Assembly (NCBI GenBank): GCA_964019135.1
Contig: OZ025248.1
Coordinates: 76,328,119 to 76,392,118 of the forward strand
Direction: 5' to 3'
DNA from: Arenicola marina
Lineage: Eukaryota; Annelida; Polychaeta; Arenicolidae
Length of the DNA stretch: 64,000 nucleotides
Each line of letters starts with the position of its first letter. Position 1 is the first letter of the stretch. The translations under genes and the position numbers were made by a program. Shown piece by piece: positions 1 to 64,000 of this stretch. Below the pieces are notes generated by a model. It was not told the origin of the DNA. It saw nothing but the letters and a program-made list of their open reading frames with translations, and ran no database searches.

Positions 1-3000
1 TCACCGAGGCGCCAGTGTTTATCACACAGAAACATGGGACGATCATCCTCACCATGGCGCCAGTGTTTATCACACAGAAACATGGAACGATCATCATCAC
101 CGAGGCGCCAGTGTTTATCACACAGAAACATGGGACGATCATCCTCACCATGGCGCCAGTGTTTATCACACAGAAACATGGGACGATCATCCTCACCAAG
201 GCGCCAGTGTTTATCACACAGAAACATGGGACGATCATCATCACCATGGCGCCAGTGTTTATCACACAGAAACATGGGACGATCATCCTCACCATGGCGC
301 CAGTGTCTATCACACAGAAACATGGGACGATCATCATCACCATGGCGCCAGTGTTTATCACACAGAAACATGGAACGATCATCCTCACCAAGGCGCCAGT
401 GTTTATCACACAGAAACATGGGACGATCATCCTCACCAAGGCGCCAGTGTTTATCACACAGAAACATGGAACGATCATCCTCACCATGGCGCCAGTGTTT
501 ATCACACAGAAACATGGAACGATCATCCTCACCAAGGCGCCAGTGTTTATCACACAGAAACATGGGACGATCATCCTCAACATGGCGCCAGTGTCTATCA
601 CACAGAAACATGGAACGATCATCATCACCGAGGCGCCAGTGTTTATCACACAGAAACATGGGATGATCATCCTCACCAAGGCGCCAGTGTTTATCACACA
701 GAAACATGGAACGATCATCCTCACCATGGCGCCAGTGTCTATCACACAGAAACATGGGACGATCATCCTCACCAAGGCGCCAATGTTTATCACACAGAAA
801 CATGGGACGATCATCCTCACCATGGCGCCAGTGTTTATCACACAGAAACATGGGATGATCATCCTCACCAAGGCGCCAGTGTTTATCACACAGAAACATG
901 GGACGATCATCCTCACCAAGGCGCCAGTGTTTATCACACAGAAACATGGGACGATCATCCTCACCAAGGCGCCAGTGTTTATCACACAGAAACATGGGAC
1001 GATCATCCTCACCATGGCGCCAGTGTTTATCACACAGAAACATGGGACGATCATCCTCACCATGGCGCCAGTGTTTATCACAAAGAAACATGGGACGATC
1101 ATCCTCACCATGGCGCCAGTGTTTATCACACAGAAACATGGGACGATCATCCTCACCAAGGCGCCAGTGTTTATCACACAGAAACATGGGACGATCATCC
1201 TCAACATGGCGCCAGTGTTTATCACACAGAAACATGGGACGATCATCCTCACCATGGCGCCAGTGTTTATCACAAAGAAACATGGGACGATCATCCTCAC
1301 CATGGCGCCAGTGTTTATCACACAGAAACATGGGACGATCATCCTCACCAAGGCGCCAGTGTTTATCACACAGAAACATGGGACGATCATCCTCACCAAG
1401 GCGCCAGTGTTTATCACACAGAAACATGGGACGATCATCCTCACCATGGCGCCAGTGTTTATCACACAGAAACATGGGACGATCATCCTCACCATGGCGC
1501 CAGTGTTTATCACACAGAAACATGGGACGATCATCCTCACCATGGCGCCAGTGTTTATCACACAGAAACATGGGACGATCATCCTCACCATGGCGCCAGT
1601 GTTTATCACACAGAAACATGGGACGATCATCCTCGCCAAGGCGCCAGTGTTTATTACACAGAAACATGGGACGATCATCCTCACCAAGGCGCCAGTGTTT
1701 ATCACACAGAAACATGGGACGATCATCCTCACCATGGCGCCAGTGTCTATCACACAGAAACATGGAACGATCATCATCACCGAGGCGCCAGTGTTTATCA
1801 CACAGAAACATGGAACGATCATCCTCACCGTGGCGCCAGTGTCTATCACACAGAAACATGGGACGATCATCCTCACCAAGGCGCCAGTGTTTATCACACA
1901 GAAACATGGGACGATCATCCTCACCATGGCGCCAGTGTTTATCACACAGAAACATGGGACGATCATCCTCACCATGGCGCCAGTGTTTATCACACAGAAA
2001 CATGGGACGATCATCCTCACCATGGCGCCAGTGTTTATCACACAGTAACATGGGACGATCATCCTCAACATGGCGCCAGTGTCTATCACACAGAAACATG
2101 GAACGATCATCATCACCGAGGCGCCAGTGTTTATCACACAGAAACATGGGACGATCATCCTCACCATGGCGCCAGTGTCTATCACACAGAAACATGGAAC
2201 GATCATCATCACCGAGGCGCCAGTGTTTATCACACAGAAACATGGAACGATCATCCTCACCATGGCGCCAGTGTCTATCACACAGAAACATGGGACGATC
2301 ATCCTCACCAAGGCGCCAGTGTTTATCACACAGAAATATGGGACGATCATCATCACCGAGGCGCCAGTGTTTATCACACAGAAACATGGAACGATCATCC
2401 TCACCATGGCGCCAGTGTTTATCACACAGTAACATGGGACGATCATCCTCAACATGGCGCCAGTGTCTATCACACAGAAACATGGAACGATCATCATCAC
2501 CATGGCGCCAGTGTTTATCACACAGAAACATGGGACGATCATCCTCACCAAGGCGCCAGTGTTTATCACACAGAAACATGGGACGATCATCCTCACCATG
2601 GCGCCAGTGTCTATCACACAGAAACATGTAACGATCATCATCACCGAGGCGCCAGTGTTTATCACACAGAAACATGGAACGATCATCATCACCGAGGCGC
2701 CAGTGTTTATCACACAGAAACATGGGACGATCATCCTCACCAAGGCGCCAGTGTTTATCACACAGAAACATGGGACGATCATCCTCACCATGGCGCCAGT
2801 GTCTATCACACAGAAACATGTAACGATCATCATCACCGAGGCGCCAGTGTTTATCACACAGAAACATGGGACGATCATCCTCACCATGGCGCCAGTGTTT
2901 ATCACACAGAAACATGGAACGATCATCCTCAACATGGCGCCAGTGTCTATCACACAGAAACATGGAACGATCATCATCACCGAGGCGCCAGTGTTTATCA

Positions 3001-4966
3001 CACAGAAACATGGGACGATCATCCTCACCAAGGCGCCAGTGTTTATCACACAGAAACATGGGACGATCATCCTCACCATGGCGCCAGTGTTTATGACACA
3101 GAAACATGGGACGATCATCCTCACCATGGCGCCCGTGTCTATCACACAGAAACATGGAACGATCATCCTCACCATGGCGCCAGTGTTTTGTCACACAGAA
3201 ACATGGGACGATCATCCTCACCATGGCGCCAGTGTTTATCACACAGAAACATGGGACGATCATCCTCACCATGGCGCCAGTGTTTATCACACAGAAACAT
3301 GGGACGATCATCCACACCATGGCGCCAGTGTTTATCACACAGAAACATGGGACGCTCATCCTCACCATGGCGCCAGTGTTTATCACACAGAAACATGGAA
3401 CGATCATCCTCACCATGGCGCCAGTGTTTATCACAAAGAAACATGGGACGATCATCCTCACCATGGCGCCAGTGTTTATCACACAGAAACATGGGACGAT
3501 CATCCTCATTATGGCGCCAGTGTTTATCACACAGAAACATGGGACGATCATCCTCACCATGGCGCCAGTGTTTATCACACAGAAACATGGGACGATCATC
3601 CTCTCCAAGGCGCCAGTGTTTATTACACAAAAACATGGGACGATCATCCTCACCATGGCGCCAGTGTTTATCACACAGAAACATGGAACGATCATCCTCA
3701 CCATGGCGCCAGTGTTTATCACACAGAAACATGGGACGATCATCCTCACCATGGCGCCAGTGTTTATCACACAGAAACTTGGGACGATCATCCTCACCAA
3801 GGCGCCAGTGCTTATGACACAGAAACATGGGATGATCATCCTCACCAAGGCGCCAGTGTTTATCACACAGAAACATGGGACGATCATCCTCACCAAGGCG
3901 CCAGTGTTTATCACACAGAAACATGGGACGATCATCCTCACCATGGCGCCAGTGTTTATCACACAGAAACATGGGACGATCATCCTCAACATGGCGCCAG
4001 TGTGTATCACACAGAAACATGGGACGATCATCCTCACCATGGCGCCAGTGTCTATCACACAGAAACATGGGACGATCATCCTCACCAAGGCGCCAGTGTT
4101 TATCACACAGAAACATGGGACGATCATCCTCACCATGGCGCCAGTGTTTATCACACAGAAACATGGGACGATCATCCTCACCATGTCGCCAGTGTCTATC
4201 ACACAGAAATATGGGACGATCATCCTCACCAAGGCGCCTGTGTTTATCACACAGAAACATGGGACGATCATCCTCACCATGGCGCCAGTGTTTATCACAC
4301 AGAAACATGGGACGATCATCCTCACCATGGCGCCAGTGTTTATCACACAGAAACATGGGACGATCATCCTCAACATGGCGCCAGTGTTTATCACACAGAA
4401 ACATGGGACGATCATCCTCAACATGGCGCCAGTGTTTATCACACAGAAACATGGGACGATCATCCTGAACATGGCGCCAGTGTTTATCACACAGAAACAT
4501 GGAACGATCATCCTCAACATGGCGCCAGTGTTTATCACACAGAAACATGGGACGATCATCCTCAACATGGCGCCAGTGTTTATCACACAGAAACATGGGA
4601 CGATCATCCTCAACATGGCGCCAGTGTTTATCACACAGAAACATGGGACGATCATCCTCACCATGGCGCCAGTGTTTATCACACAGAAACATGGGACGAT
4701 CATCCTCACCATGGCGCCAGTGTTTATCACACAGAAACATGGGACGATCATCCTCACCAAGACGCCAGTGTTTATCACACAGAAACATGGGACGATCATC
4801 CTCACCAAGGCGCCATTGTTTATCACACCGAAACATGGAACGATCATCCTCACCATGGCGCCAGTGTTTATCACACAGAAACATGGGACGATCATCCTCA
4901 CCAAGACGCCAGTGTTTATCACACAGAAACATGGGACGATCATCCTCACCAAGGCGCCAGTGTTTA
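1..4966. repeat. Minisatellite, 48-bp unit, about 103 copies
   Basis: The unit contains GGCGCCAGTGTTTATCACAC, then AGAAACATGGGACGATCATC and CTCACCAT. The period of 48 bp was read from the spacing of GGCGCC (KasI/NarI) motifs. Because 48 is divisible by three, several frames on both strands stay open and spell 16-residue peptides (APVFITQKHGTIILTM and others). Variation is mostly at CCAAGG/CCATGG/CCGAGG and GGGACG/GGAACG. A one-base shift occurs near 3188 (GTGTTTTGTCACAC). The array runs off the left edge of the window. I see no sign that it is translated. Confidence 0.97.
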
Positions 4967-5386
4967 TTATTATTTTCCCACCCTCTCAACAACTAGTGAA
5001 GAAGTAAATATGTATTGCATTTAAACACCACACCGTAGAGCATGTCGGAACTATGACTTCTTCAAAGTAGATTATAAGTCGGACCTATGTCATGGCATCA
5101 CGAATAAATTAAATGGGTGATACGTCGAATGTATTAACTAACAGGGTGGTGACATGGCGAAACTATTACGTCACGATTAAATAACAGGGTGACAAAGCGT
5201 GTTGAGCCTCACAAAATGCTGAGATCCCCCCGCCCCCCGCCACCCCGCTAACAAGAGTAATACGCCACGGATCCAATAAACCACAACCATCGACAGTTAC
5301 AAGCAAAACTCTACTAAAGTACGATAAATGTAAGCTATGGCAGAATGGCACTCCAAGGCGAGCCCAGCTCGGGGACAGCTCTTAAC
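4967..5386. other. Unique sequence between arrays
   Basis: About 420 bases of ordinary, AT-richer sequence with a short C-rich run near 5228. I see no exon, RNA gene or repeat in it. It is presumably intronic to USP47 or 3' flank. Confidence 0.6.
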
Positions 5387-6824
5387 CGCCAGGGCCAGGG
5401 CCAACCTTACACCGCCAGGGCCAAGGCCGCCCTTACACCGCCAGGGCCAGGGCCGCCCTTACACCGCCAGGGCCAGGGCCGCCCTTACACCGCCAGGGCA
5501 AAGGCCGCCCTTACACCGGCGGTACACCGCCAGGCCCAGGGCCGCCCTTACACCGGCCGTACACCGCCAGGGCCGCCCTTACACCGCCAGGGCCAGGGCC
5601 GCCCATACACCGCAAAGGCCAAGGCCGCCCTTACACCGGCGGTACACAGCCAGGGCCACCCTAACACCGGCCGTACACCGCCAGGGCCGCTCTGACACCG
5701 GGCGTACACCGCCAGGGCCGCCCTTACACCGACAGGGCCGCCCATACACCGGCCGTACACCGCCAGGGCCGCCCTTACACCGGCCGTACACTGCCAGGGC
5801 CGCCCTTACATCGGCCGTACACCGCCAGGGCCGCCCTTACACCGCCAGGGCTGCCCTTACACCGACAGGGCCGCCCATACATCGGCCGTACACCGCCAGG
5901 CCGCCCTTACACCGCCAGGGTCAGAGCCGCCCTTACACCGCCAAGGCCAAGGCCGCCCTTACACCGCTCGTACACCGCCAGGGCCGCCCATACACCGGCC
6001 GTACACCGCCAGGGCCGCCCTTACACCGCCAGGGCCAGGGCCGCCCTTACACCAGGGCCAGGGCCGCCCTTACACCGGCGGTACACCGCCAGGTCCAGGG
6101 CCGCCCTTACACCGGCGGTACACCGCCAGGGCCAGGGCCGCACTTACACCGCCAGGGCCGCCCTTACACCGACAGGGCCGCCCTACAACGCCAGGGCCAG
6201 AGCCGCCCTTACACCGGCGGTACACCGCCAGGGCCGCCCTTACACCGGCGGTACAGCGCCAGGGCCGCACTTACACCGCCAGGGCCGCCCTTACACCGGC
6301 CGATCACCGCCAGGGCCAGGGCCGCCCTTGCACCAGCGGTATACCGCCAGGTCCAGGGCCGCCCCTACACCGCCAGGGCCGCACTTACACCGCCAGGGCC
6401 GCCCTAACACCGGCCATACACCGCCAGAGCCGCCCTTACACCGCCAGGGCCAGGGCCGCCCTTACACTGCCCTCACACCGCCAGAGCCAGGGCCACCCTT
6501 AGACCGCCCGTACACCGCCAGGGCCAGGGCCGCCCTTACACCGGCCATACACCGCCAGGGCCAGGGCCGCCTTACACCGCCCTACACCTCCAGGGCCAGA
6601 GCCGCTCTTACACCGCCCGTACACAGCCAGGGCCAGGGCCGCCCTTACACCGCCAGGGCCAGAGCCGCCCTTACTCCGCCCGTACACCGCCAGGGCCAGG
6701 GCCGCCTTTACACCGGCCATACACCGCCAGAGCCGCCTTTACACCGCCAGGGCGAGGGGCCGCCCTTAAACAGCCCGTACACCGCCAGGGCCGCCCTTAC
6801 ACCGCCAGGGCCAGGGTTATGGCC
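5387..6824. repeat. GC-rich minisatellite, variable 20-27-bp units
   Basis: Blocks of CCGCCAGGGCCAGGGCCGCC and CTTACA alternate with CCGGCGGTACACCGCCAGGG and CCGGCCGTACACCGCC. Unit length changes by adding or dropping a GGCCAG block, so the period is not fixed. The GGCGGTACACCGCC stretch is a near-palindrome. The array ends about 75 bp from the donor of USP47 exon D. Confidence 0.93.
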
Positions 6825-6899
6825 AGGGTTAGGGCCTGCCGGCCATTGTCAACAATAAGGCAATAAGGCAATGAGACCGAGGCAATGAGACCGACAGAC

Positions 6900-6983
6900 C
6901 TTGCTGTCGTCACTGTAGGCAGTCAGGTTCTCCGACAGCTTGGTGATCTCCATTTCCTGGCTACTGCTGTAGACGCGGTACAT
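6900..6983 (-). CDS. USP47: USP47 exon D (ubiquitin-like repeat, YRVYSSSQEME)
   Basis: This exon is 84 nt, 28 codons, phase 0 at both ends. The acceptor is TACCCTTCAG and the donor AGCAAG | GTCTGT. The peptide begins MYRVYSSSQEMEITKLSEN and ends AYSDDSK. Vertebrate USP47 has a 28-residue segment directly after the exon-C region with the same layout: (V/I)FRVY, SNQE, a LxE turn, and a final SDD(N/S)K. The length match is exact. The next exon should start with an ITIRLGRAL-like stretch; it is not visible in 1-6899. The donor is followed by short imperfect duplications (GGTCTCATTGCCT twice). Confidence 0.93.
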
Positions 6984-7378
6984 CTGAAGGGTAACGGGGA
7001 GGGGGACATAAAATAAGGGTTAATACAACAGTAGGGGGTGCCTGCTCTCTAGAAGGGTTGGGTAGGGGGCGGCAGGCGTTATTTACAAAGGAACATTGAT
7101 TGATAATAGGGTTGTCATAAACATCGGATCACCAGACCTTCGCCACCCCCTCGCCCACCCTGCTAGTCTGCTCTTCTCATATTCAGGTTGAAACCCAAAA
7201 ACGTTGGAATTTCTTGTCGCTTGTTTTCGACACAGCACGGGAAATTAAAAAACCACACCAACGCCGCATGTCTCTTTACTGTCACCTACACACGTTAAAC
7301 AAAAACAGGTCTGAACGACGGAAATGGAGCTCAGACACAAAGTCGGCGGCCTAGCATGAATGTACGGCGCCAGGGCCG
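6984..7378. other. Unique 5' part of the 11-kb USP47 intron
   Basis: About 395 bases between the acceptor of exon D and the 62-bp array. It contains ordinary mixed sequence and no recognised element. Confidence 0.6.
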
Positions 7379-10300
7379 GCAACCTTACAACCCACACCAC
7401 ACCGCATCAAACTACACTCCCATTCCATAACACGGGGTCAGTAACCTCACAACCCACACCACACCACATCTAACTACACTTCCATTCCATAACACGGGGT
7501 CAGTAACCTCACAACCCACACCACACCACATCTAACTACACTTCCATTCCATAACACGGGGTCAGTAACCTCACAACCCACACCACACCACATCTAACTA
7601 CACTTCCATTCCATAACACGGGGTCAGTAACCTCACAACCCACACCACACCACATCTAACTACACTCCCATTCCATAACACGGGGTCAGTAACCTCACAA
7701 CCCACACCACACCACATCTAACTACACTTCCATTCCATAACACGGGGTCAGTAACCTCACAACCCACACCACACCACATCTAACTACACTTCCATTCCAT
7801 AACACGGGGTCAGTAACCTCACAACCCACACCACACCACATCTAACTACACTTCCATTCCATAACACGGGGTCAGTAACCTCACAACCCACACCACACCA
7901 CATCTAACTACACTCCCATTCCATAACACGGGGTCATTAACCTCACAACCCACACCACACCACTTCAAATTACACTCCCATTCCATAACAGGGGGGTCAG
8001 TAACCTCACAACCCACACCACACCACATCTAACTACACTCCCATTCCATAACACGGGGTCAGTAACCTCACAACCCACACCACACCACATCTAACTACAC
8101 TTCCGTTCCATAACGCGGGGTCAGTAACCTCACAACCCACACCACATCACATCCAACTACACTCCCATTCCATAACACGGGGTCAGTAACCTCACAACCC
8201 ACACCACACCACATCTAACTACACTTCCATTCCATAACACGGGTTCAGTAACCTCACAACCCACACCACACCACATCTAACTACACTCCCATTCCATAAC
8301 ACGGGGTCAGTAACCTCACAACCCACACCACACCACATCTAACTACACTCCCATTCCATAACACGGGGTCATTAACCTCACAACCCACACCACACCACAT
8401 CTAACTACACTTCCATTCCATAACAGGGGGTCAGTAACCTTACAACCCACACCACACCACTTCAAACTACACTCCCATTCCATAACACGGGGTCAGTAAC
8501 CTCACAACCCACACCACACCACATCTAACTACACTCCCATTCCATAACACGGGGTCAGTAACCTCACAACCCACACCACACCACATCTAACTACACTTCC
8601 ATTCCATAACACGGGGTCAGTAACCTCACAACCCACACCACACCACATCTAACTACACTCCCATTCCATAACACGGGGTCAGTAACCTCACAACCCACAC
8701 CACACCACATCTAACTACACTCCCATTCCATAACACGGGGTCAGTAACCTCACAACCCACACCACACCACATCTAACTACACTTCCATTCCATAACACGG
8801 GGTCAGTAACCTCACAACCCACACCACACCACATCTAACTACACTTCCATTCCATAACACGGGGTCAGTAACCTCACAACCCACACCACACCACTTCAAA
8901 CTACACTCCCATTCCATAACACGGGGTCAGAAACCTCACAACCCACACCACACCACATCTAACTACACTCCCATTCCATAACACGGGGTCAGAAACCTCA
9001 CAACCCACACCACACCACATCTAACTACACTTCCATTCCATAACACGGGGTCAGTAACCTCACAACCCACACCACACCACATCTAACTACACTCCCATTC
9101 CATAACACGGCGTCAGTAACCTCACAGCCCACACCACACCACATCTAACTACACTTCCATTCCATAACACGGGGTCAGTAACCTCACAACTCACACCACA
9201 TCACATCTAACTACACTCCCTATCCATAACACGGGGTCAGTCACCTCACAACCCACACCACACCACATCTAACTACACTCCCATTCCATAACACGGGGTC
9301 AGTAACCTCACAACCCACACCACACCACATCTAACTACACTTCCATTCCATAACACGGGGTCAGTAACCTTACAACCCACACCACACCACTTCAAACTAC
9401 ACTCCCATTCCATAACACGGGGTCAGTAACGTCACAACCCACACCACACCACATCTAACTACACTCCCATTCCATAACACGGGGTCAGTAACCTCACAAC
9501 CCACACCACACCACATCAAACTACACTCCCATTCCATAACACGGGTTCAGTAACCTCACAACCCACACCACACCACATCTAACTACACTTCTATTCCATA
9601 ACACGGGGTCAGTAACCACACAACCCACACCACACCACATCTAACTACACTCCCATTCCATAACACGGGGTCAGTAACCTCACAACCCACACCACACCAC
9701 ATCTAACTACACTCCCATTCCATAACACGGGGTCAGTAACCTCACAACCCACACCACACCACATCTAACTACACTTCCATTCCATAACACGGGGTCAGTA
9801 ACCTCACAACCCACACCACACCACATCTAACTACACTCCCATTCCATAACACGGGGTCAGTAACCTCACAACCCACACCACATCACATCTAACTACACTC
9901 CCATTCCATAACACGGGGTCAGTAACCTCACAACCCACACCACACCACATCTAACTACACTTCCATTCCATAACACGGGGTCAGTAACCTCACAACCCAC
10001 ACCACACCACATCTAACTACACTCCCATTCCATAACACGGGGTCAGTAACCTCACAACCCACACCACATCACATCTAACTACACTCCCATTCCATAACAC
10101 GGGGTCAGTAACCTCACAACCCACACCACACCACATCTAACTACACTCCCATTCCATAACACGGGGTCAGTAACCTCACAACCCACACCACACCACATCT
10201 AACTACACTCCCATTCCATAACACGGTGTCACTAACCTTATAACCCACACCACACCACTTCAAACTACACTCCCATTCCATAACACGGGGTCAGTAACCT

Positions 10301-10968
10301 CACAACCCACACCACACCACATCTAACTACACTTCCATTCCATAACACGGGGTCATTAACCTCACAACCCACACCACACCACATCTAACTACACTTCCAT
10401 TCCATAACACGGGGTCAGTAACCTCACAACCCACACCACACCACATCTAACTACACTCCCATTCCACAACACGGGGTCATTAACCTCACAACCCACACCA
10501 CACCACATCTAACCACACTTCCATTCCATAACAGGGAGTCAGTAACCTCACAACCCACACCACACCACATCTAACCACACTCCCATTCCATAACAGGGAG
10601 TCAGTAACCTTACAACCCACACCACACCACTTCAAACTACACTCCCATTCCATAACACGGGGTCAGTAACCTCACAACCCACACCACACCACATCTAACT
10701 ACACTTCCATTCCATAACACGGGGTCAGTAACCTCACAACCCACACCACACCACATCTAACTACACTCCCATTCCATAACACGGGGTCAGTAACCTCACA
10801 ACCCACACCACACCACATCTAACTACACTTCCATTCCATAACACGGGGTCAGTAACCTCACAACCCACACCACACCACATCTAACTACATTTTCATTCCT
10901 TAACACGGGGTCAGTAACCTCACAACCCACACCACACCACTTCAAACTACACTCCCATTCCATTCCAC
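7379..10968. repeat. Minisatellite, 62-bp unit, about 58 copies
   Basis: The unit contains ACACGGGGTCAGTAACCTCA, CAACCCACACCACACCACAT and CTAACTACACTTCCATTCCA. Successive CACGGGGTCA starts at 7431, 7493 and 7555 give the 62-bp period. The main variants are TTCCATT/CCCATT and ACATCTAACT/ACTTCAAACT. The two forms are interspersed, which suggests higher-order structure. The 62-bp period is not divisible by three, and accordingly no long open frame spans it. Confidence 0.96.
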
Positions 10969-13900
10969 CTCACGTCATACTGGGCCCTGTCAATCCACCT
11001 CACGTCATACTGGGCCCTGTCAAACCACCTCACGTCATACTGAGCCCTGTCAAACCACATCACGTCATACTGGGCCCTGTCAAACCACCTCATGTCATAC
11101 TGGGCCCTGTCAAACCACCTCACGTCATACTGGGCCCTGCAAAACCACCTCACGTCATACTGGGCCCTGTCAAACCACCTCACGTCATACTGGGCCCTGT
11201 CAAACCACATCACGTCATACTGGGCCCCGTCAAACCACATCACGTCATACTGGGCCCTGTCAAACCACCTCATGTCATACTGGGCCCTGCCAAACCACCT
11301 CATGTCATACTGGGCCCTGTCAAACCACCTCACGTCATACTGGGCCCTGTCAAACCACCTCACGTCATACTGGGCCCTGCCAAACCACCTCACGTCATAC
11401 TGGGCCCTGTCAAACCACATCACGTCATACTGGGCCCTGTCAAACCACCTCATGTCATACTGGGCCCTGTCAAACCACCTCACGTCATACTGGGCCCTGC
11501 AAAACCACCTCACGTCATACTGGGCCCTGTCAAACCACCTCACGTCATACTGGGCCCTGTCAAACCACATCACGTCATACTGGGCCCCGTCAAACCACAT
11601 CACGTCATACTGGGCCCTGCCAAACCACCTCACGTCATACTGGGCCCTGCCAAACCACCTCATGTCATACTGGGCCCTGTCAAACCACCTCACGTCATAC
11701 TGGGCCCTGTCAAACCACCTCACGTCATACTGGGCCCTGCCAAACCACCTCACGTCATACTGGGCCCTGTCAAACCACATCACGTCATACTGGGCCCCGT
11801 CAAACCACATGACGTCACACTGGGCCCTGCCAAACCACCTCACGTCATACTGGGCGCCGTCAAACCACCTCACGTCATACTGGGCCCCGTCAAACCACCT
11901 CACGTCATACTGGACCCTGTCAGACCACATCACGTCATACTGGGCCCTGCCAAACCACATGACGTCACACTGGGCCCTGTCAAACCACCTCACGCCATAC
12001 TGGGCCCTGTCAAACCACATGACGTCACACTGGGCCCTGTCAAACACCTCACGTCATACTGGGCCCTGCCAAACCACCTCACGTCAAACTGGGCACTGTC
12101 AAACCACCTCACGTCATACTGGGCACTGTCAAACCACCTCATGTCATACTGGGCACTGTCAAACCACCTCACGTCATACTGGGCCCTGTCAAACCACCTC
12201 ACGTCATACTGGGCCCTGTCAAACCACCTCACGTCATACTGGACCCTGCCAAACCCACCTCACGTCATACTGGGCCCTGTCAAACCACATGACGTCATAC
12301 TGGGCCCTGCCAAACGACCTCACGTCATACTGGGCCCCGTCAAACCACCTCACGTTATACTGGGCCCTGCCAAGCCACCTCACGTCATACTGGGCCCTGT
12401 CAAACCACCTCACGTCACACTGGGCCCTGTCAAACCACCTCACGTCATACTGGGCCCTGTCAAACCACATCACGTCATACTGGGCCCCGTCAAACCACGT
12501 GACGTCACACTGGGCCCTGCCAAACCAATTCACGTCATACTGGGCGCCGTCAAACCACCTCACGTCATACTGGGCCCCGTCAAACCACCTCACGTCATAC
12601 TGGGCCCTGTCAAACCACATCACGTCATACTGGGCAGTGCCAAACCACATGACGTCACACTGGGCCCTGTCAAACCACCTCACGCCATACTGGGCCCTGT
12701 CAAACCACATGACGTCACACTGGGCCCTGTCAAACCACATGACGTCACACTGGGCCCTGTCAAACCACCTCACGTCATACTGGGCCCTGTCAAACCACCT
12801 CACGTCATACTGGGCCCCGTCAAACAACCTCACGTCATACTGAGCCCCGTCAAACACCTCACGTCATACTGGGCCCTGTCAAACCACCTCACGTCATACT
12901 GGGCCCTGTCAAACCAGCTCACGTCATACTGAACCCCGTCAAACCACCTCACGTCATACTGGGCACTGTCAAACCACCTCACGTCATACTGAGCCCCGTC
13001 AAACACCTCAAGTCATACTGGGCCCTGTCAAACCACCTCACGTCATACTGGGCCCTGCCAAACCACCTCACGTCAAACTGGGCACTGTCAAACCACCTCA
13101 CGTCATACTGGGCACTGTCAAACCACCTCACGTCATACTGGGCACTGTCAAACCACCTCACGTCATACTGGGCCCTGCCAAACCACCTCACGTCATACTG
13201 GGCCCTGTCAAACCACCTCACGTCATACTGGGCCCTGTCAAACCATCTCACGTCATACTGGGCCCTGTCAAACCACATGACGTCACACTGGGCCCTGCCA
13301 AACCACCTCACGTCATACTGGGCCCTGCCAAACCACCTCACGTCATACTGGGCACTGTCAAACCACCTCACGTCATACTGGGCCCTGCCAAACCACCTCA
13401 CGTCATACTGGGCCCTGTCAAACCACCTTACGTCATACTGAGCACTGTCAAACCACCTCACGTCATACTGGGCCCTGCCAAACCACCTCACGTCATACTG
13501 GGCCCTGTCAAACCACATGACGTCATACTGGGCCCTGCCAAACCACCTCACGTCATACTGGGCCCTGTCAATCCACATGACGTCATACTGGGCCCTGTCA
13601 AACCATCTCACGTCATACTGGGCCCTGTCAAACCACATGACGTCACACTGGGCCCTGCCAAACCACCTCACGTCATACTGGGCCCTGTCAAACCAACCCA
13701 CGTCATACTGGGCCCTGTCAAACCAGATCACGTCATACTGGGCCCCGTCAAACCACATGACGTCACACTGGGCCCTGCCAAACCACCTCACGTCATACTG
13801 GGCCCCGTCAAACCACATGACGTCACACTGGGCCCTGTCAAACCACCTCACGTCATACTGGGCCCCGTCAAACCACCTCATCGTCATACTGGGCCCTGTC

Positions 13901-16900
13901 AAACCACATCACGTCATACTGGGCCCTGTCAAACCACCTCACGTCACACTGGGCCCTGTCAAACCACCTCACGTCATACTGGGCCCTGTCAAACCACCTC
14001 ACGTCATACTGAGCCCTGTCAAACCACATCACGTCATACTGGGCCCTGTCAAACCACCTCACGTCATACTGGGCCCTGTCAAACCACCTCACGTCACGCT
14101 GGGCCCTGTCAAACCATCTCACGTCATACTGGGCCCTGTCAACCCACATGACGTCACACTGGGCCCTGCCAAACCACCTCACGTCATACTGGGCCCCGTC
14201 AAACCACCTCACGTCATACTGGGCCCTGTCAAACCACCTCACGTCATACTGGGCCCTGTCAAACCACATCACGTCATACTGGGCCCCGTCAAACCACATG
14301 ACGTCACACTGGGCCCTGCCAAACCACCTCACGTCATACTCGGCGCCGTCAAACCACCTCACGTCATACTGGGCCCCGTCAAACCACCTCACGTCATACT
14401 GGGCCCTGTCAAACCACATCACGTCATACTGGGCCCTACCAAATCACATGACGTCACACTGGGCCCTGTCAAACCACCTCACGCCATACTGGGCCCTGTC
14501 AAACCACATGACGTCACACTGGGCCCTGTCAAACCACATGACGTCACACTGGGCCCTGTCAAATCACCTCACGTCATACTGGGCCCTGTCAAACCACCTC
14601 ACGTCATACTGGGCCCCGTCAAACCACCTCACGTCATACTGAGCCCCGTCAAACACCTCACGTCATACTGGGCCCTGTCAAACCACCTCAGGTCATACTG
14701 GGCCCTGTCAAACCAGCTCACGTCATACTGAACCCCGTCAAACCACCTCACGTCATACTGGGCCCCGTCAAACACCTCACGTCATACTGGGCCCTGCCAA
14801 ACCACCTCACGTCAAACTGGGCACTGTCAAACCACCTCACGTCATACTGGGCACTGTCAAACCACCTCACGTCATACTGGGCCCTGCCAAACCACCTCAC
14901 GTCATACTGGGCCCTGTCAAACCACCTCACGTCATACTGGGCCCTGCCAAACCACCTCACGTCATACTGGGCCCTGCCAAACCACCTCACGTCATACTGG
15001 GCCCTGCCAAACCACCTCACGTCATACTGGGCCCTGTCAAACCACATGACGTCATACTGGGCCCTGTCAAACCATGTCACGTCATACTGGGCCCTGTCAA
15101 ACCACATGACGTCACACTGGGCCCTGCCAAACCACCTCACGTCATACTGGGCCCCGTCAAACCACATGACGTCACACTGGGCCCTGTCAAACCACATGAC
15201 GTCACACTGGGCCCTGTCAAACCAACTCACGTCATACTGGGCCCTGTCAAAGCGCCTCACGTCATACTGGGCCCCGTCAAACCACCTCACGTCATACTGA
15301 GCCCCGTCAAACCACCTCACGTCATACTGGGCCCCGCCAAACCACCTCACGTCATACTGGGCACCGTCAAACCACATCACGTCATACTGGGCCCCGTCAA
15401 ACCACATGACGTCACACTGGGCCCTGCCAAACCACCTCACCTCATACTGGGCCCCGTCAAACCACCTCACGTCATACCGGGCCCTGTCAAACCACATCAC
15501 GTCATACTGGGCCCTGTCAAACCACATCACGTCATAATGGGTCTGGTCAAACCACATGACGTCACACTGGGCCCTGTCAAACCACCTCACGCCATACTGG
15601 GCCCCGTCAAACCACATGACGTCACACTGGGCCCTGTCAAACCACATGACGTCACACTGGGCCCTGTCAAACCAACTCACGTCATACTGGGCCCTGTCAA
15701 AGCACCTCACGTCATACTGGGCCCCGTCAAACCACCTCACGTCATACTGAGCCCCGTCAAACCACCTCACGTCATACTGGGCCCCGCCAAACCACCTCAC
15801 GTCATACTGGGCCCCGTCAAACCACCTCACGTCATACTGGGCCCTGTCAAACCACCTCACGTCATACTGGGCCCCGTCAAACCACCTCACGTCATACTGG
15901 GCCCTGTCAAACCACCTCACGTCATACTGGGCCCTGTCAAACCACCTTACGTCATACTGGGCCCTGTCAAACCACCTCACGTCATACTGGGCCCTGTCAA
16001 ACCACCTCACGTCATACTGGGCCCCGTCAAACCACCTCACGTCATACTGGGCCCTGTCAAACACCTCACGTCATACTGGGCCCTGTCAAACCACCTCACG
16101 TCATACTGGGCCCTGTCAAACCACATGACGTCACACTGGGCCCTGTCAAACCACATGACGTCACACTGGGCCCTGTCAAACCACCTCACGTCATACTGGG
16201 CCCTGTCAAACCACCTCACGTCATACTGGGCCCTGTCAAACCACCTCACGTCATACTGGGCCCTGTCAAACCGCATGACGTCACACTGGGCCCTGTCAAA
16301 CCACATGACGTCACACTGGGCCCTGTCAAACCACCTCACGTCATACTGGGCCATGTCAAACCACCTCACGTCATACTGGGCCCTGTCAAACCACTTCACG
16401 TCATACTGAGCCCCGTCAAACCACCTCACGTCATACTGGGCCCTGTCAAACTACCTCACGTCATACTGGGCCCCGTCAAACCACCTCACGTCATACTGGG
16501 CCCTGTCAAAGCACATGACGTCATCCTGGGCCCCGTCAAACCACCTCACGTCATACTGGGCCCTGTCAAACCACCTCACGTCATACTGGTCCCTGTCAAA
16601 CCACCTCACGTCATACTGGGCCCCGTCAAACCACCTCACGTCATACTAGGCCCTGTCAAACCACCTCACGTCATACTGGGCCCTGTCAATCCACCTCACG
16701 TCATACTGGGCCCTGTCAAACCACCTCACGTCATACTGGGCTCTGTCAAACCACCTCACGTCATACTGGGCCCCGTCAAACCACCTCACGTCATACTGGG
16801 CCCTGTCAAACCACCTCACGTCATACTGGGCCCCGTCAAACCACCTCACGTCATACTGGGCCCCGTCAAACCACCTCACGTCATACTGGGCCCTGTCAAA

Positions 16901-17467
16901 CCACCTCACGTCATACTGGGCCCTGTCAAACCACATGACGTCACACTGGGCCCTGTCAAACCACATGACGTCACACTGGGCCCTGTCAAACCACCTCACG
17001 TCATACTGGGCCCTGTCAAACCACCTCACGTCATACTGGGCCCTGTCAAACCACCTCACGTCATACTGGGCACTGTCAAACCACATGACGTCACACTGGG
17101 CCCTGTCAAACCACATGACGTCACACTGGGCCCTGTCAAACCACCTCACGTCATACTGGGCCATGTCAAACCACCTCACGTCATACTGGGCCCTGTCAAA
17201 CCACCTCACGTCATACTGAGCCCTGTCAAACCACCTCACGTCATACTGGGCCCTGTCAAACCACCTCACGTCATACTGGGCCCCGTCAAACCACCTCACG
17301 TCATACTGGGCCATGTCAAACCACATGACGTCATACTGGGCCCTGTCAAACCACCTCACGTCATACTGGGCCCTGTCAAACCACCTCACGTCATACTGGG
17401 GCCCGTCAAACCACCTCACGTCATACTGGGCCCTGTCAAACCACATGACGTCATACTGGGCCCCGCC
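10969..17467. repeat. Satellite-like array, 30-bp unit, about 216 copies, with CRE motifs
   Basis: The unit is TCAAACCACCTCACGTCATA followed by CTGGGCCCTG. A common variant reads CACATGACGTCACACTGG and so contains the complete cAMP-response palindrome TGACGTCA. Other variants change CCCTGT to CCCCGT, CCCTGC or CACTGT. The units are arranged in higher-order blocks: for example the AAAACCACC variant recurs at 11131 and 11491 (360 bp, 12 units), and a block with CACGCCATAC recurs near 11988, 12685, 14483 and 15590. It fills 59 percent of the intron between exons C and D. Confidence 0.96.
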
Positions 17468-17980
17468 ACATCAGATTACGGGACTCGATACGCCAGGTGA
17501 GTCAGCCATGCCACGCCCACTACGGCCGCTCCCTCGCTTCCACTGGAGTTGAGTCAGACCCGCGGCAGAAGAAAAGACGCGCACACAAAGGACCCAAGCA
17601 GCCAACATCGCGAGATTGATTTCTAAAAGTGGATACATTGCGGGGCCGCGGCATTGTGGGAGACAGGTTGGGCGACAATGGGGCGAGTGCACGTGGTCGA
17701 CCTACGCCGTGGTGGGTGGTCACGATCGAGGCTCCTCCTGACGGGGACCAGGGAGTCCAGGGAGTCCAGGGAGTCACTCCCCGGACACAAACAGCACGGC
17801 TGTCTCATCTCATCTAGTGACGTCCTCTGCTACCCGTCGTCCCCCGTCCAAATCCTATCGCTACCACGTAACAAAAACCCAGAGCCTCGTGGCTCTTACA
17901 CGGCAAAGGAATTATTGTAAACAAGTCAGTTTTCCGCGATCACAGGTGATGTTGAGGCAGTGACAACAACAAGCGATTAC
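17468..17980. other. Unique intron sequence before the donor of exon C
   Basis: About 510 bases of mixed sequence. It contains three tandem GGGAGTCCA blocks near 17753-17775. I found no exon on either strand. Confidence 0.6.
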
Positions 17981-18072
17981 CTTGAAGAAGTCGGCCGAGG
18001 CGCCCACATACGTCTCCAGTTGTTTCTTGAGCGAGCCGAGCGTGATTCTCCTGTCGACATAGGCCGTCAGTC
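17981..18072 (-). CDS. USP47: USP47 exon C (start of ubiquitin-like repeat, RRITLGSLKK)
   Basis: This 92-nt exon follows acceptor TGTTACAG and ends at TTCTTCAAG | GTAATC. It completes a split Gly codon with exon B, then encodes 30 residues beginning LTAYVDRRITLGSLKKQLE and ending VGASADFFK. The pattern V-D-(K/R)-R-I-T-L, then K-x-x-L-E-x-(F/Y)-V-G and a final F-K matches vertebrate USP47 residue for residue in spacing (30 of 30 positions align without gaps). It ends in phase 0, as needed by exon D. This is one of the two strongest identifications in the window. Confidence 0.95.
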
Positions 18073-18207
18073 CTGTAACATACAGCTCCATGTACCTAAC
18101 AATGCCTTAACACGGGGCACTCAGAAAACATTGCCACGGTAATTTGGATCCCGCCCCACTAGACACAAATATTTCACAGACAAATGCCTGGTCAGAAATA
18201 TGTGATG

Positions 18208-18267
18208 TGGGCCCCGTGAAACCACATGACATCACACTGGGCACTGTCAAACCACCTCACGTCATAC
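18208..18267. repeat. Orphan pair of 30-bp satellite units
   Basis: Exactly two units (60 bp) of the 30-bp satellite: TGGGCCCCGTGAAACCACAT with GACATCACAC, then TGGGCACTGTCAAACCACCT with CACGTCATAC. The parent array ends at 17467, and exon C (17981-18072) lies between the two. The orphan directly abuts the 33-bp array. Confidence 0.9.
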
Positions 18268-18269
18268 GT

Positions 18270-18787
18270 AGTACATGTACCCGCCTAAATAGAGATAATT
18301 TACAGACAATTACCCGCATAATTACAGATATTTGACTAACAAGTACCCGCCTAAATAGAGATATTTCACAGACAAGTACCCGCCTACATACAAATATTTC
18401 ACAGACGAGTACCCGCCTAAATGCAGATATTTGACTATCAAGTACCCGCCTAAATAGAGATATTTTACAGACAAGTACCCGCCTAAATACAGATATTTCA
18501 CAGACAAGCACCCGCCTAAATACAGATATTTGACTAACAAGCACCGGCCTAAATACAAATATTTTACAAACAAGTACCCGCGTAAATACAGATATTTTAC
18601 AGCCAAGTACAGGTACCCGCCTAAATAGAGATATTTTACAGCCAAGTACAGGTACCCGCCTAAATACAGATATTTCACAGACAAGTACCCGCCTAAATAC
18701 AGATATTTCACAAACAAGTACCCGCCTAAATACAGATATTTTACACACAAGTACCCGCCAAAACACATATTTTTGACAGAAAAGTAC
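18270..18787. repeat. Minisatellite, 33-bp unit, about 15 copies, starting at the exon B splice donor
   Basis: Read on the gene (minus) strand, the unit is GTACTTGTCTGTGAAATATC then TGTATTTAGGCGG, 33 bp. The 33 bases immediately after exon B (18787 down to 18755) have the same layout: they start GTACTTTTCTGTCAAAAATA and end GGCGG. So the authentic donor is the first, diverged unit. Two units near 18605 and 18645 carry an extra AAGTACAGGT block. Together with the orphan satellite it makes up most of the 715-bp intron. Confidence 0.93.
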
Positions 18788-19579
18788 CCCTCTCTCTTGT
18801 CTCCGTATCCACGTGCAGTTGCGCAGTGAAGTACTTCCGGTACTCCTCGTCTTCCGCCTGTTCCCAGCTCTCCCGGTTCCGGGCAGTCGCCGCCGACACG
18901 CCGTCCGCCACGCGGTTGCTCCTCAGAAGGTCAAAGCTGCCGTTGTCAAGGTCAGCATCAAGGTCGGCCGCTGCCGGAGCAAAGTCAGGGTCTCCGATAT
19001 CCCAGTTCTCGACCTTGCTCCCCTTGGTCACACAATCATCAGCGTCTGGGAGGAGGTCACGTGACGTGGGCGAGGTAGACTGCGAGACGTCGGCGCTGTT
19101 GGCGGCCGAGGTCTGGGCGGAGGGGGACGGCGGCAGCATCGCCTCGCTGCTCATCGGGGACGCCTCGCCTCCGGACTCCTGAGAATGGACTTCCGCTTCC
19201 GGCGACTCCACCTGCCCGGACAACTGGTACTCCCGTGAGATGGCGCCACCAATACAGGCGTGTAGGTCGGATCGCGCCTGGGAGCCCAGCGCGTTCCTCA
19301 ACGGCCCATTCCCCGCCTCGTCGCCCAGGCCATCACCCTGGCCCGCCTCGTCCCCCAGGCCGTCCCCCAGGCCATCACCCTGGCCCTGCTCGTCCCGCAC
19401 GCCGCCGCCGCCGCCGCCGCCCCGGAGGTCGCTCTCGCTGCCTCCGAGACCCTCGTCCACATCGTCATCGGCCTTTCCTGAAGTGGCCAGCGACCCTGTC
19501 TGAGACTCTTCGAGCAGAGGGCGCTGCTCGGTGGCGTCCTGCCCCGTGGCTGACTGCAGACGCCCGGCGGAAAACGGAC
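18788..19579 (-). CDS. USP47: USP47 exon B (acidic, low-complexity linker)
   Basis: This 792-nt exon begins after a CT-rich acceptor (CTCTCTCTCGCTAG) and ends at GAGAGGG | GTACTT. It opens PFSAGRLQSATGQ and is rich in Ser, Glu, Asp and Gly. It holds a seven-glycine run and an in-frame tandem repeat built from GDGLGDEAGQ-like blocks (about 19320-19410). The end is more conserved: CVTKGSKVENWD, then ESWEQAEDEEYRKYF and HVDTETRER. Vertebrate USP47 has a similar acidic Ser/Asp-rich linker, ending in a Tyr-Phe motif just before the next ubiquitin-like repeat. The phase-1 ends match exon A and exon C. The polypyrimidine tract is a (CT)n microsatellite (the GA run at 19584-19602 on the plus strand). 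Confidence 0.9.
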
Positions 19580-20039
19580 CTAGCGAGAGAGAGAGAGAGA
19601 GACATATATGGAAATGTAACTTCGCACGCCGAGACAGATTTATTGCAACATTAAACAGATTATTATGCAAAAGTAAGATCATTATAGGAAGCCGTACGCT
19701 CGTAATTCAACGTGGACTAACTGAACATACATCCTATCTGTAACGTTACTCCGTAATGATCGGTGACGATGTATTATTTCTTACATATCCATCCACGGAC
19801 GCTGTGTAAAATCCCCGTGTAATCATGTGTGTTCGTTATTGGTTGAGTCTTTGCTCTATAACAATGTTAACGAAACGAAATTGGTAGACAATTAGCGGAA
19901 GTACAGATAGAGAGTTTAGAATGGAAACCTTTTGGCAAACTACCGGTGAACGACACTATCGATGAACGATAGAGCCAGTATCTTGTAGTTTCCTAACGCG
20001 GACTAACTTGACAGACCCCTATCTAGTAATGGCCAATGA
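19580..20039. other. Unique intron sequence with (GA)n tract at the acceptor of exon B
   Basis: The GA run at 19584-19602 is the CT polypyrimidine tract of the exon B acceptor on the gene strand. The rest is AT-richer unique sequence with no recognised element. Confidence 0.65.
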
Positions 20040-20974
20040 CTGGCACCCTGGGGTGACATTGGGCCACCATGGGGAGACATTGTGCCACCCTAAGGTGACA
20101 ATGGGCCACCCTGGGGTGACACTGGGCTACCGTGGGGTGACACTGGGCCACCATGGGGTGACACTGGGCCATCGTGGGGTGACACTGGACCACCATGGGG
20201 TGACACTGGGCCACCCTGGGATGACACTTGGTCACCGTGGGGTGACACAGGGCCACCGTGGGGTGACAGCGGGCCACCGTGGGGTGACACCGGGCCACCA
20301 TGGGGTGACACCGGGCCACCGTGGGGTGACACTTCGGCCACCCTGGGGTGACACTGGGCTACCGTGGGGTGACATTGGGCCACCATGGGGTGACACTGGG
20401 CCACCGTGGGGTGACACTAGACCACCATGGGGTGACACTGGGCCACCGTGGGATGACACTGGGCCACCGTGGGGTGACACTGGGCCACGGTGGGGAGACA
20501 TTGGGCCACCGTGGGGTGACACTGGGCCACCGTGGGGTGACACTGGGCCACCGTGGGGTGACACTGGGCCACCCTGGGATGACACTGGGCCACCCTGGGG
20601 AGACATTGGGCCACCGTGGGGTGACACTGGGCCACCGTGGGGTGACACTGGGCCACCGTGGGGTGACACTGGGCCACCCTGGGATGACACTGGGCCACCC
20701 TGGGGAGACATTGGGCCACCGTGGGGTGACACTGGGCCACCGTGGGGTGACACTGGGCCACCGTGGGGAGACACTGGGCTACCGTGAGGTGACACTGGGC
20801 CACCGTGGGGTGACACTGGGCCACCGTGGGGTGACACTGGGCCACCGTGGGGTGACACTGAGCCAACGTGGCCACCGTGGGGTGACACTGGGCCACCGTG
20901 GGTGACACTGGGCCACCCCAAGGTGACACTGGGCCACCGTGGGGTGACACTGACACTGGGTGACACTGGGCCAC
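20040..20974. repeat. Minisatellite, 21-bp unit, about 45 copies
   Basis: The unit is GGGCCACCGTGGGGTGACAC plus T. Variants are CACCATGG, CACCCTGG and GGGGAGACATT. Frames on both strands remain open because 21 is divisible by three. In the right half, blocks with CCCTGGGATGACACT followed by CCCTGGGGAGACATT recur (20571 and 20697, 126 bp = 6 units), a short higher-order repeat. Confidence 0.95.
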
Positions 20975-21892
20975 CCCGTGATGGCGGCGTGGCGTGAGGT
21001 GGCTATCGACGTTTACAGTTCACCGTGCTGAGACGCTTCCTGCCGCATCGTGTTTCACGGATCTCCAAAAAACGCGCCCCTTCCCCCCGACAGACAGTGG
21101 AGGAGAGCCACTCACCAACAAACACAGAAAACTCGGCGCCCCGAGGAGTCCAAAGTTTTGGGCCCCCTTTCGATCGCATATCACGTTGATGGTATAAACC
21201 ACGTGATGTGACACGTGAGCCGGGTACTAAACAAGCTGGTTCCATGCAGACAATAGTGCCCTGACGGCGGTGGCACGCGACCCAGCCTACATGGGAGATA
21301 GAGTCGCGGTGATGACGTAGAACCGACGTCGCCATCCCGCCCAATGACACGTCGAGAAGAGAAAGGGTTGTTTGTCGGTCGGTCTCCCCCTTCCGTAAAC
21401 GGTGCTAGTTTTTCAATGTTATGAATATAGATTTAAGGACCCTGTTCTTGTGTCCTCACAAGCCACATTTGGAGCCGGCAAGCCACTGACCACCGCCACA
21501 ACCAGGACATACGGCGTACATACAGTGTGCATACAGTGTATATGCGGCGTATATACGCGTTGGGTTCTTTTGTTTTGCTAACGTAAATTTTTAGACAATT
21601 TTGACGAAGAACCGTAGCGGCGGACCGTTGGGTATCCGCGTCCAACATCACCGGCCTGACTTCCCCAGTTGTAGGAATCATTTTATACAATGCTGTCATT
21701 AATTGATTTTGTCAACATTTGCGGTCGTTTAGTAATGAGTACCATAAATGTAGCAACACATTTGAGACCAACGCTATATCTTTGGTATCTACTTGGTGAC
21801 TATCATAATGGTTGGAGTGAAGCAATTCATTTCATATACGTCCGCAGTCACCTCATGTCACGCAGCGTAGGCACAAACAGGACCCGGCAGGT
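20975..21892. other. Unique intron sequence
   Basis: About 915 bases. The part 21680-21860 is AT-rich and runs open into the 42-bp array on the plus strand, but I see no splice, promoter or protein-family signal that would make it a gene. Alternating tracts such as ATACAGTGTATATGCGGCG occur near 21533. Confidence 0.55.
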
Positions 21893-23468
21893 CGACCGGT
21901 TTACCTCCCTTCTCACTGGAAACCTCCACCGTGACGACCGGTTTACCTCCCTTCCCACTGGAAACCTCCACCGTGACGACCGGTTTACCTCCCTTCTCAC
22001 TGGAAACCTCCACCGTGACGACCGGTTTACCTCCCTTCCCACTAGAAACCTCCACCGTGACGACCGGTTTACCTCCCTTCTCACTGGAAACCTCCACCGT
22101 GACGACCGGTTTACCTCCCTTCTCACTGGAAACCTCCACCGTGACGACCGGTTTACCTCCCTTCCCACTGGAAACCTCCACCGTGACGACCGGTTTACTT
22201 CCCTTCTCACTGGAAACCTCCACCGTGACGACCGGTTTACCTCCCTTCCCACTGGAAACCTCCACCGTGACGACCGGTTTACCTCCCTTCCCACTGGAAA
22301 CCTCCACCGTGACGACCGGTTTACCTCTCTTCCCACTGGACACCTCCACCGTGACGACCGGTTTACCTCCCTTCCCACTGGAAACCTCGACCGTGACGAC
22401 CGGTTTACCTCCCTTCCCACTGGAAACCTCCACCGTGACGACCGGTTTACCTCCCTTCCCACTGGAAACCTCGACCGTGACGACCGGTTTACCTCCCTTC
22501 CCACTGGAAACCTCGACCGTGACGACCGGTTTACCTCCCTTCTCACTGGAAACCTCCACCGTGACGACCGGTTTACCTCCCTTCCCACTGGAAACCTCCA
22601 CCGTGACGACCGGTTTACCTCCCTTCCCACTGGACACCTCCACCGTGACGACCGGTTTACCTCCCTTCTCACTGGAAACCTCGACCGTGACGACCGGTTT
22701 ACCTCCCTTCCCACTGGAAACCTCCACCGTGACGACCGGTTTACCTCCCTTCCCACTGGACACCTCGACCGTGACGACCGGTTTACCTCCCTTCTCACTG
22801 GAAACCTCCACCGTGACGACCGGTTTACCTCCCTTCCCACTGGAAACCTCCACCGTGACGACCGGTTTACCTCCCTTCCCACTAGAAACCTCGACCGTGA
22901 CGACCGGTTTACCTCCCTTCTCACTGGAAACCTCCACCGTGACGACCGGTTTACCTCCCTTCTCACTGGAAACCTCCACCGTGACGACCGGTTTACCTCC
23001 CTTCTCACTGGAAACCTCCACCGTGACGACCGGTTTACCTCCCTTCCCACTGGAAACCTCCACCGTGACGACCGGTTTACCTCCCTTCTCACTGGAAACC
23101 TCCACCGTGACGACCGGTTTACCTCCCTTCCCACTGGAAACCTCCACCGTGACGACCGGTTTACCTCCCTTCCCACTGGAAACCTCCACCGTGACGACCG
23201 GTTTACCTCCCTTCTCACTGGAAACCTCCACCGTGACGACCGGTTTACCTCCCTTCCCACTGGAAACCTCCACCGTGACGACCGGTTTACCTCTCTTCTC
23301 ACTGGAAACCTCCACCGTGACGACCGGTTTACCTCCCTTCCCACTGGAAACCTCCACCGTGACGACCGGTTTACCTCTCTTCTCACTGGAAACCTCCACC
23401 GTGACGACCGGTTTACCTCCCTTCTCACTGGAAACCTCCACCGTGACGACCGGTTTACCTCCCTTCCA
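21893..23468. repeat. Minisatellite, 42-bp unit, about 37 copies
   Basis: The unit is GACCGGTTTACCTCCCTTCC, CACTGGAAACCTCCACCGTG and AC. It is very uniform: the main variants are CCCACT/CTCACT, CCACCG/CGACCG, and GGAAAC/GGACAC. The low divergence points to recent expansion or homogenisation. Four frames remain open for more than 500 codons, including two on the minus strand, which is a property of the repeat and not of a gene. Confidence 0.96.
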
Positions 23469-23749
23469 ACCAGCATACGAAGCGACTAACCATCCAAACC
23501 AAGACTGTGATTCTATCCATCGGCCCGCCCTCCACCCCGTACTCTAGGCCATTCCTTCCCTATCTCCCTGGTTTTAGAGGGGCGATAGCGCAATTCCATC
23601 GAGATTGCGGAATAAACCTTTAGGGCTGGCCAGTTGTTAGCGATCCAGGCGAGCGGCAAAGCGAGTTTGAGCGCCCGCCGCAGTACCGACACCCGCGCCG
23701 GACGGTGAAATTGAAACAATAAAGCGGGCTGCTAAGGGGCCATTTTAGG

Positions 23750-26700
23750 GGGTAGAGGCAGATACCTCAGGGGTTAGGGGCGGACAGGGGGTGGGGGCGG
23801 ACACCTCAGGGGGTAGGGGCGGACAGGGGATAGGGGCGGACACATCAGGGGGTAGGGGCGGACAGGGGGTGGGGGCGGACACCTCAGGGGGTAGGGGCGG
23901 ACAGGGGATAGGGGCGGACACATCAGGGGGTAGGGGCGGACAGGGGGTGGGGGCGGACACCTCAGGGGGTAGGGGCGGACAGGGGGTGGGGGCGGACACA
24001 TCAGGGGGTAGGGGCGGACAGGGGGTGGGGGCGGACACCTCAGGGGGTAGGGGCGGACAGGGGGTAGGGGCGGACACCTCAGGGGGTAGGGGCGGACAGG
24101 GGGTGGGAGCGGACACCTCAGTGGGTGGGGGCGGACAGGGGATAGGGGCAGACACATCAGGGGGTAGGGGCGGACAGGGGGTAGGGGCGGACACATCAGC
24201 GGGTAGGGGCGGACAGGGGGTAGGGGCGGACACCTGAGGAAGTAGGGACGGGCACCTCAGGGGGTAGGGGCGGGCAACTCAGGGGGGTAGGGCGGACAGG
24301 GGATAGGGGCGGACACCTCAGGGGGTAGGGGCGGACACCTCAGGGGGTATGGGCGGACACATCAGGGGGTAGGGGCGGACACCTCAGGGGGTAGGGGCGG
24401 ACACCTCAGGAGGTAGGGGCGGACACATCAGGAAGTAGGGACGGGCACCTCAGGGGGTAGGGGCGGACACCTTAGGAGGTAGGGGCGGACACATCAGGAG
24501 GTAGGGACGGGCACCTCAGGGGGTAGGGGCGGACACCTCAGGAGGTAGGGGCGGACACATCAGGAGGTAGGGACGGGCACCTCAGGGGGTAGGGGCGGAC
24601 ACCTCAGGGGGTAGGGGCGGACACATCAGGAGGTAGGGACGGGCACCTCAGGGGGAGGGGCGGACACCTCAGGGGGTAGGGGCGGACACCTCAGGAGGTA
24701 GGGACGGGCACCTCAGGGGGAGGGGCGGACACCTCAGGGGGTAGGGGCGGACACATCAGGAGGTAGGGACGGGCACCTCAGGGGGAGGGGCGGACACCTC
24801 AGGGGGTAGGGGCGGACACCTCAGGAGGTAGGGACGGGCACCTCAGGGGGAGGGGCGGACACCTCAGGGGGTAGGGGCGGACACCTCAGGGGGTAGGGGC
24901 GGACACATCAGGAGGTAGGGACGGGCACCTCAGGGGGAGGGGCGGACACCTCAGGGGGTAGGGGCGGACACCTCAGGAGGTATGGACGGGCACCTCAGGG
25001 GGAGGGGCGGACACCTCAGGGGGTAGGGGCGGACACCTCAGGGGGTAGGGGCGGACACATCAGGAGGTAGGGACGGGCACCTCAGGGGGAGGGGCGGACA
25101 CCTCAGGGGGTAGGGGCGGACACCTCAGGGGGTAAGGGCGGACACCTCAGGGGGTAGGGGCGGGAACCTCAGGGGGTAGGGGCGGACAGGGGGTGGGGGC
25201 GGACACCTCAGGGGGTAGGGGCGGACAGGGGATAGGGGCGGACACCTCAGGGGGTAGGGGCGGGAACCTCAGGGGGTAGGGGCGGACACCTCAGGGGGTA
25301 GGGGCGGGAACCTCAGGGGGTAGGGGCGGACAGGGGATAGGGGCGGACACCTCAGGGGGTAGGGGCGGACAGGGGATAGGGGCGGACACCTCAGGGGGTA
25401 GGGGCGGGAACCTCAGGGGGTAGGGGCGGACACCTCAGGGGGTAGGGGCGGACAGGGGGTAGGGGCGGACACCTCAGGGGGTAGGGGCGGACAGGGGATA
25501 GGGACGGACACCTCTGGGGGTAGGGGCGGACAGGGGGTAGGGGCGGACACCTCAGGGGGTAGGGGCGGACAGGGGGTAGGGGCGGACACCTCAGGGGGTA
25601 GGGGCGGACAGGGGATAGGGGCGGACACCTCTGGGGGTAGGGGCGGACAGGGGGTAGGGGCGGACACCTCAGGGGGTAGGGGCGGACAGGGAGTAGAGGC
25701 GGACACCTCAGGGGGTAGGGGCGGGCACCTCAGGGGGTAGGGGAGGACACCTCAGGGGGTAGGGGCTGACACCTCAGGGGAGAGGGGCAGGCACCTCAGG
25801 GGGTAGGGGCGGACACCTCAGGGGGGAGGGGCAGGCACCTCAGGGGGTAGGGGCGGACACCTCAGGGGGGAGGGGCGGGCACCTCAGGGGGTAGGGGCGG
25901 ACAGAGGCTAGGGGCGGACACTAGAGGGGGTAGAGGTGGACACTTCAGGGGGTAGGGGCAGGCACCTAAGAGGGGAGGGGCGGACACCTCAGGGGGTAGG
26001 GGCGGACACCTCACGGGGTAGGGGCGGACACCTCAGGGGGTAGGGGCGGGCACCTCAGGCGGGAGGGGCGGACACCTCAGGGGGTAGGGGTGGACACCTC
26101 AGGGGGTAGGGGCGGGCACCTCAGGGGGTAGGAGCGGGCACCTCAGGGGGGAGGGGCGGACACCTCAGGGGTTAGGGGCGGACACCTCACGGGGTAGGGG
26201 CGGACACCTCAGGGGGTAGGGGCGGACACCTCAGGGGCTAGGGGTGGACACCTCAGGGGGTAGGGGCGGGCACCTCAGGGGGTAGGGGCGGGCACCTCAG
26301 GCGGGAGGGGCGGACACCTCAGGGGGTAGGGGCGGACACCTCAGGGGGTAGGGGCGGACACCTCACGGGGTAGGGGCGGGCACCTCAGGGGGTAGGGGCG
26401 GGCACCTCAGGGGGTAAGGGCGGGCACCTCACGGGCTAGGGGTGGACACCTCAGGGGGGAGGGGCGGGCACCTCAGGGGGTAGGGGCGGACAGAGGCTAG
26501 GGGCGGACATTTGAGGGGGTAGAGGCGGACACTTCAGGGGGTAGGGGCGGGCACCTAAGGGGTAGGAGCGGGCACCTCAGGGGGGAGGGGCGGACACCTC
26601 AGGGGGTAGGGGCGGCCACCTCACGGGGTAGGGGCGGACACCTCAGGGGGTAGGGACGGGCACCTCAGGGGGTTGGGGCGGACACATCAGGGGGTAGGGG

Positions 26701-26955
26701 AGGACACCTCAGGGGGTAGGTGCGGACACCTCAGGGGCTAGAGGCGGGCACCTCAGGGGGTAGGGGGTAGGGGCGGGCACCTCAGGGGGTAGGGGCGGGC
26801 ACCTCAGGGGGTTGGGGCGGACACATCAGGGGGTGGGGGCGGACACCTCAGGGGCTAGAGGCGGGCACCTCAGGGGATAGAGAGTAGTGACGGGCACCTC
26901 AGGGGGTAGGGGGTAGGGGCGGGCACCTCAGGGGGTAGGGGGTAGGGGCGGACGG
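23750..26955. repeat. G-rich minisatellite, 22-bp unit, G-quadruplex-prone
   Basis: The unit is CACCTCAGGGGGTAGGGGCG plus GA, alternating with ACAGGGGGTGGGGGCG blocks in the first 500 bp and near 25180-25700. Runs of four or five G separated by one to eight bases occur almost without break on the plus strand, which fits the G4 pattern many times over. The gene is read from the minus strand, so its RNA would be C-rich here. Confidence 0.94.
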
Positions 26956-27317
26956 CCAGATTCCCGACCCCGAGTCGTAACTCGTGGGCCGTCATAAAGA
27001 CAAACCCACAGACTGCCAGCTCCGTTTATGGACAGATCGCACCATCAGCACCGGGGGATGTGGGTAGGAGAGGGGGGGGGGGGCGCCGTGTGAGGGTCAG
27101 AGGTCACAGCGGGTTATCGATAACGAAAGCTCTGTTGGTCAACAGATAACCCCCCATCACCCCCCCTCCACCCCAGGCCAGCCAGACATCTGATGCACAG
27201 GGAAAGTTAATTATAAGACGGCAGCTGTGTCACAGCCAGCGTTCGTCGATTGGTTCTCAAAGGTCGTGTGGCGTACCCCGGGGGGGGGGGGGAGAGGCGG
27301 AGACATCCAAGGTAACT
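26956..27317. other. Unique intron sequence with homopolymer G runs
   Basis: About 360 bases of mixed sequence with long G runs near 27072 and 27280 and C runs near 27150. No exon or RNA gene recognised. Confidence 0.55.
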
Positions 27318-27530
27318 GTTTGCGAAGGGTATGATATAGCTGGGCTAACGTCTTCTCTTTGCGAAATGTATGAGATAGCTGGGCTAACGTCTTCTCTTTG
27401 CAAAGGGTATTAGACAGCTGGGCTAACGTATTCTCTTTGCGAAGGATATGGGATGGCTGGGCTAACGTATTCGCTTTGCGAAGGGTATGAGACAGCTGGG
27501 CTAACGTCTTCTCTTTTCGAAGCATATGCA
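27318..27530. repeat. Minisatellite, 39-bp unit, about 5 copies
   Basis: The unit reads CTGGGCTAACGTCTTCTCTT then TGCGAAGGGTATGAGACAG. Copies differ at several bases, so this array is older or less homogenised than its neighbours. Confidence 0.9.
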
Positions 27531-27540
27531 AACGGGAGAC

Positions 27541-28264
27541 GTTAGCTATCTCAGTGATGGGTACGGGAGCCGTCGGCTATCTCAGTGATGGGTACGGGGG
27601 CCGTTAGCTATCTCAGTGATGGGTACGGGGGTCGTTAGCTATCTCAGTGATGGGTACACGAGCCGTTAGCTATCTCAGTGATGGGTACACGCGCCGTTAG
27701 CTATCTCAGTGATGGGTACACGAGCCGTTAGCTATCTCAGTGATGGGTACGGGGGTCGTTAGCTATCTCAGTGATGGGTACACGAGCCGTTAGCTATCTC
27801 AGTGATGGGTACACGAGCCGTTAGCTATCTCAGTGATGGGTACACGCGCCGTTAGCTATCTCAGTGATGGGTACACGAGCCGTTAGCTATCTCAGTGATG
27901 GGTACGGGGGTCGTTAGCTATCTCAGTGATGGGTACGGGAGCCGTTAGCTATCTCAGTGATGGGTACACGAGCCGTTAGCTATCTCAGTGATGTGTACGG
28001 GAGCCGTTAGCTATCTCAGTGATGGGTACGGGAGCCGTTAGCTATCTCAGTGATGGGTACACGAGCCGTTAGCTATCTCAGTGATGGGTACGGGGGCCGT
28101 TAGCTATCTCAGTGATGGGTACGAAAGTCGTTAGCTATCCCAGTGATGGGTACGGGAGCCGTTAGCTATCTCAGTGATGGGTACACGCGCCGTTAGCTAT
28201 CTCAGTGATGGGTACGGGAGCCGTTAGCTATCTCAGTGATGGGTACACGAGCCGTTAGCTATCT
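27541..28264. repeat. Minisatellite, 31-bp unit, about 23 copies
   Basis: The unit is GCCGTTAGCTATCTCAGTGA then TGGGTACACGA or TGGGTACGGGA. The two endings alternate irregularly. The motif TTAGCTATCTCAGTGATGGG is nearly invariant. Confidence 0.94.
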
Positions 28265-28744
28265 GTTTGACCCAAGCAAGGATCCAGCATTTGCAAAAGA
28301 GGTTTGAGCGTTATATGTATAGAGATCTAATGATCCCGGTCACGGTGTAGATATACTGAAGTCCAACAAGAAAGAGCCTTGAACGTTATATATATGAGGG
28401 CGACCTCCAACATATGTGGAGGAAACAATATACATGGATGAAGAGAGGAGCCAGGGATTCAGTATTTGCCCCCTCAGAGCGTTCCAATATGAGTCTGAAC
28501 AACAAGCCAGCGACGGTGTTTCAGCAATGTAAGTATTTGTTTACATCAAAGCCGCAGAGGAGGATATGAGCCTCTCAGCATTGGAGTACCTGGGGGGTCA
28601 GACAGGACCGGACCCAGGCCTGTCGGAGCGCCCCTCCCCCACCCCCCCCCCGGCGTAGAGAACGAAGCTGCAGTTTTTATTGGGACATTAGCGCCGGCAG
28701 GTGGAAGCACCAGCACATGCCTCACATAATAACACACGCGTCGG
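28265..28744. other. Unique intron sequence
   Basis: About 480 bases with a G4-like or C-rich run near 28625-28650. Nothing recognisable as an exon or RNA gene. Confidence 0.55.
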
Positions 28745-31700
28745 GTGGGGTGGGAGGAGGGGTGAACAGGACGGGTGAATGGGAGGGGTGAATGGGTGGG
28801 GTGAATGGGAGGGGTACTGGGAGGGGTGAATGGGAGGGATGAATGGCAGGGGGTGAATGGGAGGGGTGCATGGGAGGGGTGAATGGGAGGGGTGAATGGG
28901 TGAGGTGAATGGGAGGGGTAATGGGAGGGGCGAATGGGAGGGCGAATGGGAGGGGTGAATGGGAGGGTGAATGGGAGGGGTACTGGGAGGGGTGAATGGG
29001 AGGGGTGAATAGGAGGGTGAATGGGAGGGGTACTGGGAGGGGTACTGGGAGGGGTGAATGGGAGGGGTGAATGGAAGGAGTGAATGGGAGGGGTGAATGG
29101 GAGGGGTACTGGGAGGGGTGAATGGGAGGGTGAATGGGAGGGTGAATGGGAGGGGTGAATGGGAGGGATGAATGGAAGGAGTGAATGGGAGGGGTAATGG
29201 GAGGGGTGAATGGGAGGGGTGAATGGAAGGGGTACTGGGAGGGGTGAATGGGAGGGGTGAATGGGAGGGTGAATGGGAGGGGTACTGGGAGGGGTGAATG
29301 GGAGGGGTGAATGGGAGGTGAATGGGAGGGGTACTGGGAGGGGTGAATGGGAGGGGTGAATGGGAGGGTGAATGGAAGGGGTACTGGGAGGGGTGAATGG
29401 GAGGGATGAATGGAAGGAGTGAATGGGAGGGGTACTGGGAGGGGTGAATGGGAGGGGTGAATGGGAGGGTGAATGGGAGGGGTACTGGGAGGGGTGAATG
29501 GGAGGGATGAATGGAAGGAGTGAATGGGAGGGGTAATGGGAGGGGTGAATGGGAGGGGTGAATGGAAGGGGTACTGGGAGGGGTGAATGGGAGGGGTGAA
29601 TGGGAGGGTGAATGGGAGGGGTACTGGGAGGGGTGAATGGGAGGGGTGAATGGGAGGGTGAATGGGAGGGGTACTGGGAGGGGTGAATGGGAGGGATGGA
29701 AGGAAGGAGTGAATGGGAGGGGTGAATGGGAGGGTGAATGGAAGGGGTACTGGGAGGGGTGAATGGGAGGGGTGAATGGGAGGGTGAATGGGAGGGGTAC
29801 TGGGAGGGGTGAATGGGAGGGGTGAATGGGAGGGATAAATAGGAGGGGTGAATGGGAGGGGTACTGGGAGGGGTGAATGGGAGGGGTGAATGGGAGGGTG
29901 AATGGAAGGGGTACTGGGAGGGATGAATGGAAGGAGTGAATGGGAGGGGTGAATGGGAGGGGTACTGGGAGGAGTGAATGGGAGGGGTGAATGGGAGGGG
30001 TGAATGGGAGGGGTGAATGGGAGTGGTACTGGGAGGGGTGAATGGGAGGGGTGAATGGGAGGGTGAATGGGAGGGGTACTGGGAGGGGTGAATGGGAGGG
30101 ATGTATGGAAGGAGTGAATGGGAGGGGTGAATGGGAGGGTGAATGGAAGGGTTACTGGGAGGGGTGAATGGGAGGGGTGAATGGGAGGGTGAATGGGAGG
30201 GGTACTGGGAGGGGTGAATGGGAGGGGTGAATAGGAGGGTGAATGGGAGGGGTACTGGGAGGGGTGAATGGGAGGGATGAATGGAAGGAGTGAATGGGAG
30301 GGGTGAATGGGAGGGGTACTGGGAGGGGTGAATGGGAGGGGTGAATGGGAGGGTGAATGGGAGGGGTACTGGGAGGGGTGAATGGGAGGGATGTATGGAA
30401 GGAGTGAATGGGAGGGGTGAATGGGAGGGTGAATGGAAGGGGTACTGGGAGGGGTGAATGGGAGGGGTGAATGGGAGGGTGAATGGGAGGGGTACTGGGA
30501 GGGGTGAATGGGAGGGGTGAATAGGAGGGTGAATGGGAGGGGTACTGGGAGGGGTGAATGGGAGGGATGAATGGAAGGAGTGAATGGGAGGGGTGAATGG
30601 GAGGGGTACTGGGAGGGGTGAATGGGAGGGGTGAATGGGAGGGTGAATAGGAGGGGTACTGGGAGGGGTGAATGGGAGGGATGAATGGAAGGAGTGAATG
30701 GGAGGGGTAATGGGAGGGGTGAATGGGAGGGGTGAATGGAAGGGGTACTGGGAGGGGTGAATGGGAGGGGTGAATGGGAGGGTGAATGGGAGGGGTACTG
30801 GGAGGGGTGAATGGGAGGGGTGAATGGGAGGGGTACTGGGAGGGGTGAATGGGAGGAATGAATGGAAGGAGTGAATGGGAGGGGTGAATGGGAGGGTGAA
30901 TGGAACGGGTACTGGGAGGGGTGAATGGGAGGGGTGAATGGGAGGGTGAATGGGAGGGGTACTGGGAGGGGTGAATGGGAGGGATGAATGGAAGGAGTGA
31001 ATGGGAGGGGTGAATGGGAGGGGTGAATGGAAGGGGTACTGGGAGAGGTGAATGGGAGGGGTGAATGGGAGGGTGAATGGGAGGGGTAATGGGAGGGGTG
31101 AATGGGAGGGCGAATGGGAGGGGTGAATGGGAGGGTGAATGGGAGGGGTACTGGGAGGGGTGAATGGGAGGGGTGAATGGGAGGGTAAATGGGAGGGGTA
31201 CTGGGAGGGGTGCATGGGAGGGGTGAATGGGGGGGGGGGTACTGGGAGGGGTGCATGGGAGGGGTGAATGGGAGGGATGAATGGGAGGGTGAATGGGAGG
31301 GGTGAATGGGAGGGCGAATGGGAGGGGTGAATAGGAGGGTGAATAGGAGGGGTGAATGGGAGGGGTGAATGGGAGGGATGAATGGAAGGGGTGAATGGGA
31401 GGGGTAATGGGAGGGGTGAATGGGAGGGTGAATGGGAGAGGTACTGGGAGGGGTGAATGGGAGGGGTGAATGGGAGGGGTACTGGGAGGGGTGCATGGGA
31501 GGGGTGAATGGGAGGGTAAATGGGAGGGTGAATGGGAGAGGTGAATGGGAGGGATGAATGGGAGGGTGAATGGGAGGGGTGAATGGGAGGGTGAATAGGA
31601 GGGATGAATGAGAGGGTGAATGGGAGGGGTGAATGGGAGGGGTGAATGGGGGGGGGGGTACTGGGAGGGGTGCATGGGAGAGGTGAATGGGAGGGATGAA

Positions 31701-33448
31701 TGGGAGGATGAATGGGAGGGGTAAATGGGAGGGGTGAATGGGAGGGCGAATGGGAGGGGTGAATAGGAGGGTGAATAGGAGGGGTGAATGGGAGGGGTGA
31801 ATGGGAGGGATGAATGGAAGGGGTGAATGGGAGGGGTAATGGGAGGGGTGAATGGGAGGGTGAATGGGAGGGGTACTGGGAGGGGTGAATGGGAGGGATG
31901 AATGGGAGTTGTGAATGGGAGGGGTGAATGGGAGGAGTGAATGGGAGGGGTGAATGGGAGGGCGAATGGGAGGGGTGAATAGGAGGGTGAATGGGAGGGG
32001 TGAATAGGAGGGTGAATAGGAGGGGTGAATGGAAGGGGTGAATGGGAGGGGTAATGAGAGGGGTGAATGGGAGGGTGAATGGGAGGGGTAATGGGAGGGG
32101 TGAATGGGAGGGCAAATGGGAGGGGTGAATGGGAGGGGTAATGGGAGAGGTACTGGGAGGGGTGAATGAGAGGGGTGAATGGGAGGGGTACTGGGAGGGG
32201 TTACTGGGAGGGGTGAATGGGAGGGTGAATGGGAGGGGTACTGGGAAGGGTTGAATGGGAGGGATGATTGGGAGGGGTGAATGAGAGGGTGAATGGGAGG
32301 GGTGAATGGGACGGGTGAATGGGGGGGGGGGTACTGGGAGGGGTGCATGGGAGAGGTGAATGGGAGGGGTGAATGGGAGGGATGAATGAGAGGGTGAATG
32401 GGAGGGGTGAATAGGAGGGTGAATAGGAGGGGTGAATGGAAGGGGTGAATGGGAGGGGTGAATGGGAGGGATGAATGAGAGGGTGAATGGGAGGGGTGAA
32501 TAGGAGGGTGAATAGGAGGGGTGAATGGAAGGGGTGAATGGGAGGGATGAATGGAAGGGGTAATGGGAGGGGTACTGGGAGGGGTGAATGAGAGGGGTGA
32601 ATGGGAGGGGTACTGAGAGGGGTTACTGGGAGGGGTGAATGGGAGGGTGAATGGGAGGGGTAATGAGAGGGGTGAATGGGAGGGTGAATGGGAGGGGTAA
32701 TGGGAGGGGTGAATGGGAGGGCAAATGGGAGGGGTGAATGGGAGGGGTAATGGGAGAGGTACTGGGAGGGGTGAATGAGAGGGGTGAATGGGAGGGGTAC
32801 TGGGAGGGGTTACTGGGAGGGGTGAATGGGAGGGTGAATGGGAGGGGTACTGGGAAGGGTTGAATGGGAGGGATGAATGGGAGGGGTGAATGAGAGGGTG
32901 AATGGGAGGGGTGAATGGGACGGGTGAATGGGGGGGGGGGGGGGGGTACTGGGAGGGGTGCATGGGAGAGGTGAATGGGAGGGGTGAATGGGAGGGATGA
33001 ATGAGAGGGTGAATGGGAGGGGTGAATGGGAGGGTGAATAGGAGGGGTGAATGGAAGGGGTGAATGGGAGGGGTGAATGGGAGGGATGAATGAGAGGGTG
33101 AATGGGAGGGGTGAATAGGAGGGTGAATAGGAGGGGTGAATGGAAGGGGTGAATGGGAGGGATGAATGGAAGGGGTAATGGGAGGGGTACTGGGAGGGGT
33201 GAATGAGAGGGGTGAATGGGAGGGGTACTGAGAGGGGTTACTGGGAGGGGTGAATGGGAGGGTGAATGGGAGGGGTACTGGGAGGGGTACTGGGAGGGGT
33301 GAATGGGAGGGATGAATGGGAGGGGTAATGGGAGGGGTGAATGGGAGGGGTGAATGGGAGGGGTACTGGGAAGGGTTGAATGGGAGGGATGAATGGGAGG
33401 GGTACTGGGAGGGGTGAATGGGAGGGGTGAATGGGAGGGGTTCAACCG
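28745..33448. repeat. Purine-rich minisatellite, 13-bp unit with 12-bp variants, about 4.7 kb
   Basis: The core unit is GGTGAATGGGAGG plus variants GGGTACTGGGAGG, GGGTAATGGGAGG and a shorter GGTGAATGGGAG. Units are grouped into higher-order blocks, typically one GTACTGGGAGGGG followed by three GTGAATGGGAGG-type units. Two large blocks around 32140-32500 and 32750-33110 are near-identical (about 600-bp spacing). Homopolymer G runs occur at 31229, 31649, 32322 and 32931. The gene-strand RNA would be about 4.7 kb of CCCCTCCCATTCA. Confidence 0.94.
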
Positions 33449-33879
33449 GTGTAAGAACCAGGTGGGGGGGGGCGGCAAGTCTGAGGGAGTTGGCCAGGAG
33501 AAGGGCCTCATAAGGGAGTGACATCCCCTAGACCATGGGAAAGACATCCTCTTACATCTCTTGACTTACATTAGATGGTTATGGATTAGCCATCCGTGCC
33601 CCGTAACGCAAGCCCAGCTCCGCCAGCTATGCCAAGCATTCTTTCCCAAGCTGGCCGGTTGTTTACCGCTGCATCACAGGGCACTTAGTCGAGTTTTTTC
33701 ACCATCAGACCCAGCCTCCCGCCCCAACCCCCCCCCCCGTCCAGTCTCCATCCAATTTGCCGAATGCTTTCGTCAATGTTTTTAATTTACTTTCAGCGCA
33801 AGAGTAGAAAAAATATAGCAGGAACAAAATGGCGGCGTTTTACGGCATGCCGACCAGCACGCTATCTATCGGAGTGGTC
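33449..33879. other. Unique intron sequence with a YY1-like site
   Basis: About 430 bases. AAAATGGCGGCG near 33826-33837 on the plus strand fits the YY1 consensus and is followed by a 17-codon open frame that ends at 33881. No other gene signal. Confidence 0.5.
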
Positions 33880-34350
33880 TGACACACACGTGGTCTTATA
33901 CACACACGTGGTCTTATAGATACACGTGGTCTGAAACACACGTGGTCTGATACACACGTAGTCTGATACACATGTGGTCTGATACACACGTGGTCTGAGA
34001 CACACGTGGTCTGAGACACACGTGGACTGATACACACGTAGTCTGATACACACGTAGTCTGATACACATGTGGTCTGATACACACGTGGTCTGAGACACA
34101 CGTGGTCTGATACACACACGTGGTCTGATACACACGTGGACTGATACACACACGTGGTCTGATACACACGTGGTCTGAGACACACGTGGTCTGATATACA
34201 CGTGGTCTGATACACACACGTGGTCTGATACACACACGTGGTTTGATACACACACGTGGTCTGATACACACACGTGGTCTGATACACACACGTGGTCTGA
34301 TACACACGTGGTCTGATGCACACACGTGGTCTGATACACACATGTCTTAT
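33880..34350. repeat. Minisatellite, 16-20-bp unit, E-box in nearly every copy
   Basis: The unit is TCTGATACACACGTGG, with an extra ACAC in some copies. ACACGTGG contains the palindrome CACGTG (E-box, also a bHLH/bZIP site). There are about 26 copies in 470 bp. Confidence 0.94.
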
Positions 34351-34365
34351 TGACACGAGGCCCAA

Positions 34366-34737
34366 GCCGCCAAGAATGAAGCCGCCTGGGATAAGGCCCA
34401 AGTTATCTGGGATGAGGCCCCAGTTGCCTGGGATAAGGCCCAAGTAGCCTGGAATGAGGCCTAAGTTGCCTGGGATAAGACCGCCTGGGATTGGGCCCAA
34501 GTTGCCTGGGATGAGGCCCAAGTTACCTGGGATGAGGCCCAAGTTGCCTGGGATGAGGCACAACTTACCTGGGATGAGGCCCAAGTTGCCTGTGTTAGGG
34601 CTCAAGTCGCCTGGAATGAGGCCAAAGTTGCCTGGGATAAGGCTCAAGTTGCCTGGGATGAGGCCCAAGTTGCCGGAGACGAGATCGCCTGAGATGAGGC
34701 TGCCTGGGATGAGGTCCAAACTGCCTGGGGTGAGGCC
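34366..34737. repeat. Minisatellite, 21-bp unit, about 17 copies
   Basis: The unit is GGGATGAGGCCCAAGTTGCC plus T. Copies differ at several positions (CCCAAG/CTCAAG/CCTAAG), so it looks older. On the gene strand it would spell LIPGNLG if read in frame. Confidence 0.92.
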
Positions 34738-35300
34738 GTACAAGGGTGATAACGCAATAGACCGGGCTCGGGAAGAGGTGTAATGAGAACGTACATTGGC
34801 GGGGGGCCCTCGGTGACCGGGGCGAGGCGAGCCGCCCGCACCCCGCCCTCCGCCCCTCGCCCCCCGCCCCCCGCAGCCCTCCAGGACCAGACAGCGGGGC
34901 CCCTGACCTACTGACCCGGAGGAATGAGGACCCCCGGAGCACGGGGGAGTGCAGGTGGAGGGCAGCCAGCGACTACGGAGGGGAAGACATCGAGAATGGT
35001 CCATGTGACTTTATGCACCACTGCAGAGCGATACATACTGCCACAAGGAATCAGGCTAACATTGCACCTCAAAGGCGGTGTGTGGGGGTGGCGGGAGGGA
35101 GGAGGGGCGTGGGGGGGGAGCATCGACTGGCCACCCGGAAAGGCAATTCCACTTAACAAGCAAGATGTGGGAGTTTATTGGACAATGTAAGAGCGGCTTA
35201 AATGCCAAAATATGACATTTGTTTGCTCATCGCCTTAGAGGGAACCCGGAAAACCGGTAAGCCAACTACCCGTTTCAATACCTATCAGCCATTGCACCAT
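34738..35300. other. Unique, GC-rich intron sequence
   Basis: About 560 bases, with C- and G-rich runs at 34838-34880 and 35085-35120. No exon recognised; the spacing to the LINE fragment is short. Confidence 0.55.
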
Positions 35301-35489
35301 ACCGGGAGACATCTCTGGCCAGACTTCACCACAATGATCGTGTCTGTCTCATCAATCAGTAATTGTACCGGGAGACATCTCTGGCCAGACTTCACCACAA
35401 TGATCGTGTCTGTGTCACCCATCAGTAATTGTGCCGAGAGACATTTCTGGCCAGACTTCACCACAATGATCGTGTCTGTCTCACCGTTT
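35301..35489. repeat. Tandem repeat, 66-bp unit, 2.9 copies, inside the LINE
   Basis: ACCGGGAGACATCTCTGGCC starts at 35301 and recurs at 35367 and (GCCGAGAGACATTTC) at 35433, giving 66 bp. It ends where the reverse transcriptase reading resumes near 35490. On the minus strand it adds an in-frame ETDTIIVVKSGQ motif after the RT segment. Confidence 0.9.
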
Positions 35490-36534
35490 CTGACATGGAA
35501 GCTCTCGGACGTTGCTCCGCCGAACTGTGCTGTGCTGAACGAGTGTTCATGAAAGGAGCGGATAAGGTTAAGTAGTCTGCGGGGGCACCCAATAGACTCC
35601 AAGATTTTGTACAAGCCAGATCTGCTGACTGTTTCAAAAGCGTTGGTAAGATCAACAAAAGCAAGGTAGAGGGGCTTGTGTTGTTCTCTACATTTCTCTT
35701 GAAGTTGACGCAACGCAAATATCATGTCAACAGTCGATCGTCCGGATCTGAATCCACACTGCGCTTCAGGATATACTCTATTTGCAAGGAGTTGCAGTCT
35801 CTTTAAGGCAATTCTGGCGAAGAGCTTACCAGTAACACTTAAGAGTGATATTCCGCGGTAGTTGTTACAATCACCCCGGTCCCCTTTGTTTTTGCAGAGT
35901 GTTTTCTATATTTGCATCACGCATGTCCTGTGGAACAATACCGGTGTTCCAGCAAAGGACGAGAAGTTGGTGAAGATGAGGGAGCAACATAGTTTTCCCA
36001 CACTTTATTACTTCAGCGGGAATCCTGTCGTTGCCAGGCGATTTCCCGCTGCCCCAGGAATCGATTGCATCTGTCAAGATCGTTCATGACCGGCAGTCGG
36101 GGTAATGCGTCAAGCGTCGTTTCCGATACATGAGACTCGTGCGCGTACAATGAGACATAGTGTTCCACACAGCGAGACAGCTGCTTGCTACGATCCGTAA
36201 TCACCTCGCCATCAAGTGACTTTAAGGGGGCTGTTTTAGTGACCTTGGGGCCCAGGGCTTTCTTAATTCCGGTATACATTGCCCGCATATTCCTTCTATC
36301 AGACGCCTCCTGGATCTCCTCGCAAAGGTTTATCCAGTACTGATTGGCGCAATAACGCGCTGCTTTTTGTACTGCATTTCTCGCCAGCCTCAGCTGTAAC
36401 AGAGACGTGTTTGTCGGATTTTGATTGTGTTGTATGAGTTTTTCATTTTTGGCTTCAATAACAGGTTCCATCTCTGCTGAGTGAGTGGCGAACCAATCCT
36501 TGTTGACAGATTTCATTTTCCCGAACGATGTCAA
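35490..36534 (-). pseudogene. LINE linker and 5' half of reverse transcriptase, broken
   Basis: The linker (36013-36534) starts near MKSVNKDWF and contains ARNAVQKAARYCANQYW. The RT follows in pieces: IDSWGSGKSPGNDRIPAEV (36070 region), NNYRGISLLSVTGKLFARIA (35805-35865), QCGFRSGRSTVDMIFALRQL (35710-35770) and LAFVDLTNAFETVSR (35620-35665), with the first catalytic Asp present. NYRGISLL, GFR.GRST and VDL..AF are standard RT motifs. The sequence stops at GGATSESFHVRNG, so the second catalytic pair is absent. LINE copies are usually truncated at the 5' end, so loss of the 3' half is atypical. Confidence 0.9.
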
Positions 36535-36578
36535 CGCAGCGCCGTAAATGGCAGAGCGCAGCGTCGCCCCGCATTCTT

Positions 36579-37474
36579 CTACATCAGAAGATGTTCATTG
36601 GCTGGCAGCGTCTGCTCCAACGTTTGCCGAATGAGACGACGCTTGTCGCTCTCCTGCGTGCCAAGTGAGTCAATCCGAGATCGAGATTTATGGTTAGTGG
36701 TATACATTGTCCTAGGGGTAATCATTACCCTGCTCCCGACAAGCGAGTTATCGGTATCGCAATCTGCGCTGTGATACGCTCCTGTGTTTAGGACACGGGG
36801 CAGATCTCGCCGTTTTGTCAGGATCAGATCTAGCTGATGCCAATGGCCTGAACTTGGGTGGCGCCATGACACCTTATGCCTAAAACTACCTTGGAAAGAA
36901 GTGTTTGTGATACAGAGTTCGCTCTGCGCGCATAGCTCCAATAAACGTTGTCCGTTCTCGTTGATCTTCCCAACGCCAAAATGACATATGCAACTCGACC
37001 AAGAACCATGGTCATCCCCAACGCGTGCGTTAAAATTCCCGAGAATAAACAACTGATCGCCCTTTGGCGCCTGATTTATGACCTCCCTCAGAGAGTCATA
37101 AAAACGGTCTTTGTCGTCAGCGGTAGAATAAAGGGTTGGAGCGTATACGCTGATTATGGTAGCGGACGCCCCATTTGATTGCATGCGAAGTGACATTATT
37201 CTTTCAGAAACTGCGACAGGCGCTTCGATTGTTTTGCCAAATTATTTTTGACGGCAAAACCTACACCGTGTTCGCGACGGTCCTGGGCACCCTTTCCGCG
37301 CCAGTAAAACGTGTAATTGGCCTCCTTTACCGATCCTGCGTCAGCCAATCGTGTCTCCTGTAGGGCAACTCTATCCACGTTTAGTTTGTGAAGTTCACGG
37401 TCGATCAGCGCTGTCTTACGAACATTGTCAGTCGAGTCCGGTTCGTTTGTCATGCCAGTACACATGGTCCTCAC
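36579..37474 (-). pseudogene. LINE AP-endonuclease domain, frameshifted, catalytic residues lost
   Basis: The N-terminal part (37196-37474) contains LNVDRVALQETRLADAG, with the catalytic Glu of the QETR motif present, followed by NYTFYWRGKG. A frameshift near 37235 moves to the frame of 36579-37196, with IISVYAPT, then ILGNFNARVGDDH, HWHQLDLIL and HSADCDTDNSLV. Family members read GDFNA and SDH at these places. Here GNFNA has Asn for the catalytic Asp, and TDN has Asn for the catalytic His. With the frameshift, this points to an inactive enzyme. Confidence 0.9.
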
Positions 37475-37753
37475 GTTCCATGTGCATACGATCAGTTTCT
37501 TGCTTTGTGTTTTGTTAGGTACTATGTTTACGTCTGCTTACCAAGATAATGTATACCTTGTAGCCCCACGCACCTTATGAGGCAGGCAGACGTGGCGGGT
37601 CAGTACCTTATTGACTGGGGGCTGCCCAGCTTAAGGCGGGCGGTAACTGGCCAATAGGGTTAAAAACACTTCCCACCGTTAGAGGCAACCCATGGCGCCA
37701 ATGCTCTACGCCAATCGAGCATAGCTTATAACCCGTAAACTGTTGCCTCCCTT

Positions 37754-37754
37754 G

Positions 37755-37786
<32 letters not shown>
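37754..37786. repeat. (CA)n dinucleotide microsatellite
   Basis: About 16 CA repeats directly 5' (in the LINE sense) of the retrotransposon remnant. Confidence 0.95.
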
Positions 37787-37789
<3 letters not shown>

Positions 37790-39246
37790 CACAAACAAAC
37801 CAACGTAGTGATAGATGCCGTAAAATCCAAGATTTTACGTCATAATAAGTGGGGACGTCAATATGGACAAGGCGCGCAGTGGCTGATGGTAATCGATACC
37901 TGTGACCTGGTCAGGGTGACAACCCAGGGTGACAACCCAGGGTGACAACCCAGGGGCAATGACATGCCGGTCAGGGGCAGGAGGTGGGGGTCGGGAGGGC
38001 GCTGCCGCAACATGTAGCGGGAAGGAAGAAGGAGAGGGTGGGGGGGGGGCACTGATGGGTGCGTGGGGAACTAATCACGAAGGGCGTGTCAAGAATGTCT
38101 CATTTGCACGGATGGCCTGTCAATATTCCCCAGAGGGTGTAGCACTTGACTCTCCCGGGCATCACACGACCGGCCGCAGTCGTGACTTCGGCAGCGTCAT
38201 GCGGTCAGGGACTTTAGCGTTATGGAGTCCTCGACCGGCCCTGGATAAGGTGAGCTAACGTGCACGCTACGAATCACAAGGACTCGTTACTGAGGAGACG
38301 TTTACAGCGTCCAGTGAGAGACACGTGGCATAAACAGCATCAGATGCCTGCCAGCGCCAGAGATATCGTTCCGATGGGTCTAATCGCCCCCCCCCCCCCC
38401 CCCTGGTAAACCTCCCGGCCTCCACAAGCCTCGCTGCCATAATAACGGCAGTTGCTCTCGAAAGAAAAAAAAAGAACAGGGCAAACAACAAACCTGTTCC
38501 TGTAACGACTCCAGCGGGATAACGCCCGCCAGATTCCCACGCGCTGAAGATGCCAGGACAAGACCGGGGCTCTGATCCATTTGAGTCGGTAAGTCAAGCA
38601 CAAAGGCGACGCGGAGGGGGGGGGGGGGCTACCAACGGGGGGCTCCGACACTGGAGCCGTCACCATCAATAACGGCTAGTCACAAAGCCGGAGACGTCGC
38701 GTCCCTGCCGACCGCCACCTGGGCGGGGACAAGGCGCCGAAACAGCAGCTGTCCTCTCAAACTGCAACTCTCTCTCTCTGTGCACTCGTCCGTCATACTA
38801 GTTTCTGGACCCATCTTCTTCGCCACTGACCACCTTATCCCGCTCTCCGGGGCCCTATCCCAAGGCGGTCCAGCATGATGACGACACCGTGAGCCCCACT
38901 TTGCCTAGACTTTGCCTTGAGAGCGGAGCAAGCTATCCTAATTGGGCCCGGCGCTCAGAGCAGGCAAATGAATCGTTAACGATATTGTGCCAGCGTGGTG
39001 TAGCGCACTTGGAGTTGGGATACGGTAACATAAAAGGGAACAGTTCCACCTCACATGTTGGGCCTTCCCTATTGCAGAGGCTGTAGGCGAACCACTAATC
39101 CACAATCTTAACCCTAATCCCATGTTATCCTCAAGGCGATCTGCTATCCAATCGGTTGTTCCTACGATGCGAAGCAATACCAAAACAGAGACAGAGAGGG
39201 GGTGGGGGGGGGGGGGGGGAGGGGCGGAAATCTGAGTCAGAGATTA
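37787..39246. other. Unique intron sequence between LINE and 35-bp array
   Basis: About 1.46 kb. It contains three tandem CAACCCAGGGTGA blocks (37918-37950) and C or G homopolymers at 38387-38403 and 38618-38630. Several short open frames on both strands have no recognisable domain. Confidence 0.55.
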
Positions 39247-40322
39247 ACAGACGGTCATTGGTGTGGTGTAGTAAGATATGGACACATGGCCATTGGTGTG
39301 GTGTAGTAAGATATGAACACATGGCCATTGGTGTGGTGTAGTAAGATCTTAACACATGGTCATTGGTGTGGTGTAGTAAGATATGGACACATGGCCATTG
39401 GTGTGGTGTAGTAAGATATGAACACATGGCCATTGGTGTGGTGTAGTAAGATCTTAACACATGGTCATTGGTGTGGTATAGTAAGATATTAATACATGGC
39501 CATTTGTGTGGTGTAGTAAGATATTAACACATGGCCATTGGTGTGGTGTAGTAAGATATTAACACATGGCCATTGGTGTGGTGTAGTAAGATATTAATAC
39601 ATGGCCATTTGTGTGGTGTAGTAAGATATTAACACATGGCCATTGGTGTGGTGTAGTAAGATAATAATACATGGTCATTGGTGTAGTGTAGTAAGATATT
39701 AACACACGGCCATTGGCGTGGCGTAGTAAGATATTAACACATGGCCATTGGTGTGGTGTAGTAAGATATTAACACATGGCCATTGGTGTGGTGTAGTAAG
39801 ATCTTAACACATGGCCATTGGTGTGGTGTAGTAAGATCTTAACACATGGTCACTGGTGTGGTGTAGTAAGATATTAATACATGGCCATTTGTGTGGTGTA
39901 GTAAGATAATAATACATGGTCATTGGTGTGGTGTAGTAAGATATTAACAGATGGCCATTGGTGTGGTGAAGTAAGATATTAACACACGGATATGTGTGTG
40001 GTGTAGTAAGATATTAACACATGGCAACTGGTGTGGTGTAGTAAGATATTAACACATGGCCATTGGTGTGGTGTAGTAAGATATTAACAGATGGCCATTG
40101 GTGTGGTGAAGTAAGATATTAACACACGGATATGTGTGTGGTGTAGCAAGATATTAACACATGGCAACTGGTGTGGTGTAGTAAGATATTAACACATGGC
40201 CATTGGTGTGGTGTAGTAAGATATTAACAGATGGCCATTGGTGTGGTGTAGTAAGATATTAACAGATGGCCATTGGTGTGGTGTAGTAAGATATGAACAC
40301 ATGGCCATTGATGTGGTGTAGT
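39247..40322. repeat. Minisatellite, 35-bp unit, about 31 copies
   Basis: The unit is CATGGCCATTGGTGTGGTGT then AGTAAGATATTAACA. Variants occur in ATATTAAC/ATCTTAAC/ATATGAAC. A sub-block with CACGGATATGTGTGTGG recurs at 39995 and 40115 (about 120-140 bp), showing local block duplication. Confidence 0.94.
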
Positions 40323-40633
40323 GCTGTGGTGTCGGTGGGAGTGGGGTATCCGACAGTCGACCCTTGCTCGGCCCCACCCCCCGAGCATTATACACACGCT
40401 GTCAGAGACATGGAAGGGATCATGACGTTTAACTAATCTTGGAGTTGGCAATGTGAGTCGAGAGTTTTTTAAATAATTGCAACCTGTCAATGTTCACGTG
40501 AAAGTCTACACGCCAACACACGCCTATACACCTTCGGGAAATACTTGTCCGTCATTTGCAATCAGTTGCAATTAGCGCAATCACGTGACCATGACTATCC
40601 TACATCGTCACCTGTAACAACAATGGCGACGGC
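40323..40633. other. Unique intron sequence
   Basis: About 310 bases of mixed sequence; nothing recognised. Confidence 0.55.
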
Positions 40634-43600
40634 ATGAGGTCAGGTAAGCCACAGTCCCCCAAGGGCGGGTCCTCGGACAGTGTCAGGTAAGCCACACTCC
40701 CCAAGAGCGGGTCCTCGGACAGTGTCAGGTAAGCCACTCCCCCAAGGGCGGGTCCTCGAACAGTGTCAGGTAAGTCACACTCCCCCAAGGGCGGGTCCTC
40801 GGACAGTGTCAGGTAAGCCACACTCCCCAAGAGCGGGTCCTCGGACAGTGTCAGGTAAGCCACTCCCCCAAGGGCGGGTCCTCGAACAGTGTCAGGTAAG
40901 TCACACTCCCCCAAGGGCGGGTCCTCGGACAGCCGCTTCACGCCAGGTAAGTCACTCCCCCAAGGGCGGGTCCTCGGACAGTGTAGTCCGAGGACCCGCC
41001 CTTGCCTGTGTCCGAGGACCCGCCCTTGTCGCTTCACGGCAGGTAAGTCACACTCCCCCAAGAGCGGGTCCTCGGACATCCGCTTCCCGTCAGGTAAGTC
41101 ACACTCCCCCAAGGACGGGTCCTCGGACAGCCGCTTCACGTCAGGTAAGTCACACTCCCCCAAGGACGGGTCCTCGGACAGCCGCTTCACGTCAGGTAAG
41201 TCACACTCCCCCAAGGGCGGGTTTTCGGACAGCCGCTTCACGTCAGGTAAGTCACACTTCCCCAATGGCGGGTCCTCGGACATCCGCTTCCCGTCAGGTA
41301 AGTTACACTCCCCCAAGGACGGGTCCTCGGACAGCCGCTTCACGTCAGGTAAGTCACACTCCCCCAAGGGCGGGTCTTCGGACAGCCGCTTCACGTCAGG
41401 TAAGTCACACTCCCCCAAGGGCGGGTCTTCGGACAGCCGCTTCACGTCAGGTAAGTCACACTCCCCCAAGGGCGGGTCCTCGGACATCCGCTTCACGTCA
41501 GGTAAGTCACACTCCCCCAAGGACGGGTCCTCGGACAGCCGCTTCACGTCAGGTAAGTCACACTCCCCCAAGGGCGGGTCTTCGGACAGCCGCTTCACGT
41601 CAGGTAAGTTACACTCCCCCAAGGACGGGTCCTCGGACAGCCGCTTCACGTCAGGTAAGTCACACTCCCCCAAGGACGGGTCTTCGGACATCCGCTTCAC
41701 GTCAGGTAAGTCACACTCCCCCAAGGGCGGGTCCTCGTACAGCCGCTTCACGTCAGGTAAGTCACACTCCCCCAAGGGCGGGTCCTCGGACAGCCGCTTC
41801 ACGTCAGGTAAGTCACACTCCCCCAAGGACGGGTCCTCGGACAGCCGCTTCACGTCAGGTAAGTCACACTCCCCCAAGGGCGGGTCCTCGGACAGCCGCT
41901 TCACGTCAGGTAAGTCACACTCCCCCAAGGACGGGTCCTCGGACAGCCGCTTCACGTCAGGTAAGTCACACTCCCCCAAGGGCGGGTCCTCGGACAGCCG
42001 CTTCACGTCAGGTAAGCCACACTCCCCCAAGGGCGGGTCTTCGGACAGCCGCTTCACGTCAGGTAAGTCACACTCCCCCAAGGGCGGGTCCTCGGACATC
42101 CGCTTCACGTCAGGTAAGTCACACTCCCCCAAGGACGGGTCCTCGGACAGCCGCTTCACGTCAGGTAAGTCACACTCCCCCAAGGGCGGGTCTTCGGACA
42201 GCCGCTTCACGTCAGGTAAGTTACACTCCCCCAAGGACGGGTCCTCGGACAGCCGCTTCACGTCAGGTAAGTCACACTCCCCCAAGGACGGGTCTTCGGA
42301 CATCCGCTTCACGTCAGGTAAGTCACACTCCCCCCAAGGGCGGGTCCTCGTACAGCCGCTTCACGTCAGGTAAGTCACACTCCCCCAAGGGCGGGTCCTC
42401 GGACAGCCGCTTCACGTCAGGTAAGTCACACTCCCCCAAGGACGGGTCCTCGGACAGCCGCTTCACGTCAGGTAAGTCACACTCCCCCAAGGGCGGGTCC
42501 TCGGACAGCCGCTTCACGTCAGGTAAGTCACACTCCCCCAAGGACGGGTCCTCGGACAGCCGCTTCACGTCAAGTAAGTCACACTCCCCCAAGGGCGGGT
42601 CCTCGTACAGCCGCTTCACGTCAGGTAAGTCACACTCCCCCAAGGACGGGTCCTCGGACAGCCGCTTCACGTCAGGTAAGTCACACTCCCCCAAGGGCGG
42701 GTCTTCGGACAGCCGCTTCACGTCAGGTAAGTTACACTCCCCCAAGGACGGGTCCTCGGACATCCGCTTCACGTCAGGTAAGTCACACTCCCCCAAGGAC
42801 GGGTCCTCGGACATCCGCTTCACGTCAGGTAAGTCACACTCCCCCAAGGGCGGGTCCTCGTACAGCCGCTTCACGTCAGGTAAGTCACACTCCCCCAAGG
42901 GCGGGTCCTCGGACAGCCGCTTCACGTCAGGTAAGTCACACTCCCCCAAGGACGGGTCCTCGGACAGCCGCTTCACGTCAGGTAAGTCACACTCCCCCAA
43001 GGGCGGGTCCTCGTACAGCCGCTTCACGTCAGGTAAGTCACACTCCCCCAAGGGCGGGTCCTCGGACAGCCGCTTCACGTCAGGTAAGTCACACTCCCCC
43101 AAGGGCGGGTCCTCGGACAGTGTCAGGTAAGTCACACTCCCCCAAGGACGGGTTCTCGGACAGCCGCTTCCCGTCAGGTAAGTCACACTCCCCCAAGGGC
43201 GGGTCCTCGGACAGCCGCTTCACGTCAGGTAAGTCACACTCCCCCAAGGGCGGGTCCTCGGACATCCGCTTCACGTCAGGTAAGTCACACTCCCCCAAGG
43301 ACGGGTCCTCGGACAGCCGCTTCACGTCAGGTAAGTCACACTTCCCCAATGGCGGGTCCTCGGACATCCGCTTCCCGTCAGGTAAGTTACACTCCCCCAA
43401 GGACGGGTCCTCGGACATCCGCTTCACGTCAGGTAAGTCACACTCCCCCAAGAGCAAGTCCTCGGACATCCGCTTCACGTCAGGTAAGTCACACTCCCCC
43501 AAGGGCGGGTCCTCGGACATCCGCTTCACGGCAGGTAAGTCACACTCCCCCAAGGGCGGGTCCTTGGACAGCCGCTTCACGTCAGGTAAGTCACACTCCC

Positions 43601-46600
43601 CCAAGGACGGGTCCTCGGACAGCCGCTTCACGTCAGGTAAGTCACACTCCCCCAAGGACGGGTCCTCGGACAGCCGCTTCACGTCAGGTAAGTCACACTC
43701 CCCCAAGGACGGGTCCCCGGACAGCCGCTTCACGTCAGGTAAGTCACACTCCCCCAAGGACGGGTTCTCGGACAGCCGCTTCACGGCAGGTAAGTCACAC
43801 TCCCCCAAGGGCGGGTCCTCGGACATCCGCTTCCCGTCAGGTAAGTCACACTCCCCCAAGGACGGGTCCCCGGACAGCCGCTTCACGTCAGGTAAGTCAC
43901 ACTCCCCCAAGGACGGGTCCTCGGACAGCCGCTTCACGTCAGGTAAGTCACACTCCCCCAAGGGCGGGTCCTCGGACATCCGCTTCACGGCAGGTAAGTC
44001 ACACTCCCCCAAGGGCGGGTCCTCGGACAGCCGCTTCACGTCAGGTAAGTCACACTCCCCCAAGGACGGGTCTTCGGACATCCGCTTCACGGCAGGTAAG
44101 TCACACTCCCCCAAGGGCGGGTCCTCGGACAGCCGCTTCACGTCAGGTAAGTCACACTCCCCCAAGGGCGGGTCCTCGGACATCCGCTTCACGTCAGGTA
44201 AGTCACACTCCCCCAAGGGCGGGTCCTCGGACAGCCGCTTCACGTCAGGTAAGTCACACTCCCCCAAGGGCGGGTCCTCGGACATCCGCTTCACGTCAGG
44301 TAAGTCACACTCCCCCAAGGGCGGGTCTTCGGACAGCCGCTTCACGTCAGGTAAGCCACACTCCCCCAAGGACGGGTCCTCGGACAGTGTCAGGTAAGTC
44401 ACACTCCCCCAAGGGCGGGTCTTCGGACATCCGCTGCACGTCAGGTAAGTCACACTCCCCCAAGGGCGGGTCTTCGGACATCCGCTGCACGTCAGGTAAG
44501 TCACACTCCCCCAAGGGCGGGTCCTCGGACATCCGCTTCCCGTCAGGTAAGTTACACTCCCCCAAGGACGGGTCCTCGGACATCCGCTTCACGTCAGGTA
44601 AGTCACACTCCCCCAAGGGCGGGTCCTCGGACAGCCGCTTCACGTCAGGTAAGTCACACTCCCCCAAGGACGGGTCCTCGGACAGCCGCTTCACGTCAGG
44701 TAAGTCACACTCCCCCAAGGGCGGGTCCTCGGACAGCCGCTTCACGTCAGGTAAGTCACACTCCCCCAAGGGCGGGTCCTCGGACATCCGCTTGACGTCA
44801 GGTAAGTCACACTCCCCCAAGGACGGGTCCTCGGACAGCCGCTTCACGTCAGGTAAGTCACACTCCCCCAATGGCGGGTCCTCGGACAGCCGCTTCACGT
44901 CAGGTAGGCCACACTCCCCCAAGGACGGGTTCTCGGACAGCCGCTTCACGGCAGGTAAGTCACACTCCCCCAAGGGCGGGTCCTCGGACAGCCGCTTCCC
45001 GTCAGGTAAGTCACACTCCCCCAAGGGCGGGTCCTCGGACAGCCGCTTCACGTCAGGTAAGTCACACTCCCCCAAGGGCGGGTTTTCGGACAGCCGCTTC
45101 ACGTCAGGTAAGTCACACTCCCCCAATGGCGGGTGCTCGGACATCCGCTTCCCGTCAGGTAAGTTACACTCCCCCAAGGACGGGTCCTCGGACAGCCGCT
45201 TGACGTCAGGTAAGTCACACTCCCCCAAGGGCGGGTCCTCGGACATCCGCTTCACGTCAGGTAAGTCACACTCCCCCAAGGGCGGGTCCTCGGACAGCCG
45301 CTTCACGTCAGGTAAGTCACACTCCCCCAAGGGCGGGTCCTCGGACAGCCGCTTCACGTCAGGTAAGTCACACTCCCCCAAGGGCGGGTCCTCGGACAGC
45401 CGCTCCACGTCAGGTAAGTCACACTCCCCCAAGGGCGGGTCCTCGGACATCCGCTTGACGTCAGGTAAGTCACACTTCCCCAAGGGCGGGTCCTCGGACA
45501 GCCGCTTCACGTCAGATAAGTCACACTCCCCCAAGGGCGGGTCCTCGGACAGCCGCTTCACGTCAGGTAAGCCACACTCCCCCAAGGACGGGTTTTCGGA
45601 CAGCCGCTTCACGGCAGGTAAGTCACACTCCCCCAAGGACGGGTTCTCGGACAGCCGCTTCACGGCAGGTAAGTCACACTCCCCCAAGGGCGGGTCCTCG
45701 GACATCCGCTTCCCGTCAGGTAAGTCACACTCCCCCAAGGGCGGGTCCTTGGACATCCGCTTTACGTCAGGTAAGTCACACTCCCCCAAGGACGGGTCCT
45801 CGGACAGCCACTTCACGTCTGACTCAGGTAAGTCACACTCCCCCAAGGGCGGGTCCTTGGACATCCACTTTACGTCAGGTAAGTCACACTCCCCCAAGGA
45901 CGGGTCCTCGGACAGCCGTTTCACGTCTGACTCAGGTAAGTCACACTCCCCCAAGGGCGGGTCCTTGGACATCCGCTTCACGTCAGGTAAGTCACACTCC
46001 CCCAAGGGCGGGTCCTCGGACATCCGCTTGACGTCAGGTAAGTCACACTCCCCCAAGGGCGGGTCTTCGGACAGCCGCTTCCCGTCAGGTAAGTCACACT
46101 CCCCCAAGGGCGGGTCTTCGGACATCCGCTTCACGTCAGGTAAGTCACACTCCCCCAAGGGCGGGTCCTCGGACAGTGTCAGGTAAGTCACACTCCCCCA
46201 AGGGCGGGTCCTCGGACATCCGCTTGACGTCAGGTAAGTCACACTCCCCCAAGGGCGGGTCCTCGGACAGTGTCAGGTAAGCAACACTCCCCCAAGGGCG
46301 GGTCCTCGGACATCCGCTTGACGTCAGGTAAGTCACACTCCCCCAAGGGCGGGTCTTCGGACAGCCGCTTCCCGTCAGGTAAGTCACACTCCCCCAAGGG
46401 CGGGTCTTCGGACATCCGCTTCACGTCAGGTAAGTCACACTCCCCCAAGGGCGGGTCCTCGGACAGTGTCAGGTAAGTCACACTCCCCCAAGGGCGGGTC
46501 CTCGGACATCCGCTTCACGTCAGGTAAGTCACACTCCCCCAAGGGCGGGTCCTCGGACAGCCGCTTCACGTCAGGTAAGTCACACTCCCCCAAGGGCGGG

Positions 46601-49242
46601 TCCTCGGACAGCCGCTTCACGTCAGGTAAGTCACACTCCCCCAAGGGCGGGTCCTCGGACAGCCGCTCCACGTCAGGTAAGTCACACTCCCCCAAGGGCG
46701 GGTCCTCGGACATCCGCTTGACGTCAGGTAAGTCACACTCCCCCAAGGGCGGGTCCTCGGACAGCCGCTTCACGTCAGGTAAGTCACACTCCCCCAAGGG
46801 CGGGTCCTCGGACAGCCGCTTCACGTCAGGTAAGCCACACTCCCCCAAGGACGGGTTTTCGGACAGCCGCTTCACGGCAGGTAAGTCACACTCCCCCAAG
46901 GACGGGTTCTCGGACAGCCGCTTCACGGCAGGTAAGTCACACTCCCCCAAGGGCGGGTCCTCGGACAGCCGCTTCACGTCAGGTAAGTCACACTCCCCCA
47001 AGGGCGGGTCCTCGGACATCCGCTTGACGTCAGGTAAGTCACACTCCCCCAAGGGCGGGTCCTCGGACAGCCGCTTCACGTCAGGTAAGTCACACTCCCC
47101 CAAGGGCGGGTCCTCGGACAGCCGCTTCACGTCAGGTAAGTCACACTCCCCCAAGGGCGGGTCCTCGGACAGCCGCTTCACGTCAGGTAAGTCACACTCC
47201 CCCAAGGGCGGGTCCTCGGACAGCCGCTTCACGTCAGGTAAGTCACACTCCCCCAAGGGCGGTCCTCGGACAGCCGCTTCACGTCAGGTAAGTCACACTC
47301 CCCTAAGGGCGGGTCCTCGGACATCCGCTTGACGTCAGGTAAGTCACACTCCCCCAAGAACGGGTCTTCGGACAGCCGCTTCACGTCAGGTAAGTCACAC
47401 TCCCCCAAGGGCGGGTCCTCGGACAGCCGCTTCACGTCAGGTAAGCCACACTCCCCCAAGGACGGGTTTTCGGACAGCCGCTTCACGGCAGGTAAGTCAC
47501 ACTCCCCCAAGGGCGGGTCCTCGGACATCCGCTTCACGTCAGGTAAGCCACACTCCCCCAAGGACGGGTTCTCGGACAGCCGCTTCACGGCAGGTAAGTC
47601 ACACTCCCCCAAGGGCGGGTCCTCGGACATCCGCTTCACGTCAGGTAAGTCACACTCCCCCAAGGACGGGTCCTCGGACAGCCGCTTCACGGCAGGTAAG
47701 CCACACTCCCCCAAGGACGGGTCCTCGGACATCCGCTTGACGTCAGGTAAGTCACACTCCCCCAAGGACGGGTTCTCGGACAGCCGCTTCCCGTCAGGTA
47801 AGTCACACTCCCCCAAGGGCGGGTCCTCGGACAGCCGCTTCACGTCAGGTAAGTCACACTCCCCCAAGGGCGGGTCCTCGGACATCCGCTTCACGTCAGG
47901 TAAGTCACACTCCCCCAAGGGCGGGTCTTCGGACAGCCGCTTCACGTCAGGTAAGCCACACTCCCCCAAGGACGGGTCCTCGGACATCCGCTTCACGTCA
48001 GGTAAGTCACACTCCCCCAAGGGCGGGTCCTCGGACAGTGTCAGGTAAGTCACACTCCCCCAAGGACGGGTCCTCGGACAGTGTCAGGTAAGTCACACTC
48101 CCCCAAGGGCGGGTCCTCGGACAGCCGCTTCACGTCAGGTAAGTCACACTCCCCCAAGGACGGGTCCTCGGACAGCCGCTTCACGTCAGGTAAGTCACAC
48201 TCCCCCAAGGGCGGGTCCTCGGACAGCCGCTTCACGTCAGGTAAGTCACACTCCCCCAAGGGCGGGTCCTCGGACAGCCGCTTCACGTCAGGTAAGTCAC
48301 ACTCCCCCAAGGGCGGGTCCTCGGACAGCCGCTTCACGTCAGGTAAGTCACACTCCCCCAAGGGCGGGTCCTCGGACATCCGCTTGACGGCAGGTAAGTC
48401 ACACTCCCCCAAGGGCGGGTCCTCGGACATCCGCTTCCCGTCAGGTAAGTCACACTCCCCCAAGGACGGGTCCTCGGACAGCCGCTTCACGTCAGGTAAG
48501 TCACACTCCCCCAAGGGTGGGTCCTCGGACAGCCGCTTCACGTCAGGTAAGTCACACTCCCCCAAGGGCGGGTCCTCGGACATCCGCTTCCCGTCAGGTA
48601 AGTCACACTCCCCCAAGGACGGGTCCTCGGACAGCCGCTTCACGTCAGGTAAGTCACACTCCCCCAAGGGCGGGTCCTCGGACAGCCGCTTCACGTCAGG
48701 TAAGCCACACTCCCCCAAGGACGGGTCCTCGGACAGTGTCAGGTAAGTCACACTCCCCCAAGGGCGGGTCTTCGGACATCCGCTTCACGTCAGGTAAGTC
48801 ACACTCCCCCAAGGGCGGGTCCTCGGACAGCCGCTTCCCGTCAGGTAAGTCACACTCCCCCACGGGCGGGTCCTCGGACAGCCGCTTCACGTCAGGTAAG
48901 TCACACTCCCCCAAGGGCGGGTCCTCGGACAGCCGCTTCACGTCAGGTAAGCCACACTCCCCCAAGGACGGGTCCTCGGACAGTGTCAGGTAAGTCACAC
49001 TCCCCCAAGGGCGGGTCTTCGGACATCCGCTTCACGTCAGGTAAGTCACACTCCCCCAAGGACGGGTCCTCGGACAGCCGCTTCACGTCAGGTAAGTCAC
49101 ACTCCCCCAAGGACGGGTCCTCGGACAGTGTCAGGTAAGCCACACTCCCCCAAGGGTGGGTCCTCGGACAGTGTCAGGTAAGTCACACTCCCCCAAAGGC
49201 GGGTCCTCGGACAGCCGCTTCCCGTCAGGTAAGCCACACTCC
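40634..49242. repeat. Large minisatellite, 51-bp unit, about 168 copies, with 5' splice-site and GC-box motifs
   Basis: The unit is TCAGGTAAGTCACACTCCCC, CAAGGGCGGGTCCTCGGACA and GCCGCTTCACG. A shorter 42-bp form ends CGGACAGTG. Nearly every unit carries CAGGTAAGT, the full U1-complementary donor consensus, on the plus strand (antisense to USP47), and GGGCGGG, a GC-box. Variants are GACGGG/GGCGGG, GACATCC/GACAGCC and AAGTTACAC/AAGTCACAC. An AAGTTACAC unit at 41606 recurs at 42218 (612 bp = 12 units), a higher-order repeat. Confidence 0.97.
40961..41028. repeat. Perfect 19-bp inverted repeat within the 51-bp array
   Basis: CAAGGGCGGGTCCTCGGAC (40961-40979) faces its exact reverse complement (40986-41004) across a 6-base loop, AGTGTA. 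A second inverted copy lies at 41010-41028. It is the only place I see in this array where unit direction flips. Confidence 0.95.
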
Positions 49243-49365
49243 CCGTGAGCCTCCCCCAAGGGGCCCGCTGTCCGTAAGACGTGACGCTGTCCCACACATA
49301 CGTCACTGCTATACGGGTCGGCAGGGGGAAGCACCGCATGAGGCAGCGCCCTTTAACAGGATTAC

Positions 49366-49495
49366 CTGGTTGAAAAGTCGGCAGGGTGATGTGGAGGCGG
49401 ATCGTGTTCTCGTAGCGATCCAGCAACTTGAAGAGACGTGTGTCCTGGAACAGGATTTGGGAGTCGTCTTCGGTGCCGGAGCATTCCAGGAACAC
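49366..49495 (-). CDS. USP47: USP47 exon A (ubiquitin-like segment, LLDRYENTIRL)
   Basis: The minus strand reads CTCAG | GTG TTC CTG GAA and runs for 43 codons plus one base to a donor CAACCAG | GTAATC. The peptide starts VFLECSGTEDDSQ, continues LFQDTRLFKLLDRYENTIRL and ends ITLPTFQP. In vertebrate USP47 the matching stretch runs from a KVFVES-like start to a LLDRHANTIRL-like core and ends in LP, with about the same length. The start is in phase 0 and the end in phase 1, which fits exon B exactly (G + GT gives Gly). Flanking sequence on both sides is non-coding. The exon just upstream (Ubl beta-grasp part) was not recognised. Confidence 0.88.
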
Positions 49496-49756
49496 CTGAG
49501 GAAATATACGTCAACATGATATGGACGCACAAGAAAATATTCACAGAGATATTACGAAGAATTTGAAGAGCGTCAGTGTATGTCATGTTGAATATTGCAA
49601 TTATAATGTCATTGATTGACATTTTATGTCTGCAAGTTAAAACTTGAACAATACAAATACATTTAAAAAAAAATCTTTACAGTGACCACTCGCATCGAGG
49701 TAAAATGATATGAATTAGTGTTTGTGCACACCCAAACTGGGTTAAATAAATAAACA
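49496..49756. other. Unique AT-rich intron sequence upstream of exon A
   Basis: About 260 bases of AT-rich sequence, including an A-run near 49667. No exon recognised. Confidence 0.6.
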
Positions 49757-52145
49757 GGGACGATGAAGAACCTCCCGGGACGATGAAGAAACCTCCAGAG
49801 ACGATGAGGGAAACTCCCGGGACGATGAGGGAACCTCCCGGGACGATGAAGGGATATCCAGAGGCGATGAGGGAACCTCCCGTGACGATGAAGAAACCTC
49901 CCGAGACGATGAGGGAACCTCCCGGGACGATGAGGGAACCTCCCGAGACGATGAGGGAACCTCCCGGGACGATGAGTAAACCTCCCGGGACGATGAAAGA
50001 ACCTCCCGAGACGATGAGGGAGCCTCCCGAGACGATGAGGGAACCTCCCGGGACGATGAAAGAACCTGCGGAGATGATGAGGGAACCTTTCGGGACGCTG
50101 AAGGAACCTCCCGGTACGATGAGGGAACCTCCCGGGACGATGAAAGAACCTCCCGAGACGATGAGGGAGCCTCCCGAGACGATGAGGGAGCCTCCCGAGA
50201 CGATGAGGGAACCTCCCGGGACGATGAGGAAACCTCCCGAGACTATGAGGGAACCTCCCGGGACGATGAGGAAACCTCCCGAGACGATGAGGGAACCTCC
50301 CGGGACGATGAGGGAACCACCCGGGACGATGAAAGAACCTGCGGAGATGATGAGGGACCCTTTCGGGACGCTGAAGGAACCTCCCGGTACGATGAGGGAA
50401 CCTCCCGGGACGATAAAAGAACCTCCCGAGACGATGAGGGAGCCTCCCGAGACGATGAGGGAACCTCCCGGGACGATGAAAGAACCTCCCGAGACGATGA
50501 GGGAACCTCCCGGGACGATGAGGGAACCTCCCGAGACGATGAGGGAACCTCCCGGGACGATGAGGGAACCTCCCGAGACGATGAGGGAACCTCCCGGGAC
50601 GATGAGTAAACCTCCCGGGACGATGAAAGAACCTCCCGAGACGATGAGGGAGCCTCCCGAGACGATGAGGGAACCTCCCGGGACGATGAAAGAACCTGCG
50701 GAGATGATGAGGGAACCTTTCGGGACGCTGAAGGAACCTCCCGGTACGATGAGGGAACCTCCCGGGACGATGAAAGAACCTCCCGAGACGATGAGGGAGC
50801 CTCCCGAGACGATGAGGGAGCCTCCCGAGACGATGAGGGAACCTCCCGGGACGATGAGGAAACCTCCCGAGACTATGAGGGAACCTCCCGGGACGATGAG
50901 GAAACCTCCCGAGACGATGAGGGAACCTCCCGGGACGATGAGGGAACCACCCGGGACGATGAAAGAACCTGCGGAGATGATGAGGGACCCTTTCGGGACG
51001 CTGAAGGAACCTCCCGGTACGATGAGGGAACCTCCCGGGACGATAAAAGAACCTCCCGAGACGATGAGGGAGCCTCCCGAGACGATGAGGGAACCTCCCG
51101 GGACGATGAAAGAACCTCCCGAGACGATGAGGGAGCCTCCCGAGACGATGAGGGAACCTCCCGGGACGATGAGGAAACCTCCCGAGACTATGAGGGAACC
51201 TCCCGGGACGATAAGGGAAACCTCCCGAGACGATGAGGGAACCTCCCGGGACGATGAGGAAACCACCCGGGACGATGAAAGAACCTTCCGGGGCGATGAA
51301 AGTACCTCCCAGGACGATGAGGAAACCTCGAGACGATGAAAGTACCTCCCGGAACGATGAAAAAACCTCCCGGGATGATGAAAGTACCTCCGGGGACGAT
51401 GAAAGAACCTCCCGGGACGATGAGGGAACCTCCCGAGACGATGAAAGAACCTCCCGGGACGATGAAAGTACCTCCCGGGACGATGAAAGTACCTCCCGGG
51501 ACGATGAAAGTACCTCCCGAGACGATGAAAGAACCTCCCGGGACGACGAAGGAACCTCCCGGGACGATGAAAGTACCTCCCACGACGATGAGGAAACCTC
51601 TCGGGACGATGAAAGTACCTCCCGGGACGATGAAAGTACCTCCCAGGGCGATGAAAGAACCTCCCGGGACAATAAAAGTACCTCCCGGGACGATGAAAGA
51701 ACCTCCCGGGACGATGAAAGAACCTCCCGGGACGATGAAAGAACCTCGGGAGACGATGAAGGAACCTCCCGGGATGATGAAAGTACCTCCCAGGACGATG
51801 AGGAAACCTCTCGGGACGATGAAAGTACCTCCCGGGACGATGAAAGTACCTTCCAGGACGATGAAAGAACCTCCCGAGACGATGAAGGAACCTCCCGAGA
51901 CGATGAAGGAACCTTCCGGGACGATGAAAGTACCTCCCAGGACGATGAAAGAACCTCCCGGGACGATGAAAGTACCTCCCGGGACGATGAAAGAACCTCC
52001 CGGGAGATAAAAGAACTTCCAAGACGATGAAGGAACCTCCCGGGACGATGAAAGTACCTAGCAGGACGATGAGGAAGCCTCTCGGGACGATGAAAGTACC
52101 TCCCGGGACGATGAAAGAACCTCCCGGGACGATGAGGGATGATGG
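49757..52145. repeat. Minisatellite, 21-bp unit, about 113 copies, with 630-bp higher-order repeat
   Basis: The unit is GGGACGATGAGGGAACCTCC plus C. Right of about 51300 most units have GATGAAAG. Marker variants recur at exactly 630 bp (30 units): GATGAGTAAACC at 49971 and 50601; GCGGAGATGATGAGGGAACC at 50067 and 50697; GCGGAGATGATGAGGGACCC at 50340 and 50970. Confidence 0.96.
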
Positions 52146-52167
52146 GATGAAACACGACCTCGTGATT

Positions 52168-52757
52168 AGATGCCCGAGGGTGCATGGATAAGGTGCCCCG
52201 GGTGCATGGATTAGATGCCCGGGGGTGCATGGATTAGATGCCCGGGGGTGCATGGATTAGATGCCTGGGGGTGCATGAGTTAGATGCCCGGGGGTGCATG
52301 GATTAGGTTCCCGGGGGTGCATGGATTAGATGCCCGGGGGTGCATGGATTAGATGCCCGGGGTGCATGGATTAGATGCCCGGGGTGCATGGATTAGATGC
52401 CCGGGGGTGCATGGATTAGATGCCTGGGGGTGCATGGATTAGATGCCCGGGGGTGCATGGATTAGGTGCCCGGGGGTGCATGGATTAGATTCCCGGGGGT
52501 GCATGGATTAGATGCCCGGGGTGCATGGATTAGATGCCCGGGGGTGCATGGATTAGGTGCCCGGGGGTGCATGAATTAGATGCCCGGGGGTGCATGGATT
52601 AGGTGCCCGGGGGTGTATGGATTAGATGCCCGGGGGTGCATGGATTAGAAGCCCGGGGGTGCATGGATTAGATGCCCGGGGGTGCATGGATTAGGTGTCC
52701 GGGGGTGCATGAATTAGATGCCCGGGGGTGCATGGATTAGATGCCCGGGGTGCATGG
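52168..52757. repeat. Minisatellite, 23-bp unit, about 25 copies
   Basis: The unit is GGGGGTGCATGGATTAGATG plus CCC. A variant has 22 bp with GGGGTGC. The array ends at GGGGTGCATGGAGTCG and passes into unique sequence. Confidence 0.95.
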
Positions 52758-52798
52758 AGTCGAACCCATTCATTCGAAATACGATGTTTTTTTTATTC

Positions 52799-52826
52799 AA
52801 GCCGGGTTCATCTTTGAACCCGGCTT
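52799..52826. repeat. Perfect 12-bp inverted repeat (hairpin)
   Basis: AAGCCGGGTTCA and its exact reverse complement TGAACCCGGCTT are separated by TCTT. It lies just after a T-run (52786-52794). It could be a cruciform or RNA hairpin in an intron; no known element matches. Confidence 0.85.
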
Positions 52827-53228
52827 CAGCTGTTGGCCCAGTGGGGGACTATCCTGGCGGGATAGGGGCATGCAGTGGGGGACTATCTTGGCGGGATGGG
52901 GGCATGCAGGCCTCCCTGCGGAAGGTCAGGGATTAGGACAGGAAGTCCCAGGGCTCACAAGAAGAACGGTTATCAGTGGCTTCACTAAGAAAGGGGAAGC
53001 CATTTAGTTACGAGGTTTACATGACATCTCCTCCCCCCTTTCTTTCTTTCTGTCACACGGGCATTATACAGCCAGCTCCCTATGACTGGGCATAACAAAC
53101 AGTAACTAAATGGAATTCACTCAGAGACTTGATGCGAGGATAAAGATCGTCATAGCCGTTTTCATATAACTTTCACATGTTCATAATTGTCTAAATATAA
53201 AATATAAAATAAAGGATATCTAGACCAC
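52827..53228. other. Unique sequence with a short direct repeat
   Basis: Two copies of GTGGGGGACTATC(C/T)TGGCG lie at 52841 and 52875. The rest is mixed sequence without a recognised feature. Confidence 0.6.
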
Positions 53229-53450
53229 CTGACTGTCGGTCTGTCCAGTGCCAAGAGAGTCACTGACTGTCGGTCTGTCAGGTGATGGTCTAGATGTCCA
53301 GTGCCAAGAGAGTCACTGACTGTCGGTCTGTCAGGTGATGGTCTAGATGTCCAGTGCCAAGAGAGTCACTGACTGTCGGTCTGTCAGGTGATGGTCTAGA
53401 TGTCCAGTGCCAAGAGAGTCACTGACTGTTGGTCTGTCAGGTGATGGTCT
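53229..53450. repeat. Tandem repeat, 53-bp unit, about 4 copies
   Basis: The unit contains TCTAGATGTCCAGTGCCAAG, AGAGTCACTGACTGTCGGTC and TGTCAGGTGATGG. TAGATG occurs at 53291, 53344 and 53397, giving the 53-bp period. Confidence 0.93.
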
Positions 53451-53681
53451 GGGGCAGAAGGGGAGGGAGGGTGTCGGGGCGACGGGGACCGCATGGTGAG
53501 GATTATGACGTCCGACATCAAGGCAGGTGTTTCGCTGGTTACTCATCCCATTTCAAGGCGCCTGCACCCCGAGCCCCGCCCCCCTCTTATATCCGCCACC
53601 CCCCACCCATACCCTACCTCCATGAGTCCGTACTATAACCAGCCCCGCCCATACTATACCCCACAGACCTGCCTAACGGCC

Positions 53682-53932
53682 ACCGGGTGGCTCTGTGTGT
53701 GGGTGGTTGTAGGTGGGTGGGTCACCGGATGGCTCTGTGGGTGGGTGGGTGGGTGGGTCACCGGATGGTTCTGTGGGTGGGTGGTTGTGAGTGGTTGTGG
53801 GTGGGTGGTTGTGGGTGGGTCACCGGATGGTTCTGTGGGTGGGTGGTTGTGAGTGGTTGTGGGTGGGTGGTTGTGGGTGGGTAGGTCACCGGATGGGTCT
53901 GTGGGTGGGTGGTTGTGGGTGGGTAGGTCACC
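53682..53932. repeat. GT-rich tandem repeat with GGTGGGTGG blocks
   Basis: Blocks of GTGGGTGGGTGGTTGTGAG and GGGTCACCGGATGGTTCTGT repeat with variable length. One block of about 60 bp recurs at 53757 and 53819. The G-runs are mostly three long, so it is G4-prone. Confidence 0.88.
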
Positions 53933-54667
53933 GGTGAAGACACGTGAGTGGAAGCCGAGGAAGGAGTCGGATGGGGGGGGGACTGGTGGAGGCTAGGAGG
54001 GGGATGGGGGGGGGGGGGCAGGCAAAGGGCATAGCGCTATAGCGAGGAGCTAATGATAACATACTAGGGCGGCGAGTGAAAGATCACCAGATTACCCAGA
54101 TTTGCCGCGGAAGGAAGATGTCGTTATAATTCACACCTTACAAAGCTTCAGTTCTCCCTTCACCCCTGCCCCCCCCCCCCCCCCGCCCCCTCATCCGCCT
54201 CCCCCGTCACGCCGATACCCACACCGATACATAGCATGATTGACGCTAATGACGCCTCACGCAGACACGGGGTCCCGGATGTGCCAGGCAGGGAGCCCCC
54301 TGGCGGCGGGCGACACCGGGCGGAGAGTGACAACAGGTATCAGCCGGCTGATTAAGGCAGTAAATAGCTCATCCCTTTACCATATAATGTTACGTATAAT
54401 GCCCGAGATGCCATAAAAGTGCTACATATTGCCTGGGGTTCAAGCTTTGAGCATGGTTTGCGCTTACAAGGTGACGTCCATCATCACCATGGGAGATCCA
54501 AGAAGGTGGGCGGTGGGCGGGGGATTATGTTGGAGCTTCGAGCCCCATTTGTAGTGGAAATCGTACTCCATTTTAAATCTAATTGTGGACCCCCTCCCAC
54601 TTCCCCCACCTACCCACCCTTGCTGCGATCCGCGAGAAGAAGTCATTGCCCCATCCTCGCGTCTGCG
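53933..54667. other. Unique sequence with long G and C homopolymers
   Basis: About 735 bases. G runs are at 54007-54018 and C runs at 54171-54184. No exon or RNA gene recognised. Confidence 0.55.
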
Positions 54668-55935
54668 TAGCCTTTTGACATAAATCTAATCCCATCCGTG
54701 GACCCCCTCCCACCCCCCCACCCCCTCCAGTGGCATCCACCGCCTTTTGACATAAATCTAATCCCATCCGGACCCCGCCCCCTCCCCCGCACCCAATGGC
54801 ATCCACAGCCTTTTGACATAAATCTAATCCCATCCGGACCCCGCCCCCTCCCCCGCACCCAATGGCATCCACAGCCTTTTGACATAAATCTAATCCCATC
54901 CGGACCCCGCCCCCCCCCCAGTGGCATCCACAGCCTTTTGACATCAATCTAATCCCATCCGGACCCCGCCCCCTCCCCCGCACCCAATGGCATCCACAGC
55001 CTTTTGACATCAATCTAATCCCATCCGGACCCCGCCCCCTCCCCCGCACCCAATGGCATCCACAGCCTTTTGACATAAATCTAATCCCATCCGTGGACCC
55101 CCTCCCCCGCACCCAATGGCATCCACAGCCTTTTGACATCAATCTAATCCCATCCGGACCCCGCCCTCTCCCCCGCACCCAATGGCATCCACAGCCTTTT
55201 GACATCAATCTAATCCCATCCGGACCCCGCCCCCTCCCCCGCACCCAATGGCATCCACAGCCTTTTGACATCAATCTAATCCCATCCGGACCCCGCCCCC
55301 TCCCCCGCACCCAATGGCATCCACAGCCTTTTGACATCAATCTAATCCCATCCGGACCCCGCCCCCTGCCCCGCACCCAATGGCATCCACCGCCTTTTGA
55401 CATCAATCTAATCCCATCCGGACCCCGCCCCCTCCCCCGCACCCAATGGCATCCACAGCCTTTTGACATAAATCTAATCCCATCCGTGGACCCGCTCCCA
55501 CCCCCCCCCCCCCTCCAGTGGCATCCACAGCCTTTTGACATCAATCTAATCCCATCCGGACCCCGCCCCCTGCCCCGCACCCAATGGCATCCACCGCCTT
55601 TTGACATCAATCTAATCCCATCCGGACCCCGCCCCCTCCCCCGCACCCAATGGCATCCACAGCCTTTTGACATAAATCTAATCCCATCCGTGGACCCGCT
55701 CCCACCCCCCCCCCCCTCCAGTGGCATCCACAGCCTTTTGACATAAATCTAATCCCATCCGGACCCCGCCCCCTCCCCCGCACCCAATGGCATCCACAGC
55801 CTTTTGACATCAATCTAATCCCATCCGGACCCCGCCCTCTCCCCCGCACCCAATGGCATCCACAGCCTTTTGACATAAATCTAATGCCATCCGTAAATCC
55901 CCCCCCCCCAATGGAACCCACAGCCTTTTGCCAAA
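54668..55935. repeat. Minisatellite, 66-bp unit, about 19 copies
   Basis: The unit contains CACAGCCTTTTGACATCAAT, CTAATCCCATCCGGACCCCG and CCCCCTCCCCCGCACCCAAT. Starts of ATCCACAGCC at 54801 and 54867 give the 66-bp period. A shorter variant has CCCCCCTCCAGTGGCATCC. C-runs vary in length, as expected for slippage. Confidence 0.95.
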
Positions 55936-56574
55936 AATCCAATCCCATCCGTGCAACCTCCCTACCCTCAATCCATCTGGACAATCGACAGTTGACCGCA
56001 TGCTTCATTCACTCAGCAGCCAAAAGAACTTCCTACGTTGGGGATAAGCCGGTACCAGTAAATAACACCACGACCGATACCAAACACCGAGACTGCGAGT
56101 GAAAATAACGTAAAATCTTAAATCCGGATTAGGTCTTCGTCCACTACAATGACCTTGACATTAACAATTGATCCAGATTTGACACCTTAGATCCAGATTG
56201 ACCCCTCAGATGTATATTTGGCATATTTGATACCTCAAATCCATAGTGACCCCTCCGATCCGGCAGCTCTAAAACTGTCGCTATAGTGAGCATCCTCTCA
56301 ATTGTTGGCCCCTTCCCAAAAGTGAAATCACTCTTTAGTTTCGCCCCAGGCTCAACAATCTCACTCGGTGGACAGCTAAAATCAAGCTGCCCGTTTATTT
56401 AGTTTCGGTCTACATTTCTAGAAGATCTATGCGGCGGGCCGAATGTCCCTGTCAAGCGGCGTTGAGATATCTGTATGGCAAGTTGTCGAAATCGGGGGAA
56501 CAAAAACTTCATTGGCTCAGTAGCGTGAGGCTATGTGCATTTTAACTGCACCGAACATATAATATAATCCATCC
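55936..56574. other. Unique sequence
   Basis: About 640 bases of mostly AT-richer sequence with three partly similar ATCCAGATT/ATCCGGATT stretches (56120-56200). No exon recognised. Confidence 0.55.
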
Positions 56575-58694
56575 GTGGCGCCCCCTGCCCCTCCCTCCAG
56601 GGAGGCGCCCCTGTCCCTCCATCTAGGGAGGCGCCCCCTGTCCCTCCATCCAGGCAGGCACCCCCTTCCCCTCCCTCCAGGGAGGCGCCCCCTGCCCCTC
56701 CCCCCAGGGAGGCGCCCCCTGCCCCTCCCTCTAGGAGGCGCCCCCTGTCCCGCCCTCCAGGGAGGCGCCCCCTGCCCTTCCCTCCAGGGAGGCGCCCCCT
56801 GCCCGTCCCTCTAGGGAGGCGCCCGCTGCCCCTCCCTCTAGGGAGGTGCCTCCTGTCCCGCCCTCCAGGGAGGCGCCCCCTGCCCCTCCCTCTAGGGAGG
56901 CGCCCCCTGTCCCGCCCTCCAGGGAGGCGCCCCTGTCCCTCCTTCCAGGGAGGCGCCCCCATCCCCTCCCTTCAGGGAGGCGCCCCCTGCCCCTCCCTCC
57001 AGGGAGGCACCCCATCCCCTCCCTTCAGGGAGGCGCCCCCTGTCTCTCCCTCCAGGGAGGCGACCCCTGTCCCTCCTTCCAGGGAGGCGCCCCCTGTCCC
57101 TCCATCTAGGGAGGCACCCCCTGTCCCTCCCTCCAGGCAGGCACCCCCTTCCCCTCCCTCCAGAGAGGCGCCCCCTGCCCCCCCCCCCAGGGAGGCGCCC
57201 CCTGTCCCTCCCTCCAGGGAGGCGCCCCCTGTCCCTCCCTCCTGGAAGGCGCCCCCTGTCCCTCCCTCCAGGGAGGCGCCCCCTGCCCCTCCCTCCAGGG
57301 AGGCGCCCCCTGTCCCTCCCTCCTGGGAGGCGCCCCCTGTCCCTCCCTCCAGTAAGGCGCCCCCTGTCCCTCCCTCCAGGGAGGCGCCCCCTGCCCCTCC
57401 CTCCAGGGAGGCGCCCCCTGTCCCTCCCTCCAGGGAGGCGCCCCCTGTCCCTCCCTCCAGGGAGGCGCCCCCTGTCCCTCCCTCCAGGGAGGCGCCCCCT
57501 GTTCCTCCATCTAGGGAGGCGCCCCCTGTCCCTCCCTCCAGGCAGGCACCCCCTGTCCCTCCCTCCAGGGAGGCACCCCCTGTCCTTCCCCTAGGGAGGC
57601 GCCCCCTGCCCCTCCCTCTAGGGAGGCGCCCCCTGTCCCGCCCTCCAGGGAGGCGCCCCCTGCCCTTCCCTCCAGGGAGGCGCCCCCTGCCCCTCCCTCT
57701 AGGGAGGCGCCCCCTGTCCCTCCCTCTAGGGAGGCGCCCCCTGTCCCGCCCTCCAGGGAGGCGCCCCCTGCCCTTCCCTCCAGGGAGACGCCCCCTGCCT
57801 CTCCCTCTAGGGAGGCGCCCCCTGCCCCTCCCTCTAGGGAGGCGCCCCCTGTCCCGCCCTCCAGGGAGGCGCCCCCTGCCCTTCCCTCCAGGGAGGCGCC
57901 CCCTGCCCCTCCCTCTAGGGAGGCGCCCCCTGTCCCTCCCTCAAGGGAGGCGCCCCCTGTCCCTCCCTCCAGGGAGGCGCCCCCTGTCCCTCCCTCCAGG
58001 GAGGCGCCTCCTGTCCCCTCCCTCCAGGGAGGCGCCCCCTGTTCCTCCATCTAGGGAGGCGCCCCCTGTCCCTCCCTCCAGGCAGGCACCCCCTTCCCCT
58101 CCCTCCAGGGAGGCGCCCCCTGTCCCTCCCTCCAGGGAGGCGCCCCCTGCCCCTCCATCCAGGGAGGCGCCCCCTGTCCCTCCCTCCAGGGAGGCACCCC
58201 CTGTCCTTTCCCCCTAGGGAGGCGCCCCCTGTCCCTCCATCTAGGGAGGCGCCCCCTGTCCCTCACTCCAGGGAGGCGCCCCCTGTCCCTCCCTCCAGGG
58301 CGGCGCCCCCTATCCCTCCCTCCAGGGAGGCGCCCCCTGTCCCTCCCTCTAGGGAGGCGCCCCCTGCCCCTCCCTCCAGGGAGGCGCCCCCTGTCCCTCC
58401 CTCCAGGGAGGCGCCCCTGCCCCTCCATCTAGGGAGGCGCCCCCTGTCCCTCCCTCCAGGGAGGCGCCCCCTGTCCCTCCATCTAGGGAGGCGCCCCCTG
58501 TCCCTCCCTCAAGGGAGGCGCCCCCTGTCCCTCCCTCCAGGGAGGCGCCCCCTGTCCCTCCCTCAAGGGAGGCGCCCCCTGTCCCTCCCTCCAGGGAGGC
58601 GCCCCCTGCCCCTCCCTCCAGGGAGGCGCCCCCTGCCCCCCCCCCAGGGAGGCGCCCCCTGTCCCTCCCTCCAGGGAGGCGCCCCCTGTCCCTC
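56575..58694. repeat. GC-rich minisatellite, 27-bp unit, about 78 copies before the gap, with CTCF-core-like motif
   Basis: The unit is TCCCTCCAGGGAGGCGCCCC plus CTGTCCC. On the minus strand it reads CAGGGGGCGCC, identical to the ten-base core of the CTCF motif. Each unit also has CTCCCT CC AGGGAG, a 6-bp inverted repeat with a 2-bp spacer, and the palindrome GGCGCC. It runs into the assembly gap, so its true length is unknown. Confidence 0.95.
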
Positions 58695-58894
58695 NNNNNN
58701 NNNNNNNNNNNNNNNNNNNNNNNNNNNNNNNNNNNNNNNNNNNNNNNNNNNNNNNNNNNNNNNNNNNNNNNNNNNNNNNNNNNNNNNNNNNNNNNNNNNN
58801 NNNNNNNNNNNNNNNNNNNNNNNNNNNNNNNNNNNNNNNNNNNNNNNNNNNNNNNNNNNNNNNNNNNNNNNNNNNNNNNNNNNNNNNNNNNNNN
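58695..58894. other. Assembly gap (200 N)
   Basis: Exactly 200 unknown bases lie between two unrelated arrays (27-bp on the left, 42-bp on the right). A round number suggests a placeholder of unknown true size. Confidence 0.98.
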
Positions 58895-60613
58895 CCGGCA
58901 TGCCCCACACCACCGCCCCCCACCATCCCACAACCACCGGCATGCCCCACACACCGCCCCCACCCTCCCACAACCACCGGCATGCCCCACACCACCGCCC
59001 CCCACCCTCACACAACCACCGGCATGCCCCACACCACCGCCCCTCACCCTCACACAACCACCGGCATGCCCCACACCACCGCCCCTCACCCTCACACAAC
59101 CACCGGCATGCCCCACACCACCGCCCCTCACCCTCACACAACCACCGGCATGCCCCACACCACCGCCCCCCACCCTCACACAACCACCGGCATGCCCCAC
59201 ACCACCGCCCCCCACCCTCACACAACCACCGGCATGCCCCACACACCGACCCCACCCTCACACAACCACCGGCATGCCCCACACCACCGCCCCCCACCCT
59301 CACACAACCACCGGCATGCCCCACACACCGACCCCACCCTCACACAACCACCGGCATGCCCCACACCACCGCCCCCCACCCTCACACAACCACCAGCATG
59401 CCCCACACCACCGCCCCCCACCCTCACACAACCACCGGCATGCCCCACACCACCGCCCCCCACCCTCACACAACCACCAGCATGCCCCACACCACCGCCC
59501 CTCACCCTCACACAACCACCGGCATGCCCCACACCACCGCCCCTCACCCTCACACAACCACCGGCATGCCCCACACCACCGCCCCTCACCCTCACACAAC
59601 CACCGGCATGCCCCACACCACCGCCCCCCACCCTCACACAACCACCGGCATGCCCCACACCACCGCCCCCCACCCTCACACAACCACCGGCATGCCCCAC
59701 ACACCGACCCACCCTCACACAACCACCGGCATGCCCCACACCACCGCCCCCCACCCTCACACAACCACCGGCATGCCCCACACACCGACCCCACCCTCAC
59801 ACAACCACCGGCATGCCCCACACCACCGCCCCCCACCCTCACACAACCACCGGCATGCCCCACACCACCGCCCCCCACCCTCACACAACCACCGGCATGC
59901 CCCACACCACCGCCCCCCACCCTCACACAACCACCGGCATGCCCCACACCACCGCCCCCCACGCTCACACAACCACCGGCATGCCCCACACCACCGCCCC
60001 CCACCCTCACACAACCACCGGCATGCCCCACACACCGACCCCCACCCTCCCACAACCACTGGCATGCCCCACACCACCGCCCCCCACCCTCACACAACCA
60101 CCGGCATGCCCCACACCACCGCCCCCCACCCTCACACAACCACCAGCATGCCCCACACCACCGCCCCCCACCCTCACACAACCACCGGCATGCCCCACAC
60201 CACCGCCCCCCACCCTCACACAACCACCGGCATGCCCCACACCACCGCCCCTCACCCTCCCACAACCACCGGCATGCCCCACACCACCGCCCCTCACCCT
60301 CCCACAACCACCGGCATGCCCCACACCACCGCCCCTCACCCTCCCACAACGAGCGGCATGCCCCACACCACCGCCCCTCACCCTCCCACAACGAGCGGCA
60401 TGCCCCACACCACCGCCCCCCACCCTCACACAACCACCGGCATGCCCCACACCACCGCACCTCACCCTCCCACAACCACCGGCATGCCCCACACCACCGC
60501 CCCTCACCCTCCCACAACCACCGGCATGCCCCACACCACCGCCCCTCACCCTCCCACAACGAGCGGCATGCCCCACACCACCGCCCCTCACCCTCCCACA
60601 ACGAGCGGCATGC
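58895..60613. repeat. Minisatellite, 42-bp unit, about 41 copies
   Basis: The unit is CCGGCATGCCCCACACCACC, GCCCCCCACCCTCACACAAC and CA. A 39-41-bp variant lacks bases in CACACCGACCCC. The right third carries CCCTCCCACAACGAGCGGCA variants in pairs. The left edge abuts the N gap. Confidence 0.95.
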
Positions 60614-63317
60614 CCTGCAGAGTGCTGCCATCAGCGGGAACGGGAGGCGGACCTAGCTGGGGGATGGGGGGGTTGACTATCGACGGCAGCCTCAGGGAGG
60701 GGGAAGGCTGACGGAAATGGGTAGGGGGTGGGGTGCACTATGTCGTAGCCGGGACTGTATGTGTGGCAGATGAGGGTGTGCGAATGTGCGCACATATCAT
60801 GCGTACATATCATGCGCACCAATAATCATGGAGGGAGAGTGAGAACAAACTGGAGCGAGGGATTGGCTGATACCTGGGCCACATTTGTCTCGGTCACTTC
60901 TCTTTTGGGGTGTGTCACAAAACGTGTTATAAATGCTGGCACCATATTAAGATATACTAAATCGTTGCCCTGGTAATGGTACGCGAGCGTTTGCATGCCT
61001 TTAAACCGGACGAAGGCAAGTCGTGGTCCCCCCTCCACCCCGCCCCCCCGCCCTCCCTGGCAGAAGTCCTCAGGCTACTGTTGCCACCCCCCCCCCCTCC
61101 ACCTCTCCCCCCACCCTCCCTCAGAAGTCCTGGAGCCACGTGACCAGCGAGAGGCGGAAGGCGGGAATAGCAAGTGCGGAACAGGGACTTGTGCCAGGAG
61201 CCGTTATTCATGGAGCAGCTATCCCTGGGCCCCCGCCCACACGACCGGCCTTCCCTCTGGCCCGCCCAGCGGGGTCGGCTGGGTGTAAGTGGCCAGCGGT
61301 ACTTAACAGAGAGCCAGCTGTAAGGAGATGGCCATTATACCATTGTGATAACTGCTCGGCGAGGCTGGCCTTGCGCTCAATGCCGTCAAGAAGTGCCCGT
61401 GGCCAACCAAACGGCCGCGCCGTCTTCTCCTCTCCCACCAAACCCAGCAAAGGAATACGAAATGATCTGGGATTTGTGAAATAGGGTTGACGTCATTCGC
61501 TCGTAGATTTCGAATAAAAGAAAATGTCAACACGGGCACATTTGTAAAGGGAGCAATATGATGGGGGGTGGGCCATCTGGCTGGCGTGCTTAGTGGACTT
61601 GGTGGGCAGATCAATGTGCCAACCAAATCGTATGCAGCATCAGGTACAAATATCAAGTAAAATGCAATGAGTGGATACGTAAAAATATTCTTACTTACCA
61701 GGCGACATCCAATACGCCATACATGTCAGAGTCACTGCCCATGGTCTCTTCGGAATGATGGGCACAGAATAGGTTTAAAGCTGCTTACGCACGAAATTTG
61801 CCCATGAGAAGCGTTTTAAATATTTTCGATGGAAATCATATATTTACCAGGTCCTTATGGTCCTGTCTGTCTGTCTGTTAAGACACTATATTGTACAAGA
61901 ACTAAAAAATAGATTCTTTTAGAGAAATGTTCTGTCAGACTGGCACAGGTAGCTGCGCGGTGACGCTTTTGTGTAATACGTCATCAAGAGAGGGGCATTG
62001 CTGATGTCCTTTACCACTTAAAGGCCAGCTTGCGGGTAAATTAATCGTAAAATGTATATAATAACCCCATAGAAGAGTAAATATTGAAGCGATCTGGTTG
62101 GTTATGCAAAATATATGTTTGTCAAACAAATTAACGGGTATTAACTAGATGGAGCAATATATTGGGATTAATATCTTGAAAGTCCCTTTGGACATAGGAG
62201 CTGGACTTTAAACTCAAGAGAGATATGAGGACAAAACATATAAAGAGTGAACACTGAAGCAGATTGAACTTTGCGTTCAAATCTACGACACAATCTGAAG
62301 TTACCGCTTGGTGACTAATAATTATAAAATTAATTTTCCCACAAAATATACAATGTGAGTAGGTTACGAAACCAGTTTGAAAAGAATTAGCAATGCCGCT
62401 AAATAGGACACACGGAACAATTTAAGACTATTTCTTTGACTTGCTATGTTTGTTTTATTTTCGGCACAGTGGAGTATGGAGATCAACTTGGTAACTTGTA
62501 TAACATCGTCTATCACCGAATGTCAACACCTTCACTCTGTCCCGCTCAGTGCGTCAATTGGCATTGGTGTCCATCGGGTCTACTTCATAAAAAGGCATTC
62601 CTTCTATTCTTGTGTGGCTTATTGAGAGCATGCATATATCTGTAAACAGACACATCCATATGTTAAGGTAGAACCAATGACAGTGACTGAGTGGAGCGGG
62701 GCAACGTGTGACGACGGTACGTACATGGTGATCAGCTTCTGGGTGAGAGCCACATTAGTGCCAACAAGCTCGGACACGCAGCACAAAGTGATACTGGCTC
62801 CCGTGGCCGCCGCGGCTGCGTCCCCGTGCGTAATTGGCCTAATCCCTTATAAGCTTTGCCATCAGAACACGTGGGCCCGCAGCCGCCCCCCCCCCTAACC
62901 CCACTAACATGCTCTGTGAGGAGATTGAACCAGTGGGGACACACGGGGAATACCTTCACTCTGTCCCGCTCAGGGTTCTCCTCCGCCCATTTCATCTCAC
63001 GGCGTCCCGTTTTTGCTCGACTTCCGGTTTTGCCCAGGTATAGTGGCCGCCATCATGTTTTCTACACGCGGCAATACCTTCCGCCGCCGTTTCGTATTTT
63101 TAGAAATCCATTAAACGCACCCCACGTTTCTTCAGTATACACTAGACGGCAGTTGAGTTTCTGCTTTCATGCCGGCCTAGGTATATACGGGGACAATGGG
63201 CCAGGCGGGCAATGTGCAGGTGGCCTGGACTGGGCGGCCCCCACCAGACTGTGAGCGACTGGTGCGCACCGCGGCGAAGGCACCATCTGCGGAGCGGCGG
63301 TCTCCAATGTCACGGTC
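60614..63317. other. 2.7 kb of unique sequence, possible unrecognised exons
   Basis: This is the longest stretch without an array. It contains a C-rich run (61085-61095), an AT-rich part (61640-62450) and a short TCTG repeat near 61866. Two minus-strand places look exon-like but are unproven: ATGGGCAGTGACTCTGACAT (61742 leftward) ending at GCCTG | GTAAGT, and KWAEENPERDRVK ending at GTGAAG | GTATTC (62954). See findings. Confidence 0.5.
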
Positions 63318-64000
63318 CGAGAGGCACAGAACGGACGGTCCAAGAGGCACAGAACGGACGGTCCAAGAGGCACAGAACGGACGGTCCGAGAGGCACAGAA
63401 CGGACGGTCCGAGAGGCACAGAATGGACGGTCCGGGAGGCACAGAACGGACGGTCCAAGAGGCACAGAACGGACGGTCCAAGAGGTACAGAACGGACGGT
63501 CCGAAAGGCACAGAACGGACGGTCCGAGAGATACAGAATGGACGGTTTGAAATGCACAGAATGGACGGTTCGAGAGATACAGAATGGACGGTCCAAGAGG
63601 CACAGAATGGACGGTCCGAGAGATACAGAATGGTCGGTCCAAGAGGCACAGAACGGACGGTCCGAGAGATACAGAATGGACGGTCCAAGAGGCACAGAAT
63701 GGACGGTCCGAGAGATACAGAATGGACGGTCCAAGAGGCACAGAACAGACGGTCCGAGAGATACAGAATGGACGGTCCAAGAGGCACAGAATGGACGGTC
63801 CGAAAGGCACAGAATGGACGGTCCAAGAGGCACCTTATGGACAGTCAAATGGACGGTCCAAGAGGCACAGAATGGACGGTCCGAAAGATACAGAATGGAC
63901 GGTCCAAGAGGCACAGAATGGACGGTCCGAAAGGCACAGAATGGACGGTCCAAGAGGCACAGAACGGACGGTCCAAGAGGCACAGAACGGACGGTCCAAG
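63318..64000. repeat. Minisatellite, 23-bp unit, about 30 copies, runs off the right edge
   Basis: The unit is AGAGGCACAGAACGGACGGT plus CCA. Variants are GATACAGAATGG and CGAAAGGC. A disturbed unit with CACCTTATGGACAGTCAAATGG lies at 63830-63853. Confidence 0.95.

Follow-up and report, generated by a model that had tools for sequence, protein, structure and literature searches.

In the window analysed here (the whole stretch of Arenicola marina DNA, 64,000 bases), the intron that follows exon B of a USP47 gene opens directly into a 33-bp minisatellite, array B, whose first unit contains the 5′ splice site of the exon. This array is probably a minisatellite derived from the splice junction and would work like the mirages described in amphioxus; seeding from the junction appears to be the best reading of its origin, a reading that rests on one assembly and 32 donors. 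It is supported mainly by sister arrays at other splice junctions, and the wider pattern, in which donors appear to have been made into minisatellites repeatedly, is a more interesting result than array B alone. It is a long-standing question how the splicing machinery settles on a single donor when dozens of identical ones lie side by side. Natural experiments on donor choice are offered by exon J of the same gene, with 56 exact copies of ACAG/GTAGG in a row (a slash marks the splice junction here and below), and by a myosin donor whose array runs to 83 copies.

A minisatellite at the exon B donor of USP47

The minus strand of the window carries a USP47 orthologue. Its exons were first found with a human USP47 probe, and the collinear exon set was confirmed by 32 database homologs, which match it exon by exon save at exons B and I, where there is no separate match. 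Exons A to L form a single open frame through to the stop codon with their junctions in phase, and the joined translation matches Pfam USP47_C at 3e-91. In a tree with 19 of the 32 homologs, the protein groups with that of the annelid Capitella (97/95) and apart from Branchiostoma, with P0001 about as near by path. No convincing match to exons upstream of exon A was found in about 165 kb (best E 0.07, low complexity), which places the catalytic half of USP47 outside the exons found. Smaller searches gave little: exon B alone as a protein query returned none at E 0.01 among 7983 candidates scored, two frames read through the end of exon B and the array contained no Pfam domain at E 0.1, Pfam on three non-array gaps, read on the minus strand, gave one match (0.32), and short pieces searched against PDB and Pfam gave at best a ubiquitin-like match (0.047). 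No tRNA was found in the window.

The surroundings are rich in repeats. Of the 64,000 bases of the window, 48,074 (about 75%) belong to tandem arrays, and the window stops roughly 0.6 Mb short of the end of the 77.0-Mb contig. The 30-bp units of the array in intron C-D recur across exon C in intron B-C, near a relic 33-bp unit. A 51-bp array of 165 copies (40891-49244), preceded by similar units already from about 40641, has a perfect CAGGTAAGT in its consensus unit, antisense to USP47; it was ruled out as a USP47 donor ladder because this motif and the gene are on opposite strands. The minus strand also carries fragments of a non-LTR retrotransposon at 35288-37241 (reverse transcriptase PF00078; endonuclease PF14529, at its cut-off), and a run of N at 58695-58894, between two arrays, is probably an assembly gap.

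Table 1. Features of the USP47 region. Positions are those of the window, except where the contig C1 is named.
Feature	Position	Strand	Remarks
USP47 exon A	49366..49495	minus	nearest array begins 122 nt past last base
USP47 exon B (792 nt)	18788..19579	minus	AG and GT limits, continuous A-L frame; C-terminal part aligns with homologs; ends GAGAGGG, outside the repeat
33-bp minisatellite (array B)	18273..18789	minus	15 full units, all 33 bp long but for two of 39 bp, and one partial; flush with exon B donor; TRF, unit table
Exon B donor GT (GGG/GTACTT)	18786..18787	minus	first bases of unit 1
Unit 1	18755..18787	minus	contains the authentic donor; 27/33 to consensus
Unit 2	18722..18754	minus	of the later donor copies, its GTACTT alone leaves the frame open, with 11 residues added
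Diverged copies of the 30-bp unit of intron C-D	18222..18266	minus	distal end of array B; 25/30 at 18222-18251, 29/30 (rotated unit) at 18237-18266
Isolated relic of the 33-bp unit	18155..18187	minus	25/33; about 85 bp past array B
Acceptor AG of exon C, TTACAG/GACTGACGG	18073..18074	minus	intron B-C is 715 nt
USP47 exon C (LTAYVDRRITLGSLKKQLETYVGASADFFK)	17981..18072	minus	
30-bp array (217 copies), intron C-D	10965..17463	minus	unit recurs at distal end of array B
USP47 exon D	6900..6983	minus	14-bp x 2 repeat (6866-6894) from 6 nt past last base
Exon F acceptor array	C1:76319246-76324214 (loci L009-L011)		83-bp unit, 59.9 copies; TTGTAG/CCCAGTAAGTTTCTGATGG, exon F start inside array
Exon G donor array	C1:76317712-76318480 (loci L009-L011)		36-bp unit, 21 copies; exon end TCCTGCCAG/GTAAAG inside unit
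Exon J donor array	C1:76304352-76306147 (loci L009-L011)		29-bp unit, 61.9 copies; exon end GCCGTCCTCTACTACAG/GTAGGG inside unit

TRF reports array B with a period of 33, 15.3 copies and a score of 618. A preliminary description of the locus had counted about 15 units of 33 bases, taken the authentic donor as the first of them and seen GG/GTACTT in each later one. The first unit and the count of units are borne out: on the minus strand the exon ends and the intron opens with GTACTT at 18788/18787, flush with the array, and 15 units are full. The unit length of 33 bp applies to 13 units, with units 5 and 6 reaching 39 bp, and although GT is present in all 14 later full units, the exact GG/GTACTT is found in only 8 of the 14; the deviating donors are GTACCT (units 5 and 6), GTGCTT (8 and 9), GTACTC (12) and GTAATT (15).

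Unit 1 equals the array consensus at 27 of 33 positions, a value reached by none of 200,000 shuffles of unit 1 (maximum 22). The same description held that its proposal would fall if the first 33 intron bases were no more similar to the unit than random intron sequence, and that alignment came out clearly the other way: among the other non-array 33-mers of the window (30,134, overlapping and from both strands, a few hundred of them within the N run), the best matched at 25 positions, in the relic unit at 18155, and the next at 19. Unit 1 is also the most diverged of the array, with a mean of 7.7 differences to the other units against 3.1-5.9 for units 2-15. Edge units of tandem arrays are usually the most diverged. 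On the exon side the likeness ends, for the last 33 bases of exon B match the unit at 9 of 33 positions, which is chance level, with two contiguous bases at the junction, and the units of array B hold only about two exon bases. Within the unit, 14 of the 33 columns are invariant. Most units read CGG/GTACTT and none AG/GT, so the array is not dual-specific.

A search of the whole genome (867 Mb, 762 contigs) with array B, by a method that skips very common words, found the array itself as the sole match. There is thus no sign of an invading dispersed repeat, and a dispersed repeat family was set aside; the relic at 18155 is the sole other copy of the unit at 21/33 or better in the 264 kb searched. 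A coding repeat was ruled out as well, as the frame closes in unit 2. A variant common to units 8, 11 and 14 hints at a growth step of three units; in the lag table of the array, three was not singled out and lag 5 was lower. Across the B-C junction, the protein (TRERG-LTAYVDRR) aligns without indels with Lottia (PDSRS-LTVYVDKR), P0001, Capitella, Nymphon and Elysia, which makes the donor at 18787 the one that the protein needs, and we infer that this donor is the one in use.

Arrays at other splice junctions

Three further junctions of USP47, the donors of exons J and G and the acceptor of exon F, lie within tandem arrays (Table 1). AG/GT stands in most units of arrays J and G, the latter containing 21 exact copies of CAGGTAAAG spaced 36 bp apart. 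The exon parts within arrays J (GAVLYYR) and F (EPSKFLME) are conserved across homologs, and because the exon side is thus conserved coding sequence, the exon was copied into the array in these two cases and not the reverse. Exon G ends in residues (EILPG) that homologs share only in part (EILDG or VLDG), so that its end could have been overwritten by the array. At exons D and H, arrays begin 6 and 7 nt past the exon and the donor lies outside the array.

Between exons A and L (75 kb), arrays make up 73% of the sequence, and an array edge near an exon of this part of the gene is therefore unsurprising alone. An edge within -12 to +20 nt was found at 5 of the 11 USP47 donors, compared with 1.3% of random intronic positions; in 294 shifted controls, the donor count reached at most 3, and did so once. 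A random-seeding model, which was devised after the pattern had been noticed, predicts 0.33 junction-spanning arrays in USP47, where 3 are seen (P 0.0045). Of the 28 arrays of this part, two (J and G) have a motif from a list of strong donors in their consensus unit on the gene strand, and one (the 51-bp array) has one on the opposite strand; on either strand, none of the 67 other arrays of the 264 kb has such a motif.

Myosin heads were taken as a family with many exons (77 profile matches), the donors of which were not picked for arrays. For these matches 21 donors were read: 13 in two loci, C7 and C4, which were read whole and had been picked because their matches lay close together rather than at random, and 8 from the next matches in order of E-value. 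At C7, two of seven donors are array starts, with arrays that reach 13 and 15 nt into the exon; at C4, one of six is an array start, with 83 copies and only 4 exon bases in common. The array cover at these loci is 19% and 35%, respectively, and arrays starting inside the exon end are seen at 3 of the 13 donors against 0.40 expected (P 0.006). Among the eight further donors, the 62-bp unit at locus L042 comprises 48 exon bases and the donor, an array at locus L039 begins 5 nt past the donor junction (the donor being placed by eye), and the remaining six have no array at the donor. Altogether 4 of the 21 myosin donors have arrays with the exon end and the donor in the unit, and the myosin profile match extends to the array-bearing exon ends.

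When junctions in or beside an array edge are counted, at a TRF threshold of 50, donors are affected more often than acceptors (10 of 32 against 1 of 24, Fisher 0.016), the acceptors comprising 11 in USP47 and 13 in the two whole myosin loci. The ten donors include six with exon sequence in the unit, the flush donor of exon B, and those of D, H and L039, which are adjacent to arrays that contain no donor. The narrower measure, exon sequence in the unit, shows no significant difference (6 of 32 donors against 1 of 24 acceptors, Fisher 0.22). In myosin alone, 5 of 21 donors against 0 of 13 acceptors falls short of significance too (0.13). At a lower TRF threshold, a weak repeat of 15 bp x 2.7 (score 41) covers the acceptor of the final myosin exon of C7; at 50 it is absent.

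Donor-like 8-mers in series give a genome-wide hint: the pattern (AAGGTAAG N15-45)x3 gave 5944 matches compared with 810 for its reversed control, and CAGGTAAG, three in a row and 15-45 nt apart, gave 6064 compared with 1799; these figures are of matches and not of loci, and the count for CAGGTAAG is swollen by big arrays while its control is not low. Among the matches listed, each of the two patterns falls at no fewer than 11 or 12 distinct sites within the initial 28-32 Mb of C1.

Proposed origin of the arrays and possible use of the repeated donors

We propose that a short tandem duplication took in the start of intron B-C together with its donor. All extra copies would be spliced out as long as the donor next to the exon is used, so that such a duplication would be tolerated, and it would then have expanded to 15 units. 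Selection would preserve the donor of unit 1 in its working role, and homogenisation would go on among the inner units, as the divergence of unit 1 suggests. The same process appears to have been repeated in the genome, mostly at donors among the junctions examined (J, G and four myosin exons), and at J, F and the myosin exons the copying ran from exon to array, given the conserved coding sequence on the exon side. The earlier proposal that replication slippage or unequal exchange had expanded the splice junction itself gains, for either mechanism alike, from the uniqueness of the unit in the genome and from the sister arrays that carry the exon end with the donor; taken alone, array B does not prove the direction, from donor to array or from array to donor, because its unit holds so little of the exon.

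An unlikely alternative is that an ordinary intronic minisatellite grew up to the exon, which selection would keep clear of repeats, and that its last unit ends at the donor by chance. The abundance of arrays in this part of USP47 (73%) and in the window (75%) is in keeping with such growth, as are the two or so exon bases of array B and the arrays near exons D and H, which begin 6 and 7 nt past the exon without the donor. However, it leaves unexplained the units that contain exon sequence at J, G, F and the four myosin exons; arrays stand at myosin donors despite a cover of only 19% and 35%; and unit 1 of array B includes the donor itself, not merely adjoining sequence. We take array B to be a tolerated by-product of splicing and not a regulatory ladder.

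The preliminary description had suggested such a ladder, or a buffer, with the later GTACTT copies as alternative or back-up donors. The retention of GT in every later full unit would suit this role, and so would unit lengths of 33 and 39, both multiples of 3, as well as the 11 in-frame residues that donor 2 would add; the human IFI6 minisatellite, in the available part of PMC4526556, is a precedent for downstream repeat units serving as donors. Against it, donors 3-16 would bring in-frame stop codons, and the 11 residues are absent from all 8 homologs that align across the B-C junction (of 11 aligned). The kept GT is not special, since 14 of the 33 unit columns are invariant. With a hand-entered scoring matrix, the exon B donor scores -2.1, compared with 3.1-3.3 for those of exons A and C, and all later copies but one score weakly; unit 15 (GTAATT) reaches 2.2. 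The seven arrays that hold a donor have units of 33, 29, 36, 37, 32, 28 and 62 bp, and five of these lengths (29, 37, 32, 28 and 62) are not divisible by 3, which speaks against routine use of later donors. A functional ladder is very improbable for array B.

What a wrong choice of donor would entail differs among the arrays. At exon J, the intron starts with an in-frame stop, so that a later donor would give a truncated product. The exon G array is open over 21 units in the exon frame, as a 12-residue repeat (mostly KVTVSPVVVL with SG or PG), and later donors would therefore give in-frame repeat proteins. In arrays with AG/GT at the junction (J, G, the first C7 exon, C4 and L042), a second splice after a wrong choice could take place in principle; in array B and the second C7 array, a wrong donor choice could not be followed by re-splicing.

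Equally improbable is that a unit of a pre-existing array was drafted as the donor after the loss of an older one: the donor of exon B could have been so drafted in view of its weak score and the better donor in unit 15, it is atypical, and the unit is almost without exon B sequence, but the splice position looks old, the junction being free of indels against several homologs (in protein alignment only), and sister arrays J and F have conserved coding sequence on the exon side.

As a tentative extension of junction seeding, which we consider doubtful, 5′ splice sites may in this lineage be preferred over 3′ sites as nucleation points for minisatellites, because a duplicated donor would be spliced away and a duplicated acceptor would not; ladders of AG/GT would be self-correcting, nearly free of cost and able to spread over a large fraction of genes. 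In such a ladder, a wrong later donor would leave whole GT...AG units in the mRNA, and a second splice from donor 1 would remove them and restore the right junction.

Comparison with known systems

Our search of the open-access literature, judged mostly by title and the opening of the abstract, turned up no description of an annelid splice-junction array. Closest comes a paper on earthworm metallothionein genes (PMC12783039), which likewise have intronic tandem repeats in an annelid gene; their monomers are about 180 bp long and lie in the first intron, and derivation from a splice junction is unmentioned in the available part of that paper. Variable human tandem repeats at exon-intron boundaries within segmental duplications (PMC2812944) and intron gain by tandem duplication (PMC4974935) resemble the present arrays in that a tandemly duplicated boundary alters or creates splice choices. 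As far as the available portions of these two papers go, such duplications lead to new introns or longer exons, whereas here the junction is fixed and the copies lie within an existing intron.

In the human IFI6 (6-16) minisatellite (Turri 1995), as presented in the accessible part of PMC4526556, each repeat unit at the exon end offers a donor, as in array B, and units further downstream reportedly serve as donors. In array B, all later donors but one would bring stops. The dual-specific splice sites of human UBC, in the accessible text of PMC10809524, are like arrays J, G, the first C7 exon, C4 and L042 in having AG/GT once per unit, but the UBC repeats are coding monomers, whereas the arrays here are intronic save for the exon end. 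Array B, with CGG/GT at its unit junctions, does not belong with these.

The mirages of amphioxus (Adh3 and the globins BflGb6 and BflGb9), as described in the available part of PMC3087553, are likewise minisatellite-like tandem duplications at exon/intron boundaries, with units of tens of bases or longer, AG and GT signals kept in many units, boundary units that escape homogenisation, and both donor and acceptor sides affected. Array B has tandem units of minisatellite size at such a boundary (33 bp x 15.3), and splice signals recur in many units (GT in 14 of the 14 later full units of B, with 56 copies in J and 21 in G). It differs from the mirages in lying flush with the donor, with almost no exon sequence in the unit; units with both exon and intron sequence are found at J, G, F and the four myosin exons. 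The host of the mirages is a cephalochordate, whereas the USP47 described here groups with Capitella and not with Branchiostoma, and arrays with as many as 83 units lie at 10 of the 32 donors examined here, compared with the few amphioxus loci named in the available part of PMC3087553. If the share seen in these 32 donors (six with exon sequence in the unit, ten by the wider measure) were true genome-wide, a notable part of the tandem repeats, and of the material from which new introns and exons can form, would stem from splice sites, and the mirages of amphioxus would then exemplify a wider phenomenon.
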